Origin: Streptomyces sp. NBC_01314
Lineage (GTDB): Bacteria > Actinomycetota > Actinomycetes > Streptomycetales > Streptomycetaceae
DNA length: 64,000 nt
Direction: 5' to 3'
Assembly (NCBI RefSeq): GCF_041435215.1
Contig: NZ_CP108394.1
Location: 4,464,001 to 4,528,000, forward strand
A model generated the notes under the pieces. That model did not search any database. It was not told the DNA's origin and saw nothing but the letters and a program-made list of their open reading frames with translations. Made by a program: the position numbers and the translations under genes. Below are positions 1 through 64,000 of the stretch, one piece after another; position 1 is the first letter of the stretch; every line of letters starts with the position of its first letter.

Positions 1-924
1 GTCGGGCATGGAGCCGTTCCAGTCGGACTCGCCCCGGAAGTGGCTGAGGACGATGTCGCCGGGGCGGAGTTCGCGGTCCCCTTCGCGGTAGTCCCAGCGG
101 TCGACGAAGACCTCCTCGTTCCAGAGGGGGACGGCCTTGACGCCGCAGGCCTTGGCGGCGCGGAGGGTGTCCCGGTCGTAACTCCCGTACGGCGGCCGGA
201 AGAGCGTGGGCCGCTTGCCGTACCGCTTCTCGATCACGTCCTGCATGCCGCAGATCTCGTGCTTCTGGGCGGCGTAGGAGAGCGCGGGCAGGTGGCGGTG
301 GTGGAGGGTGTGGTTGTTGAGGACCACGCCACGGTCCCGCATCCGAGCGAAGTAGCCGTAGTCCTCCTTGACCAGGTAGTCGCTGAGGAAGGCGGTGTAC
401 GGGATCTTCAGCTCGCTCGTCATCCGCAGGAACGCGGGGTCCTTCTCGGCGCCGTCGTCGATGGTGAGGAAGACCACCTTGTGGCGGGTGGGGACGGTCG
501 TGAAGACCGGGGGGAGTCCGTCCTGCTCGTGGCGGTCGACCTCGAATCCCTTACGCGTCCTGAGCACCGGCTTCTCCTCCGGAGGCGCGGGCGCGAGCAG
601 CGGCACCTCGGCCAGCCCCCAGCGCTTCGCGGCGGCGACCCGCGCGGCGTGCGCCCGGCGCAGGTTCCCGGCGTACGCGTCGAGGGCACGGGCGCCGGGC
701 GCGTCGAGGAGCCGCTGACCGCCTTCCTGGCCGTGGACCGGCTCCTCGGTGCCCCGCCGCTCTTCGGATCCCCTCTCCGACGCCTCCTCGGCGCCACCCC
801 CAGCACACCCGGACACGATGACCGCGGCGGCGAGCACGGCGACGCCGCACCGGACACCGCCGCTCCCTCTCCAGAAACTCGCCCGCTTCGCACTCTTTCC
901 ATCATTTTGTCGTACGAGTCGCAT
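1..924 (-). CDS. Polysaccharide deacetylase lipoprotein (NodB fold), 3' end cut by window edge
   Basis: The minus-strand reading frame starts at ATG 924 and runs off the left edge without a stop, giving 308 residues. The N-terminus has a basic start, a hydrophobic stretch and a lipobox-like VSGC near residue 40, so a surface lipoprotein is expected. The NodB-type deacetylase signatures are all visible: FLTIDDGAEKDP (metal-binding Asp), NHTLHHRHL (the His-x3-His pair) and FRPPYGSYD. The family hydrolyses N- or O-acetyl groups from cell-wall or extracellular polysaccharide. It is divergent from the methyltransferase at 1035. The substrate cannot be told from sequence. Because the end is missing, the last catalytic motif is only partly visible (VLSHF). 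Confidence 0.85.
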   Translation of the reverse strand, partial: MRLVRQNDGKSAKRASFWRGSGGVRCGVAVLAAAVIVSGCAGGGAEEASERGSEERRGTEEPVHGQEGGQRLLDAPGARALDAYAGNLRRAHAARVAAAKRWGLAEVPLLAPAPPEEKPVLRTRKGFEVDRHEQDGLPPVFTTVPTRHKVVFLTIDDGAEKDPAFLRMTSELKIPYTAFLSDYLVKEDYGYFARMRDRGVVLNNHTLHHRHLPALSYAAQKHEICGMQDVIEKRYGKRPTLFRPPYGSYDRDTLRAAKACGVKAVPLWNEEVFVDRWDYREGDRELRPGDIVLSHFRGESDWNGSMPD

Positions 925-1034
925 GGCGCCACATCCTCGCAGGGGAGCCCCGGCCCACGGCCCCGACACCGCCACCCGGCCCCCACCGTCCACCGACTGG
1001 CCCACGCCCCCTCCCCCTGACCGACAATGGCCCG

Positions 1035-2231
1035 GTGAACGCCCTGGACCCCGACGTCTTCCTCGCCCCTCTGCTCACCCCCGAGGGCCGCGCCCTCCTC
1101 GACGAGGTGCGCGACACCGAACCGGCGCGGGAACTGGCCGTGGCGACCCGGCTGCGCCGCGACCACCCGGCGGCCCTCGTGTCGGCGGCCCTGGCCCAGG
1201 CGCGGCTGCGCCAGCGGGCGGCGGCGAAGTTCGGCGCGGCGGACGCGGGGCGGATGTTCTTCACGCCGAACGGCGTCGAACAGTCGACCAGGACGACCGT
1301 GGCGACCTACCGGGCCGAGTGCTTCCGGGCGATGGGCGTGCGGTCGGTCGCCGATCTGTGCTGCGGGATCGGCGGGGACGCGGTCGCGATGGCGCGCGCC
1401 GGGATCCGCGTGCTGGCCGTCGACCACGACCCGCTGACGGCGGCGGTGGCCCGCGCCAACGCCGACGCGCTCGGCCTCGCCGAGCTGATCGAGGTGCGCG
1501 AGGCGGATGTGACCGAGGTGGACACGGCCGGGTACGACGCCGTGTTCGTCGACCCGGCCCGGCGGTCCTCCGGGCGCGGCCGGATCTTCGACCCGGAGGC
1601 CTACTCCCCGCCCCTGTCCTGGGCGGTGTCGGCCGCGCTGAAGGCCCCCCTCGGCGCGCTGAAGATCGCGCCAGGCATCCCGCACGAGGCGATCCCCCCG
1701 GCGGCCGAGGCCGAGTGGATCTCGGACGGCGGGGACGTGAAGGAGGCCGTGCTGTGGTTCCGCGAGAACGGGACACCGGGGGCACGGAGCGCGATGCTGC
1801 TGCCCGCGGAGGCCGGCATCCGGGCCACCCCCGACACCATGCTGCCCGACCCGCCGGTCCGCCCGGTCGGCCGGTATCTGTACGAGCCCGACGGCGCCGT
1901 CATCCGCGCCCACCTGGTCGCCGAGGTCGCCGAGGACCTGGAGGGCGCTCTGATCGACCCCACGATCGCCTACATCACCGCCGACGAACACCACGTCACC
2001 CCGTACGCCACCGCCTACGAGATCACCGACCGGCTCCCCTTCGGCGTCAAGAAGCTGAAGGCCCTGCTCCGGGAACGCGAGGTCGGCATCCTGACCGTGA
2101 AGAAGCGGGGGTCCGCCGTCGAGCCGGAGGAACTGCGCAGGAAGGTCAAGCCTCAGGGCCGCAACTCGGCGACGGTCTTCCTGACCCGCGTCGCGGGAGC
2201 CCCGACGATGCTGATCGGGCACCCGGTCTAG
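1035..2231 (+). CDS. Class I SAM-dependent methyltransferase with THUMP-like C-terminal domain
   Basis: A 398-residue protein starting at GTG 1035. The Rossmann-fold motif I is DLCCGIGGD (107-115), the acidic end of strand 2 is D130, and a motif-IV-like FVDPARR lies at 171-177. This arrangement is typical of the actinobacterial methyltransferases whose C-terminus is called THUMP-like, which are suspected RNA methyltransferases. The C-terminal part is rich in Lys and Arg (for example FGVKKLKALLRERE), in line with nucleic-acid binding. It is a single gene ending 19 bp from the convergent sigma-factor gene. The target base or RNA is unknown. Confidence 0.8.
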   Translation: MNALDPDVFLAPLLTPEGRALLDEVRDTEPARELAVATRLRRDHPAALVSAALAQARLRQRAAAKFGAADAGRMFFTPNGVEQSTRTTVATYRAECFRAMGVRSVADLCCGIGGDAVAMARAGIRVLAVDHDPLTAAVARANADALGLAELIEVREADVTEVDTAGYDAVFVDPARRSSGRGRIFDPEAYSPPLSWAVSAALKAPLGALKIAPGIPHEAIPPAAEAEWISDGGDVKEAVLWFRENGTPGARSAMLLPAEAGIRATPDTMLPDPPVRPVGRYLYEPDGAVIRAHLVAEVAEDLEGALIDPTIAYITADEHHVTPYATAYEITDRLPFGVKKLKALLREREVGILTVKKRGSAVEPEELRRKVKPQGRNSATVFLTRVAGAPTMLIGHPV

Positions 2232-2250
2232 CGCCGCCTGCCCCCTGGTC

Positions 2251-3585
2251 TCACTCCCCCTCCTCCGCCCTCGCCAGCAGCAACGCCCGCTCCCGCTCGT
2301 TCCGCGCCAGCCCGGCCGCCCGTACGAACTCGGCGCGGGCCTCCTGCGTACGGCCCAACCGGCGCAGCAGATCCCCCCGCACGCTGGGCAGCAAGTGGTA
2401 GTCGCGGAGGGCGGGTTCGGCGGCGAGGCCGTCCACGATCTCCAGGGCGGGGCCCGGACCCTCGGCCATGGAGACGGCGACCGCGCGGTTCAGCTCCACC
2501 ACGGGGGACGGGGCTCGGGCGGCCAGCAGGGCGTACAGGGTGGCGATCTTCGGCCAGTCCGTCTCCTCATAGGCGTACGCCTGTGCGTGGCAGGCGGCGA
2601 TGGCGGCCTGGAGGGCGTACGGGCCCGGGGCGCCCGTCGCGCAGGCGGTGGCGCGGCCGAGGGCGGTGAAGCCCCGGGCGACGAGGAGGCGGTTCCAGCG
2701 GCGGCGGTCCTGGTCCTTCAGCAGGACCGGTTCGCCGGTCGGGCCCGTGCGGGCGGCGGCCCGTGACCCCTGGAGCTCCAACAGGGCCACCAGGCCGTGC
2801 ACCTCGGGTTCCTTGGGCATCAACTGGGCCAGCACGCGCCCCAGTCGGAGCGCGTCCTCGCACAGGGCGGGGCGCAGCAGGTCGTCGCCGGCGGTGGCCG
2901 CGTACCCCTCGTTGAAGACCAGGTAGATGACCTCGAGGACGGAGTCGAGGCGGGCCTCGCGGTCGGGGCCGTACGGCACCTCGAAGGCGACGTTCCTCGT
3001 CGCGAGCGTGCGCTTGGCACGGACGACGCGCTGGGCGATCGTCGTCTCGGGGGCCAGGAAGGCGCGGGCGATCTCGGGCGTGGTCAGGCCGCCGAGGAGG
3101 CGGAGGGTGAGGGCGATGCGGGCCTCGGCGGAGAGCACGGGGTGGCAGGCCGTGAAGACGAGGCGGAGCAGGTCGTCGTCGATGTCGTCCGGGTCGGACG
3201 GCTGATCGAGATACGGCCCCGCCGCCTCCAGATCCCGGCCCACCTCCGCGAGCTTGCGCGCGTACCGCTCCCGGCGGCGCACGAGGTCGATCGCCCGGTG
3301 CTTGGCCGTGGCCGTCAGCCAGGCGCCCGGGTTGTCCGGCACCCCGTCCCTCGGCCACTGCTCCAGCGCCGCCACCAGCGCGTCCTGAGCCAGCTCCTCG
3401 GCGATCCCGACGTCCCGCACGATCCGCGCGACCCCGGCGATGAGCCGGGGCGACTCCATGCGGAAGACTGTTTCGATGGCCGTGCCGGAGTCGGTGGCCG
3501 TACCGGTTGCGATGGCCGTGCCCGAGTCGGGTGCGGGGTCTGCTGCGGGAGCGGGATCTGATGCCGGGGTGGGCTGTGGGGTCAC
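2251..3585 (-). CDS. ECF RNA polymerase sigma factor, ECF42-like with long C-terminal extension
   Basis: A 444-residue protein, twice the size of a plain ECF sigma factor. Region 2 lies at about residues 45-110 (EELAQDALVAAL, AWLTATAKHRAIDLVRRRE). Region 4 is near 170-195 (TPEIARAFLAPETTIAQRVV). The rest is a TPR/DUF6596-like extension containing the NEGY motif seen in this group. ECF42 sigma factors are known to lack an anti-sigma factor and to be paired with DGPF/YCII proteins, which is the case here: the DGPF gene is 44 bp upstream on the same strand. The N-terminal 35 residues are a repeated low-complexity DSGTAI segment, so the true start may be further in. The GTG at 3585 is the most upstream choice. 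Confidence 0.85.
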   Translation of the reverse strand: MTPQPTPASDPAPAADPAPDSGTAIATGTATDSGTAIETVFRMESPRLIAGVARIVRDVGIAEELAQDALVAALEQWPRDGVPDNPGAWLTATAKHRAIDLVRRRERYARKLAEVGRDLEAAGPYLDQPSDPDDIDDDLLRLVFTACHPVLSAEARIALTLRLLGGLTTPEIARAFLAPETTIAQRVVRAKRTLATRNVAFEVPYGPDREARLDSVLEVIYLVFNEGYAATAGDDLLRPALCEDALRLGRVLAQLMPKEPEVHGLVALLELQGSRAAARTGPTGEPVLLKDQDRRRWNRLLVARGFTALGRATACATGAPGPYALQAAIAACHAQAYAYEETDWPKIATLYALLAARAPSPVVELNRAVAVSMAEGPGPALEIVDGLAAEPALRDYHLLPSVRGDLLRRLGRTQEARAEFVRAAGLARNERERALLLARAEEGE

Positions 3586-3629
3586 AGCCCACCATCAGAC
3601 ACCCGGAGCGCGCCCCCGGCCAAGCAGGC

Positions 3630-3986
3630 TCAGCCCTCCATGATCTCCCGCACCTCGCACGTCACCGTCCAGTGCTCCTCGTGCACCTTCAGGAACCGCT
3701 TGGTCCACTCGATCGCCTCGGCCATGTCCTTGGCCTGGACGATGGCGTACCCGCCCACGACCTCCTTGGACTCGGTGAACGGCCCGTCGGTGACGGAGAT
3801 CTTCCCGCCTTCCCAGTGCACCCGCGTGCCCTGCGCGGTCGGCGTCAGCCCGGCGGTGTCCAGCAGCACCCCGGCCTTCGTCATCTCCTCGATCAGATCC
3901 CCCATCCGCTGCATCAGCTCGGGGCTCGGGCCCTCGGCGGGCGCGGTCGTCTCGTCGATCCGGACCATCGACAGATAGCGCGGCAT
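3630..3986 (-). CDS. YCII/DGPF-domain protein
   Basis: A 118-residue protein of the YciI-like superfamily. The diagnostic DGPF motif is present in SVTDGPFTESKEVVGGY. ATG 3986 was chosen over the longer open frame because GGAG sits about 7 bases upstream and the protein then begins directly with the conserved PRYLSMVRIDE strand. It precedes the ECF42 sigma gene by 44 bp and is probably co-transcribed with it. In ECF42 systems DGPF genes are the usual direct targets or partners of the sigma factor. The biochemical role of DGPF proteins is not established. Confidence 0.85.
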   Translation of the reverse strand: MPRYLSMVRIDETTAPAEGPSPELMQRMGDLIEEMTKAGVLLDTAGLTPTAQGTRVHWEGGKISVTDGPFTESKEVVGGYAIVQAKDMAEAIEWTKRFLKVHEEHWTVTCEVREIMEG

Positions 3987-4100
3987 GGTGACTCCAGGTG
4001 CGTCGGCGGCCGGGGCTTCTCCCCGACTCTCACCCATGCGTCGAACGGCCGCACCCCGGATCGACACGGTCGCCGGATTTCTGGGAGAAGTTTTTCGCCG

Positions 4101-5159
4101 CTACTTCAGCGACTCCCACAGCTCGCTCGCCTCCGGCTCGTCCGCCACCACCCGGTTGCTGTCGTAGGGGGCCGTGCCCACCGGCATCATCACGGTCTTC
4201 GTGCCGTCCGAGGACAGGCCCTTCAGGCTCCGGCCCAGCCTCATCAGTTCGGTCAGGGAGTCGAGGCCGGTGTCCGTCGTCAGGCTGCCGGTGACCGCGT
4301 CGGCGGCCTTGTAGAGCTGGGCGGGGTCGGTGAGGAGGTCGGTCGAGGAGATCTGGTCCAGCAGGGCCTTCACCAGCTTCTGCTGGAGGCCGATGCGGCC
4401 GAGGTCGCTGCCGTCGCCGATGCCGTGGCGGGTGCGGGACAGGGCCAGGGCCTGCTCGCCGTCGAGGTGGTGGGTGCCGGCCTCCAGCTTCAGGTGCGAA
4501 TCGTCGTCGTCGATGTCCTCGTCCACCGTGACCGTGACACCGCCGAGCGCGTCGACGAGCTTCGCGAAGCCGGAGAAGTCGATCTCGACGTAGTGGTCCA
4601 TGCGGACGTCCGTCATCGACTCGACGGTCTTGACCGCGCAGATCGGGCCGCCGACCGCGTACGCGCTGTTGAACATCACGTTGTACGCCACCGTCGTCGA
4701 ACCGCCCGACTCCAGCGGGCAGGACGGGCGGGTGACCAGGGTGTCGCGGGGGATGCTGACGACCGTCGCCTCGGTGCGGCCCTCGTCGATGTGGACGACC
4801 ATCGCCGTGTCGGATCGGGCGCCCGAGTCCTCACCGCCGCCCCCCAGTTCGGCGTTCTCCTTGCCACTGCGGGAGTCGGAGCCGAGGACGAGGATGTTCA
4901 GCGCGCCGCTCGGCAGGATTTCGGCGGTGGCCGACGCCTCGGGCGACGCCGTCGCCTGGATCTTCGCGGGGCGGTTGTCACCGAGCGCGCTGTTGATGTC
5001 GACGCTCTTGATGTTGTCGTTCAGCCGCCAGAACGCCCAGCCCGCCCCGCTCGCCCCGAGTACGAGGACGCCGGCGAGCGCGAACCCGGCGATTTTCAGC
5101 CGCCGCCGTCTGCCCGCGCCCCCGTTGTCGTCCCCGCACGCGTTTCCTTCACCAGTCAC
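4101..5159 (-). CDS. LytR-CpsA-Psr (LCP) family cell-wall glycopolymer ligase
   Basis: A 352-residue membrane-anchored protein. A single N-terminal transmembrane helix covers about residues 21-42 after an RRRR stop-transfer-like patch. LCP hallmarks follow: GSDSR (93-97), RSDTAM (115-120), SIPRDT (135-140), and later ALSRTRHG with DLGRIGLQQ, which together supply the pyrophosphate-binding Arg and Asp residues of the fold. LCP enzymes transfer glycopolymers such as teichoic-acid-like polymers from lipid carriers to peptidoglycan outside the membrane. The start is GTG 5159. It stands alone, just downstream of the xylanase gene on the same strand. Confidence 0.88.
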   Translation of the reverse strand: MTGEGNACGDDNGGAGRRRRLKIAGFALAGVLVLGASGAGWAFWRLNDNIKSVDINSALGDNRPAKIQATASPEASATAEILPSGALNILVLGSDSRSGKENAELGGGGEDSGARSDTAMVVHIDEGRTEATVVSIPRDTLVTRPSCPLESGGSTTVAYNVMFNSAYAVGGPICAVKTVESMTDVRMDHYVEIDFSGFAKLVDALGGVTVTVDEDIDDDDSHLKLEAGTHHLDGEQALALSRTRHGIGDGSDLGRIGLQQKLVKALLDQISSTDLLTDPAQLYKAADAVTGSLTTDTGLDSLTELMRLGRSLKGLSSDGTKTVMMPVGTAPYDSNRVVADEPEASELWESLK

Positions 5160-5233
5160 ACGAATGAACGTACGTCCGAATTGTTACGGCGAGAAATAAC
5201 CTGCGGGCTTTCCTTCGGAAATTCTCAGACTTC

Positions 5234-6601
5234 TCAGCCCATCGTCACGTTCGGGACCGGATTGCTCCCGCTCCAGGTGCCGTTGAAGCCGAAGCTCACC
5301 GAGCCACCGCTCGACACGCCGCCGTTCCAGGAGGCGTTGGCACAGCTGACGGTCGTACCGGTCTGGGTGCAGGTCGCGTTCCAGGCCTGGCCGACCTGCT
5401 GTCCGGCACCGAACGTCCAGCCGACCCGCCAGGAGGAGAGCGAGGACCCGGCGGCACAACGGATCGTCACATTGCCGGTGAAGCCGGTGTTCCACTGGCT
5501 GGCGACGCTGTACACCGCCGAGCAGCCGGCCGGGACCGGCGGCTCGGTCACCGTGCCGCCGAGCGCAGTCACGATGCCGTGGTAGGCGGGTTTCGGTGCG
5601 TAGTTCTCGTCGTACGGGGTCGCCGCGCCCTGCCCCGGGAAGGTGTCCGGGATCCAGGAGTCGGAGTCGGTGAAGCCCCAGACGGTGACGGCGGTGCAGC
5701 GGGTCACGGCCACGCAGGCCTTCACCACGGCGTCGTACTCGGTGCGCTGCTGGGCCAGCTTGGCCTCGGTGGCCGGAAGCTGCATCCGGATGTCGAGTTC
5801 CGTGATGGCGACGTCCACGCCCAGGTCGGCGAAGCGCTGGATGTTCTGCTGGAGGGTGGACGGGACCTGACCGAGGATCAGATGCGCCTGGAGGCCGACC
5901 CCGTCGATCGGGACGCCGCGTGCCTTCAGGTCCCTGACCAGGTTGTAGAGGGCCGTGCTCTTGGCGTTGACGCCCTCGACGTTGTAGTCGTTGATGTAGA
6001 GCTTGGCGGCCGGGTCGGCGGCGCGGGCGGCGGTGAGCGCCTGAGCGATGTAGTCGGCGCCGAGGCCGTTGTACCAGAGGGTCTGGCGGTAGGTGCCGTC
6101 CTCGTTGAAGGGTTCGTTCACGACGTCCCAGGCGGCCAACCGGCCTTTGTAGCGGCCGACTTCGAGCGCGATGTGGTCGTTCATCAGCTGACTGAGCTGC
6201 GCCGGCGTCCACGTGCCGTTCGCCAGCCAGCTCGGGTTCTGGCTGTGCCAGACCAGGGTGTGTCCGCGTACGTCCTGGTCGTGGGCCTCGGCGAAGTCGA
6301 CGATCTGGTCGGCCTCGGTCCAGTTGAAGGTTCCGCGGGTGGGCTCGACGGAGCCCCACTTCATGGCGTTGCCGGGGGTGAGCCAGTTGAACTCCCGGCC
6401 CGCGATCTCACCGTAGGTGCCGGTGAGCTTGGAGCCGGTCACCGCGGTGCCGATGCCCTTGCCCTTGGCGGCGGCGAGGTCACGCAGGGGCGGGTCGGCC
6501 GCATGGGCGGCGGGGGCGGCGACGAGCAGGGCGGCGAGGGCGGCCACGCCGGTGAACAGGCGAGCGAGACGTGAACGCAGGGGGGATCTGGAGGTTCTCA
6601 T
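5234..6601 (-). CDS. Secreted endo-1,4-beta-xylanase, GH10 with C-terminal CBM2
   Basis: A 455-residue secreted enzyme that cuts internal beta-1,4 bonds in xylan. A signal peptide covers about residues 1-35 (cleavage near AHA-AD). The GH10 barrel occupies roughly 40-350. The acid/base is E163 in WDVVNEPF and the nucleophile is E268 in ITELDIRM; the GH10 signatures VRGHTLVWHSQ and NDYNVEG are present. A short PPVP linker leads to a family 2 carbohydrate-binding module (about 360-455) with paired Cys and surface Trp. ATG 6601 is chosen because GGAGG lies 8 bases upstream; the open frame extends to 6733 but that part lacks coding character. A promoter and two overlapping palindromes lie just upstream, suggesting control by the neighbouring LacI regulator. 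Confidence 0.93.
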   Translation of the reverse strand: MRTSRSPLRSRLARLFTGVAALAALLVAAPAAHAADPPLRDLAAAKGKGIGTAVTGSKLTGTYGEIAGREFNWLTPGNAMKWGSVEPTRGTFNWTEADQIVDFAEAHDQDVRGHTLVWHSQNPSWLANGTWTPAQLSQLMNDHIALEVGRYKGRLAAWDVVNEPFNEDGTYRQTLWYNGLGADYIAQALTAARAADPAAKLYINDYNVEGVNAKSTALYNLVRDLKARGVPIDGVGLQAHLILGQVPSTLQQNIQRFADLGVDVAITELDIRMQLPATEAKLAQQRTEYDAVVKACVAVTRCTAVTVWGFTDSDSWIPDTFPGQGAATPYDENYAPKPAYHGIVTALGGTVTEPPVPAGCSAVYSVASQWNTGFTGNVTIRCAAGSSLSSWRVGWTFGAGQQVGQAWNATCTQTGTTVSCANASWNGGVSSGGSVSFGFNGTWSGSNPVPNVTMG

Positions 6602-6613
6602 TGCGGGGGCCTC

Positions 6614-6636
6614 CGAAAGTTTCGGTTGTGCAACCG
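6614..6636 (-). promoter_or_regulatory. Overlapping palindromic operators upstream of the GH10-CBM2 xylanase
   Basis: Two palindromes share two bases. At 6614-6624 is CGAAA-G-TTTCG and at 6623-6636 is CGGTTG-TG-CAACCG. They lie between the -10 box and the RBS. The first has the same CGAA-N3-TTCG form as a site upstream of the solute-binding-protein gene (7976-7986). This fits a LacI-family operator of the BxlR type; the binding protein is inferred, presumably the regulator at 6828. Confidence 0.6.
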
Positions 6637-6650
6637 ATTGACTGCGGAGG

Positions 6651-6679
6651 AGTGTGGAGGGGGTTGCCTCACCCGTCAA
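6651..6679 (-). promoter_or_regulatory. Candidate xylanase promoter, TTGACG-N17-CACACT
   Basis: On the minus strand a consensus-like -35 TTGACG (6674-6679) is followed after exactly 17 bases by CACACT (6651-6656). Transcription would start near 6644, putting the palindromes at 6614-6636 just after the start site, where a repressor would block elongation. Confidence 0.55.
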
Positions 6680-6827
6680 TACATCAACTTCCGGCCATGT
6701 GCGTCGCCGGCGGCGCCCGACCGTGCCGGACACCCGTCCGCCGGGTTCGGTCCGGGGCCGACTGCCGCCTCCCCGTGGCTTACCGCACCCACGCGGCGGA
6801 GCCGCACGTCGGTACGGCCCCGCGCCC

Positions 6828-7895
6828 CTAGAGTGGCGCGGCCGGCGGCGCCCCCGTACTGCTCCGCACCACCAGGCTCGTCGCCAGCTCCACCCTGGTC
6901 GCCGCCGAGGAACCCTCCTGGCGTCCGAGGTCGAGCACCAGCCGGGCCGCCGCCTCGGCCATCTCCATCAGCGGCTGCCGTACGGTCGTCAGCGGCGGCC
7001 CCACCCAGCGGGCCACCGGCAGGTCGTCGAAGCCGACCACGCTCAGGTCCTCCGGGATGCGCAGGCCCAGTTCGCGGGCGGCCTCGTAGAGGCCGAGCGC
7101 CTGGAGGTCGTTGCCGGCGAAGACGGCCGTGGGGCGGTCGGGGCGGCGCAGCAGCTCCAGGCCCAGCCGGTAGCCGGTCTCGTGGTGGAAGTCGCCCGCC
7201 CTGAGCAGGCCCGGGTCGACCGGCAGCCCGGCGGTCTCCAGCGCGGCCCGGTAGCCGTCGACCCGGGCGCGGCTGCACATCATCCGCGAGGGCCCGCTGA
7301 TGGCGCCGATGCGCCGGTGGCCGAGTTCGATCAGATGGCGGGTGGCGGCCAGGCCGCCCTGCCAGTTGGTGGCACCGATCGAGGGCACGTCGTCGCCGGG
7401 GTCGCCGGCCGGGTCCATCACCACGAACGGGATGGACCTGCTGGTCAGCAACGCGCGCTGGGACTCGTCGAGCCCGGACAGGACGAGGACGACACCGTGC
7501 GGGCGGCGCGCGGCGACCTGGTCGGCCCAGGTGCGGCCGGGGGTGAGCCGGCCCGCGCTCTCGGAGAGGACGACGCTCAGGCCCTCCTGCCGCGCGGTGT
7601 TCTCGACGCCCCGGATGACCTCCATCGCCCAGGCGCTCTCCAGCTCGTGGAAGACCAGGTCGATGAGGGGGGAGCGGGTCGCCTCGGCGCGCCGGCGGCG
7701 GTAGCCGTACGCGCGCAGCAGATCCTCGACGCGGGTGCGGGTCGCGGGTGCGACGTCCGCACGGCCGTTGAGCACCTTCGAAACAGTCGGAGCCGAGACG
7801 CCGGCCTGACGGGCGATCTCGGCGAGCGTCGCGGTCTGCGTGGACTGCGGCGTACGCGCTCTTGTCTGGGTTTCCTCTGGCTTCGCGGGCTTCAT
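6828..7895 (-). CDS. LacI-family transcriptional regulator of the xylan locus
   Basis: A 355-residue repressor. The helix-turn-helix is [20 protein letters not shown] (about residues 22-42), followed by the hinge and a periplasmic-binding-like effector domain ([12 protein letters not shown] near the end is typical of LacI proteins). It sits between the xylanase and the importer operon and is divergent from the latter. By analogy to BxlR of streptomycetes it should repress xylo-oligosaccharide genes and be released by a small sugar. ATG 7895 is chosen because it precedes the HTH by the usual distance; the frame is open to 8018, but that part overlaps the importer promoter. No strong RBS is visible, so the start has some doubt. 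Confidence 0.85.
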
Positions 7896-7923
7896 GAGCG
7901 GGATCGTATCCCTGCGCGACCTC

Positions 7924-7952
7924 TTGACGAACCCTTTCGACGGCCATACGTT
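7924..7952 (+). promoter_or_regulatory. Promoter of the sugar-importer operon, TTGACG-N17-TACGTT
   Basis: A near-consensus -35 TTGACG (7924-7929) and -10 TACGTT (7947-7952) are separated by 17 bases. The box is 65 bases upstream of the ATG of the solute-binding-protein gene. CGAA and TTCG half-sites overlap the spacer and continue downstream. Confidence 0.65.
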
Positions 7953-8002
7953 CCCGGAACATTCGAAGTGCCATCCGAAACATTCGTACGTCCGAACATT
8001 CG
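7928..8002 (+). promoter_or_regulatory. Cluster of CGAA/TTCG operator half-sites
   Basis: Between the -35 box and the RBS are CGAA-N4-TTCG (7928-7939), TTCGAA (7962-7967), CGAA-ACA-TTCG (7976-7986) and CGAA-CA-TTCG (7993-8002). The heptamer ACATTCG occurs three times, starting at 7959, 7980 and 7996. This is consistent with several binding sites for the adjacent LacI regulator, controlling both divergent genes. Confidence 0.55.
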
Positions 8003-8016
8003 TGAAGGGTGCTGTC

Positions 8017-9381
8017 ATGGAGTCGAGTAGAGGTCAGGTCACCGGCGGCGGCGCGGGCGGCCGGCCGTTCAGCAGGCGCTGGTTCCTCGGCGCCGGTTCC
8101 GCCTCGTTGCTCACCGCGGGACTCGGCACCGGCCTCACCGCCTGCGGCTCCGGCGGCGGAGCGGGCGGCGGGGACGGCAAGACGCTCACCGCGTTCGTTT
8201 ACGGCGACGACGCGGTGAAGGTCCAGCAGGCGGGCGTCGACCGGTTCAACAAGTCGGCCGCGGCGAAGAAGGCCGGCGGCACCATCAAGCTGCAGAAGGT
8301 CCCCGGCTCCGACTACTCCCCCAAGCTCCGCACGGCGATGGGCTCCCCCAGCGCCCCGGACGTCTTCTTCAACTGGGGCGGCGGCTCGATCAAGCCGTAC
8401 GAGGAGGCGGGCAAGCTCGTCGACCTCACCGACATCATCGAGGGCGACCCGGTCCTGAAGGACGGCTTCCTGCCCTCGGTCCTCGCCGCCGGCGATCTCA
8501 AGAGCCGCCACTACGGCATCCCGATGCGCGGCATGCAGCCGGTGATCCTCTTCTACAACAAGGCCGTCTTCGCCGAGCACAAGCTGCAACCGCCCACCAC
8601 CTGGGACCAGCTGCTCGACAACAACGTCAAGCTCAAGAAGGCGAAGATCACCCCCTTCGCCCTCGGCGGCTCCGACGTCTGGCCCGAGCTGATGTGGCTG
8701 GAGTACCTGGTCGACCGTATCGGCGGCCCCGAGGTCTTCAAGCGCATCCAGGACGGCGACGCCGAGGGCTGGGGCGACCCCACGGTCCTCAAGGCCGCCG
8801 AGCTGGTCAAGGAACTCATCGACGACGGCGCCTTCGGCTCCAAGTTCACCTCGGTGTCGTACGTCAACGGCGGCGCCCCCGCGGTCTTCGCGCGCGGCAA
8901 GGCCGCCATGCACCTGATGGGCTCCTGGGAGTACTCCACACAGCTCGGGAAATTCCCGGACTTCGCCAAGGCGGACCTGGGCTGGGCCCCCTTCCCGACC
9001 GTCGAGGGCGGCACGGGCGACGTTCGCAACGTCGTCGGCAACCCCACCAACTACTGGTCCGTCAACGCCCGCACGAAGAACAAGGACCTGGCGGTCGGCT
9101 TCCTGAAGGACTGCGCCTCCCAGGCGTACGCGCAGGCCCTGGTCGACAACGGCGACGTCCCGACCACCTCGAACGCGGCCGACCTCCTCACGTCCGCGCC
9201 CAACCCCGAGTACGCGAAGTTCCAGTACGACATGGTGCAGAAGGCCCCCGCGTTCACGCTCTCCTGGGACCAGGCGCTCGGCGACGGCCTCGGCACCAAG
9301 ATGCACACGGAGATAGGCAAGCTGTTCGCGGGCCAGTCCTCGCCGAGCGACTTCGTGACGGCGTGCAAGGGCCTGAAATGA
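8017..9381 (+). CDS. bxlE: ABC transporter sugar-binding lipoprotein, BxlE-like
   Basis: A 454-residue extracellular solute-binding protein of the family 1 (maltose/oligosaccharide) type. The N-terminus has a twin-arginine motif (SRRWFLG, R20-R21) followed by a lipobox (LTAC, Cys43), so export by Tat and lipid anchoring are likely. ATG 8017 has GAAGGG upstream; the frame extends to 7840 but overlaps the promoter. It is the first gene of an operon with two permeases and a GH3 glycosidase. No ATPase gene is present, which is normal: streptomycetes share one MsiK ATPase. The context (xylanase, GH3) points to xylobiose or xylo-oligosaccharides as substrate; this is inferred. Confidence 0.88.
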
Positions 9382-10283
9382 CCGTCACGGTCGAGAAGAC
9401 CCCGACGGCGCGGAAGGGGCCGGCGCACCACGCGAGCCGCACCGGCCGCCCGCACGCCGCCTGGGCCCTCCCCGGCGTCCTCTTCTTCACCTTCTTCGCG
9501 GTCGTCCCGATGGCCCTGGCCCTCTATCTCTCCTTCACCAGCTGGGACGGCCTCGGCGACCCGCGGCCGGTGGGCCTCGACAACTGGCGCAAGCTCCTCG
9601 ACGACCCCCGGATGGCGCAGTCCCTGTGGCTGACCGTCGTCCTGACGGTCGCCAGCTGGGTCTTCCAGACGGTCGTCGCCCTGCTGCTCGGCGTCTGGGC
9701 GGCGGGCCGCCAGCGCAACCGCGCGATCCTCTCCGCGGTCTTCTTCGTCCCGTTCCTGCTCTCCTCCACCGCCATCGCGATCCTCTTCTACGCCCTCCTC
9801 GACCCGAACTTCGGCATCATCCAGAAGGACACCCTGGGCTCGCAGAGCGGCGCGTTCCTCGCGATCGTCTTCGTCGGCGGCTGGCAGTTCATCCCCTTCC
9901 ACACCCTGATCTACCAGGGCGGGGCCCGCCAGATCCCCGACGTCCTCTACCAGGCCGCCGCCATCGACGGTGCCGGCCGCTACCGCCAGTTCTTCTCGAT
10001 CACGCTCCCGCAGCTGCGCCACACGATCACCACGTCCACGGTCCTGATGGTCGTCGGCTCCCTGACGTACTTCGAGACGGTCCTGATCCTCACCAAGGGC
10101 GGCCCCGGCACGGACACCGCGATCCTGCCCTACCTGATGTACGAGGCGGGCTTCAAGACGTACGACTTCGGCTACGCGAGCGCCATCGCGTCCTTCCTGG
10201 TCATCGCCGCGACGGGCCTCTCGCTCATCCTGGTCCGGCTGACGGGATTCGGCGCCATGCGCAGCACCCGCGAAGGGATGTGA
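9378..10283 (+). CDS. bxlF: ABC sugar transporter permease 1, BxlF-like
   Basis: A 301-residue inner-membrane permease of the MalF type with about six transmembrane segments, the first at [20 protein letters not shown]. The cytoplasmic EAA-like loop is at [15 protein letters not shown], the contact site for the shared ATPase. Its ATG overlaps the TGA of the binding-protein gene by four bases (ATGA), so translation is probably coupled. Confidence 0.88.
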
Positions 10284-10292
10284 CGGGCCGGA

Positions 10293-11195
10293 ATGTCACA
10301 CGACACGTTGGCGCGCCCCACGAAGACCGACGAGCCCTCGCGCGAGCGCGTGACCGCCTCGCGCCGCCGACGCCACTGGACCAGACGACCCAACCCGGTA
10401 GCGGGCCTGGGCGCGTTCATCTGGCTGGTCATCGTCCTGATCCCGATCTACGCGATGCTGTCGGCCTCCCTCACGGGCGCCGACAAGGCCCTGACGGGCA
10501 ACCCCCTCAAACCCCCCTCGGACCCGACCCTCGACAACTACAACACCGTCCTCACCACCGGCTTCGGCCACCTGCTGAGCAACACGGCGATCGTCGCGGT
10601 ATCGGTCGTGGGCATCGTCCTGGCCCTGTCCATCCCGCTCGCCTACGTCACCGTCCGCACCCGCGACCGCTGGTCGAACGCGGCCTTCCGCCTCTTCCTC
10701 CTGGGCGTGGCGATCCCGGCGCAGGCGGTGGTGGTCCCGTTGTATTTGCTGATCGCGAAACTCGACCTCTACGACACCCTCCTGGCCGTCATCCTCCCGA
10801 CGGCCGCCTTCGCGATGCCGGTCTCGGTCCTGGTCCTGGTGGGCACACTCCGGGACGTCTCCGAAGACCTGTACGAGGCGATGGCGCTGGACGGCGCGTC
10901 CCCGCTCCGGATGCTCTTCCAGCTGACGATCCCGCTGGCCAAGGGCGGCATCAGCACGGTCGTCATCTTCTCCGCGCTCCAGGCCTGGAACGGCTTCCTC
11001 TTCCCGCTGATCTTCACCCAGTCCGACGAGCCGCGCGTCCTCACCCTCGGACTCTTCAACTACGTCAGCCAGTTCGGCATCAACATCCCCGCCCTGCTCG
11101 CCTCGGTCGTCCTCTCCGGCATCCCGATCTTCGCCGTGTACCTGGTGGCGCGACGGGCGCTGGTGGGCGGATTGATGGGGGTGGGAGGCAAGTGA
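10293..11195 (+). CDS. bxlG: ABC sugar transporter permease 2, BxlG-like
   Basis: A 300-residue MalG-type permease with about six transmembrane helices and the EAA loop YEAMALDGASPLRMLFQ. It begins nine bases after the first permease stops. The two permeases would form the heterodimeric channel for the sugar delivered by the lipoprotein. Confidence 0.88.
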   Translation: MSHDTLARPTKTDEPSRERVTASRRRRHWTRRPNPVAGLGAFIWLVIVLIPIYAMLSASLTGADKALTGNPLKPPSDPTLDNYNTVLTTGFGHLLSNTAIVAVSVVGIVLALSIPLAYVTVRTRDRWSNAAFRLFLLGVAIPAQAVVVPLYLLIAKLDLYDTLLAVILPTAAFAMPVSVLVLVGTLRDVSEDLYEAMALDGASPLRMLFQLTIPLAKGGISTVVIFSALQAWNGFLFPLIFTQSDEPRVLTLGLFNYVSQFGINIPALLASVVLSGIPIFAVYLVARRALVGGLMGVGGK

Positions 11196-11247
11196 GACCT
11201 CACCACATCGTTGCCACTGAAACTCACCAACCCATGACAGGAGTTTC

Positions 11248-13575
11248 ATGACCACGGCCCCTTGGCGTGACCCCGCCCTGCCCGCAGCGGCCCGGGTCGA
11301 CGACCTTCTCTCCCGGATGACCCTGGAGGAGAAGACCGCCCAGCTGTACGGCGTGTGGGTGAAGAGCGACGCGAACGGCGAGGACATCGCCCCCGACGAG
11401 CAGGGCATGACGGAGTCGTTCGACTTCGACGAGCTGATCACCCGGGGCCTCGGTCAGCTCACCCGCGTCTTCGGCACGGCCCCCGTGGACCCGGCGCTGG
11501 GCGCGCGAGCACTGGCCCGCGCCCAGCGCCGCATCATGGCCGCGAACCGTTTCGGCATCCCCGCCGTCGCCCACGAGGAGTGCCTGGCCGGCTTCACCGC
11601 CTGGCGCGCGACCGCCTACCCGGTCCCCCTGGCCTGGGGCGCGACCTTCGACCCCGCGCTCGTGGAGGAGATGGCCCGGCGGATCGGCCACGACCTGGCC
11701 TCCGTCGGCATCCACCAGGGCCTGTCCCCCGTCCTGGACGTGGTCCGCGACCCGCGCTGGGGGCGGGTCGAGGAGACGATCGGCGAGGACCCGTACCTGG
11801 TGGCCACGGTTGGCACGGCGTACGTACGGGGCCTTGAGTCGGCCGGCATCGTGGCCACGCTCAAGCACTTCGCCGGGTACGCCGCGTCCGTCGGCGCCCG
11901 CAACCACGCGCCCGTGCGGGCCGGGGTACGGGAGTTCGCGGACGTGACGCTTCCCCCCTTCGAGATGGCGCTGCGCGAGGGCGGCGCGCGCTCGGTCATG
12001 GCCGCCTACACGGAGACGGACGGCGTCCCGGTCTCGGCGGACCCGCATCTGCTGACCGAACTCCTGCGCGAGGACTGGGGCTTCACCGGCACGGTCGTCT
12101 CCGACTACTTCGGCGTCGGCTTCCTGGAGACGAACCACCGCGTGGCGGGAAGCCGCGCGGAGGCCGCGCACGCGGCCCTGGCTGCGGGCCTCGACGTGGA
12201 ACTGCCGACCCTGCGCTGCTACGGCAAGCCCCTCCTGGAGGCGGTACGGGCGGGCGGGATCCCGGAGTCCCTGGTGGACCGGGCCGCCCGCCGGGTCCTG
12301 CTCCAGAAGTGCGAGCTGGGCATGCTGGACGAGGGCTGGGACCCGGAACCGGCCGTCGACCGCATCTCCCTGGACTCGACGGCCAACCGCGCCCTGGCGC
12401 GCCGCCTGGCCGAGGAGTCGGTGGTGCTGCTGGACAACCCGGACGACGTACTGCCGCTGGCCCCCGACATCCGCATCGCCGTGGTGGGCCCCCGCGCCGA
12501 CGACCCCCTCGCCATGCTCGGCTGCTACTCCTTCCCCTCCCACGTCCTCCCGGCCCACCCCGGCACCCCGCTGGGCATCGAGATCCCGACCGTCCTCCAG
12601 TCCCTGCGCACCGAACTTCCCGACGCGAAGATCACGTACGCGGCAGGGAGTGACGTGGACGGCGCGGACACCGGAGGGTTCCCGGAGGCGGTGGCGCGGG
12701 CGTCCGAGGCCGACGTCTGCGTGGCTGTGCTCGGCGACCGGGCGGGCCTCTTCGGCCGGGGCACCTCGGGTGAGGGCTGCGACGCGGAGGACCTCCGCCT
12801 GCCGGGGGTCCAGTCCGAACTCCTGGACGCGCTGATCGCCACGGGCACACCGGTGGTGGCGCTCCTGCTCACCGGGCGCCCCTACGCGCTGGGCCGCTGG
12901 CACGGACGACTGGCGGGCGTGGTCCAGGCGTTCTTCCCCGGGGAGGAGGGCGGCCCGGCGGTGGCGGGAGTGCTGTCGGGCCGCGTCTCCCCGTCCGGCC
13001 GCCTCCCGGTGAGCGTCCCGCACCGGCCCGGGGGCCAGCCGTGGACGTACCTCCAGCCGCCGCTGGGTCTTCTGGGCGCCGCGAGCAACCTCGACCCGAC
13101 CCCCCTGTATCCCTTCGGGCACGGCCGCTCGTACACGACGTTCGAGTGGACGGACTTCACGGACGCGGAGGAAGAGGGCGCCGGGATCGCCACGGACGGG
13201 GACGACACGTACGACGTCTCGCTGACCGTCCGCAACACGGGGGAGCGGGCGGGCGCGGAGGTCGTCCAGCTCTACCTGCACGACCCGGTGGCCTCGGTGA
13301 CCCGCCCGGACGTACGCCTGATCGCCTACCGGCGCGTGGAACTGGAGCCGGGCGAGGCGCGGCGGGTGACCTTCCGCTTCCACCCGGACGTGTCGTCCTT
13401 CACGGACCGTTCGGGGCGGCGGACGGTCGAACCGGGGGCCCTGGAACTGCGGTTGGCCGCGTCGAGCGTGGACGTACGCCACCGGGTGCGGCTGACACTC
13501 GCGGGCCCTGTCCGCGAGGTCGGCCCGGACCGCCGGTTGCACTGCGAGACGGAGGTCCAGGCCGTGGAGAGCTGA
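11248..13575 (+). CDS. bxlA: Glycoside hydrolase family 3, probable intracellular beta-xylosidase/beta-glucosidase
   Basis: A 775-residue cytoplasmic enzyme with no signal peptide. The GH3 N-terminal barrel has KHF (206-208) and the nucleophile D286 in GTVVSDYFGV. The (alpha/beta)6 C-terminal sandwich and a fibronectin-III-like end (VSLTVRNTGERAGAEVVQLYL) follow. It is the last gene of the importer operon and starts 52 bases after permease 2 with GGAG upstream. In streptomycetes the equivalent BxlA hydrolyses xylobiose inside the cell. The sequence alone does not separate xylosidase from glucosidase or arabinosidase, so the specificity rests on context. Confidence 0.87.
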   Translation: MTTAPWRDPALPAAARVDDLLSRMTLEEKTAQLYGVWVKSDANGEDIAPDEQGMTESFDFDELITRGLGQLTRVFGTAPVDPALGARALARAQRRIMAANRFGIPAVAHEECLAGFTAWRATAYPVPLAWGATFDPALVEEMARRIGHDLASVGIHQGLSPVLDVVRDPRWGRVEETIGEDPYLVATVGTAYVRGLESAGIVATLKHFAGYAASVGARNHAPVRAGVREFADVTLPPFEMALREGGARSVMAAYTETDGVPVSADPHLLTELLREDWGFTGTVVSDYFGVGFLETNHRVAGSRAEAAHAALAAGLDVELPTLRCYGKPLLEAVRAGGIPESLVDRAARRVLLQKCELGMLDEGWDPEPAVDRISLDSTANRALARRLAEESVVLLDNPDDVLPLAPDIRIAVVGPRADDPLAMLGCYSFPSHVLPAHPGTPLGIEIPTVLQSLRTELPDAKITYAAGSDVDGADTGGFPEAVARASEADVCVAVLGDRAGLFGRGTSGEGCDAEDLRLPGVQSELLDALIATGTPVVALLLTGRPYALGRWHGRLAGVVQAFFPGEEGGPAVAGVLSGRVSPSGRLPVSVPHRPGGQPWTYLQPPLGLLGAASNLDPTPLYPFGHGRSYTTFEWTDFTDAEEEGAGIATDGDDTYDVSLTVRNTGERAGAEVVQLYLHDPVASVTRPDVRLIAYRRVELEPGEARRVTFRFHPDVSSFTDRSGRRTVEPGALELRLAASSVDVRHRVRLTLAGPVREVGPDRRLHCETEVQAVES

Positions 13576-13584
13576 GCCGTTCGG

Positions 13585-13692
13585 TCAGTCCGCCTGGGCC
13601 GCCGCGCGCGCGACGAAGACGGTCCAGGCGGAGGGTCCGAGGTGGAGGTGGGGGCGGGTGGTGTGTCCACCCGTGGTCCAGCGAGCAGCCAC
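13585..13692 (-). CDS. Possible 35-aa DUF397-like small ORF or remnant
   Basis: A short minus-strand frame starts at GTG 13692 with a very strong purine-rich RBS (GGGGGGAG, about 4 bases away). Its end, PHLHLGPSAWTVFVARAAAQAD, resembles the C-terminal half of DUF397 domains (a GP-x-L-x(3-4)-AW-x-x-FV pattern). The N-terminal half of that domain is missing. It may be a remnant or a genuine microprotein. It lies in the gap after the GH3 gene. Confidence 0.3.
   Translation of the reverse strand: MAARWTTGGHTTRPHLHLGPSAWTVFVARAAAQAD
13655..13673 (+). terminator. Short hairpin downstream of the importer operon
   Basis: CGGGTGG (13655-13661), loop TGTGT, CCACCCG (13667-13673): a perfect 7-bp stem 80 bases after the GH3 stop. 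There is no U-tract, so termination is only plausible. It also overlaps the small ORF on the other strand. Confidence 0.3.
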
Positions 13693-13761
13693 GTACTCCC
13701 CCCTCGGTACGCGCCGCAGCGCCCTTACCGCACGTTCACCGAGACGGTCTATAACGGCCCC

Positions 13762-14499
13762 ATGAGCGACAGCATCGAGCGGGAGTACGGCAGACGGCGG
13801 GGCGTACCGCCCGCGTTCCTCATCACGCTGGCCGCGGCGGGGCTGGTCACCGCCGGCGCGCTGGACGCGATGGCGACGCTCGGGCCGTCGGGCTGGGAGG
13901 TGCTGGCCGTGGCGACCTGGCTGACCGTCGCCGGCCGGGGCGCGCTGGAGCAGTTGCGGGCGCGTACGTTCGTCACGGCCGACGGGGTCACCGTCCGCGG
14001 AACGATACGCACCCGCAGCTGGGCCTGGTCCGACATCTACGGCATCCGGGTCGAGGACAACAAGGGGAGCACCCCTCACTGGTCGGGGTATCTCTACGCC
14101 ACCGACGGCCGCCGGGTCCGCCTCCCCCACCTCGACGAGTACCAGCTGACCGACCCGATCGCCGAGGTCGCCGACCTGTGCGCCACGGCCCTGGGGCTCG
14201 GGCTCACGTCCCTGGAGACGCGGCCCGAGGTGGAGGAGCGCATCGCCCGAGGAACGCGGCGGCGCAGCGCTGTGCGGCGGGCGGGCCGTGCGAGCCTGGT
14301 CGTCGCGGCCGTCATGTTCGTCCTCACCACCGGGTTGGTCTTCACCGACCGGCCGACGCACACGCTCCTGCTGCTCGGCGGCGTCCCGCTGCTCTGCCTC
14401 GCCGTCTTCTTCCTCGTCCTGGACCGCGTCGGCGAGAGTCGCAACCGCCGCCTCACCCACCCAGTGACTCGAACCTCCACCGGTGCACCGCCCGACTGA
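13762..14499 (+). CDS. PH-domain (bPH_6-like) integral membrane protein
   Basis: A 245-residue protein with two hydrophobic segments near the N-terminus (FLITLAAAGLVTAGAL; EVLAVATWLTVAG). A bacterial PH-like domain follows (FVTADGVTVRGTIRTRSWAW, SDIYGIRV, YLYATDGRRVRLPHL). Two further helices lie near the C-terminus (VVAAVMFVLTTGLVF; LLLLGGVPLLCLAVFFLV). ATG 13762 is used because the frame upstream lacks coding character. It is convergent with the tsaD cluster. The function is unknown. Confidence 0.7.
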   Translation: MSDSIEREYGRRRGVPPAFLITLAAAGLVTAGALDAMATLGPSGWEVLAVATWLTVAGRGALEQLRARTFVTADGVTVRGTIRTRSWAWSDIYGIRVEDNKGSTPHWSGYLYATDGRRVRLPHLDEYQLTDPIAEVADLCATALGLGLTSLETRPEVEERIARGTRRRSAVRRAGRASLVVAAVMFVLTTGLVFTDRPTHTLLLLGGVPLLCLAVFFLVLDRVGESRNRRLTHPVTRTSTGAPPD

Positions 14500-14710
14500 C
14501 CAACTCCCCGCCGGGTTCCGGAAGTTCGGGCAACTCCGCGTCGCACTCCGCGTCCCACCACGTGATGACCAGCACCCGGTCCTGCGGCGCCCGGAGCGTC
14601 TCCCGCCGCAGCGGCCGTACGGGAAGCTCCTGGGTCCGCGCCCAGGCGAGAAGCTCCTCCCCGCGCCCGGCCACCGCCCGCGCCTCCCACATCAACGCGA
14701 CGGTCGTCAC
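14453..14710 (-). CDS. Conserved small hypothetical protein coupled to tsaD
   Basis: An 85-residue protein from GTG 14710, whose start overlaps the tsaD TGA by three bases within GTGA, indicating coupled translation. It is rich in Trp, Glu and Arg ([28 protein letters not shown]), which gives the impression of a small alpha/beta ferredoxin-like fold such as antibiotic-biosynthesis monooxygenase-like proteins. This resemblance is weak and no function is claimed. Its 3' end overlaps the end of the convergent PH-domain gene by 47 bases. Confidence 0.6.
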
Positions 14711-15834
14711 GAGTACAGGTTGTCCTTCGCCGGCTCGTGCACGTGATCGTGGTCGTGCGCATGACCGTGTCCATGGCCGTGCCCGGCGGCGCGCCCCGGC
14801 ACATGCGGATCCGTCACCGGCAGCGACGAGTCCGCAGACAGGTCCCAGTCCGATGCGGCCCGCCCCCGTGCCATCATCTCGGCGCCCAGCGCGGCCACCA
14901 TCGCGCCGTTGTCCGTGCACAACTTGGGCCGGGGCACCCGGAGTCTGATCCCGGCTGCCTCGCACCGCTCCTGAGCCAGCACCCGCAGCCGGGAGTTGGC
15001 GGCGACGCCACCGCCGATCATCAGATGATCCACCCCCTGGTCGCGACAGGCCCGCACGGCCTTGCGCGTCAGCACATCCACCACGGCCTCCTGGAAGGAC
15101 GCGGCGACATCCCGCACCGGCACGTCCTCCCCGGCCGCCCGCCTGGCCTCGATCCAGCGGGCCACGGCGGTCTTCAGACCGGAGAAGGAGAAGTCGTAGG
15201 CGGCGTCGCGGGGCCCGGTGAGCCCGCGCGGGAACGCGATCGCGCTCGGGTCCCCCTCCTTCGCGTACCGGTCGATGACCGGGCCGCCCGGGAACCCGAG
15301 GTTCAGCACCCGCGCGATCTTGTCGAAGGCCTCGCCCGCCGCGTCGTCGATCGTCGCACCCATCGGCCGTACGTCCGACGTGATGTCCGTGGACAGCAGC
15401 AACGACGAGTGCCCGCCCGACACCAGCAGCGCCATCGTCGGCTCGGGCAGCGCCCCGTGCTCCAGCTGGTCGACGCAGATGTGGGAGGCGAGGTGGTTGA
15501 CGCCGTACAGCGGCTTGCCGAGCGCGTACGCGTACGCCTTCGCGGCCGAGACGCCCACCAGCAGCGCACCCGCCAGCCCCGGCCCGGCGGTGACCGCGAT
15601 GCCGTCGAGGTCCTGCGCGCTCACCCCCGCTTCCTTCAGCGCGCGGTGGATCGTCGGGACCATCGCCTCCAGGTGCGCGCGGGAGGCGACCTCGGGCACC
15701 ACACCGCCGAAGCGGGCGTGCTCGTCGACGCTCGACGCGATCGCGTCGGCCAGCAGTGTCGTGCCGCGCACGACGCCGACGCCGGTCTCGTCGCAGGAGG
15801 TCTCGATCCCCAGGACCAGCGGTTCGTCAGCCAT
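14707..15834 (-). CDS. tsaD: tRNA N6-adenosine threonylcarbamoyltransferase TsaD, with His-rich tail
   Basis: A 375-residue catalytic subunit that, with TsaB and TsaE, transfers threonylcarbamoyl to A37 of ANN-decoding tRNAs. ASKHA-fold signatures are present: [13 protein letters not shown] at the start, metal ligands H114 and H118 in VNHLASH, and [10 protein letters not shown]. The C-terminus carries an added tail of alternating His with Gly or Asp (about 14 residues) not needed for the fold. ATG 15834 is chosen, with AGG in front; ATG 15846, four codons earlier and overlapping the rimI stop, is an alternative. The gene order tsaB-rimI-tsaD is overlapping throughout. Confidence 0.93.
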
Positions 15835-15838
15835 TGAC

Positions 15839-16354
15839 CTAGCCATTGATCTCGGTTCCTTGTACGGATGCGGAAGGGTCGTTGAGGCGCATGACGAGGG
15901 CGTCCACGTTCCCCGGCTGGTAGTAGCCGCGGCGGAAGCCGATCGCCTCGAAGCCGAAGCGTTCGTAGAGCTTCTGGGCGCGGACGTTGTCGACCCGGCA
16001 TTCGAGCATCACCTGGGCGCACTCGAACGTGGTGGCGACCCGCAACAGCTCGGTGAGGATCAGCGCGCCGAGGCCGGTGCCCCAGTGTTCCCGGGCGACG
16101 GCGATGGTCTGGACGTCGGCGACGTCCCCGGCGGAGGCCAGGCCCCCGTAGCCGACGATCCGCCTGCCCCCGCCGTCACCGCCGACGTCCTCGGCCACGT
16201 AGTACCGCCGGGTCGCCTGGGGCCCGCGCGCGTGGGCGAGGTCCGACCAGAACATGCCGCGGGACCAGGCGTCCTCGGGGAAGAGGTCCTTCTCCAGCTC
16301 CAGGACGGGCTCGATGTCCCACCAGCGCATCTCGCGCAGCACCGGAGTCGTCAC
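15839..16354 (-). CDS. rimI: Ribosomal-protein-alanine N-acetyltransferase RimI (GNAT)
   Basis: A 171-residue GNAT acetyltransferase. Motif A is visible as [20 protein letters not shown] (the acetyl-CoA pyrophosphate loop, here RxHxGxGxG-like), followed by [20 protein letters not shown] typical of RimI. It N-terminally acetylates proteins such as S18 in other bacteria. It starts at GTG 16354, overlapping the TGA of tsaB, and its end is adjacent to the tsaD start, as commonly seen in actinobacterial t6A clusters. Confidence 0.87.
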
Positions 16355-17016
16355 TTGGGGGTGACCACCTTGTAGTTCTTGGGCACCTGGGCGTCGGGCC
16401 GGCGCAGATACAGCGGCCGGGGCGCCTCCAGTTCCCCGCCCGCCGCGAGCCGTTCGGCGGCCAGCGCCGCCAGGGCGGCCGCGGAGACATGCTCGGGCGC
16501 GCGGGCGTCCGGGAAGGCGTCGGGATAGAGGACCGCCCCGGCTCCCACCACGGGCAGCCCGGCCACCGCGTCGGAGATGTCGGCGGGCCGGTCGACGGCC
16601 GGTTCGGTGACTCTCGTCCGCGCGTCCTCGTACCGCGCCCAGTACACCTCCTTGCGCCGGGCGTCGGTCGCCACCACGAACGGTCCCCCGACCGTTCCCT
16701 CGGCACCGGCCGCGTACGCGAGCCCGTCGAGGGTGCACAGGCCGTGGACGGGGACCCCGAGGGCGAGGCCGAAGGTGTCGGCGGTCATGAGGCCGACGCG
16801 CAGCCCGGTGTACGGGCCGGGACCGATGCCCACGACGATGCCGGTGACGGCGTCGAGGCGGGTGCCCGCCTCGGCGAGGACCCGGTCGACGGCGGGCAGC
16901 AGCAGTTCCCCGTGGCGACGCGCGTCCACCTGACTCGACGCGGCGACGACGTCCGTCCCGTCGTGCAGCGCGACGGTGACGGCGGGGGTGGCGGTATCCA
17001 GAGCGAGCAAGAGCAC
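16351..17016 (-). CDS. tsaB: tRNA threonylcarbamoyladenosine biosynthesis protein TsaB
   Basis: A 221-residue non-catalytic ASKHA-fold partner of TsaD. It begins LLLALDTATPAVTVAL and has the TsaB signatures RRHGELLLPAVDRVL and VGIGPGPYTGLRVG. The start is GTG 17016. It heads the tsaB-rimI-tsaD-85aa operon and is divergent from the membrane-anchored protein gene at 17141. Confidence 0.92.
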   Translation of the reverse strand: MLLLALDTATPAVTVALHDGTDVVAASSQVDARRHGELLLPAVDRVLAEAGTRLDAVTGIVVGIGPGPYTGLRVGLMTADTFGLALGVPVHGLCTLDGLAYAAGAEGTVGGPFVVATDARRKEVYWARYEDARTRVTEPAVDRPADISDAVAGLPVVGAGAVLYPDAFPDARAPEHVSAAALAALAAERLAAGGELEAPRPLYLRRPDAQVPKNYKVVTPK

Positions 17017-17140
17017 GCAAACAGCCTACGGCGCTTCGGGCCGGGCCACGGCCGACCCGGTGCAGGTCCCCTCTGCTGCTACCGTCACAGCACAGACGTG
17101 CTTCAAGGGCGTACGTGGGTACGAGAGGTGGACTCAGAAG

Positions 17141-17701
17141 GTGGCCAGTAGCAGCTCGGTATTCGTGGCCGGGCTCACCGCGGCGGCCATCGCCGCAGTC
17201 GGTTTCCTCACCTATCAGGCATCGGCGCACGTGCCCGACGACCTCGGGAAGCCGTCCCCCTCCAAGTCCTCGGCACTTCCGAAGTCCAAGGCCCCCGGCG
17301 ATCGGGAGAAGGACACCGACGAGGTCCTCCCCGACGACTCGGGCGCCGGCGAACGCGTCGTCTACTCCCTCGACGACGACCGCGTCTGGCTGGTCGGCGC
17401 GAACGAGAAGGTCACCCGCACCTTCGAGGTCACCCCCAGCACGGTCGACCCCACCCCCGCCACCTACACGGTCTCGTCCCGCTCCGCCGCCGTCACCGGC
17501 TCGGACGGCACCCCCATCGAGAACGTCGTCCGCTTCGCCACGGTCGACGGCGTCTCCATCGGCTTCAGCGCGGCGGTCGACGGCTCCACCCCCGAGCCCG
17601 ACCCCACCACCAAAACGGGCGGCATCCGCGAGGCCCGCAAGGACGGCAAGGCCATGTGGGAGTTCGCCGGCATCGGCACGAAGGTGGTCGTGGTCGAGTA
17701 A
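17141..17701 (+). CDS. Membrane-anchored/secreted hypothetical protein
   Basis: A 186-residue protein from GTG 17141. One N-terminal hydrophobic helix (VFVAGLTAAAIAAVGFLTYQ) is followed by a Pro/Ser/Lys-rich linker (about 35-70) and a compact extracytoplasmic domain with many beta-prone stretches (ERVVYSLDDDRVWLVGANEK; TRTFEVTPSTVDP; TPIENVVRFATVDGVSIGF). The frame is open further upstream to 16976 but that overlaps tsaB antisense. It looks like a streptomycete lineage protein; no function is recognised. Confidence 0.7.
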   Translation: MASSSSVFVAGLTAAAIAAVGFLTYQASAHVPDDLGKPSPSKSSALPKSKAPGDREKDTDEVLPDDSGAGERVVYSLDDDRVWLVGANEKVTRTFEVTPSTVDPTPATYTVSSRSAAVTGSDGTPIENVVRFATVDGVSIGFSAAVDGSTPEPDPTTKTGGIREARKDGKAMWEFAGIGTKVVVVE

Positions 17702-17734
17702 GGGGCCACTTCAGGGCACCGGGGACGATGGTCT

Positions 17735-17790
17735 TTCAGGGGCGCGGGGAACTGCGCGACCAGCCCCCACCCACCTGCGGCCGCCGACAC
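17735..17790. repeat. Dispersed intergenic repeat, copy A
   Basis: Contains CAGGGGCGCGGGGAACTGCG followed by CGACCAGCC and CTGCGGCCGCCGAC. The same core recurs at 24035-24062 (inverted), 28241-28290 and 33262-33320, always between operons. Confidence 0.75.
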
Positions 17791-17815
17791 AACCCCAGGC
17801 ACCCCTCCCGGGGCG

Positions 17816-17995
17816 CTACGCAGCCCTGGAGCGCCGATCACCCGCAGGCCGCCGCCCCTCCACCTTCACCGGCGGAGCCAGGGGCGGAGCCGGGGGCGTG
17901 GAAATCGCCTTCGCCGCCGCACAGGAAGCCAGAAGATCCCGCATCGACACCCCGCCCGCCCCGGACGGCGTCGGCTTACGTTCCGCTGTCGACAT
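17816..17995 (-). CDS. Small (59 aa) protein beside an iron-box-like site
   Basis: A 59-residue protein from ATG 17995 with a perfect GGAGG seven bases upstream, which is strong support for a real gene. The sequence has an N-terminal disordered region, a helix MRDLLASCAAAKAIS, and a Pro-rich basic end. It is not a recognised family to me. The promoter region contains an iron-box-like palindrome (18028-18043), which suggests repression by a DmdR/IdeR-type regulator when iron is plentiful. It is separated from the 17141 gene by an intergenic repeat. Confidence 0.65.
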   Translation of the reverse strand: MSTAERKPTPSGAGGVSMRDLLASCAAAKAISTPPAPPLAPPVKVEGRRPAGDRRSRAA

Positions 17996-18027
17996 GGACG
18001 CCTCCTGATGCCACCGGCGAGCCAAGT

Positions 18028-18043
18028 TAGGTAGACCTAACCA
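18028..18043 (-). promoter_or_regulatory. Iron-box-like palindrome GTTAGGT-AG-ACCTAAC
   Basis: A perfect palindrome with 7-bp arms, 33 bases upstream of the small ORF start. It shares TTAGGT...CCTAACC with the DmdR1/IdeR box (TTAGGTTAGGCTAACCTAA-like); the central three to four bases and the last bases differ. The resemblance is partial but specific in a GC-rich genome. Confidence 0.5.
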
Positions 18044-18136
18044 AGGACTGGTTACCATGTGACCACGCCGGAACGCCGAACGCAACACGTTGCCGACACC
18101 TTGTCGGAACCCACACAGGACCGGATCAGGACCGGG

Positions 18137-18667
18137 TCAGGCCGATAGCACACCCAGCTCCACCGAAGCCCACCGCTCGCCCAGCCCGGTGACGGTCACC
18201 TGCCGTACCTCGTCCGTGGTGTCCCCGACAGCCCGATGGATGACCACGTTCAGCCGGTCGTCCGTCAGCTCCTCGACCTTGCCCTCGCCCCACTCCACGA
18301 CGATCACCGAATCCGGCAGCGAGACGTCGAGATCGAGGTCCTCCATCTCGTCCAGCCCGCCGCCCAGGCGATACGCGTCGACGTGGACGAGCGGCGGCCC
18401 CTCCACCAGCGAGGGATGCACCCGGGCGATGACGAAGGTCGGCGAGGTGACCGCACCCCGCACCCCCAGCCCCTCCCCGAGCCCCCGGGTCAGGGTCGTC
18501 TTCCCGGCGCCCAACTCCCCGTTGAGCATCACGAGATCGCCCGCGCGCACGAGCTTGGCCAGGCGACGGCCCAGCTCCAGCATCTGGTCGGGCGAATTTA
18601 CGGTGATCCGCAGAGACGTGCCGGACTCACCCGGGACGTGCGGTGCTGCTGGCGCTTCCATAACCAC
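18137..18667 (-). CDS. tsaE: tRNA threonylcarbamoyladenosine biosynthesis ATPase TsaE
   Basis: A 176-residue P-loop ATPase that stimulates TsaBD turnover. Walker A is GELGAGKTTLTRG, followed by the family motifs SPTFVIARVH and LVHVDAYRL, and VIVVEWGEGK. ATG 18667 overlaps the 3' end of the hydrolase gene by 41 bases; ATG 18661 is an equally good start. It is part of the alr-hydrolase-tsaE minus-strand series upstream of the t6A operon. Confidence 0.92.
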   Translation of the reverse strand: MVMEAPAAPHVPGESGTSLRITVNSPDQMLELGRRLAKLVRAGDLVMLNGELGAGKTTLTRGLGEGLGVRGAVTSPTFVIARVHPSLVEGPPLVHVDAYRLGGGLDEMEDLDLDVSLPDSVIVVEWGEGKVEELTDDRLNVVIHRAVGDTTDEVRQVTVTGLGERWASVELGVLSA

Positions 18668-19871
18668 TTACGGTAGCCCCCGCCGGAACGGCCCCCGCGC
18701 GGGTGAGAAGGTCGGCGAGCCGGTCGGTCACGACCTCGGGGTGTTCCAGCATCACCAGATGCCCGGCGTCCGGTACGAGCACCAGCTCCGCGTCCGGCAG
18801 CAGATCGGCGATCGCCTCGCTGTGCTCGCTCGGCGTGACGAGGTCCTTGACCCCGGCCAGCACGAGCACCGGCAGCTCGGTGAAGGCCACGAGCGCCTCG
18901 GTCTTGTCGTGCTCGGTGAACGCCGGATAGAACTCGGCGACCACGTCGATCGGCGTGCCCTCGATCATCCGCTCGGCGAACCGCGCGACCGCCGGGTCGA
19001 CGTCCCGCGAGGCGAACGAGTACCGCTTGATGATCCCGGCGAACAGCTCGGCGGTCGCCCGCCGCCCCCGCTCCACCAGCGCGGCCTGCTGCCCCAGCGC
19101 CTTCAGCACACCCGGCAGCACCCGCCGCACCGCGTTGACGCCGGCGACCGGCAGCCCGAAGTTGACCTCGCCGAGCCGCCCCGACGACGTACCGACCAGC
19201 GCGACGGCGACGACCCGCTCGCGGATCAGCTCCGGGTCGTGCGCGGCCAGCGCCATGACGGTCATGCCGCCCATGGAGTGGCCGACGAGCACGACGGGCC
19301 CCTCGGGCACCGCCGCGTCGATGACGGCCTTGAGGTCGCGCCCGAGCTGGTCGATGGTGACCGGCAGCCCGTTCTGCACCTGGGCGCCCCGGCCGGAACG
19401 GCCGTGACTGCGCTGGTCCCAGTGCACGGTCCGTACGACACCGCGCAGCGCGGCCCGCTGGAAGTGCCAGGAGTCCTGGTTGAGGCAGTAGCCGTGGCTG
19501 AAGACGACGGTGACCGGGGCCGGTGCCTTGCGGCCGAAGAGCCGGCGCCTGCGGGGTGAGAGCGCGGCCTCCGGCTCGACGTCGTCGACCTCGTAGTACA
19601 GCTCGGTGCCGTCGTCGGCGTACGCCTTGCCGGGGGTGCCGCGCAGCGCCCCGTACGGGCCGGTGGAGTCGAGCGCCAGCTGGGCCTTCCTGCGCATGCC
19701 GCGCCCGACGGTGAGCCGCTCTATGGCGACGCCGGCCGCCGCTCCCGCCGCGACCACGCCTATCGCCGCTCCCGCGACACCGGCTCTGCGCCAGATCCCG
19801 TCGCCGGACGCGGCCGAGGCGGCGGCCGCGCTCGCGACGGCCTCCACGGCCTCCGCGCTGCTCTCGCTCAC
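18627..19871 (-). CDS. Alpha/beta hydrolase with N-terminal membrane segment
   Basis: A 414-residue protein. After an Ala-rich start and a hydrophobic helix (GVAGAAIGVVAAGAAAGVAI) comes an alpha/beta-hydrolase fold: the oxyanion region VVFSHGYCLNQDSWHF, nucleophile elbow VGHSMGG (Ser), LAGVKDLVTP with the acidic residue, and DAGHLVMLEHP with the catalytic His. GTG 19871 is chosen because GAGGAG lies seven bases upstream; the open frame continues to 19919. It lies between alr and tsaE, an arrangement usual in streptomycetes. The substrate is unknown. Confidence 0.83.
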   Translation of the reverse strand: MSESSAEAVEAVASAAAASAASGDGIWRRAGVAGAAIGVVAAGAAAGVAIERLTVGRGMRRKAQLALDSTGPYGALRGTPGKAYADDGTELYYEVDDVEPEAALSPRRRRLFGRKAPAPVTVVFSHGYCLNQDSWHFQRAALRGVVRTVHWDQRSHGRSGRGAQVQNGLPVTIDQLGRDLKAVIDAAVPEGPVVLVGHSMGGMTVMALAAHDPELIRERVVAVALVGTSSGRLGEVNFGLPVAGVNAVRRVLPGVLKALGQQAALVERGRRATAELFAGIIKRYSFASRDVDPAVARFAERMIEGTPIDVVAEFYPAFTEHDKTEALVAFTELPVLVLAGVKDLVTPSEHSEAIADLLPDAELVLVPDAGHLVMLEHPEVVTDRLADLLTRAGAVPAGATVSGYGSASSTARPG

Positions 19872-19953
19872 ATCCCGCTCCTCATCGCCGACATGTCCGG
19901 TCTCGCTGTCGCTCCGCACACCTGTACGGAGTTACCCGTCTGGTTCGTCTTTC

Positions 19954-20008
19954 ACTTACTCGTGCACTGGCTCGTGTACTGGCTCGTACGCTCGTGCGCT
20001 TACTCGTG
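19954..20008. repeat. Short imperfect repeats of CTCGTG/CTGGCTCGT between alr and hydrolase
   Basis: CTCGTG-containing units (CTCGTGCACTGG, CTCGTGTACTGG, CTCGTACG, CTCGTGCG, CTCGTG) follow one another in the 142-base gap. No coding or hairpin role is evident. Confidence 0.5.
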
Positions 20009-20061
20009 TTCAGGTCCCGGGGTCACATACTCACTCACGGGCCCGGGTCGCACGCGCCCGC

Positions 20062-21222
20062 TCACTCACCCGTGTCGACATAGACGCGCGGAACGCGGGT
20101 TCCGATGCGCGTCACGATCTCGTACGCGATGGTCCCGGCCGCCTGCGCCCAGTCCTCGGCGGTCGGCTCGCCGCCGTCACCGGCCCCGAACAGCACGACC
20201 TCGTCCCCGGCGGCGGGTTCGTCCCCGCCCAGGTCGACGACGAACTGGTCCATGGCCACCCGGCCCGCGACAGTCCGCCACTTGCCGCCGACCAGTACGG
20301 GCCCGGTGCCGGAGGCGTGCCGGGGGATGCCGTCCGCGTAGCCGACGGGGACCAGGCCGAGGGTCGTGGCGCCGGGCGTGACGTAGTGATGCCCGTAGCT
20401 GACGCCGTGGCCCCCGGAGACGTGTTTGACCAGCGCGAGCGAGGCGCTGAGCCGCATCACCGGGCGCAGCCCGAGGTCGGCCGAGCTGCCCAGCTCCGGG
20501 CTGGGCGAGATGCCGTAGACCGCGATTCCCGTCCGTACGAGATCGAAGTGCGTGTCCGGGCGGGTGAGGGTGGCCGGCGAGTTGGCGATGTGCCGCACCT
20601 CGGGGCGGACCCCCTGCTCCTCCGCGTAGGCGACCATCTCGCGGAAGCGGGTGAGCTGGGCCTCGATGGAGGGGTGCCCCGGCTCGTCGGCGCAGGCGAG
20701 GTGCGACCACAGTCCGGTGACCTTCACCAGCCCCTCGGCCTCCGCGCGCAGCGCCCCGGCGACGAGCTCCGGCCAGTCGTCGGGCAGGCAGCCGTTCCGC
20801 CCGAGCCCGGTGTCGGCCTTGAGCTGCACGCGCGCGCGCAGACCCACGGCACGGGCGGCCTCGGTGACCTCCCGCAGCGCCCACATCCCGCTGACGGCGA
20901 CATCGAGATCCGCCTCGACCGCCTCGCGCCAGGGCCCGCCCGGCGCCCACAGCCAGCACATCAGCCGCCCCGACAGCCCCGCCGCCCGCAGCGCCAGCGC
21001 CTCCTCGGGCGTGGCCGTCCCCAGCCAGGTCGCCCCCGCCTCGACCGCCGCCCGCGCACACCGCACCGCCCCATGGCCGTACGCGTCCGACTTGACCACG
21101 GCCATCAGTTCGGCGCCCGCGGCCAAGGCGCGCAACGTCCGCACATTGGCCCGCAGGGCATCCAGATCGATGTCGGCACGGGCCCGCAGGGGCGCGCTCC
21201 GCAGAGGTGCTGTCTCACTCAT
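20062..21222 (-). CDS. alr: Alanine racemase
   Basis: A 386-residue PLP enzyme making D-alanine for peptidoglycan. The PLP lysine is K44 in AVVKSDAYGHG; the catalytic Tyr of the second domain is in HGVSYGHHYVTPG; LVPVGYADGIPR and VAMDQFVVDLG are family signatures. The length is as expected. It starts at ATG 21222. The transcript probably continues to the hydrolase and tsaE genes, although a 190-base gap with repeats intervenes. Confidence 0.94.
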   Translation of the reverse strand: MSETAPLRSAPLRARADIDLDALRANVRTLRALAAGAELMAVVKSDAYGHGAVRCARAAVEAGATWLGTATPEEALALRAAGLSGRLMCWLWAPGGPWREAVEADLDVAVSGMWALREVTEAARAVGLRARVQLKADTGLGRNGCLPDDWPELVAGALRAEAEGLVKVTGLWSHLACADEPGHPSIEAQLTRFREMVAYAEEQGVRPEVRHIANSPATLTRPDTHFDLVRTGIAVYGISPSPELGSSADLGLRPVMRLSASLALVKHVSGGHGVSYGHHYVTPGATTLGLVPVGYADGIPRHASGTGPVLVGGKWRTVAGRVAMDQFVVDLGGDEPAAGDEVVLFGAGDGGEPTAEDWAQAAGTIAYEIVTRIGTRVPRVYVDTGE

Positions 21223-21621
21223 GTCAGCCCCAGTGTCTCAGAGCCCACGACAGCCCTTCGAACGGGCGCAGCCCGTCCGTCCAAGGGCGCGGGACTCCAT
21301 CACTCCGCGGCTCCGCCGCGTGGGCGCGACAAGCCACGACGGACCGGCAGCCCGCCACGCACGAGAACCCCCACCCCTAACCCGAGATCCACGCACCCCA
21401 TGGACCCGAGCCTGCTCGTCATTTGTCTGCTCGTCATTTGCCTGCTCGTCACGTGATCAGCGATACGTGCCGCACACGCGCGTGTGAGGGCGCCGCGCGT
21501 ACGGTCACCCGATAGCCGCGTGGGAAGTCACCCGATCTGAGGGCTCACCGACGCCACCGGTGTCACGTACAGTCACACAGGGCACACGACAGGTCGCGAA
21601 CGGTACGACACAGGGGTTGAT
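21223..21621. repeat. Gap alr-glmS holding two repeat types
   Basis: No gene is seen in this 399-base gap between divergent genes. At 21305-21352 is a copy of the CGGCTCCGCCGCGTGGGCGC/GACAAGCC repeat module also found at 33965-34010 and 36923-36953. At 21411-21455 are three 15-base tandem units (CCTGCTCGTCATTTG, with the third ending ACGTG). The last 160 bases before glmS should contain its promoter, but no convincing box was found. Confidence 0.6.
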
Positions 21622-23469
21622 ATGTGCGGAATCGTGGGATACGTCGGCTCGCAGTCCGCGATCGACGTGGTCCTGGCCGGGCTGAAGCGGCTGGAGTACC
21701 GGGGGTACGACTCCGCGGGCGTGGCGGTACTGGCCGACGGGGGCCTGGCCGCCGCGAAGAAGGCCGGGAAGCTGGTCAATCTGGAGAAGGAGCTGGTCGG
21801 ACGCCCGCTGCCGAACGGTTCGACCGGTGTCGGCCACACCCGCTGGGCCACCCACGGCGGCCCCACGGACGTCAACGCCCATCCGCACCTCGACAACGCG
21901 GGCCGGGTCGCCGTCGTCCACAACGGCATCATCGAGAACTTCGCCGCGCTGCGCGCCGAACTGGCCGAGCGGGGCCACGTTCTGACCTCCGAGACGGACA
22001 CCGAGGTCGTCGCCCACCTGCTCGCCGAGGAGTTCTCGTCGTGCGACGACCTCGCGGAGGCGATGCGGCTGGTGTGCCGTCGACTGGAGGGGGCGTTCAC
22101 GCTGGTCGCGGTGCACGCGGACGCGCCGGGCGTGGTCGTGGGCGCCCGCCGGAACTCACCCCTGGTGGTCGGCGTCGGCGAGGGTGAGGCCTTCCTCGCC
22201 TCGGACGTGGCCGCGTTCATCGCCCACACGCGGTCGGCGATCGAACTGGGCCAGGACCAGGTGGTCGAACTGCGCCGCGACGGCGTCATGGTGACGACCT
22301 TCGACGGCCGCCCCGCCGAGGTCCGCTCGTACCACGTCGACTGGGACGTGTCGGCGGCGGAGAAGGGCGGCTACGACTACTTCATGCTCAAGGAGATCGC
22401 CGAGCAGCCCAAGGCGGTGGCGGACACGCTCCTCGGCCGTATCGACGCGGCGGGCTCCCTGTCCCTGGACGAGGTCCGGATTCCCGACCCGGAGCTGCGT
22501 GAGCTGGACAAGGTGGTCATCGTCGCGTGCGGCACGGCGTTTCACGCGGGCATGATCGCCAAGTACGCCATCGAGCACTGGACCCGTATCCCCTGTGAGG
22601 TCGAGCTGGCGAGCGAGTTCCGCTATCGGGACCCGATCCTCGGCCCGCACACCCTGGTCATCGCCATCTCCCAGTCCGGCGAGACCATGGACACGCTGAT
22701 GGCCCTGCGGCACGCACGTGAACAGGGCGCCCGAGTCCTCGCCATCTGCAACACCAACGGCTCGACGATCCCCCGCGAGTCCGACGCGGTCCTCTACACC
22801 CACGCGGGCCCGGAGGTGGCGGTCGCCTCCACGAAGGCGTTCCTGACGCAGCTGGTGGCCTGCTACCTCGTCGCCCTCTATCTCGGCCAGGTACGCGGCA
22901 CCAAGTGGGGCGACGAGATCCGGGCGGTCGTCCGCGACCTCTCCCGCATCTCCCGCGAGGTGGAGCGGGTCCTCGAAACGATGGAGCCGGTACGGGAGTT
23001 GGCGCGCACCCTCGCCGACAAGAACACGGTGCTGTTCCTGGGCCGCCACGTGGGCTACCCGGTGGCCCTGGAAGGCGCCCTGAAGCTCAAGGAGTTGGCC
23101 TACATGCACGCGGAGGGCTTCGCGGCGGGCGAGCTGAAACACGGTCCGATCGCCCTGATCGAGGAGGACCTCCCGGTGGTCGTGGTGGTCCCCTCCCCGG
23201 CGGGCCGCTCCCTCCTCCACGACAAGATCGTCTCCAACATCCAGGAGATCCGCGCGCGCGGTGCACGCACCATCGTCATCGCAGAGGAGGGCGACGAGGC
23301 GGTGGTCCCGTACGCCGACCACCTGATCCGCATCCCGGCCACCCCGACCCTGCTCCAGCCCCTGGTCGCCACGGTCCCCCTCCAGGTCTTCGCCTGCGAA
23401 CTCGCGACGGCCAGGGGGAACGAGGTGGACCAGCCACGAAACCTGGCGAAGTCGGTGACGGTGGAGTGA
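21622..23469 (+). CDS. glmS: Glutamine-fructose-6-phosphate aminotransferase (isomerizing)
   Basis: A 615-residue enzyme forming glucosamine-6-phosphate for cell-wall synthesis. The start MCGIVGYVG places the N-terminal nucleophile Cys at position 2 (Ntn glutaminase domain, with HTRWATHGGP). Two SIS domains follow (VIVACGTAFHAGMIAKYAIE; ISQSGETMDTL; LFLGRHVGYPVALEGALKLKE in two parts) and the end NLAKSVTVE is the family signature. ATG 21622 is unambiguous because Cys2 must follow it. The stop codon lies inside a 19-base tandem repeat. Confidence 0.96.
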   Translation: MCGIVGYVGSQSAIDVVLAGLKRLEYRGYDSAGVAVLADGGLAAAKKAGKLVNLEKELVGRPLPNGSTGVGHTRWATHGGPTDVNAHPHLDNAGRVAVVHNGIIENFAALRAELAERGHVLTSETDTEVVAHLLAEEFSSCDDLAEAMRLVCRRLEGAFTLVAVHADAPGVVVGARRNSPLVVGVGEGEAFLASDVAAFIAHTRSAIELGQDQVVELRRDGVMVTTFDGRPAEVRSYHVDWDVSAAEKGGYDYFMLKEIAEQPKAVADTLLGRIDAAGSLSLDEVRIPDPELRELDKVVIVACGTAFHAGMIAKYAIEHWTRIPCEVELASEFRYRDPILGPHTLVIAISQSGETMDTLMALRHAREQGARVLAICNTNGSTIPRESDAVLYTHAGPEVAVASTKAFLTQLVACYLVALYLGQVRGTKWGDEIRAVVRDLSRISREVERVLETMEPVRELARTLADKNTVLFLGRHVGYPVALEGALKLKELAYMHAEGFAAGELKHGPIALIEEDLPVVVVVPSPAGRSLLHDKIVSNIQEIRARGARTIVIAEEGDEAVVPYADHLIRIPATPTLLQPLVATVPLQVFACELATARGNEVDQPRNLAKSVTVE

Positions 23470-23508
23470 GACGGTGGCGGTGGAGTAAGACGGTGACGGT
23501 GGAGTGAG
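23453..23508 (+). repeat. Three 19-bp tandem repeats spanning the glmS stop codon
   Basis: The unit CGGTGACGGTGGAGTGAGA is present at 23453-23471, 23472-23490 (two changes) and 23491-23508. The first copy encodes the last residues and stop of glmS, so duplication occurred 3' of an intact end. Confidence 0.8.
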
Positions 23509-23595
23509 CCGACGGGCCGGGGGCGGGACTTGGCCACGCGTCCGCTCGTCCTCCGCTCGTCCTCCGCTCGTCGAGGTCACCGTAGGGTGCGGATC

Positions 23596-23967
23596 ATGCC
23601 CATCATCGGAGTCGGCATCGACGTCGCCGAGATCGACCGTTTCCGCGCCTCGCTGGAACGCACACCCAGCATGGCCGACCGCCTCTTCCTCCCCGAGGAA
23701 CTCACGCTCCCCAGCGGGGAGCGCCGGGGCATCGCCTCCCTCGCGGCCCGCTTCGCCGCGAAGGAGGCCCTCGCCAAGGCCCTCGGCGCCCCCAGCGGCC
23801 TCCGCTGGACCGACGCCGAGGTCTACGTCGAATCCTCCGGCCAACCCCGCCTCCGGGTCACCGGCACGGTCGCGTCCCGCGCCTCCGAACTCGGCGTCAA
23901 GTCCTGGCACATCTCCCTGAGCCACGACGCGGGGGTGGCTTCGGCGGTGGTGATCGCCGAGGGGTGA
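23596..23967 (+). CDS. acpS: Holo-[acyl-carrier-protein] synthase
   Basis: A 123-residue 4'-phosphopantetheinyl transferase. The Mg-binding signatures are [12 protein letters not shown] and [14 protein letters not shown]; the C-terminal [11 protein letters not shown] strand is typical. It activates acyl carrier proteins of fatty acid (and some polyketide) synthesis using CoA. ATG 23596 starts the conserved IIGVGID strand. It is followed by nnr after about 300 bases. Confidence 0.93.
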
Positions 23968-24271
23968 GTGGCGGGGGCGCCTGACAGCTCGGGGGTACGC
24001 ACACCAGGGCGGCTACGGGTCGTACGTGGCCGATCGCGCGGTTCCCCGCGCCCCTGAAAGGGCACGACCGCCCACCCCCTCATGGCCGCGGGCAAACCCT
24101 GCCACCCCTCCCCAACTGCGGGCAATCGTGCCGCTGGGGCGGCACAGTGGGCGCAGCGGCACCCGGTCGGCGCCGGCGAGCAAACCGCCCCCGCCGAGCG
24201 ACAGCCAAGCGCACGCACCCGCACCCCCGCCCAGCTGCACCCACCTCCCACCCCAAGGCAGACTCATCCCC
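23968..24271. repeat. acpS-nnr gap with inverted copy of the dispersed repeat
   Basis: The 304-base gap contains CGCGCGGTTCCCCGCGCCCC (24035 on), the reverse complement of the GGGGCGCGGGGAACTGCGCG core. The rest has no coding character or strong hairpin that I can see. Confidence 0.6.
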
Positions 24272-25714
24272 ATGCGCTCAGCCCACCGCGTTGAAACCGT
24301 CCGCACAGCCGAACGCACCCTCATGGACCGCCTCCCCGACGGCGCCCTGATGCAACGCGCGGCCGCAGGCCTGGCCGCGGCCTGCGCCGACGCCCTCCGC
24401 CGCCGCGTCTACGGCAGCCGAGTGGTCCTCCTCACCGGCAGCGGAGACAACGGCGGCGACGCCCTCTACGCCGGCGCCCGCCTGGCGAAGCGAGGCGCGG
24501 GAGTGACAGCCGTCCTCCTCGCCCCGGACCGCACCCACGCGGCCGGTCTCAAAGCCCTCCTCCGCGCGGGCGGCACCACAGCCACCCCCTCGACCGCCGC
24601 CGCCCACATCCACCACGCCGACCTCGTCCTGGACGGCGTCGTCGGCATCGGCGGCAAGGGCGGCCTCCGCCCCGAAGCCGCCCGCCTCGCCGACCTCGTG
24701 GCCGCCTCCCCCGCCACGGTCGTCGCCGTGGACCTCCCGAGCGGCATCGAACCGGACACCGGCGAGGTGCGCGGCGCGGCCGTCCGCGCCGACCTCACCG
24801 TCACCTTCGGCACCCACAAGCCGGGCCTCCTCATCGACCCGGCCCGCGAGTACGCCGGCTCGGTCCGTCTGATCGACATCGGCCTGGCGAGCACCCTCCC
24901 GGCCACCCCCGCCCTGGAGTCCCTCCAGCACGCCGACGTGGCAGCCCTGCTCCCCCGCCCGTCCCAGGAGAGCGACAAGTACCGCCGAGGAGTCGTAGGC
25001 ATCGCGGCCGGCTCGACCCGCTACCCGGGCGCGGCGGTCCTCGCGGTCGCGGGCGCCCTGCGCGGCGGAGCGGGCGCGGTCCGCTACGTCGGCGCGGCCA
25101 CCGACGCGGTCCTCGCCCGCTTCCCGGAGACTCTGGTTTCGAACACGGGCCCGAAGAAGGCGGGACGGGTTCAGGCCTGGGTCGCCGGTCCCGGAGCGGG
25201 CGACGACCCGGCCCCCGTCGCCGAGGCCCTCTCCACCGACGTCCCCGTCCTCCTCGACGCCGACGGCCTGCGCCTCGCCGACCGCGAGACAGTACGCACC
25301 CGCCGGGCCCCGACCCTGCTGACCCCGCACGCGGGCGAGGCCGCGGCCCTCCTGGGCATCTCCCGCGAGGAGGTCGAGGCCTCCCGCCTCACCGCCGTAC
25401 GCGACCTGGCCCGCGCCTACGACGCGACGGTCCTCCTCAAGGGCTCCACCACGCTGATCGCCGCCCCGGACCCCGACACCCCGGTCCGCGTCAACGCCAC
25501 CGGCACCCCCTGGCTCGCCACCGCCGGCAGCGGCGACGTCCTCTCGGGCCTGGCGGGCTCGCTCCTGGCGGCCGGCCTCTGCGCCCTGGACGCGGCGAGC
25601 GTGGCGGCGTACGTCCACGGCCTGGCGGGCCGCTACGCCGCCGACGGAGCCCCGGCGGGCGCCCACGACGTGGCGGAGGCGATCCCGGCGGCCTGGCGGG
25701 ACATCACGACCTGA
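24272..25714 (+). CDS. nnr: Bifunctional NAD(P)H-hydrate epimerase / ADP-dependent dehydratase
   Basis: A 480-residue fusion that repairs hydrated NAD(P)H. The N-terminal YjeF_N half (about 1-215) has LTGSGDNGGDALYAGARLAK and VAVDLPSGIEPDTGEV. The C-terminal ribokinase-like half has KYRRGVVGIAAGSTRYPGAA, LTPHAGE and the catalytic ATAGSGDVLSG. The length is usual for the fusion. ATG 24272 is used; the open frame upstream overlaps the intergenic repeat. The neighbours acpS and nnr are a common streptomycete pair. Confidence 0.92.
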   Translation: MRSAHRVETVRTAERTLMDRLPDGALMQRAAAGLAAACADALRRRVYGSRVVLLTGSGDNGGDALYAGARLAKRGAGVTAVLLAPDRTHAAGLKALLRAGGTTATPSTAAAHIHHADLVLDGVVGIGGKGGLRPEAARLADLVAASPATVVAVDLPSGIEPDTGEVRGAAVRADLTVTFGTHKPGLLIDPAREYAGSVRLIDIGLASTLPATPALESLQHADVAALLPRPSQESDKYRRGVVGIAAGSTRYPGAAVLAVAGALRGGAGAVRYVGAATDAVLARFPETLVSNTGPKKAGRVQAWVAGPGAGDDPAPVAEALSTDVPVLLDADGLRLADRETVRTRRAPTLLTPHAGEAAALLGISREEVEASRLTAVRDLARAYDATVLLKGSTTLIAAPDPDTPVRVNATGTPWLATAGSGDVLSGLAGSLLAAGLCALDAASVAAYVHGLAGRYAADGAPAGAHDVAEAIPAAWRDITT

Positions 25715-25765
25715 CGCCCACGCCGTCGGCCCGGCTCGCCCAACTCCCTTCCCTTCTCCGGGCCC

Positions 25766-26008
25766 TCACTCCCCCTCCTCTATCCGGTCGATCGCCTCCC
25801 GCACCATCCCGAGGTACTCGACCTCCTCGCACCGGGGCTTGCTCCCCATCCGGTACATGTCCATCGCGTCGGAGAGACACTCGCCCAGATCCTCATCAGG
25901 CAGATCGGCCGAGAGTTCGCTGCACACCCGCCCGGCGAACTCCGCATCACCGCGCGTAGACCCACTCCGAACGGCGCCCCGGAACCGCAGACGCACACCA
26001 AAAGCCAT
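25766..26008 (-). CDS. Small acidic hypothetical protein (80 aa)
   Basis: An 80-residue protein from ATG 26008 with GGGGGAT upstream. It is acidic in the second half (LPDEDLGECLSDAMDMYRMG, EVEYLGMVREAIDRIEEGE) with three Cys residues. The helical end reads like a small cytosolic protein. It is convergent with nnr. No family is recognised. Confidence 0.6.
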   Translation of the reverse strand: MAFGVRLRFRGAVRSGSTRGDAEFAGRVCSELSADLPDEDLGECLSDAMDMYRMGSKPRCEEVEYLGMVREAIDRIEEGE

Positions 26009-26199
26009 GTGAATCCCCCAATTCCCCCTGCCCCGCCGGGAGGCGGCTCCCTCCCGACCGCCCGGACGCTAGTCCTCCCCCCATTTCAGGTCCATACCTT
26101 CGTCACAGTTCCCGCACAGCAAGGGGCAAATCCTCTACTGTGCCCCCGGCGTGACGGACCCCACCCGCCACGCCGTTCAAACTCCGTTAACAATGGACT

Positions 26200-27189
26200 G
26201 TGATCTCACCGGTCTCCTCGTTGCCGCGGAGCGCCCACCGGCCCAGGCCGGAGGCGACTCCCTACGTCGACCTCACCCGTGCCGAGTGGAGCGCGCTGCG
26301 CGAAAAGACGCCGCTCCCGCTGAACGCCGAGGAGGTCGAGAAGCTGCGCGGCCTGGGCGATGTCATCGACCTCGACGAGGTACGGGACATCTACCTGCCG
26401 CTGTCCCGGCTCCTCAACCTCTACATCGGCGCCACCGACGGCCTGCGCGGCGCCCTCAACACCTTCCTGGGTGAACAGGGCTCCCAGTCCGGCACCCCGT
26501 TCGTCATAGGAGTCGCCGGCTCCGTGGCCGTCGGCAAGTCGACCGTCGCCCGTCTCCTCCAGGCCCTCCTCGCCCGCTGGCCCGAACACCCGCGCGTGGA
26601 GCTGGTCACCACCGACGGCTTCCTGCTGCCCATGAAGGACCTCCAGGAACGCGGCCTGGTCTCCCGCAAGGGCTTCCCCGAGTCGTACGACCGCCGGGCC
26701 CTGACCCGTTTCGTCGCCGACATCAAGGCCGGCAAGGACGAGGTGACGGCCCCCGTCTACTCCCACCTCATCTACGACATCGTCCCCGACCAGCGGCTCA
26801 CGGTCCGCCGCCCCGACATCCTCATCGTCGAGGGCCTCAACGTCCTCCAGCCCGCCCTCCCCGGCAGCGACGGCCGCACCCGCGTCGGTCTCGCCGACTA
26901 CTTCGACTTCAGCGTGTACGTCGACGCCGGCGCCGACGACATCGAGCGCTGGTACCTCAACCGTTTCAAGAAGCTCCGTCAGACCGCCTTCCAAAAGCCC
27001 GACTCGTACTTCCGCAAGTACACCCAGGTCTCCGAGGACGACGCCGTCGACTACGCCCGCACCCTCTGGCGCACCATCAACAAGCCCAACCTGGTCGAGA
27101 ACATCGCCCCCACCCGGGGCCGCGCCACCCTCATCATCCGCAAGGGCCCCGACCACAAGGTGCGCCGCCTCAGCCTGCGCAAACTGTGA
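26200..27189 (+). CDS. coaA: Pantothenate kinase, type I
   Basis: A 329-residue P-loop kinase, the first and rate-setting step of coenzyme A synthesis. The P-loop is [12 protein letters not shown] (104-115). Other signatures are [22 protein letters not shown] and VEGLNVLQ. The start is GTG 26200 in the sequence ACTGTGATC; an in-frame later start would remove the usual N-terminal segment [14 protein letters not shown]. It stands as a single gene before the DUF389 gene. Confidence 0.94.
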
Positions 27190-27211
27190 AGCGGTGGGCA
27201 TCGCGTGGGCC

Positions 27212-27255
27212 CACGACCGTAACCACGGCCGTGGCGCACGACCGTAACCACGGCC
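27212..27255 (+). repeat. Direct 19-bp repeat upstream of DUF389 gene
   Basis: CACGACCGTAACCACGGCC occurs exactly at 27212-27230 and at 27237-27255, 25 bases apart. It occupies most of the 81-base gap after coaA. It may be a binding site for a regulator or a chance duplication. Confidence 0.7.
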
Positions 27256-27270
27256 TGTTAGAAAGGGCGC

Positions 27271-28212
27271 ATGCTGCATCTGCGCCTGATCACCCCGTCC
27301 GACAGGACCGACGAGGTGGTGCGCCTGATCGAGGAAACGGTCGGGGCCACCCACCTCGTCGTCGTACCGGGCGCCGCCCGCAACCCCGCCGGAGACGTCG
27401 TGATGTGCGACGTGGCCCGCGAGGCGGGTGACGAACTGATCGGCGCGCTGCGGGCGTTGGATCTCGACAGGACCGGCTCCATCGCCGTGGAGAACATCGA
27501 CCTGTCGCTCTCCGAGCGCGCCGACAGGGCGGAGAGGGACGCGCCGGGCGAGGGCGCGGACGCGGTCCTGTGGGAACACCTGACGGACGCGACCCACGAG
27601 GAGTCGACGCTCTCCATCACCTACGTCGCCTTCCTCACCCTCGCCACGATGATCGCGGCCTGCGGTGTGGTCCTCGACAACGCGATCCTGATCGTCGGCG
27701 CGATGGCGGTAGGCCCGGAGTTCGGCCCGCTGGCGGGGATCAGCACCTCTCTCGTCCAACGCCATCCGCGCCTGGCCGTACGCTCACTCGTCGCCCTGCT
27801 GGTGGGCTTCGCCGTGGCGATGACGGTGACGGTGGGCTTCAGCCTCTTCATGGACACGCTCGGCTACTTCACCGAAGCCGAACTGGAGGCCGAACGTCCC
27901 AACACCGCCTTCGTCTACGCCCCCGATGCCTTCTCCTTCATCGTGGCGGTCCTGGCAGGCATCGCGGGCACCCTCTCCCTGACCTCGGCCAAGTCCGGAG
28001 CCCTGGTGGGCGTGGCCATCTCCGTCACCACGGTCCCGGCCGCCGCGAACGCGGCGGTGGCCCTGGCCTACGGCGACACGAAGCAGACGCTGGGCTCGAC
28101 GAACCAACTCCTCCTGAACCTCCTGGGCATCGTCCTCGCAGGCACCCTCACCCTGCTGCTCCAGAAGTGGCTGTGGTCGACGAAGCCCCAAGGAGCACGA
28201 CAGCGCCCCTGA
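27271..28212 (+). CDS. DUF389 family integral membrane protein
   Basis: A 313-residue protein. The N-terminal 100 residues form a soluble alpha/beta domain (MLHLRLITPSDRTDEVVRLI). Next comes a six-helix membrane part with the DUF389 features ITYVAFLTLATMIAACGVVL, GAMAVGPEFGPLAGIS and AKSGALVGVAISVTTVPAAA. The family is widespread with no firm function. It starts at ATG 27271 with GAAAGG upstream and ends in a stem-loop that begins within its stop codon. Confidence 0.85.
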   Translation: MLHLRLITPSDRTDEVVRLIEETVGATHLVVVPGAARNPAGDVVMCDVAREAGDELIGALRALDLDRTGSIAVENIDLSLSERADRAERDAPGEGADAVLWEHLTDATHEESTLSITYVAFLTLATMIAACGVVLDNAILIVGAMAVGPEFGPLAGISTSLVQRHPRLAVRSLVALLVGFAVAMTVTVGFSLFMDTLGYFTEAELEAERPNTAFVYAPDAFSFIVAVLAGIAGTLSLTSAKSGALVGVAISVTTVPAAANAAVALAYGDTKQTLGSTNQLLLNLLGIVLAGTLTLLLQKWLWSTKPQGARQRP

Positions 28213-28242
28213 ACAGCAAGGGGCGCAGCCCCTGCTGTTCAG
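28209..28242 (+). terminator. Hairpin terminator after the DUF389 gene
   Basis: CTGAACAGCAAGGGG (28209-28223) pairs with CCCCTGCTGTTCAG (28229-28242) with one bulged A. The stem begins in the TGA stop. No U-tract follows, as is common for streptomycete terminators. Confidence 0.6.
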
Positions 28243-28290
28243 GGGCGCGGGGAACTGCGCGACAAGCCACAACGAACCCGCAGCCCGCAA
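28241..28290. repeat. Dispersed intergenic repeat, copy C
   Basis: AGGGGCGCGGGGAACTGCGC followed by GACAAGCCACAACGAACCCG and CAGCC. It is directly downstream of the hairpin at 28209. Confidence 0.75.
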
Positions 28291-28327
28291 CCCACAGCTC
28301 CCCCACCCCGTACCCGGAACAGCAGAA

Positions 28328-29686
28328 CTACCCGAGCGCGGACTTCACCGCATCAGCAAGCCGCCCAGCCACAGACCGAGCCTGCTCGATATCCGCCGCC
28401 TCGACCATCACTCGAACCAGCGGCTCCGTCCCCGAAGGCCGCAGCAACACCCGCCCCGTCGCCCCGAGTTCCCGCTCCGCCTCGCCCACCGCCGCCGCCA
28501 GCTCCGCCGACGTCCCCACCCGCGACCGATCCACGTCCGGCACATTGATGAGCACCTGCGGCAGCCGCTCCATCACGCCCGCGAGGTCCTGGAGCGTACG
28601 CCCGGTCCGCGCGATCCGGGCGGCCAGCAGCAGCCCGGTCAGCGTCCCGTCGCCGGTCGTCGCATGGTCGGAGATGATCACATGCCCGGACTGCTCGCCC
28701 CCGAGGGCGTATCCGTGCCGCTTCATCTCCTCCAGCACATACCGGTCCCCGACCCCGGTCTGCACCAGCTTGAGCCCCTCCCGCTCCAGCGCCAGCTTGA
28801 AGCCGAGGTTGGACATCACGGTGGCGACCACGGTCTCCGACCGGAGCACCCCGCGCTCCCGCATGTCCAGCGCGAGCACCGCGAGGATCTGGTCCCCGTC
28901 GACCTCGTTGCCCTCGTGGTCCACGGCGAGGCACCGGTCCGCGTCCCCGTCGTGCGCGATGCCGAGGTCCGCCCCGTGCTCGACGACGGCGGCCCGCAGC
29001 TTCCCGAGGTGCGTCGACCCGCACCCGTCGTTGATGTTGAGCCCGTTCGGCTCGGCCCCGATGGTGACGATCTCGGCGCCGGCGCGCGTGAACACCTCCG
29101 GCGAGACCCCGGCCGCGGCACCGTGCGCCTCGTCGAGGACGACCTTCAGCCCTTCGAGACGGTTGGGGAGGACAGAGAGCAGATGCTCGACATACCGCGC
29201 GGAGCCCTCGTCGTACGACCGGATACGCCCGACACCCGCACCCGTCGGCCGGTCCCAGGGCGCCCCGGTGCGGTGGTCCTCGTACACGCCCTCGATCCGG
29301 CCCTCCAGATCGTCGGCGAGCTTGTGGCCACCGCGGGCGAAGAACTTGATGCCGTTGTCAGGCATGGCGTTGTGGCTGGCGGAGAGCATCACGCCGAGGT
29401 CGGCGCCCAGCTCGCCGGTGAGGAACGCCACAGCGGGGGTGGGCAGCACGCCGACGCACAGCACGTCGACGCCGGCGCTGGCGAGGCCGGCCACTACGGC
29501 CGCCTCCAGGAACTCTCCGGACGCTCGCGGATCCCGCCCGACCACCGCCACCGGCTTGTGGCCCTCGAACGTTCCCGCCTCGGCGAGTACATGTGCCGCC
29601 GCGACGGAGAGTCCGAGCGCGAGCTCGGCCGTCAGATCCGCGTTGGCGACACCGCGCACGCCGTCCGTGCCGAAGAGTCGTCCCAC
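28328..29686 (-). CDS. glmM: Phosphoglucosamine mutase
   Basis: A 452-residue alpha-D-phosphohexomutase converting glucosamine-6-P to glucosamine-1-P, the step after GlmS. It starts [14 protein letters not shown]. The phospho-serine is Ser104 in [17 protein letters not shown]; the metal loop is DGDADRC; the C-terminal phosphate site is [14 protein letters not shown] 29686 is the natural start. It is downstream of rpsI on the same strand, after a terminator-like hairpin. Confidence 0.95.
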
Positions 29687-29884
29687 AGTGGTGTCCTCCG
29701 AATTGCTGAGAATGTGCGGCTCGTACCTGATGGTCCCCTACCGGGCGGTCCCGCACCGGCTGTCCCCGAGTGTCCCGGCATTCCCCGGACCAAGTACATC
29801 CCCTGAGACTGTCCTCCCCCTTTCGGGGTTGTACGACAGTCTGCGGATATGCCCGCGATGAACGATCTCCCCTGCTACGCAAAC

Positions 29885-29918
29885 CGCCCCGGCGGCACAG
29901 GTACGTGCCACCGGGGCG
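29885..29918 (-). terminator. Terminator of the rplM-rpsI operon
   Basis: CGCCCCGGTGGCAC and GTGCCGCCGGGGCG on the minus strand form a 14-bp stem with one G-U pair and a six-base loop. It lies 28 bases past the rpsI stop and is followed by a short T-containing stretch. Confidence 0.7.
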
Positions 29919-29945
29919 ATACGCGCGATACGGCGCGAGCGCGAT

Positions 29946-30482
29946 TTAGCGCTTGCTGTACTGCGGAGCCTTGCGGGCCTTCTTCAGACCGGCCTTCTTG
30001 CGCTCGACCGCACGGTCGTCGCGACGGAGGAAGCCGGCCTTCTTGAGGGCGCCACGGTTGTTGTCGACGTCGGCCTCGTTCAGCGCGCGGGCGACACCGA
30101 GACGGAGCGCACCGGCCTGACCGGAGACACCGCCACCGGAGATACGGGCGATGACGTCGTAGCGGCCTTCGAGCTCAAGAACCTTGAACGGCTCGTTGAC
30201 CTCCTGCTGGTGCACCTTGTTCGGGAAGTAGTCCTCGAGCGTACGCCCGTTGATCTTCCACTTGCCGGAGCCCGGGACGATCCGGACGCGGGCGATGGCG
30301 TTCTTGCGACGGCCCAGGCCGGCGGCCGGCTGCGGGTCGCCGAAGCGGCCGGCGAGGTCCTCCGAGGTCTCAGTGCTGTACTCGCCCTCGACGGGCACCT
30401 CGGACTCGGTGGTGTAGCTCTCGATGTCGACGAGCTCACTCTCGGTCTCTTCGACCGGCTGCTCAACGGTGGTCTCGGCCAC
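29946..30482 (-). CDS. rpsI: 30S ribosomal protein S9, with acidic N-terminal extension
   Basis: A 178-residue protein. The S9 core begins at [14 protein letters not shown] (about residue 55) and includes [20 protein letters not shown] and the C-terminal [12 protein letters not shown] tail that reaches the P-site tRNA. The first ~48 residues are strongly acidic ([18 protein letters not shown]), an extension seen in actinobacteria. It follows rplM at 43 bases, the usual L13-S9 operon. Confidence 0.95.
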
Positions 30483-30525
30483 GATTCTCCTCAGATTTTC
30501 TTCAGGCTAGGGGGTGTGGCCGGAC

Positions 30526-30969
30526 TTACTGCGCGACCTGGGTGATCTCGAACGGCACCGGCTGCTGGGCAGCGTGCGGGTGCTGGTCGCCCGAGTAGAC
30601 CTTCAGCTTGGAGAGCATCTGACGGCCCAGGGTGTTCTTGGGGAGCATGCCCTTGATGGCCTTCTCGACGGCCTTCTCGGGGTTCTTCTCCAGCAGCTCG
30701 TCGTAACGGACCGAGCGCAGACCACCCGGGTAACCGGAGTGGCGGTAGGCCATCTTCTGAGTCCGCTTGTTGCCGGACAGGTGCACCTTGGCCGCGTTGA
30801 TGATGATGACGAAGTCACCAGCGTCGACGTGGGGCGCGTAGATCGGCTTGTGCTTGCCGCGCAGAAGGGTGGCAGCAGTGGTCGCCAGACGACCCAGGAC
30901 GATGTCCTGGGCGTCGATGACATGCCACTGGCGAGTGATGTCGCCCGGCTTGGGGCTGTACGTACGCAC
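30526..30969 (-). CDS. rplM: 50S ribosomal protein L13
   Basis: A 147-residue protein starting at GTG 30969 ([10 protein letters not shown]). Signatures: [44 protein letters not shown] and [18 protein letters not shown]. The open frame continues to 31377, but the L13 core starts here. It is the first gene of the L13-S9 operon. Confidence 0.95.
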
Positions 30970-31418
30970 GGTTCGTAGCCTTCGCTTCTTCAGTGAGGTT
31001 CCTGACAGGTCACCGAAGACGATCACGACAGCCCTTGCCGCACTGCGGTGACGCATACCGCGTGCTGGCTCGCTGGTCATCGGCCCGGTGGACCGGTGTA
31101 AGGGCCGCCTCACGTGAGAATGAGCGCCAATACACATAACGAACACGCAGCTTAGCCGGGCGCACCCGGACGGGTCAAAACGGCCCCGGGCCGGGGTCCG
31201 CGCGGCTCCTTGATCCACTTCGCCCACGGGTCCGATACGATCCGGCCCCACGCGCTGCGAGGCACATGACTCGGACGATCGATCCGCGAATACCGGGGGT
31301 CCGATCGTGGCGGTCGGTCCACCATGAAACTCACAAACAGGCACAAGCTCCAGATCGACTTCCGAGGCGTAACCCATAACTGAAGAAGACCTCCCCTCGC
31401 CCGTCTAAACTGCGGCCC
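30970..31418. other. Divergent intergenic region: rplM leader and promoters
   Basis: This 449-base gap holds no gene that I can support. The rplM transcript would have a leader of about 170 bases from the promoter at 31149-31178. The leader contains a few short inverted repeats but nothing I can match to a known L13-binding structure. The part at 31180-31418 should hold the promoter of the 31419 gene; no clear box was found. Confidence 0.5.
31149..31178 (-). promoter_or_regulatory. Candidate rplM-rpsI promoter, TTGACC-N18-TAAGCT
   Basis: Minus-strand -35 TTGACC (31173-31178) and -10 TAAGCT (31149-31154) with an 18-base spacer. The position fits a leader of about 170 bases before the GTG of rplM. 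Confidence 0.55.
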
Positions 31419-32300
31419 ATGAGCTTTGGGCAGGGGGGGTCTCAGTGGAGCCCTGGGGGTTCCCACAATCCGTGGGACAATCAGCGGAATTCCACCAGTA
31501 ACCAGACCCCGGACTGGGCGTCACTCGCCGAACGGTCCGAAATACGCAACAGACGCCGCAGACTCCTGATGATCGTCGGCGGCGCCCTCGCCACGGTCGG
31601 CATAGGCGTCGCCGTGGCCGTCGCCGTCGTCAACGACAACGGCACCACCACGGCGAACGGCCCGAACGAGCTGCCGACCACCGCGGACATCCCGAGCGCC
31701 AGCGCCAAGGCGGACCCGTCGTTCGCACCGACCTCGGCCCCGCCCCCGCTGGACCCGAAGGAGTTCATCTCCAGCTCGGGCAAGGACAAGGCGCCGATCA
31801 GCCCGGACATCCTCTTCCCGGGTGCCCAGCTGACCAAGCGCGACAACGTCGTCTACCGCAAGGGCGCCACGGCCTCGACGACCAACTGCGCCTCGGCCGT
31901 CCAGGGCTCCCTCGGCAAGCTGCTGACCAGCAACGACTGCACGCGCTTCATGCGCGTGACCTACTACCGGGACAAGATCGCGGTCACGGTCGGCGTCGCC
32001 CTGTTCGACACCGAGGCCAAAGCGACCAAGGTCAAGGCGGACTGGGACAAGAAGAGCACCCTCATCTCCCTCTCCGGCGACGGCGTCCCCGCCTTCTGCC
32101 GTACGACGGTCTGCCGTACGACCGCAAACTCCTACGGCCGCTACGCCCACTTCACCCTTTCCGGCTTCACCGACGGCAAGGACGTGACGGAGAAGGACAA
32201 GGCCGTCTTCGCCGCCGGCGACGACCTCAGCAGGTCCACCTTCAACCAGATCCACCGCCGGGGCGAGACCCAGGCGGCCGCCGCGGCCAGCGGGCAGTAG
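31419..32300 (+). CDS. Single-pass membrane protein of unknown function
   Basis: A 293-residue protein. A Gly/Ser/Asn/Gln-rich cytosolic head (about 1-40) precedes basic RNRRRR and one transmembrane helix (LLMIVGGALATVGIGVAVAVAVV). A Pro/Ala/Ser-rich linker and an extracellular domain with four Cys follow (NCASAV, NDCTRF, FCRTTVC), probably two disulfides. It starts at ATG 31419. It is convergent with truA. No function is recognised. Confidence 0.75.
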   Translation: MSFGQGGSQWSPGGSHNPWDNQRNSTSNQTPDWASLAERSEIRNRRRRLLMIVGGALATVGIGVAVAVAVVNDNGTTTANGPNELPTTADIPSASAKADPSFAPTSAPPPLDPKEFISSSGKDKAPISPDILFPGAQLTKRDNVVYRKGATASTTNCASAVQGSLGKLLTSNDCTRFMRVTYYRDKIAVTVGVALFDTEAKATKVKADWDKKSTLISLSGDGVPAFCRTTVCRTTANSYGRYAHFTLSGFTDGKDVTEKDKAVFAAGDDLSRSTFNQIHRRGETQAAAAASGQ

Positions 32301-32321
32301 CCCGCACCCCGCCGCCCAGGG

Positions 32322-33185
32322 TCAGCAGCAGCCGGCCCCGGGCGCCCCCGGCAGGGTCCGGCGGTTCCGCGCCTCCTTGTTCCGCGCGGCCAGCAGCTCG
32401 TCGGCCGGATACCCGACCTCCTCCAGCGTCAGCCCGTGCGGCCGTACGACATGCACGGCGGAGTCCCGCACCCCGGCCGCCAGCACCTTCCCGGGCCATT
32501 CGGCCCCCCGGTGCCCGTCCCCCACGAACAGCAGCGCCCCGATCAGCGACCGCACCATGTTGTGGCAGAAGGCGTCGGCCCGCACGGTCGCCGTGATGAC
32601 CCCGTCGTCCCCCCGCACCAGGCTCAGCCGCTGCAGCGTGCGAATGGTGGTCGCACCCTCCCGCCGCTTGCAGTAGGCCGCGAAGTCGTGCTCCCCCAGC
32701 AGCCGCGACGCGGCCTCGTTCATGGCGTCCACGTCCAGCGGCCAGTCGTGCCACAGCACGTGACCGCGCAGCAGCGGGTCGACGCCCCCGGGATGGTCGG
32801 TGACGCGGTACGCGTACCGCCGCCAGACGGCCGAGAACCGGGCGTTGAAGCCCTCGGGGGCCTCGGTGAGGGCCCAGACCCGCACGTCCCGCGACAGGCG
32901 CCCGGCGAGCCGTTTGAGCAGCTTCTCGCGATGCTCCTCCCACAGCCATCGCGGCAGGTCCACATGGGCCACCTGCCCCCGCGCGTGCACCCCGGCATCC
33001 GTTCGCCCGGCCACGGTCAGCTCGTACGTCTCCCCGGCCCGCGTCACGGTCCGCAGAGCGTCCTCGATCTCTCCTTGCACGGTCCGCTGCCCCCGCGCCT
33101 GCTTGGCCCACCCGGAGAACGCGCTCCCGTCGTACGACAGGTCCAACCGGATACGGACATGGCCGGGCTGTACTTCGTCACTCAC
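32322..33185 (-). CDS. truA: tRNA pseudouridine(38-40) synthase TruA
   Basis: A 287-residue synthase. The catalytic Asp is D63 in [16 protein letters not shown]. The dimer/RNA-binding parts [19 protein letters not shown] and [17 protein letters not shown] are present. It starts at ATG 33185, downstream of rplQ and a strong terminator, so it may need its own promoter or read-through; rplQ-truA is the usual order. Confidence 0.93.
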
Positions 33186-33212
33186 CCCTGGATCCTCTCA
33201 GGTACAGAAAAA

Positions 33213-33242
33213 CGGGCCCGTTCCTCGAAAGGAACGGGCCCG
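33213..33242 (-). terminator. Rho-independent terminator after rplQ
   Basis: CGGGCCCGTTCCT (33213-33225), loop CGAA, and AGGAACGGGCCCG (33230-33242): a perfect 13-bp stem. On the minus strand it is followed by GTTTTTCTG, a true U-tract. It marks the end of the alpha operon. Confidence 0.85.
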
Positions 33243-33261
33243 CTCACACACGCCCCGTCTT

Positions 33262-33320
33262 CAGGGACGCGGGGAACTGCGCGAACAACCACAACGAACC
33301 CGCAGCCGCCGACGCACAGC
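33262..33320. repeat. Dispersed intergenic repeat, copy D
   Basis: GACGCGGGGAACTGCGCGAA followed by CAACCACAACGAACCCGCAG and CCGCCGACGCACAG. It sits between the rplQ stop and the terminator, so it is transcribed with the alpha operon. Confidence 0.75.
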
Positions 33321-33333
33321 CCCCGCAGAACGC

Positions 33334-33840
33334 TTACGCGTCCTTCGACTCCTCGGCAGCCTCGTCCGCGGCCTCGTCGGCCTTGGTCGTGTCCACCTTG
33401 GCCTCAGCGGCAGGCGCCTCCGCGTCCTTGGCGGCACGCTTGGTGGCGGCCTCGGCCTCGCCCGTGGCCGCCTGCGCGACCGTCAGCGCCTCGACCAGCT
33501 CGATGACAGCCATGGGCGCGTTGTCGCCACGGCGGTTACCGATCTTGGTGATACGGGTGTAGCCACCCGGACGGTTCTCGTACCGCGGGCCGATCTCGGT
33601 GAAGAGCGTGTGCACGATGCTCTTGTCCGTGATGACCTGGAGCACCTGACGGCGGTTGTGAAGGTCGCCCTTCTTCGCCTTGGTGACCAGACGCTCGGCG
33701 TACGGCCGCAGACGGCGGGCCTTCGCCTCGGTGGTGGTGATGCGACCGTGCTCGAAGAGGCTCTTCGCGAGGTTCGCGAGCAGCAGCTTCTCGTGCGCGG
33801 CACTGCCGCCCAGACGGGCACCCTTGGTGGGCTTCGGCAT
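33334..33840 (-). CDS. rplQ: 50S ribosomal protein L17
   Basis: A 168-residue protein. The L17 core is residues 1-115 ([48 protein letters not shown]). The last 45 residues are an Ala/Glu/Lys-rich extension as in other streptomycetes. It is the last gene of the alpha operon, 223 bases after rpoA. Confidence 0.95.
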
Positions 33841-34063
33841 GATGTTTCTCCTAGGTGTCTGCCCCGGCCGTATCAGGTACCGAGGTCAGTATCCGAGCGG
33901 GCGGCTGCCCGTCGAAGATCCGGAAGCAGCCCCGAAGGGGCGCTCCCGGAAGGGGCGCGGGCGGTGTCGATATGCGACTCCGTCGCGTGGGCGCGACAAG
34001 CCACAGCGCACCCGCACCCGCACCCGCACCCGCACCCGAGTACGAACCGTCGAGCCCGAGCTC
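33841..34063. repeat. rpoA-rplQ gap with repeat module and CACCCG microsatellite
   Basis: The gap holds a TGTCGATATGCGACTCCGTC GCGTGGGCGCGACAAGCC module at about 33965-34003, related to those at 21305 and 36917. At 34009-34038 there are five exact copies of the hexamer CACCCG. No gene is seen. Confidence 0.7.
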
Positions 34064-35086
34064 TTAGTACTGCTCGGTCTCCACAAAGCCCGCATCCGCG
34101 TCGTCGTCCGCGCCGAAGGCGTCGGCCGCGGCGGTGGGGTCGAATCCGGGCGGGGAGTCCTTGAGCGCCAGGCCCATACCCGCCAGCTTCGCCTTGACCT
34201 CGTCGATCGACTTCGCACCGAAGTTACGGATGTCGAGCAGGTCCGCCTCGGAACGGGCCACGAGCTCACCCACGGAGTGGATGCCCTCGCGCTTGAGGCA
34301 GTTGTACGACCGAACGGTGAGCTCCAGCTCCTCGATCGGCAGCGCCAGGTCGGCGGCGAGGGCGGCGTCCGTCGGGGACGGGCCCATGTCGATGCCTTCG
34401 GCGTCGATGTTCAGCTCACGGGCGAGACCGAACAGCTCGACCAGGGTCTTACCGGCGGAGGCCATGGCGTCACGGGGACGCATGGACTGCTTGGTCTCGA
34501 CGTCGACGATCAGCTTGTCGAAGTCGGTGCGCTGCTCGACACGGGTCGCCTCGACCTTGTACGTGACCTTGAGAACCGGCGAGTAGATGGAGTCGACCGG
34601 GATACGGCCGATCTCCTGGCCCACCTGCTTGTTCTGCACGGCGGAGACGTAACCGCGGCCACGCTCGACCGTCAGCTCCATCTCCAGCTTGCCCTTGCCG
34701 TTGAGCGTGGCGAGGACGAGGTCGGGGTTGTGTACCTCGACACCGGCCGGGGGCGCGATGTCGGCGGCGGTGACCAGACCCGGGCCCTGCTTGCGCAGGT
34801 ACATCACAACGGGCTCGTCGTGCTCCGAGGAGGCGACCAGCTGCTTGATGTTGAGGATCAGGTCGGTGACGTCCTCCTTGACGCCCGGCACGGTGGTGAA
34901 CTCGTGCAGGACACCGTCGATACGGATGGACGTGACCGCCGCACCCGGGATCGAGGAGAGGAGCGTACGGCGGAGGCTGTTGCCGAGGGTGTAGCCGAAG
35001 CCCGGCTCCAGCGGCTCGATCACGAACCGGGAGCGGAATTCGTCGACGACCTCTTCGGTCAGCGAGGGACGCTGAGCGATCAGCAT
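34064..35086 (-). CDS. rpoA: DNA-directed RNA polymerase alpha subunit
   Basis: A 340-residue protein. The N-terminal dimerisation domain has [20 protein letters not shown] and [15 protein letters not shown]. The C-terminal helix-hairpin-helix domain contacts DNA and activators ([20 protein letters not shown]). An acidic tail ends the protein. It starts at ATG 35086, 134 bases after rpsK. Confidence 0.97.
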
Positions 35087-35220
35087 GAAGTGAATCCTTC
35101 AGTCATGGGCACCCGCTATTTGATGCCCTTGAGAACTACAAGGGTACGGGCGATATGGCCATGGAGAGCCATACCGCCCGAAAACCTCAGACCAAGCAGC
35201 CGTGCATCCGCCCCGAAGGG

Positions 35221-35625
35221 TCAGACGCGGCGACGCTTGGGCGGACGGCAGCCGTTGTGCGGGGTGGGCGTGACGTCCTGGATGGAGCCGACCTCGAGAC
35301 CGGTCGCCTGCAGCGAACGGATGGCCGTCTCACGACCCGAACCCGGGCCCTTGACGAACACGTCGACCTTGCGCATGCCGTGCTCCTGCGCGCGACGGGC
35401 GGCCGACTCGGCGGCCATCTGCGCGGCGAACGGCGTGGACTTGCGGGAGCCCTTGAAGCCGACGTGGCCGGCGGAGGCCCAGGAGATCACGTTGCCCGAG
35501 GGGTCCGTGATCGAGACGATCGTGTTGTTGAACGTGCTCTTGATGTGCGCGTGGCCGTGAGCGACGTTCTTCTTTTCCTTGCGGCGCACCTTCTTGGCAG
35601 CGCCCTGACGACCCTTGGGGGGCAT
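35221..35625 (-). CDS. rpsK: 30S ribosomal protein S11
   Basis: A 134-residue protein with [40 protein letters not shown] and the C-terminal [18 protein letters not shown], all diagnostic of S11. It sits 68 bases after rpsM in the alpha operon. Confidence 0.97.
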
Positions 35626-35693
35626 CTATAACTCCTACGGGAGGTGGTCGGTCCTACAGCGAAGACCGCTGATGAAGCGTTGTCCGCTGAGGA

Positions 35694-36074
35694 CTACTTC
35701 TTGCCCGGCTTCTTCTTACCGGCGATGGCGCGACGCGGGCCCTTGCGGGTGCGGGCGTTCGTGCTGGTGCGCTGACCGCGGACGGGCAGACCGCGACGGT
35801 GACGCAGACCCTGGTAGCAGCCGATCTCCACCTTGCGGCGGATGTCGGCCTGGACCTCGCGACGGAGGTCACCCTCGGTCTTGATGTTGCTGTCCACGTA
35901 CTCGCGGATCGCGACGAGCTGCTCCTCGGAGAGGTCGCGGACCCGGGTGTCGGGGTTGACGCCGGTCGCTGCCAGCGTCTCCTGGGAGAGGGTCCGGCCG
36001 ATGCCGAACACATAGGTGAGGGCGACCTCCACGCGCTTTTCGCGCGGAATGTCAACACCGGAAACGCGTGCCAT
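35694..36074 (-). CDS. rpsM: 30S ribosomal protein S13
   Basis: A 126-residue protein: [20 protein letters not shown] at the start, [20 protein letters not shown], and the basic tail [18 protein letters not shown]. It is followed 68 bases later by rpsK and preceded by rpmJ with a 213-base gap. Confidence 0.97.
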
Positions 36075-36166
36075 TCAATGGCTCCTGGTGATTGTCGGAG
36101 GTCTTCCGCAGGACCAGATCCCGGCCGCCGGCCTCTTACATGTCGAAGAGTGGGTACGACCCGGGT

Positions 36167-36186
36167 CCCCGGCCTCCGAGCCGGGG
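36167..36186 (-). other. Hairpin in the rpmJ-rpsM gap
   Basis: CCCCGGC (36167-36173), loop CTCCGA, GCCGGGG (36180-36186). The 213-base gap between rpmJ and rpsM is unusually long for this operon; the hairpin may modulate read-through. Confidence 0.4.
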
Positions 36187-36287
36187 GTGTCAGGCACTGA
36201 GCATGCCTGGGTCCTGCGTATGAACAATTCAGCTCGCGTCGCGCGAATCCCTGCGATGTCGATGCAGAGGGAAAGGTCGAACGTGCG

Positions 36288-36401
36288 TCAGCCCTGGCGC
36301 TGCTTGTGGCGCGGGTTCTCGCAGATGACCATGACCCGACCGTGACGGCGGATCACCCTGCACTTGTCGCAGATCTTCTTGACGCTCGGCTTGACCTTCA
36401 T
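36288..36401 (-). CDS. rpmJ: 50S ribosomal protein L36, zinc-binding form
   Basis: A 37-residue protein: [20 protein letters not shown] then [17 protein letters not shown]. The CxxC...C...H zinc site (C11, C14, C27, H32) is intact, so this is the zinc-dependent (C+) paralog. It starts at ATG 36401 and follows infA in the usual order. Confidence 0.95.
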
Positions 36402-36473
36402 GGGGTGAGGTTCTCCGGGTCAGTGCCACCACGCGCGTCCCGGGGACCGGGGCACGGAGAGCGGAGGCAAGAT

Positions 36474-36695
36474 CTACTTGTAGCGGTAGACGATCCGGCC
36501 ACGCGTCAGGTCGTACGGAGACAACTCCACCACGACCCGGTCGTCAGGGAGGATACGGATGTAGTGCATACGCATCTTGCCGCTGATGTGTGCCAGGACC
36601 TGGTGGCCGTTCTGGAGCTCAACCTTGAACATGGCGTTCGGAAGAGACTCGACGACAGTGCCCTCGATCTCGATGGCACCTTGCTTCTTGGCCAC
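36474..36695 (-). CDS. infA: Translation initiation factor IF-1
   Basis: A 73-residue OB-fold protein from GTG 36695 ([20 protein letters not shown]). It has [20 protein letters not shown] and [12 protein letters not shown] at the end. The frame is open further upstream to 36761, but the standard IF-1 start is here. It opens the infA-rpmJ-rpsM-rpsK-rpoA-rplQ operon. Confidence 0.95.
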
Positions 36696-36776
36696 GCTTC
36701 GCCCTTCGAATCGACTACCTTGATCGACTCGGCGTAACCGAATGAAGACACACGGAAACACGAGAGCCGACGAGTC

Positions 36777-36806
36777 AGTCTACGCCAGGCCCCCGAGAAA
36801 CACGAA
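36777..36806 (-). promoter_or_regulatory. Candidate promoter of the infA-rplQ operon
   Basis: A consensus -10 TAGACT (minus strand, 36777-36782) is preceded after 18 bases by a weak -35 TTCGTG (36801-36806). It would give a leader of about 75 bases before infA. Confidence 0.5.
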
Positions 36807-36896
36807 TTCGGGTAAGGCTGCCCACCGCAGAAGATCATTACTCAGGCCGGCTGCGGCGCCTCTCGACGGGCCGAGGGCCCGGAACAGGCGCACGGC

Positions 36897-36953
36897 TGTG
36901 TCGATATCGCGGGACTGTGTCGATATGCGGCTCCGCCGCGAGGTGCCACCAGC
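36897..36953. repeat. Repeat module in the map-infA gap
   Basis: TGTGTCGATATCGCGGGAC then TGTGTCGATATGCGGCTCC, i.e. TGTGTCGATAT twice, followed by GCCGCGAGGTGCCACCAGCC. Related to the modules at 21305 and 33965. The remaining part of the 287-base gap holds the infA promoter and no gene. Confidence 0.6.
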
Positions 36954-36982
36954 CGCACACGGCCCGCAGTCGGCCGACGCGC

Positions 36983-37819
36983 TCAGCCCAACGGATCAGG
37001 AGCCGCGGTGATCCCGTACTCCGCCAGCTTCGCCCTGCCCCCGTCGGGCGCGGTCAGCACCAGCGGCCCGTCCTCCGTCAACGCCACCGAGTGCTCCCAG
37101 TGCGAGGACCACGTGCCGTCCGTGCTCACCACGGTCCAGTCGTCCGCGAGAACCTCGGTCTTCGGCGTACCCAGCGCCACCATCGGCTCGATCGCGAGGC
37201 AGAACCCGGGGACGAGCTTCGGCCCCTTCCCCCGCCGCCGCTCGACGTAGTTCAGCAGATGCGGGTCCATGTGCATCTCGGTCCCGATGCCATGGCCCCC
37301 GTAGTCCTCGACGATCCCGTACTTGCCCCCGCCCGGCTTCGGCTGCCGGCGGATGTACGTCTCGATGGCCCGGGAGACGTCCACGAGCCGGTTCCCCAGC
37401 TTCATCGCGGCGATCCCGGCCCACATGGACTCCTCGGTCACCCGCGACAGCTCGATCAGCTCCGGGGCGTGCCCGGACCCCACGAACGCGGTGTAGGCCG
37501 CATCGCCGTGCCAGCCGTCGACGATCGCGCCGCAGTCGATGGAGATGATGTCGCCGTCCTTCAGAACGACCTCGTCGCTCGGAATCCCGTGCACCACGAC
37601 CTCGTTCACCGACGTGCAGATCGTCGCCGGGAAGCCGCCGTACCCGAGGAAGTTCGACTTGGCCCCGTGCTCCGCGAGCACCTTGCGGGCCACGTCGTCG
37701 AGATCCTTCGTGGAGGCGCCCGGCACGGCCGCCTCCCGAGTGGCCGCGTGAATGGCGGCGACGACCAGCCCCGCCTCGCGCATCTTGGCGATCTGCTCGG
37801 GACTCTTGATCTGCACCAT
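36983..37819 (-). CDS. map: Type I methionine aminopeptidase
   Basis: A 278-residue metalloprotease removing initiator Met. It starts MVQIKSPEQIAKMREAGLVV. Metal ligands lie in SIDCGAIVDGWHGDAAYTA (two Asp), GHGIGTEMHMDP (His) and AIEPMVALG (Glu). It lies between adk and infA, the usual streptomycete order, with two hairpins in the adk-map gap. Confidence 0.95.
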   Translation of the reverse strand: MVQIKSPEQIAKMREAGLVVAAIHAATREAAVPGASTKDLDDVARKVLAEHGAKSNFLGYGGFPATICTSVNEVVVHGIPSDEVVLKDGDIISIDCGAIVDGWHGDAAYTAFVGSGHAPELIELSRVTEESMWAGIAAMKLGNRLVDVSRAIETYIRRQPKPGGGKYGIVEDYGGHGIGTEMHMDPHLLNYVERRRGKGPKLVPGFCLAIEPMVALGTPKTEVLADDWTVVSTDGTWSSHWEHSVALTEDGPLVLTAPDGGRAKLAEYGITAAPDPLG

Positions 37820-37858
37820 GGGGGCCTGCGCTCTCCGTCTTCCTTCTTGCCTACGAAC

Positions 37859-37885
37859 GGCGAAACCGCGTTCTCGGGTTTCGCC
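37859..37885 (-). other. Hairpin in adk-map gap (1)
   Basis: GGCGAAACC (37859-37867) and GGTTTCGCC (37877-37885) form a 9-bp stem, 40 bases upstream of the map start. Confidence 0.45.
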
Positions 37886-37897
37886 TACACAACAGTA

Positions 37898-37930
37898 CGG
37901 CCGCGGCGCCCCTCTCGGGCACCGCGGCCG
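37898..37930 (-). terminator. Hairpin in adk-map gap (2), possible terminator after adk
   Basis: CGGCCGCGG (37898-37906) and CCGCGGCCG (37922-37930) form a perfect 9-bp stem, 18 bases after the adk stop. No U-tract follows; partial termination before map is possible. Confidence 0.5.
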
Positions 37931-37947
37931 GCGTACTGACCGACGAC

Positions 37948-38610
37948 CTACTTGTCGTCGTCCTCGCTCTTGAGCGCCTCCATGGCGCGCTGGGTGACTT
38001 CCTCCACCGGACCGAGGGCCGAGATCGTCACCACGAGGCCCTGGGCCTTGTAGTAGTCGATGATCGGCTCGGTCTGGGTGTGGTAGACCTCCAGACGCTT
38101 GCGGACGGTCTCCTCGGAGTCGTCGTCACGCTGGTACAGCTCGCCGCCGCAGGCGTCGCAGACGCCTTCCTGCTTCGGCTTCTTGTACGTGACGTGGAAG
38201 ACGTGGGCGGAGTCGTTCCGGCAGACGCGCCGACCGGCGATCCGCTTGACGACCTCGTCCTCGGGGACCTCCAGGTCCAGCACCGCGTCCAGGTTCATGG
38301 ACTCGTCCTGGAGCGTCACGTCGAGCGCCTCGGCCTGCGAGACGTTGCGCGGGAAGCCGTCGAGCAGGAAGCCGTTCTCGGCGTCCGGCTGCTCCATGCG
38401 GTCCTTGGCCATCGCGATGGTGACCTCGTCCGGCACCAGCTCGCCCTTGTCCATGTAGGACTTCGCGAGTTTGCCGAGCTCCGTCTGCTTGCTGATGTTG
38501 GCCCGGAACAGGTCGCCCGTGGAGATGTGCGGGATCGACAGGTTCATGGCCAGGAACGCGGCCTGCGTTCCCTTACCGGCACCCGGCGGCCCGACGAGGA
38601 CGATACGCAT
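37948..38610 (-). CDS. adk: Adenylate kinase
   Basis: A 220-residue long-form adenylate kinase (ATP + AMP to 2 ADP). The P-loop is GPPGAGKGT (8-16 or so); NMP-binding [23 protein letters not shown] and the LID with CDACGG (partial zinc site, the first pair of Cys is reduced to a single one) follow. ATG 38610 overlaps the secY TGA by one base (TGATG), so translation is coupled. Confidence 0.95.
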
Positions 38611-39923
38611 CAGCGGAGGAACCCTTCGTAATTGCGCTGCTGGAGCTGGCTCTCGATCTGCTTCACCGTCTCCAGACCCACACCCACGATGATCAGGATG
38701 CTGGTACCACCGAACGGGAAGTTCTGGTTTGCGCCGAAACCAGCCAACGCCATCGTCGGGACGAGAGCAATCAGACCCAGGTACAGCGAACCTGGCCACG
38801 TGATCCGGTTGAGTACGTAGCTCAGGTACTCAGCGGTCGGTCGGCCAGCCCGGATGCCCGGGATGAAGCCACCATACTTCTTCATGTTGTCCGCGACTTC
38901 CTCGGGGTTGAACGAGATGGCCACGTAGAAGAAGGCGAAGAAGATGATCAGGAAGAAGTAGACCGTGATGTGCGCCGGCGCTGCGGTGTCCGCGAGATTC
39001 TTGGTGACCCAGCTCGCCCAACCCGCGGTGGAGCCGGAGAACTGCACGACCAGTGCCGGGATGTAGAGCAGCGACGAAGCGAAGATCACAGGGATGATGC
39101 CCGCCTGGTTGACCTTCAGCGGAATGTACGTCGACGTGCCGCCGTAGGACCGGCGACCGATCATGCGCTTCGCGTACTGGACCGGGATACGGCGCTGGGC
39201 CTGCTCGACGAAGACCACGAGCGCGACCATGACCAGGCCGACGGCGATGACGGTACCGAACTCGATCCAGCCGCCCGCCAGGTCGCCCTGCTCCTTGATG
39301 GCCCACAGCGCGGACGGGAAGGTGGCGGCGATCGAGATGAACATCAGGATCGACATGCCGTTGCCGATGCCGCGGTCGGTGATCAGCTCACCGAGCCACA
39401 TGACGACGGCCGTACCGGCGGTCATGGTGACGACCATGACCATGGTGGTGTAGATCGATCGGTCGGGCACGATCCCAGTGGCCTGCGCGCAGCCGTTGAA
39501 CAGCGTGCCGCTGCGCGCGGTGGCGACGAGGCCGGTGCCCTGGAGGATGGCGAGGGCGACCGTCAGATAACGCGTGTACTGCGTGATCTTCGACGTACCG
39601 GCCGCCCCCTCCTTCTTCAGGGCTTCCAGACGCGGGATCACCACGGTCAGCAGCTGCAGAATGATGCTCGCCGTGATGTACGGCATGATGCCGAGCGCGA
39701 AGATCGTGATCTGCAGCAACGCGCCACCGCTGAACATGTTGACCAGCCCGAAGAGCCCCTTGTTGGTCTGGGCCTGGTCGATGCAGAACTGGACGGCGGT
39801 GTAGTCGACACCAGGGATCGGCACATGCGTGCCGATCCGATAGATCACGATGATGCCGAGCGTGAAGAGCAGCTTCTTGCGCAGGTCGGGCGTCTTGAAC
39901 GCCCGGGCGAACGCGGTGAGCAC
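38610..39923 (-). CDS. secY: Protein translocase subunit SecY
   Basis: A 437-residue, ten-helix channel protein. Signatures: [27 protein letters not shown], and near the end [15 protein letters not shown]. The start is GTG 39923 with AGGAGG five bases upstream. It follows rplO by a 241-base gap with a 15-bp hairpin and may have its own promoter. Confidence 0.96.
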
Positions 39924-40095
39924 GGTGCCTCCTGCGACCCCCGCGCTACTGCGTCAAGGGTGACGGTTTTGAGATCTGATGAGGACGACTTACGTAACGT
40001 TTAACTGCCGCGGCGAGTGCCCGGTTAGGGGTCCCCTGTGAAAACGCACAGTGCAGGCCACCTTACCGGCGGGACCGCCTCCCTAGGAACGACCA

Positions 40096-40129
40096 ACCGG
40101 GGATACCCCATTTGTGGGGTATCCCCGGT
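40096..40129 (-). terminator. 15-bp perfect hairpin between rplO and secY
   Basis: ACCGGGGATACCCCA (40096-40110), loop TTTG, TGGGGTATCCCCGGT (40115-40129). It is 36 bases past the rplO stop. Little U-tract follows. It probably ends or reduces transcription of the spc operon before secY. Confidence 0.7.
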
Positions 40130-40164
40130 CGGGATCGCTCAAGTCATCGAGACACCTGATGTGT

Positions 40165-40620
40165 TCAGACGAGCTCGGTGACCGTACCGCCGACGGCGGT
40201 GATCTTCTCCTTGGCGGAGCCGGAGACGGCGTCGACCGTCACCTGCAGCGCCACGGAGATCTCGCCCTGGCCGAGGACCTTGACGAGGCTGTTCTTGCGG
40301 ACGGCACCCTTGTCGACCAGGTCGGCAACGGTGACCTCCCCACCCTCGGGGTAGAGGGCGGCGAGCTTGTCCAGGTTCACGACCTGGAACTCGACCTTGA
40401 ACGGGTTCTTGAAGCCCTTCAGCTTCGGAAGACGCATGTGGAGGGGCATCTGGCCACCCTCGAAGCGCTCCGGAACCTGGTAACGGGCCTTCGTGCCCTT
40501 GGTACCACGTCCAGCCGTCTTACCCTTCGACGCCTCACCACGACCCACACGGGTCTTGGCGGTCTTGGCGCCCGGGGCAGGACGGAGGTTGTGGATCTTG
40601 AGCGGGTTGTTCTCCGCCAT
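40165..40620 (-). CDS. rplO: 50S ribosomal protein L15
   Basis: A 151-residue protein: [34 protein letters not shown] and [19 protein letters not shown]. It follows rpmD by two bases. Confidence 0.96.
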
Positions 40621-40622
40621 GA

Positions 40623-40805
40623 TCAGTCGACCTCCTCAACCGACACGAGGTGGCGGACGGTGTGAACCATTCCGCGGAACTCGGGGCGGTCCTCCTTGAC
40701 GACCACGGTGTTGATCCCCTTGAGACCAAGGGACCGCAGGGTGTCACGGTGGTTCTGCTTGCTGCCGATGTACGACTTCGTCTGCGTGACCTTGAGGCGA
40801 GCCAT
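40623..40805 (-). CDS. rpmD: 50S ribosomal protein L30
   Basis: A 60-residue protein from ATG 40805 ([20 protein letters not shown]), with [20 protein letters not shown]. Its first base overlaps the rpsE stop. The usual length. Confidence 0.95.
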
Positions 40806-41410
40806 TACGCACCCGCTCCCGCACGCGCACGGAGCAGAGCCGCGGGGGCGACGTCCTCGAGGGGCAGACCACGGCGAGCCGCGATCTCCTCGGGACGCTG
40901 CAGGCCCTTGAGGGCCGCCACGGTCGCGTGCACGATGTTGATCGCGTTGGACGAGCCGAGCGACTTCGACAGGATGTCGTGCACACCGGCGCACTCGAGC
41001 ACGGCACGCACCGGGCCACCGGCGATGACGCCGGTACCGGGGGAAGCAGGCTTGAGCAGGACGACGCCCGCGGCCTTCTCGCCCGTGATCGGGTGCGGGA
41101 TGGTGCCCTGGATACGGGGGACCTTGAAGAAGTGCTTCTTGGCCTCTTCAACACCCTTGGCGATCGCGGCCGGCACCTCCTTGGCCTTGCCGTAACCGAC
41201 ACCGACGGTGCCGTCACCATCGCCCACTACGACGAGCGCAGTGAAGCTGAAGCGACGACCACCCTTCACAACCTTGGCGACGCGGTTGATCGCGACAACG
41301 CGCTCAACGTACGCGGTCTTCTCGGCGGCAGCTGCGCCGCCGTCACGGCCCTTCCGGTCCCGCCGCTCGCCGCCACCGGCACCGCCACCGCGGCGCTGGG
41401 GTCCAGCCAT
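40805..41410 (-). CDS. rpsE: 30S ribosomal protein S5
   Basis: A 201-residue protein. A Gly/Arg-rich head is followed by [35 protein letters not shown] and the [20 protein letters not shown] region. It is in the spc operon between rplR and rpmD. Confidence 0.96.
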
Positions 41411-41449
41411 TGGATTTACCTCTCTCTTTCCGCTAGCTACGCAGCGAGC

Positions 41450-41833
41450 TCAGAACTTGAGCCCGGCCTCGCGGGCGGCGTCGGCCAGGGCCGCAATGCG
41501 ACCCGCGTACCGGTTACCACCACGGTCGAACACGACGGCCTCGACACCGGCGGCCTTGGCACGCTCGGCGACCAGTGCGCCGACCTTGCCGGCCAGCGCC
41601 GACTTGTCCTCCGACGCGCCACGAATCGACGAGTCCAGGGTGGACGCCGACGCAAGGGTGTGACCCTTGAGGTCGTCGATCACCTGGGCCACGATGTGAC
41701 GGTTCGAGCGGGTCACGACCAGGCGGGGACGCTCAGCCGTACCGTTGACCTTCTTACGGATCCGGATCTGGCGCCGCTTGATGGCAGCACGCTTGTAAGC
41801 ATCGCCCTTAGCGATCTTCGTACCGTATGCCAT
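41450..41833 (-). CDS. rplR: 50S ribosomal protein L18
   Basis: A 127-residue 5S rRNA-binding protein: [32 protein letters not shown] and the end [20 protein letters not shown]. It is four bases from rplF. Confidence 0.96.
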
Positions 41834-41836
41834 GGC

Positions 41837-42376
41837 TTACTTACCCGCCTTTCCGACCTTGCGCCGGATGACTTCGCCCTCGTACTTGACGCCCTTGGCC
41901 TTGTACGGGTCGGGCTTGCGCAGCTTGCGGATGTTGGCCGCAACCTCGCCGACCTTCTGCTTGTCGATGCCCTCGACCGAGAACCGCGTCGGGTTCTCGA
42001 CCTTGAAGCTGATGCCCTCGGGCGCCTCGACGGTGATCGGGTGGCTGTAGCCGAGCGCGAACTCAAGGTTCGAACCCTTGGCCTGCACTCGGTAACCGAC
42101 ACCGCTGATTTCGAGCTTCTTCACGTAACCCTGGGTCACGCCGGTGATCATGTTCGCCACCAGCGTGCGGGACAGGCCGTGCAGGGCCTTGTTCTGACGC
42201 TCGTCGTTGGGGCGGGTGACGTTGAGAACGCCGTCCTCACCCTTCGCGATGTCGATCGGCGAAGCGACGGTGTGGGTCAGCGAGCCCTTGGGGCCCTTGA
42301 CCAAAACCGTACGGCCGTCGATGGTGACGTCCACGCCGGCGGGAACCGTGATGGGGAGCTTGCCAATACGCGACAT
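41837..42376 (-). CDS. rplF: 50S ribosomal protein L6
   Basis: A 179-residue protein: [40 protein letters not shown] and the C-terminal [20 protein letters not shown]. It is between rpsH and rplR. Confidence 0.97.
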
Positions 42377-42400
42377 AGCTGTTTCCTCCGTTCCCTTCCG

Positions 42401-42799
42401 CTACCAGACGTAGGCGAGGACTTCTCCGCCTACGCCCTTCTTGCCGGCCTGCTGTCCGGTGAGGAGACCGTGCGACGTGGAGATGATCGCCACGCCGAGG
42501 CCACCCAGCACCTTGGGCAGGGAGGTGGACTTCGCGTAAACCCGGAGACCGGGCTTGGAGATCCGCTTGATGCCCGCGATGGAGCGCTCACGGTTCGGGC
42601 CGAACTTCAGCTCGAGGACGAGGTTCTTGCCGACCTCGGCGTCCTCGACCTTCCAGCCCGTGATGAAGCCCTCCTGCTGGAGGATCTCCGCGATGTGAGA
42701 CTTGATCTTCGATGCCGGCATCGTCACGGAGTCGTGGTATGCCGAGTTCGCGTTCCGCAGACGCGTAAGCATGTCTGCGATCGGATCAGTCATGGTCAT
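42401..42799 (-). CDS. rpsH: 30S ribosomal protein S8
   Basis: A 132-residue protein: [38 protein letters not shown] and [23 protein letters not shown] 42799 is used; ATG 42793 is two codons later. The frame extends upstream to 42937 but covers the inverted repeat. S8 is the translational repressor of the spc operon in enterobacteria. Confidence 0.96.
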
Positions 42800-42916
42800 G
42801 AATTGGCCTTCGGCCTCTCTCGCCGGGGTTTCCTGTATGCGCCATCCCTCTCCCCACTCGGTGGCGGGACGGGTGCGGTGCGGGGACCTACGGCGTAGTA
42901 AGTCGTACGGGCTACC

Positions 42917-42967
42917 GTCAGGCGCCCAACCCTCCAAGCCTAAGCCATGGATGGGTGGGCGCCTGAC
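42917..42967 (-). other. Large inverted repeat between rpsZ and rpsH
   Basis: GTCAGGCGCCCAACCC (42917-42932) pairs with GGGTGGGCGCCTGAC (42953-42967), with one bulged A. The 20-base loop is long. It lies in the 214-base rpsN-rpsH gap, which is unusual for this operon. Confidence 0.6.
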
Positions 42968-43013
42968 ACGCCCAGTGCTTACCGAGAGCTTCGGGAGTCC
43001 CTAAAAGAAGGGA

Positions 43014-43199
43014 CTACCAGGAGCTCTTGGTCACGCCCGGCAGCTCGCCACGGTGAGCCATCTCACGAAGGCACACGCGGCACAGGCCGAACTTGCGGTA
43101 CACGGAGTGGGGACGGCCACAGCGCTGGCAGCGCGTGTAGCCACGCACGCCGAACTTGGGCTTGCGAGCAGCCTTCGCGATCAGAGCCTTCTTCGCCAT
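43014..43199 (-). CDS. rpsN: 30S ribosomal protein S14 type Z (zinc-binding)
   Basis: A 61-residue protein from ATG 43199 ([20 protein letters not shown]). The zinc site CQRC...CRVC is complete, so this is the short zinc-dependent form encoded in the spc operon (also called rpsZ). Confidence 0.96.
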
Positions 43200-43204
43200 C
43201 TCGC

Positions 43205-43762
43205 TCACGCCTCCTTGAAGGGGAAGCCGAGGTGACGGAGGAGCGCGCGGCCCTCAGCGTCGTTGGTCGCCGTGGTCACCACGGTGATGTCCATACCCCG
43301 GGTGCGGTCGATCTTGTCCTGGTCGATCTCGTGGAACATGACCTGCTCCGTGAGACCGAAGGTGTAGTTGCCACGGCCGTCGAACTGCTTGGGGGACAGA
43401 CCACGGAAGTCGCGGATGCGCGGCAGCGCGAGCGACAGGGTGCGGTCCAGGAACTCCCACATGCGGTCGCCACGAAGCGTGACGTGGGCACCGATAGGCT
43501 GACCCTCACGCAGCTTGAACTGCGCGATGGACTTACGGGCCTTGGTGACGGCCGGCTTCTGACCGGTGATCGTGGTGAGGTCGCGGATGGCGCCCTCGAT
43601 CAGCTTGGAGTCGCGGGCGGCGTCGCCCACACCCATGTTGACCACGATCTTGACGAGACCCGGGGTCTGCATGACGTTCTCGTACGAGAACTCTTCCTGC
43701 AGCTTGCCCGCGATCTCCTCGCGGTACTTCGTCTTGAGACGCGGAGTCGTGGTGGTAGCCAT
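43205..43762 (-). CDS. rplE: 50S ribosomal protein L5
   Basis: A 185-residue 5S rRNA-binding protein: [37 protein letters not shown] and [20 protein letters not shown]. It overlaps rplX by one base. Confidence 0.97.
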
Positions 43763-44085
43763 CAGATGTCCTCACCCGTCCGCTTGGCAACGCGAACCTT
43801 GTTGCCCTCGTCGTCGAAGCGGTAACCGACTCGCGTGACGACCTTCTTGCCGTCCTTCTCAACGACCAGCTGGACGTTGGAGACGTGGATCGGCGCCTCG
43901 GTCGTGATGATGCCACCGGCCTGCGAACCCTTGGTTGTCGGGCCGGCCTTGGTGTGCTTCTTGACCCGGTTGACACCCTCGACCAGGACGCGGTCCTCGC
44001 GGGGGAAGGCCGTGATGACCTTGCCCTGCTTGCCCTTGTCCTTACCGGTGATGACCTGGACCAGGTCGCCCTTCTTGATCTTCAT
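43762..44085 (-). CDS. rplX: 50S ribosomal protein L24
   Basis: A 107-residue KOW-domain protein: [32 protein letters not shown], and [20 protein letters not shown]. It overlaps rplE by one base. Confidence 0.97.
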
Positions 44086-44087
44086 GC

Positions 44088-44456
44088 TTACAGCACCTCC
44101 GGCGCGAGCGAGATGATCTTCATGAACTTCTTCTCGCGCAGCTCCCGGCCGACCGGGCCGAAGATACGGGTGCCACGAGGGTCGCCGTCGTTCTTCAGAA
44201 TGACAGCGGCGTTCTCGTCGAAGCGGATGTACGAGCCGTCCGGACGGCGGCGCTCCTTGACGGTGCGAACGATGACCGCCTTGATGACGTCACCCTTCTT
44301 CACGTTGCCGCCGGGGATCGCGTCCTTGACGGTGGCGACGATGACGTCACCGATGCCCGCGTAGCGGCGACCGGAGCCACCGAGCACACGGATGCAAAGG
44401 ATTTCCTTCGCACCAGTGTTGTCGGCGACACGCAGTCGCGACTCCTGCTGGATCAC
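44088..44456 (-). CDS. rplN: 50S ribosomal protein L14
   Basis: A 122-residue protein: [40 protein letters not shown] and [20 protein letters not shown]. It is the first gene of the spc operon, preceded by two alternative hairpins. Confidence 0.97.
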
Positions 44457-44474
44457 GTCTATCTCCTGATTGTC

Positions 44475-44517
44475 TGCCGGTTCCCGGCAGGGGCCTCAAT
44501 ACAGCGGGCCCCTGCCG
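44475..44517 (-). other. Two mutually exclusive hairpins at the S10/spc operon junction
   Basis: Stem A: CGGCAGGGGCC (44485-44495) with GGCCCCTGCCG (44507-44517), 11 bp. Stem B: TGCCGG (44475-44480) with CCGGCA (44484-44489). They share 44485-44489, so only one can form. In the rpsQ-to-rplN direction A is made first. Possible attenuator or processing site. Confidence 0.55.
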
Positions 44518-44556
44518 AGCCTGGCGGAACTGACCTGCGGATTTACCCCGCAGGAA

Positions 44557-44844
44557 TTACTTGGCCTTCTCGAGGATCTCGACGACGCGCCAGTGCTTCG
44601 TGGCGGACAGCGGCCGGGTCTCCATGAGGAGGACACGGTCGCCGACGCCGGCGGCGTTCTGCTCGTCGTGCGCCTTGAGCTTGCTCGTGCTACGGATGAC
44701 CTTGCCGTACAGGGCGTGCTTCTTACGGTCCTCGACGGCGACGACGACGGTCTTGTCCATCTTGTCGGCGACGACGATGCCCTCACGAGTCTTGCGGAAG
44801 CCGCGCGTCTCGTCGTTCGTCTCAGTCACGTTGTTCTCGCTCAT
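44557..44844 (-). CDS. rpsQ: 30S ribosomal protein S17
   Basis: A 95-residue OB-fold protein: [40 protein letters not shown], and [20 protein letters not shown]. Last gene of the S10 operon, overlapping rpmC by one base. Confidence 0.96.
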
Positions 44845-45068
44845 CAGGCGTTCTCCACCGTTTCGATGCCCAGCTCACGCTCGCGCATCAGGGTGTAGAT
44901 CCGCGCGATGTCCTTGCGGACCGCCTTGAGACGGCCATGGTTCTCAAGCTGTCCGGTCGCCGCCTGGAAGCGGAGATTGAACAGCTCTTCCTTGGCTTCG
45001 CGAAGCTTCGCCAGAAGCTCCTCGTCACCCAGCTCGCGCAGCTCGGACGCCTTGGTACCGGCCGACAT
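44844..45068 (-). CDS. rpmC: 50S ribosomal protein L29
   Basis: A 74-residue helical protein: [41 protein letters not shown] 45068 overlaps the rplP stop (GTGATG); GTG 45071 is an alternative by one codon. Confidence 0.95.
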
Positions 45069-45487
45069 CACGCTTCACCTGCCTCGCGCTTGACGATCCG
45101 GCACTTCATCGGCAGCTTGTGGGCTGCGCGAGTGAGGGCCTCACGGGCGATCTTCTCGTTGGGGTAGGACAGTTCGAACATGACCCGGCCCGGGTGCACG
45201 TTCGCGATCCACCACTCCGGCGAGCCCTTACCGGAACCCATGCGGGTCTCGGCAGGCTTCTTCGTGAGCGGGCGGTCCGGGTAGATGTTGATCCAGACCT
45301 TGCCGCCACGCTTGATGTGGCGGGTCATGGCAATACGGGCCGCCTCGATCTGGCGGTTGGTCACGTACGCCGGCGTGAGGGCCTGAATGCCGTACTCGCC
45401 GAACGCGACCGTCGTACCACCCTTGGCCTGGCCACGGCGCTTCGGGTGGTGCTGCTTGCGGTGCTTGACCCTACGGGGGATCAGCAT
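45068..45487 (-). CDS. rplP: 50S ribosomal protein L16
   Basis: A 139-residue protein: [50 protein letters not shown] region and [19 protein letters not shown]. It follows rpsC by five bases. Confidence 0.97.
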
Positions 45488-45492
45488 GTCCC

Positions 45493-46329
45493 TCAGGCCT
45501 CCGTTCCGGTGCTCTCAGCCGGAGCGGCGGCGGCGGGAGCCTCGGCCTTGGGGGCCTCGGCGCCTGCAGCCTGCTGCGGCTTACGACCGCGACCGCCACG
45601 CTCGCCACCACGGCCACCACGGGCCGGGCGGTCGGCGCCGCCGCCACCACGGGCCGGGCGGTTGCCGGCACGGGCTGCGGCGTTCTCGGCGCGGACCTCG
45701 GCGATGTTCTTGACATCGCCCTTGTAGATCCAGACCTTCACACCGATGCGGCCGAAGGTCGTCTTGGCCTCGAAGAAGCCGTAGTCCACGTTCGCGCGGA
45801 GCGTGTGCAGGGGCACACGGCCCTCGCGGTAGAACTCCGAGCGGGACATCTCGGCGCCACCGAGGCGGCCACCGCACTGGATCTTGATGCCCTTGGCGCC
45901 GGCCTTCATCGTGCCCTGCATGCTCTTACGCATGGCGCGACGGAAGGAGACGCGGGAGGAGAGCTGCTCGGCGACGGCCTGGGCCACCAGCTGAGCGTCC
46001 GTCTCCGGGTTCTTGACCTCGAGGATGTTGAGCTGGACCTGCTTCTTGGTCAGCTTCTCCAGGTCGCCGCGGATACGGTCGGCCTCGGCGCCGCGGCGGC
46101 CGATGACGATGCCCGGACGCGCGGTGTGGATGTCGACGCGGACCCTGTCACGGGTGCGCTCGATCTCCACCTTCGAGATGCCGGCGCGCTCCATGCCGGA
46201 CGTCATCATCCGACGGATGGCGACGTCTTCACCGACGTAGTCCTTGTACAGCTTGTCGGCGTACCACCGCGACTTGAAGTCCGTGGTGATGCCGAGCCGG
46301 AACCCATGCGGGTTTACCTTCTGGCCCAT
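45493..46329 (-). CDS. rpsC: 30S ribosomal protein S3, with Gly/Arg-rich C-terminal extension
   Basis: A 278-residue protein. The core (1-215) has [20 protein letters not shown], the KH domain [20 protein letters not shown] and [20 protein letters not shown]. The final 60 residues are RG/GG repeats ([18 protein letters not shown]) and Ala/Glu-rich sequence, the streptomycete form. Confidence 0.96.
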
Positions 46330-46676
46330 TACCGGGTTCCTTCCTTGCTGCTGACGACCACGGTGATGTGGCTGGTCCGCTTGCGGATCCGGTAGGCACG
46401 GCCCTGGGCACGCGGACGGAACCGCTTCAGGGTCGGACCCTCGTCGACGTACGCCTCGCTGATGACCAGCGAAGAGGCGTCCGTGTGGTCGTAGTTGTGC
46501 GCGGCGTTGGCAATGGCGCTGTCCAGCACCTTGCCGACCGGCACGCTCGCGGCCTGCGGGGCGAAACGCAGGACCGCCTGAGCCTCCGTGGCATCCATGC
46601 CACGGATGAGGTCCACCACACGGCGGGCCTTCATGGGCGTAACGCGGATGTACCGCGCCTGGGCCCTGGCTTCCAT
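46329..46676 (-). CDS. rplV: 50S ribosomal protein L22
   Basis: A 115-residue protein from ATG 46676 with GGAAGGA six bases upstream: [20 protein letters not shown], and [20 protein letters not shown]. An upstream in-frame ATG at 46706 would add ten residues. It overlaps rpsC by one base. Confidence 0.95.
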
Positions 46677-46717
46677 GGTTGTCCTTCCAGTGTCTGTCAT
46701 GGTCATTCCACCCCGCG

Positions 46718-46999
46718 TTAGCGGCGCTTCGACTTCCGGTCGTCCTTGACGTGACCCCGGAAGGTGCGCGTCGGCGAGAACTCGCCGAGCTTGTGGCCGA
46801 CCATCGACTCGGTGACGAACACCGGAATGTGGGTCTTGCCGTTGTGCACCGCGATCGTGTGGCCGAGCATGGCCGGGATGATCATCGAGCGACGGGACCA
46901 GGTCTTGATGACGTTCTTGGTGCCGGCTTCGTTCTGTACGTCCACCTTCTTGATGAGGTGTCCGTCGACGAAGGGCCCCTTCTTGAGACTGCGCGGCAT
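46718..46999 (-). CDS. rpsS: 30S ribosomal protein S19
   Basis: A 93-residue protein: [40 protein letters not shown] and [20 protein letters not shown]. It follows rplB by twelve bases. Confidence 0.97.
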
Positions 47000-47011
47000 C
47001 TAAACCCGCTC

Positions 47012-47848
47012 CTAGCGCTTCTTGTTCGTCTTGCGGCGGCGGACGATGTACTTGCTCGAAGCCTTCTTCGGCGAGCGAGTACGACCCTCCTTCTGACCCC
47101 AGGGGCTGACCGGGTGGCGACCACCGGAGGTCTTGCCCTCACCACCACCGTGGGGGTGGTCAACCGGGTTCATCGCCACACCGCGGACGGTCGGGCGGAC
47201 GCCCAGCCAGCGCTTACGGCCGGCCTTGCCCCAGTTGATGTTGCTCTGCTCGGCGTTGCCGACCTCACCGACGGTGGCGCGGCAGCGCGCGTCGACCAGG
47301 CGGATCTCACCGGACGGCATGCGGAGGTGGGCCATCGAGCCCTCCTTCGCGAGCAGCTGCACGGAGGTACCGGCGGAGCGGGCGAACTTGGCGCCGCCAC
47401 CGGGACGGAGCTCGATCGCGTGGATCGTGGTACCGACCGGGATGTTGCGGAGCGCCAGGTTGTTGCCCGGCTTGATGTCGGCCCCGGGACCGTTCTCCAC
47501 ACGGTCGCCCTGCTGCAGGTTGCGCGGGGCGAGGATGTAGCGCTTCTCGCCGTCGGCGTAGTGCAGCAGCGCGATGCGCGCGGTGCGGTTGGGGTCGTAC
47601 TCGATGTGCGCGACCTTCGCCGGCACGCCGTCCTTGTCGTGACGACGGAAGTCGATCACTCGGTAGGCGCGCTTGTGTCCGCCACCCTGGTGGCGAACGG
47701 TCACACGACCGGCGTTGTTACGGCCGCCCTTGCTGTGCAGCGGGCGGACCAGCGACTTCTCCGGCGTGGACCGCGTGATCTCGACGAAGTCGGCGACGCT
47801 GGAGCCACGACGGCCCGGCGTAGTCGGCTTGTACTTGCGGATACCCAT
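47012..47848 (-). CDS. rplB: 50S ribosomal protein L2
   Basis: A 278-residue protein: [40 protein letters not shown] and the universally conserved [20 protein letters not shown] near the C-terminus with the peptidyl-transferase His. Confidence 0.97.
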
Positions 47849-47897
47849 TGTCTCTCAGTCCTCGGAAGTTTCCGATTATCTGGACGCTCCGACCCGC

Positions 47898-48317
47898 TTA
47901 CGCGGTCGGACCGCCGAAGATGTCGATGCGGTCGCCCTCGGCAAGGGTCACGATGGCGCGCTTGGAGCCGGCACGCTGACCGAAACCGGTCTTGGTGCGC
48001 TTGCGCTTGCCGATGCGGTTGATCGTGTTGACCCCGGTGACCTTGACCGAGAAGACCGCCTGGACGGCCTGCTTGATCTGGGTCTTGTTGGCGCCCGGCG
48101 CGACGATGAAGGTGTACTTGCCCTCATCGAGCAGCGCGTAGCTCTTCTCCGACACGACCGGCTTCAGCAGCACGTCACGGTGGTCCGTGAACGCCTTGCT
48201 GGGCGCGGTGACGACGGTGTTCTTGCCTTCGGTCGCGTGGCGCTTCGCCTTGGCGACGCGCGCGGCCTTGGCAGCCTTGGCAGCCTTGGAGGCAATGCTC
48301 GGGTGACGCGTAGCCAT
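47898..48317 (-). CDS. rplW: 50S ribosomal protein L23, with Lys/Ala-rich N-terminal extension
   Basis: A 139-residue protein. The first ~33 residues are a basic helix ([20 protein letters not shown]) absent from most bacterial L23. The core has [20 protein letters not shown] and [20 protein letters not shown]. It overlaps rplD by one base. Confidence 0.95.
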
Positions 48318-48976
48318 CAGGCCTCGCTCCCTTCGGTGTCGTTGGCCGTGTTCGGGCCGGACACGAAGGACTCAAGGGCGGCCTGAGTGAAGACCACATC
48401 GTCCGAGACGATCACGTCGTACGTGTTCAGCTGGCCCGGCTCCAGGATGTGCACCTGGGGCAGGTTGCGGGCGGAGAGCCACGCGGCCTCGTCGGCGCGG
48501 TCGACGACCAGGAGCAGGTTCTTGCGCTCCGAGATCTTGCCGAACAGCGTCCGGGCGGCCTTCGTCGACGGGTTCTCACCCTCGATGACGCCGGAGACGA
48601 CGTGGATGCGGTTGTGGCGGGCCCGGTCGGTGAGGGCGTGGCGCAGGGCCGCGGCCTTCATCTTCTTCGGGGTCCGCTGCGAGTAGTCACGCGGCTGCGG
48701 GCCGTGGACGACGCCACCACCGGCGAACTGCGGCGCACGGGTCGAGCCCTGACGGGCGCGGCCGGTGCCCTTCTGGCGGTACGGCTTCTTGCCGCCACCA
48801 CGGACTTCACCGCGACGCTTGGTCTTGTGCGTGCCCTGGCGGGCAGCGGCGTTCTGCGCGACGACGACCTGGTGGATCAGCGGGATGCTGATCTTCTCCA
48901 CGCCGAAGATCTCCGCGGGGAGCTCGACGCTTCCGGTCTTCTCGCCCGCAGGCGAAAGGATGTCAACAGTGCTCAT
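48317..48976 (-). CDS. rplD: 50S ribosomal protein L4
   Basis: A 219-residue protein from ATG 48976 ([20 protein letters not shown]). It has [20 protein letters not shown], the exit-tunnel loop [20 protein letters not shown] and a C-terminal extension rich in Asn/Glu. The upstream open frame to 49078 overlaps rplC and is not used. Confidence 0.96.
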
Positions 48977-48983
48977 CGGTACC

Positions 48984-49628
48984 TCAGGCCCCCTTGGCCG
49001 CAGTGCGGACCAGGACGAGGCCGCCGTTCGGACCGGGGACAGCGCCCTTGATGAGCAGCAGACCCTTCTCCGCGTCAACGGCGTGGACGGTCAGGTTCTG
49101 GGTGGTGACCCGCTCGTTGCCCATGCGACCCGCCATGCGGAGGCCCTTGAACACACGGCCCGGGGTGGCGCAGCCACCGATGGAGCCGGGGGAGCGGTGC
49201 TTGCGCTGGGTGCCGTGACCGGCGCCGAGGCCCTTGAAGTTGTGACGCTTCATGACACCGGCGAAGCCCTTGCCCTTGCTCTTGCCGGTCACGTCCACCT
49301 TGACGCCGGCCTCGAAGACCTCGGCGGAGATCTCCTGGCCCAGCGTGTACTCGGAGGCGTCCGCGGTGCGGATCTCGACGAGGTGACGGCGGGGGGTGAC
49401 GTCGGCCTTGGCGAAGTGACCCTTGAGGGGCTTGTTCACCTTGCGAGGGTCGATCTCGCCGAAGGCGATCTGGACCGACTCGTAGCCGTCGACATCGTTC
49501 GTACGGACCTGGGTCACGACGTTGGGGCTGGCCTTGACGACGGTGACCGGAACAACGCGGTTGTTCTCGTCCCACACCTGCGTCATGCCGAGCTTCTCGC
49601 CCAGGATGCCCTTGATCTGCTTAGCCAT
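48984..49628 (-). CDS. rplC: 50S ribosomal protein L3
   Basis: A 214-residue protein: [40 protein letters not shown] and [20 protein letters not shown]. It is 17 bases from rpsJ. Confidence 0.97.
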
Positions 49629-49645
49629 TCTCAGATCACCGGCCT

Positions 49646-49954
49646 TCAGAGCTTGATCTCGATGTCGACACCGGCCGGGAGGTCGAGTCGCATCAGAGAG
49701 TCAACGGTCTTGGGGGTCGGGTCGAGAATGTCGATCAGGCGCTTGTGCGTGCGCATCTCGAAGTGCTCGCGCGAGTCCTTGTACTTGTGCGGCGACTTGA
49801 TGACGCAGTACACGTTCTTCTCAGTGGGCAGCGGCACCGGGCCCGCGACCGACGCACCAGTGCGGGTCACCGTCTCGACGATCTTCTTCGCCGAGCTGTC
49901 GATGACCTCGTGGTCGTAGGCCTTGAGCCGGATGCGGATCTTCTGTCCCGCCAT
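49646..49954 (-). CDS. rpsJ: 30S ribosomal protein S10
   Basis: A 102-residue protein: [40 protein letters not shown] and [16 protein letters not shown]. First gene of the S10 operon. It also acts in transcription antitermination with NusB. Confidence 0.97.
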
Positions 49955-50295
49955 GGCTACTCAGTAGTCCTTTGTCTGGTTTAACGCTCTGGAACCCGAT
50001 GTTCCCTCACCCGCTCCTCCGACCCACGCGGTCGGGTGTGTCGCGCTTCCACTGACACAGATGCCCCTTGTTCGAGCATCCCTTGTCGGGAAACACGGCC
50101 CTTCCGGAACCGCAGGCCGGGAGCAGAAGCCCACCGGGTGCCTGGCCGGCGCCGCACTGACACTTCCCGAAAGATTCCCGTACGTCCGCTCCAGCGCTGC
50201 CGTAAGGCAGTTGGGGCGACGAGTACTGTGGGACTCGCTTCCGGTCCTCCCGGCGGGAGGCGCGCAGCATCAACACTCGACCGAGCAACCCCGCT

Positions 50296-50326
50296 AGTCT
50301 GCCATACGGCCCAGCACCTCCGCCAA
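50296..50326 (-). promoter_or_regulatory. Candidate S10-operon promoter, TTGGCG-N19-CAGACT
   Basis: On the minus strand -35 TTGGCG (50321-50326) and -10 CAGACT (50296-50301) are 19 bases apart, one more than ideal. It would give a leader of about 335 bases. Confidence 0.35.
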
Positions 50327-50361
50327 TCGAGCCGGAGAGATTACCCCGAGAGTGACGCAGG

Positions 50362-50634
50362 TCAAACCCGGGGAGCCGCTGTCGCCGTCCGGGGTCGTCG
50401 CCATTCCTCCCACCGTCCTCGCGTCTTGAGCCACCGGACTGCCGCGTCGTCCGTCTCGGCGTGCGAGCCGTGGAGGCGGTTGCATGAGGAGGCGGCGCCC
50501 GTCCGGAAGGGCCCCGGCGAAGACGGAGTAGGCGCGTACGGCTCCGTTGTGCCAGGTCAGCTGCCCGGTCCACTGCCAGGAAGGCGCGGGGCCCCCAAGG
50601 TGCGCTCGGTGACCAGTCTCAGCGACGCCGCCAT
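50362..50634 (-). pseudogene. Possible decayed small gene upstream of rpsJ
   Basis: Three consecutive stretches look protein-like with high third-base GC but are in alternating frames. From ATG 50634 comes MAASLRLVTERTLGAP; then in another frame PSWQWTGQLTWHNGAVRAYS continuing to ALPDGRRLL; then back in the first frame NRLHGSHAETDDAAVRWLK to RWEEWRRPRTATAAPRV, ending at TGA 50364. Two compensating indels would restore one ~90-aa protein. It could also be chance. Confidence 0.25.
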
Positions 50635-50905
50635 CGTGCGCGGCGCGGCTCACAGTCCCGAGGCGGGAAGGATCGCGCCGTCCACCGTCCACCGTCCACC
50701 GTCCAGGGTCCATGGGGTGGCCTGGCGCCCTACGGGACCGGCCGCACACCGGGACCTGCCTCACGACGGGACCGGCTTCACAACGGGACCGGCTTCACCC
50801 GGGCCTGGTTCATATCGAAACACTGAGCCGCGGGTAATCCGCTCGCCCGCCCCGGTCCGCGCTCCTACGCTGATCAGGTACGTCGATCGGCTCGGGGGAA
50901 CGTTC

Positions 50906-52648
50906 ATGCGCACGCACTATCCGCGGACCAGGCATCTGCCCTGGTCCCCCGGCGCGACCGCCGATGATCTCCGGGTCACCGACCTGTCCGGCCTGCGCGG
51001 ACGCGAGGTCGTGGTGACCGAGAAGCTCGACGGCGAGAACACCACGCTGTACGCCGACGGCCTGCACGCCCGCTCACTCGACTCCGCGCACCACCCCTCC
51101 CGCACCTGGGTCAAGGCGCTCCAGGCCCGTATCGGCCACGCCGTTCCGGAGGGATGGCGGGTGTGCGGGGAGAACATGTTCGCCCGCCATTCCCTCCCGT
51201 ACGACGACCTGGACAGTTGGTTCTACGGGTTCTCGGTGTGGGACGGGGACGGGCGCTGTCTGGACTGGGACCGGTCGGTGGCATTTCTGCGCGGACTCGG
51301 GGTCCCCGTGCCGCGCGTGCTGTGGCGGGGCGTGTTCGACGAGCGGGCGCTGCGCGCGCTGCGGCTGGATCCCGGACGGCAGGAGGGGTACGTCGTCCGG
51401 GTCGTGGACGGCTTCGGCGCGGAGGAGTTCGGCGCCCGCGTCGCGAAGTGGGTGCGGTCCGGGCACGTACGGACGGACACGCACTGGATGCACGCGGCCG
51501 TCGTCGAGAACGGGCTGGGCGCGCGGGCCCCGCTGTGGGCGGTGCGATCGGGGGCGCCCGTGGACGCCGACGCGCTGGCGCGGGCCGTCGGGCTGCCGGG
51601 CGAGGGGGACCGGGAGGCCGTCGCCCGCTTCGACGCGGCGGGGCGGACCGGTGACGACCGGCTCGTCGGCGTGCTGGCCGCGCTGTTGCACGGCGACGAG
51701 GACGAACCCGAGGACGGACCCGACGACAAGCAGGACCGCAACCGGGGCACCAAGCGGGGCGGTTGGCGGGCCCGGATCGCGGCGCGGCTGGCCGGGGCCG
51801 TGGGCATGCCGCTCGCGCGGCGGGTCGCCGATGTCGTGGGGCTGCACCCCGCGCTGCACCGGCCGTATCCGGACGAGGACCGCCGGAACGGCCTGGCCCG
51901 GCTGTCCCTCGCCGCAGACCTCGGTCTGCTGCACGCGGTCGCCCGGGCCACGGCGGCGACGGACGCGGCGTCCGAGCAGGTGGAGTGGTCGGCGCTGCAC
52001 GCCGAGGAGGTGCCGGGCTTGGATGAGGGTGCCCTGGGGGAGGCGTTCACCGGGCTGCCGGCCGAGGCGGCCGTCCGGTGCCGGGCAGAGGCGCGGGAGG
52101 CGTACGCGCGGGGGCGCATAGGCGGGGGCGGCTCCGGCGCTGCCGCCGAGGCCGTCGCCGCGACGTGGCGGTGGCGGTCGGGGGCCTTCCCGAGGCTGAT
52201 CCAGCTGGTGGGTCCGGCGGGCAGCGGCAAGAGCACCTTCGCGCGGGGGCTCACGGGCGTGGACAGGTATGTCTCGCTGGACGAGCTGCGCGAGGCGCGC
52301 GGCGCACGCGCCGACCAGCGCGCCAACCCGGACGTACTGCGCGCCGGGCTCGACCGGCTGGACGGGGCGCTGGCCGCCGGTGGGACGGTGGTGTGGGACG
52401 CCACCTCGCTCAACCATCAGCAGCGCTCGCTGGTGCACGCGGTCGCCCGCCGCCGCAACGCCCTGCTCACCCACGCCGTGGTCCTGGTCGACGAGGACGA
52501 GCTGATACGACGCAACACCCGCCGCGAACACCCGGTACCGCCCGGGGTGCTCACCCACCAGCTGCGCCGCTTCGCCCCGCCGTATCCGGGCGACGCGCAC
52601 CGCACCTGGTACATCGGGGCGAGCGGGACCGTAGAGGAAGAGGTCTGA
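50906..52648 (+). CDS. RNA ligase fused to polynucleotide-kinase-like P-loop domain
   Basis: A 580-residue two-domain protein. The N-terminal nucleotidyltransferase domain (about 1-200) has ligase motif I EKLDGEN (Lys40 would carry the AMP), motif III-like WFYGFSVWD (105-113), motif IV EGYVVRV (160-166) and motif V RVAKWVR (Lys181). The middle (about 220-420) is an alpha-helical part with an Asp/Glu-rich linker at 263-275. The C-terminal P-loop kinase domain has GPAGSGKST (436-444), then VVWDATSLNHQQR and RRNTRREHPVP, typical of the AAA_33/PNK-type kinase. ATG 50906 has GGGGGAA upstream. The pair with the next gene (six-base gap) suggests an RNA-end healing and sealing system. The exact substrate is unknown. 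Confidence 0.85.
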   Translation: MRTHYPRTRHLPWSPGATADDLRVTDLSGLRGREVVVTEKLDGENTTLYADGLHARSLDSAHHPSRTWVKALQARIGHAVPEGWRVCGENMFARHSLPYDDLDSWFYGFSVWDGDGRCLDWDRSVAFLRGLGVPVPRVLWRGVFDERALRALRLDPGRQEGYVVRVVDGFGAEEFGARVAKWVRSGHVRTDTHWMHAAVVENGLGARAPLWAVRSGAPVDADALARAVGLPGEGDREAVARFDAAGRTGDDRLVGVLAALLHGDEDEPEDGPDDKQDRNRGTKRGGWRARIAARLAGAVGMPLARRVADVVGLHPALHRPYPDEDRRNGLARLSLAADLGLLHAVARATAATDAASEQVEWSALHAEEVPGLDEGALGEAFTGLPAEAAVRCRAEAREAYARGRIGGGGSGAAAEAVAATWRWRSGAFPRLIQLVGPAGSGKSTFARGLTGVDRYVSLDELREARGARADQRANPDVLRAGLDRLDGALAAGGTVVWDATSLNHQQRSLVHAVARRRNALLTHAVVLVDEDELIRRNTRREHPVPPGVLTHQLRRFAPPYPGDAHRTWYIGASGTVEEEV

Positions 52649-52654
52649 GGAACC

Positions 52655-55441
52655 GTGCGTACGAGCGAGGAGATCTATCACCGGGTGCGCTGGGACGCGC
52701 GCTTCGACCCGGCCCGCTTCGTGCTCGGCGTCCTTCAGCGGAACGCCGAGCCCAAGCGGGTCCCGCTGCCCGCCTTCGTGCCCGGCGGCGAGATCCCGTG
52801 GCACCGGGTGCTGTTCTTCGAGGCCGACGGGGAGATGGTCTGGGACCGGGCCACGGGGGCGGACCGGATCGACGCGACGGAGGCGGGGCGCGTACGGGAG
52901 GCCCGGCTGCTCCGGGCGCCGTTCTTCACGGCGCGCACGCCGTACGCGTGGGGCGGGGAGGAGTGGGTGCCCGCGCGCTCCCCGGGAAGTACTGGCTCCG
53001 CAGGCGTACGGGTGCTGACCTGGAACACTCTCTGGGACCGGTACGACGCCGACCTCATCGACAGCGCCGGACGCAGGCCGTTGCTGCTGCGGGCCCTGCG
53101 CGAGGCCGATGTGGACGTGATCGCGTTGCAGGAGGTCGAGGCGGAACTGCTGGCGATGCTGCTGCGCGAACCGTGGGTGCGGGCGGACTGGACGCTGGGC
53201 ACGGACCCGCACGGACGGGACGTGGACGCGTGCGGTCTGCTGCTCCTGAGCCGGTTGCCGGTCCGCGAGGCCGCGTTCCACTCGCTGGGCCCGCACAAGG
53301 CGGTGACCGCGGTGGTGGTGGAGACCGGCGGGCACCCCCTCGTGGTCGCGGCGACGCATCTGAGCAGTGACCACTCCGCCGACGGCGCCGGTCGCCGCGC
53401 CGCCGAACTGGCCCGGATCGCCGAGGGTTTGGCGGCCCTGGACGCCGATCTCGTCCTGCTGGGCGACTTCAACGACGGCGGCGACACACCCCAGGTGACG
53501 CTCGGCATGCGGGACGCGTGGAGCGAGACGCACGGCCCGGACGACAGGACGCCGACCTTCGACCCCGGCACCAACCCGCTGGCGGCGGTGTCGTCCCTGA
53601 CGGGGCGGGTGTCACGGCTGGACCGGGTGCTGGTGCGCGGACGGAGTCTGGGGGTGCGGTCGGCCGAGCTGTACGGGGACGCGCCCTCGCCGGACGGGCT
53701 GTACATCTCGGACCACTACGGCGTACGGGCGGAGGTGGGCCCTGACGCCCCGGACACCGCCTTCGCCTGCCTCGACATCCGGCCGACCGCCCGTACGGCC
53801 CTGGCGTGGCTCCCTCCCGAGGAGTTGTGGCCGCCGCTGCAGGACATCCGCCGGCAGCACGACCCGCAGATCCACCGCTGGCCCCCGCATGTGAACCTGC
53901 TCTTCGGCTTCGTACCGGAACACGCCTTCGAGCAGGCGGCCTCGGTGCTCGCGACGGCCACCACGGCTCCGTTCGACGCCCGGCTGGAGGGCGTGCACTG
54001 GTTCGGTCACCGGGACGACGCGACCGTGTGGCTCGACCCGGCGGCGGACGGCGAGGAGCCCTGGGCCGAGCTGCACAGCACCCTCGTACGCCACTTCCCG
54101 CGCTGCCGCGGCCGTCACGAGGGCTTCACCCCGCATCTGAGCCTGGGCCGCGCCACCGACCCGAACAGCCTGGCCGCCGCCTGCGCGGCCCGGCTCGCCC
54201 CCATGCGGGCCGAGGTCGGCGAGCTGGCTCTGTTGTCGCGACGGGGGGACGAGCCGATGCGGGTGCGGGGGACGGTGAGTCTGGGGACGGGAGAGGTGCG
54301 CTGGCGGGAGGAGGCCGCGCGGGATGGCGGCGAGGCCGCCTCGTCCGGCACGGGCGCCGTGGCCGACCGGGTCACCCGCCTCATCGCGGCCGCGTTCCCG
54401 GCCGGCGTCGTACACGTCGTCGGCTCCCGGCGCATGGGCTGCGCGCTGCCGGGCGCCGACCTGGACCTGGTGGCGGCACTGCCCGGGACGGTCGAACTGT
54501 CCATCGTCCGGGCGAAGTTGAGCGAAGCGACGCGCGGGGCCGGTGATGTGCGCGAGGTGGTCGGAGCACGCGTACCCGGTCTGCGGCTGCGGCTCGACGG
54601 CCTGGACGTGGACCTGGCCGTCGTGGCCACCGGATCGCTGGACCCCTCGGAGGCGGTGGACCGGCGGGCCGAGTTGGGCGAAGCGGCGGCGGTCGCGCTC
54701 AGCGCGGTGAGTGACGCCGACGCGGTACTCGCCTCGGCGGGCACCCACGGGCCGGCCTTCGCCCGGCTGGCCAGTCAGGTCAAGGCATGGGCGAAGGCGC
54801 GGGGCCTGGACTCGGCACCGTTCGGCGGCCTGCCGGGCCTGGCCTGGTCCGTCCTGGCGGCCCGCACGGCGAGCGAGGCGGGCGGCCTTCCGTCGGCCGA
54901 TCTCCTACGGCACTTCTTCGCGACGTGGGCGGCGTGGGACTGGCGCGAGCCGGTGGGAGACCTCGCAGGCACCTCCGGCGGGCTCCCCCTCACCATCGCG
55001 ACCCCCTCGGCCCCGGTCCGCCCCTGCACGGACCAGGTCACGACGGGCATGCGCGACCTCATCACCCAAGAGCTGTTCCGGGCCTGGGAACTGCTGGAGG
55101 AGGGCACCGCGTTCTCGGGCCTCCTCACCCCTCCCCCGCTCCACCGCCGCCACGCCGCCTGGGCGATCGTGACGGTGGACGGGGGCGCGGACGGCGTCGC
55201 GGACGAGGGCCGGGTACGGGGCAGGATGCGGGCGCTGATCACCGACCTCGCCGAGGCGGCTCCCGACTGCCACGCCTGGCCCCGCCCCTTCACTACGGCC
55301 CCCGCCCGCTACGCCATCGGCCTGGGCCGGACCCCACCGACCGCGACCGATGTGACCGCCGTGGCTGAACGTCGGCTGCGCGGTCTGGCGGGGGTCACGC
55401 TCATGAGGGCCGAGGGCGGAGAGGTGCCGACCCTGTCCTGA
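52655..55441 (+). CDS. Multidomain RNA end-processing protein (MJ1316/DUF504-like, EEP, 2H phosphoesterase, nucleotidyltransferase)
   Basis: A 928-residue protein from GTG 52655. Domains in order: (1) about 1-90, MJ1316/DUF504-like (YHRVRWDARFDPARFVLGV, IPWHRVLFFEADGEMVWDR). (2) about 117-362, endonuclease/exonuclease/phosphatase fold: LTWNTLWDR, IALQEVEAE, ATHLSSDH, LLGDFND (268-274), SDHYG (352-356). (3) about 366-552, 2H phosphoesterase with HVN (412-414) and HLS (494-496). (4) about 565-928, poly(A)-polymerase-like nucleotidyltransferase with GSRRMG (590-595), D602/D604 and D651/D653, plus a helical C-terminal part. Such combinations were proposed in RNA repair by comparative genomics. 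It would open cyclic phosphates, trim or modify ends and perhaps add nucleotides for the preceding ligase. Confidence 0.85.
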   Translation: MRTSEEIYHRVRWDARFDPARFVLGVLQRNAEPKRVPLPAFVPGGEIPWHRVLFFEADGEMVWDRATGADRIDATEAGRVREARLLRAPFFTARTPYAWGGEEWVPARSPGSTGSAGVRVLTWNTLWDRYDADLIDSAGRRPLLLRALREADVDVIALQEVEAELLAMLLREPWVRADWTLGTDPHGRDVDACGLLLLSRLPVREAAFHSLGPHKAVTAVVVETGGHPLVVAATHLSSDHSADGAGRRAAELARIAEGLAALDADLVLLGDFNDGGDTPQVTLGMRDAWSETHGPDDRTPTFDPGTNPLAAVSSLTGRVSRLDRVLVRGRSLGVRSAELYGDAPSPDGLYISDHYGVRAEVGPDAPDTAFACLDIRPTARTALAWLPPEELWPPLQDIRRQHDPQIHRWPPHVNLLFGFVPEHAFEQAASVLATATTAPFDARLEGVHWFGHRDDATVWLDPAADGEEPWAELHSTLVRHFPRCRGRHEGFTPHLSLGRATDPNSLAAACAARLAPMRAEVGELALLSRRGDEPMRVRGTVSLGTGEVRWREEAARDGGEAASSGTGAVADRVTRLIAAAFPAGVVHVVGSRRMGCALPGADLDLVAALPGTVELSIVRAKLSEATRGAGDVREVVGARVPGLRLRLDGLDVDLAVVATGSLDPSEAVDRRAELGEAAAVALSAVSDADAVLASAGTHGPAFARLASQVKAWAKARGLDSAPFGGLPGLAWSVLAARTASEAGGLPSADLLRHFFATWAAWDWREPVGDLAGTSGGLPLTIATPSAPVRPCTDQVTTGMRDLITQELFRAWELLEEGTAFSGLLTPPPLHRRHAAWAIVTVDGGADGVADEGRVRGRMRALITDLAEAAPDCHAWPRPFTTAPARYAIGLGRTPPTATDVTAVAERRLRGLAGVTLMRAEGGEVPTLS

Positions 55442-55446
55442 GGGGG

Positions 55447-56277
55447 TCAGCGCACGTCGACGTAGTCCGACGCGCTGGTGGCGACGCCGGTCGTGCTGTT
55501 CCCGTAGTACACCCAGCGGTACGAGCCGTCGGCGGAGGCCGTGACCGTGCTCTTCAGCGCCCCCGTACTGCTGGTGGTGGCCTTCTTGACCGTCTTGAAG
55601 GTGTCGGCGCCCTTGGCCTTGAACTGGAGGCTCACGGTACGACCGCTGTAGCCGCCGTACTTCTTCGTGCTCCAGTTCGCCCGGGTCAGTTTGCCCGTGA
55701 CGGTGATCTTCTTGCCCTCGGTGACCGGCTCGGGCGTGGCGTTGACGGTGGCCTTGGCAGCGCGCCTGAGCTGGACGGTCTTGGACCGCTTCTCGGTCTC
55801 CCCGGCTTTCAGACCCCCGCTGGCCTTGAAGAGGCGAAGCGACACGGCGACCTTCCACGTGGTGGCATCGCTGTTGGAGTCGACGTGTTCCTGAGCCTGA
55901 TGCGGATCGATGTAGAGGTTGCCCTCACAGCGAGCATGCCTGGGGTCGATCTCGTAGCAGGTGTAGCTGCCCGGTTGGATGAAGTTCTCTCCGGTGTCGG
56001 CGGCCGTCTTGAGATCACCTCGATAGAGGAAGGGGTATGCGCTCCACATGCCCGCCGGTCCCTCGACGCTGTACCCGGCCGGCAGCGCCAGGTTGAACGT
56101 GATGGGCGGCTCCACCTCCTTCGCCGTTCCCACAACGATCGGCTTGCCGTTGTTGATGACGATGTCCGACACGGTGATCCCGGTGTCCGCCGCGTGGGCC
56201 GCCGGCGCGTTCAGCACGGAGAACCCCAGCGCCGCCACGAGCGTGGCCACCGCGACGGTTCGTCTGCCTGACTTCAT
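55447..56277 (-). CDS. Secreted protein with Ig-like C-terminal region
   Basis: A 276-residue protein with a clear Sec signal peptide (MKSGRRTVAVATLVAALGFS to AHA-AD, cleavage near residue 29). Residues 30-170 form a beta-rich domain with two Cys (CYEIDPRHARC). The C-terminal 90 residues resemble bacterial Ig-like or cohesin-type repeats (KITVTGKLTRANWSTKKYGG, YRWVYYGNSTTGVATSAS). It is convergent with the RNA-repair operon, ending six bases from it. The function is unknown. Confidence 0.75.
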   Translation of the reverse strand: MKSGRRTVAVATLVAALGFSVLNAPAAHAADTGITVSDIVINNGKPIVVGTAKEVEPPITFNLALPAGYSVEGPAGMWSAYPFLYRGDLKTAADTGENFIQPGSYTCYEIDPRHARCEGNLYIDPHQAQEHVDSNSDATTWKVAVSLRLFKASGGLKAGETEKRSKTVQLRRAAKATVNATPEPVTEGKKITVTGKLTRANWSTKKYGGYSGRTVSLQFKAKGADTFKTVKKATTSSTGALKSTVTASADGSYRWVYYGNSTTGVATSASDYVDVR

Positions 56278-56439
56278 TCACACCTCTTCAGTAAAGATGC
56301 CTATCCAGAAGGCGGCAGGCTACCAAGGGTGATCTCACGGCGATTCCGCACGTCAGATCCCCCGGAGCGGGCAAACTGTGCTCCCGGTCAGGGACTCACG
56401 ACAGCAGACGCACGACAGCAACAGGGAGAAGCCCACGCC

Positions 56440-58464
56440 ATGGTGAAGGTGAGGTTGGAGACCAGCCGGGAGCACGTCGCCGAGCTGGCGCGGCTGCGGG
56501 ATCCCGTCGGCGCGGTCGAGGAACTGATCTGGAACAGCGTCGACGCCGACGCCGGGCACGTCGTCGTCACGCTGGAGCGCAACGACCTGGGCGGCGTGGA
56601 CAGGGTTCGCGTCCAGGACGACGGCAGCGGGATGCCTGCCGAGCACTGCGAGGAGTACTTCCGGCCGATCGGTGCCTCCTGGAAGAAGCGTTCGCAGGGA
56701 AGTCCGGTGAAGAAGCGTGCCCTGCACGGGAAGAACGGACGCGGCCGGGTGCGCGCCTTCGCACTCGGCACCCAGGTGCGCTGGACCAGCGTCAGCGACG
56801 CCGTCGGAGGCCGACAGCAGTTGGTGATAGAGGCGGACCGGCGTTCCATGGACGAGTTCGACATCGGCGAACCGGAACCCACGGACGACCCGACCGGCAC
56901 ACTGTTCGAGGCGTTCGGCGGTGACGAGCAACTGAACGTCCTGGCTGACGAGCGCGCCAGGTCATCACTCACCACGGCCTTCGCCACGTACTTGGAGAAA
57001 TACCCGGACGTACGCATCGAGTACGACGGCCATGACCTCGACCCGGCCGCCGAGCAGTCGCACGTGCGCGACTACGTCCTGCCCTCCCCCGCCGACTGGA
57101 GCGGCGACCCGGCCCGACTGAAGGTCGTCGAATGGCGCAGGTCCGTCACCCGCGCGCTCTTCCTGTGCGACGGGGAAGGCATGTCGCGAGCGCAGCTCAA
57201 GCCGGGCATCCAGGCGCCGGGCTTCGAGTTCACGGCGCATCTCAGCTGGTCCGGCTTCGACGATGTCGACTCCGAGGATCTCGCCTTCACCGACTGGGCG
57301 TCGCACGGACCGCTCGCCGAAGTGCTCGCGGCGGCCCGTGACCAGCTCAAGGCCCATTTCCGGGCACGCGTGGACGAACGACGGCGGGAACAGGTCACGG
57401 AATGGCGTCGGGAAGGCATCTACCCGTACGCGGATGACGCCGCGAACGAGAAAGAACGAGCGGAGCGCGAGACCTTCGACGCCGTCGCCACCACCGTCTT
57501 CCGGCATCTGCCGAGGTCTCAGGGCACACGCCGCACCACCTTCGCGCTGCTTCGATCCGTCCTCGCCCACGAGCCCTCGGACGTGCTGCGCATCGCCGAC
57601 GACTTGTTCTCACTCTCCAAGCAGGAACGAGAGGAACTCAACCGGCTTCTGCGGCGCACCACGCTCTCAGCTCTGATCAAGGCTTCCACGGCGGCAGCGA
57701 ACCGCATCGACTTCCTGGCGGCGCTGGAGCACCTCGTCTTCGCACCGGAAGCGAAGCAACGCGTGACCGAGCGGGACGAACTCCACCGGATCCTGGAGGA
57801 TCAGTGCTGGGTGTTCGGCGAAGAGTACGCACTCCATGTCAGCGACCGCAGTCTCAACGTCGTCCTCGCGGAGCACTGCCGGCTCCTCGGCCGTGACAAC
57901 CCCACACCGGAACCGGTCCTGCGTGAGGACGGGCGACGCGGCCGGGTCGATCTGATGCTGTCCCGTGCCGCTCGCCATCGAAAAAGCGAACGGCACCATC
58001 TGGTCGTCGAGTTGAAGCGCCCCAACGTCGTCCTGGGGGTGACGGAGTTCGGCCAGATCAACAGCTACGCGGAGGCGGTGATGTCCGACGACCGCTTCTG
58101 TGAACCGGCGGTGACGTGGGACTTCTGGCTCGTGGGCAACGCCATGGACAGAACGCTTCGGCAGATGGCCCACCAGATGGACCGTGTCCCGGGATGCGCC
58201 GTCTCCAACCCACGCTTCCGGATCATGGTGAAGACCTGGGGCGAGATCATCGAGGACTGCCAGGAACGCCTGCGGTTCCACAGTGCGCAGCTGGAATACC
58301 AGTCCTCCACCGAACACGCGATGGACTACCTGGTCCGCAACCACGGCGACACCGTGGCGGAACTGGTTGCCGACGGGACGATTCCCGCATCCCGCAGGGA
58401 CGGTCAGCCTTCGACCGCGTACGACACGAAGTCCGCCCAGGCGGTCGACGTGAGCGTGAGCTGA
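56440..58464 (+). CDS. GHKL ATPase fused to PD-(D/E)XK nuclease domain; defence candidate
   Basis: A 674-residue protein. The N-terminal GHKL (Hsp90/MutL/MORC-type) ATPase has the N-box EELIWNSVDADA (E28, N32), G1 DDGSGMP (60-66) and G2 GKNGRGRV (97-104). A helical middle follows. The C-terminal region is a restriction-like nuclease: QCWVFGEEYALHVSDRS, then D504 in RVDLML, E524-x-K526 in VVELKRPN, and Q539 in FGQINSYAEAV. This D...ExK layout resembles Shedu/DUF4263-type nucleases. GHKL-REase fusions are known as MORC-related restriction systems in bacteria. ATG 56440 is used with GGGAGAA about 10 bases upstream; the open frame goes to 56329. It is solitary. Its 3' end overlaps the convergent DUF397 gene by 61 bases. 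Confidence 0.8.
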   Translation: MVKVRLETSREHVAELARLRDPVGAVEELIWNSVDADAGHVVVTLERNDLGGVDRVRVQDDGSGMPAEHCEEYFRPIGASWKKRSQGSPVKKRALHGKNGRGRVRAFALGTQVRWTSVSDAVGGRQQLVIEADRRSMDEFDIGEPEPTDDPTGTLFEAFGGDEQLNVLADERARSSLTTAFATYLEKYPDVRIEYDGHDLDPAAEQSHVRDYVLPSPADWSGDPARLKVVEWRRSVTRALFLCDGEGMSRAQLKPGIQAPGFEFTAHLSWSGFDDVDSEDLAFTDWASHGPLAEVLAAARDQLKAHFRARVDERRREQVTEWRREGIYPYADDAANEKERAERETFDAVATTVFRHLPRSQGTRRTTFALLRSVLAHEPSDVLRIADDLFSLSKQEREELNRLLRRTTLSALIKASTAAANRIDFLAALEHLVFAPEAKQRVTERDELHRILEDQCWVFGEEYALHVSDRSLNVVLAEHCRLLGRDNPTPEPVLREDGRRGRVDLMLSRAARHRKSERHHLVVELKRPNVVLGVTEFGQINSYAEAVMSDDRFCEPAVTWDFWLVGNAMDRTLRQMAHQMDRVPGCAVSNPRFRIMVKTWGEIIEDCQERLRFHSAQLEYQSSTEHAMDYLVRNHGDTVAELVADGTIPASRRDGQPSTAYDTKSAQAVDVSVS

Positions 58465-58613
58465 GGGCCCCGTAGGTTCTTGGAGTCACGGACGTGGACG
58501 GTGCCGGGGGTTACGGCGACCTCGACGCAGGACTCGCCGTTATTGCCACCGCTGTAGCTGCTCTTGAACCACACCGGCTCGGATGCGTCCCCGGCGAGGG
58601 CCTTGCGCATCAT
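58404..58613 (-). CDS. DUF397 domain protein
   Basis: A 69-residue protein of the DUF397 family: VWFKSSYSGGNNGESCVEVA, VHVRDSKNLRGPQLTLTSTA and WADFV. It starts at ATG 58613 (ATGATG; ATG 58610 also possible), overlapping the XRE gene TGA. Such proteins accompany XRE/DUF5753 regulators as small modulators in streptomycete development (WhiJ/AbaA-like systems). Its 3' end overlaps the GHKL-nuclease gene on the other strand. Confidence 0.9.
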   Translation of the reverse strand: MMRKALAGDASEPVWFKSSYSGGNNGESCVEVAVTPGTVHVRDSKNLRGPQLTLTSTAWADFVSYAVEG

Positions 58614-59485
58614 GTCTCTCCCAGCAGTTGCTCGATGAAGGCCAGCGACTCCCCAGGCGGGAGGGCCTGCGCTCGGATGGTTCCATACTGCAGCTCAAGG
58701 ATGCGCAGCTGCTTGGGGTCAGTGACGGGGCGGCCGTTGAACACGCCGTCGCAACGTCCCACCGCTGTGCCGTCCGCGAACTTCAACAGCTCGATACGTC
58801 CATCCAGGCCGGAGTGGACCTCGCGGTGCGTCGGCATCATCTGAAGCGTGACATTCCTCAACCGACCCACCTCCAATAGGCGTTCGAGCTGCCGCCGCCA
58901 CACCATTGTGCCCCCGAGAGGCCTCCTTAGCGGCGCCTCTTCCAGCACGAAACTGATCGCGGGCCCAGGGTCACGCTCAAAGATGGACTGCCGGGCCATG
59001 CGACCGGCCACCATTCGGTCCACATCGTCCTGGGAGTAGGGAGGCTGGGCCGCCTCGATGGCCGCCCTGGCATGCTCAGGCGTCTGCAACAGCCCAGCGA
59101 TGATGTTGCACTCGTACCCCCCGATCTCGACCGCCTTCGCCTCCATCTGCCCCAGCGCCCGCACCTTCTTCGGGTACCGGACCCTCTTCACGTCCTCCCA
59201 GGTCGCGGAAATTAGCCCACCCGCCCCCAACGCCTCGTCGGCCTTGTCCAGAAACTCCTGGCGGGGAATCCGCTTCCCTCCCTCGATCTTGTAGACCAGG
59301 TCCTCCCCGTACCCGACCGCCGCCGCGAAGTCGGCCGCCCGCATCCCCATGGCCTCGCGCCGCAGCTTCAGCTGCCGCCCCACGGTCTCGACGACCGCGA
59401 CACCCCAGTCGTCGTTGGGATCCACCTCCCAACCCGGCTCCTCCGTCTTCTCCTTGAGCCGACCCGCGTCGCCGTCCACGTGCAT
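58610..59485 (-). CDS. XRE-family regulator with DUF5753 (WhiJ-like)
   Basis: A 291-residue protein from ATG 59485 with GGAGAGG six bases upstream. The helix-turn-helix is at about 35-90 (GRQLKLRREAMGMRAADFAA, VGYGEDLVYKIEGGKRIPRQ). The rest is DUF5753 (AVEIGGYECNIIAGLLQTPE, ISFVLEEAPLRRPLGG). It is coupled to the DUF397 gene and divergent from an ATPase gene, the standard WhiJ/AbaA-like triad. It probably autoregulates through the CGGACA repeats upstream. Confidence 0.9.
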   Translation of the reverse strand: MHVDGDAGRLKEKTEEPGWEVDPNDDWGVAVVETVGRQLKLRREAMGMRAADFAAAVGYGEDLVYKIEGGKRIPRQEFLDKADEALGAGGLISATWEDVKRVRYPKKVRALGQMEAKAVEIGGYECNIIAGLLQTPEHARAAIEAAQPPYSQDDVDRMVAGRMARQSIFERDPGPAISFVLEEAPLRRPLGGTMVWRRQLERLLEVGRLRNVTLQMMPTHREVHSGLDGRIELLKFADGTAVGRCDGVFNGRPVTDPKQLRILELQYGTIRAQALPPGESLAFIEQLLGET

Positions 59486-59542
59486 CGCGCACCTCTCCGC
59501 CGTACCGATGCGCCTCACCGCCCCCTACCCCTACGACCGTTC

Positions 59543-59578
59543 CGGACAGGCCCGACACGAGCGGACAAGCTCCGGACA
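59543..59578 (+). promoter_or_regulatory. Three CGGACA repeats between XRE and ATPase genes
   Basis: CGGACA at 59543-59548, 59562-59567 and 59573-59578, two of them within TCCGGACAG. Candidate binding sites for the divergent XRE regulator. Confidence 0.4.
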
Positions 59579-59640
59579 GTAACCGTACGTATCGGCATAG
59601 TCACTGGTCACAGTAGGCGCGCACCGCCACGCTGAGTGAT

Positions 59641-60201
59641 GTGAATCAGGAAACCGTCGCCCCCGACGCCGAACTCGGCAGCTGCATCCGCAACTTCAGC
59701 GTGCGGCTGTCACCCACGCCACGCGGAGCCCGACTCGCCCGTCTCCTCGCCACCGAGCAACTGCGCGAGTGGGGGCTGCCGTTGCACCCGGCGGACCACA
59801 TCGTCGCCGAACTGGCGGCCAACGCCGCGACGCACGGACGGATTCAGGGCCGCGACTTCGACCTGACGCTCTACGTCATCGGCGCCACGCTCCGTATCGA
59901 GGTCACGGACACGCGTGGTGAACGACTGCCCAGAGCCCAACACGCTTCCCCCGACGCCGAGTCCGGCCGAGGCCTCCTCCTTGTCGAGGCACTCGCCGAC
60001 CGCTGGGGCACCCCCCCGGGGAGGCCGCCGCGCAAGACGGTCTGGGCCGAGGTCACCCTCCGCCAGGCACCGGAACCGGCACCCGGATATGTGAGCTTCG
60101 GTGCCACGGGCGGTCTTTCCCCAAAGAACCTGGGAGAGAAAGAACCCCACCAAACCCCACCCCTCCTCCCGCCCGGCAGGCCGCGTCACCCACGCGGGTG
60201 A
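59641..60201 (+). CDS. HATPase_c (anti-sigma/SpoIIAB-like) regulatory ATPase
   Basis: A 186-residue protein from GTG 59641. The HATPase fold has HIVAELAANAATHGRI (N-box), RIEVTDTRGERLP (G1) and ESGRGLLLVEALADRWG (G2). The last ~45 residues are Pro-rich and less conserved. It is divergent from the XRE/DUF397 pair. In WhiJ-like loci such ATPases modulate the regulator. Confidence 0.87.
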   Translation: MNQETVAPDAELGSCIRNFSVRLSPTPRGARLARLLATEQLREWGLPLHPADHIVAELAANAATHGRIQGRDFDLTLYVIGATLRIEVTDTRGERLPRAQHASPDAESGRGLLLVEALADRWGTPPGRPPRKTVWAEVTLRQAPEPAPGYVSFGATGGLSPKNLGEKEPHQTPPLLPPGRPRHPRG

Positions 60202-60366
60202 ACATCGCCCGCTCGGCTGGATTCGGGAGCGGTCGCCTGCCCTACGCTCAGCGCAGCAGCACAGGCACCACACAACCGCAGAACAACCGCGGACATACGA
60301 CGGCCCCCGCCGGGACGGCAATCCCAGTGCGAGGGCCTGACCACCCAGGAAGAGAACAGCTTCCCG

Positions 60367-61260
60367 ATGGATACGCAGAACCCTAGCGCGCCCTCGCGCG
60401 CCCACGCCCGGGTTGGCGACAACAACCACCCGAACCGGCAGAGCCACTCCGGCGGCGGTCTGATCCACGAGCACACCCGCCACACCGCCCGTTTCACGGT
60501 GATCGGCAACCACCTGGCCCAGCACCCGGAGCTGTCACTCCTCGCGATCGGGCTGGGAGCTCACATCCAGTCGCTGCCGAAAGGCGCCCACGTCGACATC
60601 AAGAGCCTCACCGCCCGCTTCAAGGAGGGCGCGACCCGGATCGCCGCCGCCCTGCACGAGTTGCAGGACCACGGGTACCTGCGCCGGGAGCGCGTACGCA
60701 TCCCCGGCGGCCGGATCATCACCCGCACGATCTCCTGCAACCAGCCCGGCCGCACCCACTCGGAGGACGAGCCCGTAGGCCGGGACGACGTACGCCGTAA
60801 CAGCGCGCCCCGGAAGAAGAAGGCGCCCCGCAAGCCCCTCCCCGCCGTCCCCCAGCCCGCCTACCGCTCCCCCACCCTCCTCCGGACCGCCACCGACCTC
60901 CTCGCCGACCTGCGCCGCACGGACCCCCGCCTTCTCCTCTCGGCCTGCGACACCGCCCACCTCGCGCCGGGCGTGGCCGCCTGGCTGGAGCGCGACCTCA
61001 CCCCCACCGCCGTACGCCACGCCCTGACCGGCGACCTCCCGAACGAACCGCTCCACCGCCCGGCCGCCTTCCTGGCCCACCGGCTCACGGCCCAGCTGCC
61101 GCCCCTGCCACCGTTCCGTGCCCCGGCGTCACCGCCATCCGTTCACTACGAGATGACGAACTGCGACGGCTGCGACCGCGGCTTCCGGGGGCCGCAGGGG
61201 AGCCGCTGCCGCGACTGCGGGCCCGACCACACCACGCCTGACCTCATGGAGGCCCCCTAG
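60367..61260 (+). CDS. Winged-helix protein with C-terminal CxxC zinc finger
   Basis: A 297-residue protein. Residues about 35-125 form a winged helix (FTVIGNHLAQHPELSLLAIG, AALHELQDHGYLRRERVRIP). A basic, Pro-rich linker follows and the end is CDGCDRGF...CRDCGPDH, a four-Cys zinc finger. Similar proteins recur many times in Streptomyces genomes, often near XRE/DUF397 sets. It begins at ATG 60367. It probably binds DNA; the target is unknown. Confidence 0.8.
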   Translation: MDTQNPSAPSRAHARVGDNNHPNRQSHSGGGLIHEHTRHTARFTVIGNHLAQHPELSLLAIGLGAHIQSLPKGAHVDIKSLTARFKEGATRIAAALHELQDHGYLRRERVRIPGGRIITRTISCNQPGRTHSEDEPVGRDDVRRNSAPRKKKAPRKPLPAVPQPAYRSPTLLRTATDLLADLRRTDPRLLLSACDTAHLAPGVAAWLERDLTPTAVRHALTGDLPNEPLHRPAAFLAHRLTAQLPPLPPFRAPASPPSVHYEMTNCDGCDRGFRGPQGSRCRDCGPDHTTPDLMEAP

Positions 61261-61309
61261 CATGAACGTGACGATCCTTGCCCACGGGCCCAGACGAGGA
61301 GCGAGCGCC

Positions 61310-61909
61310 ATGACCATCGCCCCGGACGACGCGCAGCACGGCGCCCCCCACATCTACCGAGCCATGCGGGACTTCGTTCAGTCGATGGACGACACACTCC
61401 CCGGCAAATTCGAGATCACCAAGGAAGGAATCGTTCACGACATGATGTCTCCGGGAGGCCCTCACGAGGTGACGGCAGCGCACGTCAGCCGCCGTCTGGA
61501 GAAACTCATGCCGGAAGAGCTGCTGGCCCACAATGGCACGCCCGACGTGGAGGACGAGCCAGAAGGCATCATGCGTCACCCTGATGTGATGGTGATCGCG
61601 TGGGACGACCTGAATGTCGAGGGCTCCATCGACCCCCGGACACTCGTCGCCGCCATTGAGGTGGTCTCTCGCTCCAACCCCGAGAACGACTGGGTCGGCA
61701 AGATGCGCGACTACCCCCTGCTCGGCATCCCCGTCTACGCCGTCTTCGACCCACGCACCGGCACCGGCGCCGTCCTCACCGACATCCATCCCACCCCCGA
61801 CGGGCCCCGCTACGCCACCCGCAAGGACTTCGTGTACGGCGAGGACGTCACCATCGCCGACTGGACCATCTCCACGGAGAACCTGCCCCGCTACCCGGAC
61901 AAGGGCTGA
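61310..61909 (+). CDS. Uma2-family PD-(D/E)XK nuclease-fold protein
   Basis: A 199-residue protein of the Uma2/DUF820 family. The catalytic core is visible: HPDVMVIAW (Asp), AIEVVSRSN (E-x-V in place of E-x-K) and MRDYPLLGIPVYAVFDP. ATG 61310 has AGGAG in front; ATG 61262 is less likely. Uma2 proteins are abundant in streptomycetes and their role is unresolved. Confidence 0.85.
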   Translation: MTIAPDDAQHGAPHIYRAMRDFVQSMDDTLPGKFEITKEGIVHDMMSPGGPHEVTAAHVSRRLEKLMPEELLAHNGTPDVEDEPEGIMRHPDVMVIAWDDLNVEGSIDPRTLVAAIEVVSRSNPENDWVGKMRDYPLLGIPVYAVFDPRTGTGAVLTDIHPTPDGPRYATRKDFVYGEDVTIADWTISTENLPRYPDKG

Positions 61910-61921
61910 GGGCGACGCCGG

Positions 61922-63067
61922 TCACCTCCCGGCCGCCAGCCCCTCCCGCAGCGCCCCGTACGCCGGCTTCCGCCCGTACTCCTCGTCCATCGGCGTCGCC
62001 GCCCCCTGACCGCCGAAGACCCCCGGCACCCACGAGTACCTGTCCGTGAAGCCCCACACCGTGAACGACGTGCAGCTCCGCGCCCCCAGGCAGGCATCCA
62101 GCAGCCTCCGGAAGTAACTCGCCTGGGTCGCCGACTTCGTCTCGTCCACCGGCAGGATCATCCGCACGTCCACCTCCGTGAACGCCGTCCGCATCCCCAG
62201 CGCCTCGAAGCGGGCGAGGTTCTCGGCGACCTGCCCCGGGAAGCCGTACTGGATCGCGAGGTGGCCCTGAGCGCCGAAGCCCTGCACCGGCACGCCCTCC
62301 GCCCGCAACCGCTTCGCCAGTTCGTAGTACGCCGTGGACTTCGCGTTGACGCCCTCCACGTTGTAGTCGTTGAGGAAGAGCTTCGCCTTCGGGTCGGCGG
62401 CATGGGCCCAGCGGAAGGCGTCCGCGATGTAGGACGGACCCAGCTCACGCAGCCAGATCGAGTTCCGCAGGCTGCCGTCCTCCTCGAAGACCTCGTTCAC
62501 CACGTCCCACTGCTGGATCTTCCCCTTGTAGCGCTTCACCTCCGTCGTGATGTGGTTCCGCAGAATGCCCCGCAGCTCCGTCGAGCCGATCGACCCGTCC
62601 TCCACCCCGGAGGTCAGCCAGCCCGGCAGCTGGCTGTGCCAGACGAGGGTGTGGCCGCGGACGACCTGCCCATGGGCGCGGGCGTACCGGACGAGGTCGT
62701 CGGCGGGCTTCCAGTCGTGGACGCCCCGCCGCGGCTCCACCGACTCCCACTTCATGGCGTTCTCGGCGGTCACCGAGTCGAACTCGCGCGCGGTCGTCCT
62801 GCGGTAGGTACGGTCCTCGGCCAGCGCGTTCATGTCCACAGCGGTACCGATGCGGACACCGGCCCGGTCGGCGAGCTTCCTCAAGGACTGGCCGGACTGG
62901 CCGGACTGGCCGGACTGGCCGGACGGACCCGAAGGACCGGACGGGTCGTGCGCCGAGGCCGGCTGCACGGCCACCGCCGTGGACAGCAGTGCCCCGGCGA
63001 CCAGCGCGAGCACGGGCGTGCGGCAGCGGTAGCGGAAGTGGCAGCGGAAACGGTTCGTGTGCGTCAT
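61922..63067 (-). CDS. Secreted endo-1,4-beta-xylanase, GH10 without CBM
   Basis: A 381-residue enzyme. The signal peptide covers about 1-40 (MTHTNRFRCHFRYRCRTPVL to ASAHD). A 22-residue Gly/Ser/Gln/Pro linker (SGQSGQSGQS) follows, then the GH10 barrel: VRGHTLVWHSQLPGWL, acid/base Glu in WDVVNEVFEEDG, nucleophile Glu in FTEVDVRM, and NDYNVEGVNAKST. No binding module is present. It starts at ATG 63067, 25 bases after the GH115 stop on the same strand, so both form an operon for glucuronoxylan. Confidence 0.92.
   Translation of the reverse strand: MTHTNRFRCHFRYRCRTPVLALVAGALLSTAVAVQPASAHDPSGPSGPSGQSGQSGQSGQSLRKLADRAGVRIGTAVDMNALAEDRTYRRTTAREFDSVTAENAMKWESVEPRRGVHDWKPADDLVRYARAHGQVVRGHTLVWHSQLPGWLTSGVEDGSIGSTELRGILRNHITTEVKRYKGKIQQWDVVNEVFEEDGSLRNSIWLRELGPSYIADAFRWAHAADPKAKLFLNDYNVEGVNAKSTAYYELAKRLRAEGVPVQGFGAQGHLAIQYGFPGQVAENLARFEALGMRTAFTEVDVRMILPVDETKSATQASYFRRLLDACLGARSCTSFTVWGFTDRYSWVPGVFGGQGAATPMDEEYGRKPAYGALREGLAAGR
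62885..62920 (-). repeat. Tandem 9-bp repeat encoding the xylanase linker
   Basis: GGACTGGCC (plus strand) occurs four times in frame, each encoding a Ser-Gly-Gln step. The repeat extends with variants to about 62940. Confidence 0.85.
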
Positions 63068-63092
63068 CCGTGGTCCTCTCTCAGATCCGGCC

Positions 63093-64000
63093 TCAGACAC
63101 GCTGGCTCTCCAGCGGCCCCAGATACGTCGGCGTCAGTCCGCCCGTGTCGATCACCAGCCGCTGCAGCACCACCGTCGGGTCGACCATCCAGAACGTCAG
63201 CCGGTGCACCCCTGGCCCGGCGATCGCGTGCCGGGTCGCCGTCACGTTCACGTTGTCCGAGGTGTTGCGCGCCCACTGCTTGTTCATGAGCCCGTCGTCG
63301 GCCCCGGTGACGGCGTTGATGTCGACGACCTGGGGAGCACCGGCGCCGAAGGACACGGCGTACCGCAGCCCGCCCGTCGCCAGCGTGGGGTTCCGAGGTG
63401 AGACGTACGCCCGGACCGTCACCTCGTCCACGGCCGACAGAACACTGACCTCGTACTCCAGGCGCGGCCCGGTACCCCCCGGCGTCTGCCGGGCAGCCGT
63501 CACCGGCCACGGCGTCACCCCCGCGCCCGTACGCCCGATCCGCTCGATCCGGCGCCAGCGCACCCGCCCGTCGGGCGACCCCACCGCCCGCGCGTGGTGC
63601 TCCGCGTCGATCGCCACATACCCGCCCGCCTCGACGAACCCCCGCAGCCCCCGCGCCTCCCGCGCCGTCGGCTTCTCCGCGACGGCCTTCACCCTGACCG
63701 AGGCCCCGGCCCCGGACACCGTCAGCGCGGCTTCCGCACCCCCCGCCGGCACCCGCCCCCAGTCCACCCGTACCCCCACCCGCACCTGCTCCTCGACCCG
63801 CCCCCGCGACCGCTCCACCACCAGCCACGGCACCGACGACTCGATCCGGTACGAGAAGGGCGTACGCCCCCGGTTGAAGATCTCCACGTACTGCTGAGGC
63901 CGCGTCTGATACGGGCTGAAGACCGGCAGAACCGCCTCCGTCGCCGACCGGGGCCACCACTGCCCCGAGTCGTCCGCCCCGTCGACCGCCACCCCCAGGT
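63093..64000 (-). CDS. GH115 alpha-(4-O-methyl)glucuronidase, C-terminal part; 5' end beyond window
   Basis: The frame is open to the right edge, so only the last ~302 residues are seen. They match the C-terminal domains of GH115: LGVAVDGADDSGQWWP, then VEIFNRGRTPFSYRI, and the end FWMVDPTVVLQRLVIDTGG with TYLGPLES. GH115 removes glucuronic acid side chains from xylan. Its stop is 25 bases before the GH10 start. The family assignment rests on these C-terminal motifs only, as the catalytic domain is outside. Confidence 0.75.
   Translation of the reverse strand, partial: LGVAVDGADDSGQWWPRSATEAVLPVFSPYQTRPQQYVEIFNRGRTPFSYRIESSVPWLVVERSRGRVEEQVRVGVRVDWGRVPAGGAEAALTVSGAGASVRVKAVAEKPTAREARGLRGFVEAGGYVAIDAEHHARAVGSPDGRVRWRRIERIGRTGAGVTPWPVTAARQTPGGTGPRLEYEVSVLSAVDEVTVRAYVSPRNPTLATGGLRYAVSFGAGAPQVVDINAVTGADDGLMNKQWARNTSDNVNVTATRHAIAGPGVHRLTFWMVDPTVVLQRLVIDTGGLTPTYLGPLESQRV

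What the first reader, a model, noticed from the sequence alone, without database searches (positions are those of the whole stretch)
50906..55441. Two-gene RNA healing-and-sealing system beside the S10 operon
An RNA-ligase/kinase fusion is followed six bases later by a 928-aa protein that combines an MJ1316/DUF504-like domain, an EEP hydrolase, a 2H phosphoesterase and a poly(A)-polymerase-like nucleotidyltransferase. Together these cover every step to repair cleaved RNA: opening 2',3'-cyclic phosphate, 5' phosphorylation, trimming or addition of nucleotides and ligation. Seen: the motifs of ligase (EKLDGEN, EGYVVRV), P-loop, EEP, HVN/HLS and GSRRMG...DLD. Known: comparative work by Burroughs and Aravind proposed RNA-repair operons with such domains. 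Inferred: the substrates could be tRNA or rRNA cut by toxins. I do not know of an experimental study of this combination.
Basis: partly seen in the sequence, partly recalled or inferred. Interest (0 to 1): 0.85.

Follow-up and report, generated by a model that had tools for sequence, protein, structure and literature searches.

The report
Predicted RNA-repair gene pair in Streptomyces
Two neighbouring Streptomyces genes encode what looks like a complete kit for mending cut RNA: one protein seals the break but carries an end-cleaning domain that appears to be dead, and its partner brings end-cleaning enzymes plus a poly(A) polymerase of the kind usually seen in eukaryotes.

Summary
ORF1 (50906-52648) is an Rnl2-type RNA ligase plus polynucleotide kinase. 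ORF2 (52655-55441, six bases on) is MJ1316, EEP, 2H and poly(A) polymerase. Nearly all catalytic residues are kept, and every domain is under purifying selection. In 147 genomes of the order all 34 with ORF1 also have MJ1316; of the 8 other MJ1316 genomes, 7 have only a short MJ1316-2H protein and one a weak match.

Function is inferred. The Deinococcus ligase DRB0100 (59% identical) is adenylylated at K40 but joined neither DNA nor RNA in vitro (PMC1997131). Verdict: new variant of a known kind, a predicted RNA-repair system.

The parts
50906..52648 (+). ORF1: RNA ligase - degenerate HD - polynucleotide kinase fusion, 580 aa
50906..51475 (+). ORF1 residues 1-190: Rnl2-type RNA ligase domain; predicted adenylylated lysine K40 at 51023-51025
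   Evidence: PF09414 E 1.8e-33; fold matches Naegleria Rnl and T4 Rnl2; K40 in 49 of 49 rows
51518..52165 (+). ORF1 residues 205-420: all-helical middle region; from about residue 237 homologous to the HD domain of HD-Pnk, most active-site residues lost
   Evidence: model; hhalign to HD-Pnk E 2.5e-7 and 5.7e-7 and a colinear blastp match 237-570 to one Deinococcus HD-Pnk; residue table
52184..52645 (+). ORF1 residues 427-580: P-loop polynucleotide kinase domain
52649..52654 (+). six-base spacer; GAGGA at 52647-52651 is a plausible ribosome-binding site overlapping ORF1's stop, suggesting translational coupling (inference)
52655..55441 (+). ORF2: MJ1316 - EEP - 2H - poly(A) polymerase, 928 aa
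52655..52879 (+). ORF2 residues 1-75: MJ1316 (DUF504) domain
   Evidence: PF04457 E 4.2e-19
53000..53749 (+). ORF2 residues 116-365: EEP hydrolase, nearest solved fold TDP2
53786..54304 (+). ORF2 residues 378-550: 2H phosphoesterase (H412, H494)
   Evidence: PF13563 E 1.1e-32; both histidines in 47 of 51 rows, domain absent in 4
54323..55438 (+). ORF2 residues 557-928: three-domain eukaryote-type poly(A) polymerase

Best explanation
A two-protein system that repairs broken RNA, most likely RNA cut by metal-independent ribonucleases, which leave a 2',3'-cyclic phosphate and a 5'-OH. Proposed order: (1) the MJ1316 domain of ORF2 recognises the cyclic-phosphate end; (2) the 2H domain opens it; (3) the EEP domain removes the remaining phosphate, giving 2',3'-OH; (4) the PAP domain can re-add lost 3' nucleotides; (5) the ORF1 kinase phosphorylates the 5' end; (6) the ORF1 ligase, adenylylated at K40, seals. 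ORF1 looks like an HD-Pnk-type healing enzyme joined to a DRB0100-type ligase, whose HD domain has decayed; ORF2 then does the 3'-end healing. Shown here: domains, folds, residue conservation, tight gene pairing, and loss of most HD active-site residues. Inferred: every catalytic step, their order, RNA as substrate, and the replacement of HD by ORF2. That the HD of HD-Pnk is a 3'-end phosphoesterase is recalled (the Runella HD-Pnk paper is not held).
For: Domains and folds. Invariant catalytic residues and purifying selection. 38 of 39 ORF1 loci have ORF2 next to it on the same strand, 37 of these 38 with spacing -14 to 7 nt. In 147 genomes of the order 34 have ORF1 and all 34 have MJ1316; no other genome there has a long MJ1316 protein over the cut-off. 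In one genome both genes are shortened (L086, 229 and 411 aa). In the named-genome scan (best 80 of 96 loci kept) 51 of 55 actinobacterial ORF2 loci carry ORF1. Where ORF1 is not adjacent, Actinocorallia, Catellatospora and Nannocystis carry an Rnl + HD-Pnk pair elsewhere. ORF2 is linked to separate Rnl and Pnk genes in Chamaesiphon and in four Myxococcota genomes, where Pfam found no HD in the two Pnk proteins scanned. HD residues in fused ORF1: first H 0 of 49, D of the HD pair 5 of 49, last D 0 of 49, against 9 of 9 in HD-Pnk. An EEP enzyme, ANGEL2, turns 2',3'-cyclic phosphate into 2',3'-OH (review PMC13247085, passages seen). Roles of NTases, kinases and 2H enzymes in such systems are proposed in PMC7824862 (passages seen).
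Against: No biochemical result for this pair. DRB0100, 59% identical to the ligase domain, was adenylylated at K40 but joined no DNA or RNA tested; with DRB0098 and DRB0099 no DNA ligation was seen; and the 3'-phosphatase of DRB0098 was left undecided, mutants of its HD pair not lowering the activity of the preparation (PMC1997131, passages). In fused ORF1 the H of the HD pair is kept in 47 of 49 rows and one further H in 31 of 49, so decay is not complete. Of 63 Myxococcota genomes with MJ1316 only 4 have a Pnk match of 87 bits or more, so ORF2 often works without such a partner. Two other cyanobacterial ORF2 copies have no ligase or kinase match in the stretch fetched. 2H is missing from ORF2 in 11 distinct Streptomyces genomes, only 5 of which have a stand-alone MJ1316-2H protein. 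The EEP's nearest solved fold is TDP2, a 5'-adduct hydrolase, rather than ANGEL2. No defence or toxin association was shown.
Confidence: 0.6

Rival explanations
1. RNA decay or quality control rather than repair: ORF2 clears cyclic-phosphate ends of fragments and adds tails that mark them for exonucleases; ORF1 is a loosely coupled partner.
For: The polymerase is a full canonical PAP. ORF2 has no close Pnk partner in 59 of 63 Myxococcota genomes that have MJ1316, nor nearby in two cyanobacteria. Healing a 3' end before tailing makes chemical sense.
Against: In the order sample no long MJ1316 protein over the cut-off occurs without ORF1 (34 of 34), and ORF2 is linked to a ligase and kinase in three phyla. 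A decay enzyme has no need of a ligase.
Confidence: 0.17
2. DNA break repair: ligase, kinase and a TDP2-like EEP clean and seal DNA ends.
Against: PF09414 is an RNA-ligase family, and MJ1316, 2H and PAP all point to RNA. DRB0100 joined no DNA.
Confidence: 0.1
3. Housekeeping RNA processing: maturation, splicing or circularisation of a native RNA, as fungal Trl1 does for tRNA.
For: The ligase-kinase half of Trl1 (9r3w) is among ORF1's Foldseek matches, though weakly (rmsd 21.3 over both domains); 2H matches Trl1's cyclic phosphodiesterase in role (PMC6592678, passages). One set of Streptomyces loci keeps the pair beside ribosomal protein genes.
Against: Patchy: 34 of 147 genomes in the order, with a decayed remnant in one. 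A required processing step would be more constant.
Confidence: 0.1

Closest known systems
Deinococcus radiodurans DRB0098-DRB0099-DRB0100 operon (HD-Pnk, PARG, ligase)
   Same: Ligase domain 59% identical, with a lysine at the same position 40; kinase 42% identical; ORF1's middle region is homologous to its HD. In the tree the ORF1 ligases are sister to the Deinococcus ones (72/81, not decisive).
   Different: There ligase and HD-Pnk are separate genes with a PARG between them and the HD residues are kept; no Deinococcus plasmid matched ORF2 (8 matching records). Here the two are fused, the HD has decayed and ORF2 is added.
Two-gene Rnl + HD-Pnk operons of other actinobacteria (both genes found by motif in 6 of the 8 loci L094-L101)
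   Same: Same ligase and kinase families; kinase hhalign E 1e-13.
   Different: HD residues kept, a ligase of another clade, and no ORF2 match in the fetched stretches.
MJ1316-containing RNA-repair proteins proposed by Burroughs and Aravind 2016 (paper not held; known through passages of PMC6514570, and from recall)
   Same: MJ1316 as a reader of 2',3'-cyclic phosphate ends, fused to RNA-repair domains.
   Different: I could not check whether this exact architecture and pairing is described there.
Fungal tRNA ligase Trl1
   Same: Ligase, kinase and 2H-type phosphodiesterase acting on 2',3'-cyclic phosphate / 5'-OH ends (PMC6592678, passages; that its phosphodiesterase is a 2H enzyme is recalled).
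   Different: 2H lies in a separate protein here; EEP, MJ1316 and PAP are extra; a degenerate HD lies between ligase and kinase.
Jumbo-phage Rnl2-like ligases
   Same: ORF1 ligase domain 42-56% identical over about 200 aa in the rows listed; it nests among them in the rooted tree.
   Different: In phages it stands alone: 75 of 80 are 190-231 aa; no phage record covers 80% of ORF1.

Membership tests
HD-Pnk / Rnl end-healing and sealing systems | Rnl2-type ligase domain with adenylylation lysine | tested here: met
   K40 in 49 of 49 rows
HD-Pnk / Rnl end-healing and sealing systems | P-loop polynucleotide kinase with D-x-x-R and lid arginines | tested here: met
   D459, R462, R536, R540 in 49 of 49 rows; that these match T4 PNK positions is recalled
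HD-Pnk / Rnl end-healing and sealing systems | HD phosphohydrolase with intact active-site residues | tested here: not met
   homologous domain present; of eight positions that are 9 of 9 in HD-Pnk, fused ORF1 keeps the residue in 0, 1, 47, 5, 1, 0, 31 and 0 of 49 rows
MJ1316 RNA-repair proteins | MJ1316 domain over the curated cut-off | tested here: met
   69.5 bits against cut-off 26.3
MJ1316 RNA-repair proteins | fusion or operon link to RNA end-processing enzymes and a ligase | tested here: met
MJ1316 RNA-repair proteins | binding of 2',3'-cyclic phosphate ends | not testable with these tools
   stated in PMC6514570 (passage)
Canonical (eukaryote-type) poly(A) polymerase | NTase, central and C-terminal RNA-binding domains together | tested here: met
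Canonical (eukaryote-type) poly(A) polymerase | catalytic aspartates | tested here: met
   D602, D604, D653 in 50 of 51 rows
Canonical (eukaryote-type) poly(A) polymerase | adenylate addition | not testable with these tools
   -
Trl1-type tRNA ligase | ligase, kinase and 2H phosphodiesterase in one polypeptide | tested here: not met
   2H lies in the second protein
ANGEL2-like EEP 2',3'-cyclic phosphatase | 2',3'-cyclic phosphatase activity and active-site loop | tested here: inconclusive
   EEP fold and residues present, but best fold match is TDP2

The most novel reading that the evidence does not exclude
A bacterial RNA-repair machine rebuilt by domain replacement. A DRB0100-type ligase of the jumbo-phage clade was fused to an HD-Pnk whose HD then died. 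Its 3'-end healing was handed to a partner with a eukaryote-type poly(A) polymerase that refills lost nucleotides before sealing. A partner of this kind may be the missing factor without which DRB0100-type ligases look inactive in vitro.
Probability: 0.3. Interest if true: 0.82.

Novelty: new variant of a known kind. Interest (0 to 1): 0.6.

Why it matters
If true, it gives a self-contained system for testing how a cell rebuilds cut RNA, including replacement of lost bases by a eukaryote-type polymerase in a bacterium. It also offers a testable answer to why DRB0100-type ligases appear inactive alone, and a natural example of a decayed domain whose job moved to a partner gene.

Tried and rejected
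Middle domain of ORF1 as an intact HD: rejected by the residue table. As unrelated to HD: this first looked likely, because hhalign against six actinobacterial HD-Pnk gave no signal; it was overturned with Deinococcus HD-Pnk. The hhalign E-values are for a single comparison (probability 92-93%), and only one of three Deinococcus proteins gave a blastp match running through the middle region into the kinase; the other two matched the kinase, with at most short weak pieces elsewhere. The structure search of ORF1 barely tested that region (one search says so), so its fold match is inconclusive.

Ligase simply phage-derived: the first tree (68 rows) suggested it. The second (67 rows, 60 different: 15 ORF1, 40 of the 80 phage rows, 7 HD-Pnk Rnl, 3 Deinococcus, 2 Myxococcota; five long-branch phage rows and the Actinoplanes and Nannocystis rows dropped) gives a shared phage/Deinococcus/ORF1 clade with no clear direction. 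The root rests on long outgroup branches, which the program warns about.

2H loss compensated by a stand-alone MJ1316-2H: 5 of 11 distinct 2H-less genomes against 2 of 39 others (my recount; the script used 2 of 41 and gave p 0.003). In the 4 rows tested the loss is one event in one clade, so the test is not independent and I do not rely on it.

Defence link: no PADLOC model for ORF1 or ORF2 at E 0.01. ORF2 in viral contigs: one weak EEP match only.

Literature: Burroughs and Aravind 2016 and the Runella HD-Pnk paper are not held. Searches for MJ1316/DUF504, RNA repair + Streptomyces + RNA ligase and others showed no experimental study of this pair in the rows listed; the library holds only open-licence papers.

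Full report
WHAT IS THERE. ORF1 (50906-52648, +, 580 aa, ATG) and ORF2 (52655-55441, +, 928 aa, GTG) lie six bases apart. Pfam finds RNA_ligase and AAA_33 in ORF1, and MJ1316, EEP, 2H and PAP_central in ORF2, all over the curated cut-off. By its nearest named homologues the organism is a Streptomyces close to S. europaeiscabiei, S. scabiei and S. graminofaciens. NCBI already names such proteins 'RNA ligase family protein' and 'poly(A) polymerase' or 'RNA repair domain-containing protein' (listings).

SELECTION. In 49 ORF1 and 51 ORF2 rows nearly all catalytic positions are invariant. The exceptions are one NTase row and the 2H domain, which four rows lack. dN/dS is 0.10 to 0.41 in every domain of the pairs compared: window with L055 and L077 for both genes, and with L109 for ORF2.

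THE DEGENERATE HD DOMAIN. The middle of ORF1 has no Pfam match. Against six actinobacterial HD-Pnk proteins there was no signal. Against three Deinococcus HD-Pnk proteins there is: hhalign E 5.7e-7, and 2.5e-7 with all nine HD-Pnk rows (single comparisons, probability 92-93%). A blastp match to the Deinococcus sp. QL22 protein runs colinearly from residue 237 through the kinase to 570 (31% identity, E 4e-23 for the whole, much of it from the kinase); the other two gave the kinase match plus short weak pieces. In the joint alignment eight histidines and aspartates of the HD domain are 9 of 9 in HD-Pnk. In fused ORF1 they are kept in 0 (first H), 1, 47 (H of HD), 5 (D of HD), 1, 0, 31 and 0 (last D) of 49 rows; the first two positions fall where many fused rows have gaps. 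That such residues bind metal is family knowledge, recalled. The domain is therefore probably inactive.

THE PAIR ACROSS GENOMES. Of 39 fetched ORF1 loci (32 of the 34 positive genomes, leaving out the window itself and one at a contig edge, plus 7), 38 have ORF2 beside it on the same strand, 37 of these with spacing -14 to 7 nt and one at 199. The exception, G015, has ORF2 on another contig. In 147 genomes of the order ORF1 is present in 34 and MJ1316 in 42; all 34 are among the 42. Of the other 8, seven hold a short MJ1316-2H protein and one, below the cut-off, showed no such motif (two of the short proteins checked by Pfam). In 396 genomes of the phylum 3 have MJ1316. In G052 both genes are shortened: ORF1 lacks its middle and ORF2 ends early (229 and 411 aa), as expected if they decay together.

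OTHER PHYLA. Chamaesiphon (Cyanobacteriota) has Rnl, HD-Pnk with a detected HD, and ORF2 in a row on one strand. Four Myxococcota genomes have ORF2 divergent from an Rnl followed by a Pnk (in one the contig ends inside ORF2); Pfam finds no HD in the two Pnk proteins scanned. Against an obligate partnership: of 63 Myxococcota genomes with MJ1316 among 195 searched, only those 4 have a Pnk match of 87 bits or more, and two other cyanobacterial copies, one on a plasmid typed as conjugative, have no ligase or kinase match in the stretch fetched. Where an ORF2 relative lacks ORF1, Actinocorallia, Catellatospora and Nannocystis have Rnl + HD-Pnk elsewhere; Actinoplanes has a different ligase/kinase cluster; a Polyangia genome has an Rnl with no HD-Pnk seen in the short stretch held; Myxococcus eversor and Streptomyces sp. 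ISL-100 gave only other, more distant ligase matches.

ORIGIN OF THE LIGASE. The ligase domain alone is found in phages: 246 stretches of IMG/VR encode relatives, 80 of them kept, and 32 of 50,697 phage records match, many of them jumbo phages. It is also found on Deinococcus plasmids (18 of the 51 matching plasmid records). The D. radiodurans copy is 59% identical and lies in an operon with a PARG and an HD-Pnk. I identify it with DRB0100-DRB0098 by gene order (PMC11833690, passage) and because the DRB0100 cloning primer printed in PMC1997131 encodes the same first residues. In the 67-row tree the 15 ORF1 ligases are one clade (100/99), sister to Deinococcus (72/81) inside the phage ligases (97/94 for the set with three phage rows), away from the Rnl of HD-Pnk operons; the root is uncertain.

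HOW IT MOST LIKELY WORKS. The cyclic-phosphate end is read by MJ1316, opened by 2H and dephosphorylated by the EEP; lost bases are restored by the PAP; the 5' end is phosphorylated and sealed by ORF1. The EEP role rests on ANGEL2 (review PMC13247085, passages). The roles of NTase, kinase and 2H follow the scheme set out for phage systems (PMC7824862, passages). The 2H domain can be lost: 11 distinct Streptomyces genomes have ORF2 without it, and 5 of them have a stand-alone MJ1316-2H protein. The EEP is present in all 51 rows of the alignment, so it may be the core 3'-end enzyme. Every catalytic step is inferred.

WHAT ARGUES AGAINST. DRB0100 was adenylylated at K40 (lost in K40A) but joined no DNA or RNA tested; with its operon partners no DNA ligation was seen; the authors proposed a further, unidentified protein. 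The 3'-phosphatase of DRB0098 was not settled there (PMC1997131, passages). That ORF2 could be this kind of factor is my conjecture. ORF2's frequent solo state leaves a tailing or decay role open.

CONTEXT. In 22 of 98 loci, window included, rplC of the S10 operon lies within the stretch fetched; after the pair itself, S10-operon genes (up to 22 loci), a helix-turn-helix gene (16) and fusA and tuf (15 each) are the most shared neighbours. So one set of Streptomyces keeps the pair in the str-S10 region and the others do not. I see no demonstrated toxin or defence link.

VERDICT. The domain set and the idea of RNA repair were known (Pfam names MJ1316 an RNA cyclic group end recognition domain). 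What I add is the degenerate HD domain, the full eukaryote-type polymerase, and the links of ORF2 to separate ligase and kinase genes in two other phyla; whether any of these is already in Burroughs and Aravind 2016 I could not check.

Noticed in passing
L290-L300, L309, L310, L312, L398; L294, L297 and L298 lie by the S10 operon: A second, short Streptomyces protein family, MJ1316-2H alone (about 264-304 aa), with no EEP or PAP motif; in three genomes it sits by rplC, the same neighbourhood as the window's pair.
   Followed up: partly
L056, L057, L078, L080, L151-L158: Streptomyces whose ORF2 has lost the 2H domain (737-763 aa where measured) while keeping MJ1316, EEP and PAP; one clade in the rows tested.
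   Followed up: partly
window 56329-58464 (+): A 711-aa protein with a GHKL-type ATPase domain (HATPase_c_3) and, by eye, a VELKRP stretch as in PD-(D/E)XK nucleases; in the stretches fetched it was found in one other of 97 loci. Possibly a defence-type gene.
   Followed up: no
L102, L104, L107: A different fusion: a P-loop kinase resembling ORF1's kinase joined to what looks by eye like a luciferase-like monooxygenase domain, 479-504 aa as called.
   Followed up: no
L276 / L286 (Actinoplanes italicus genome, G860): A cluster of two RNA-ligase-like genes and a T4-type kinase-like gene in a genome whose ORF2 lacks ORF1 beside it.
   Followed up: no
L397 (Calothrix brevissima NIES-22 plasmid2, 6995-9970): An ORF2 relative on a plasmid typed as conjugative, annotated only as RNA 2',3'-cyclic phosphodiesterase, with no ligase or kinase match in the stretch fetched.
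   Followed up: partly
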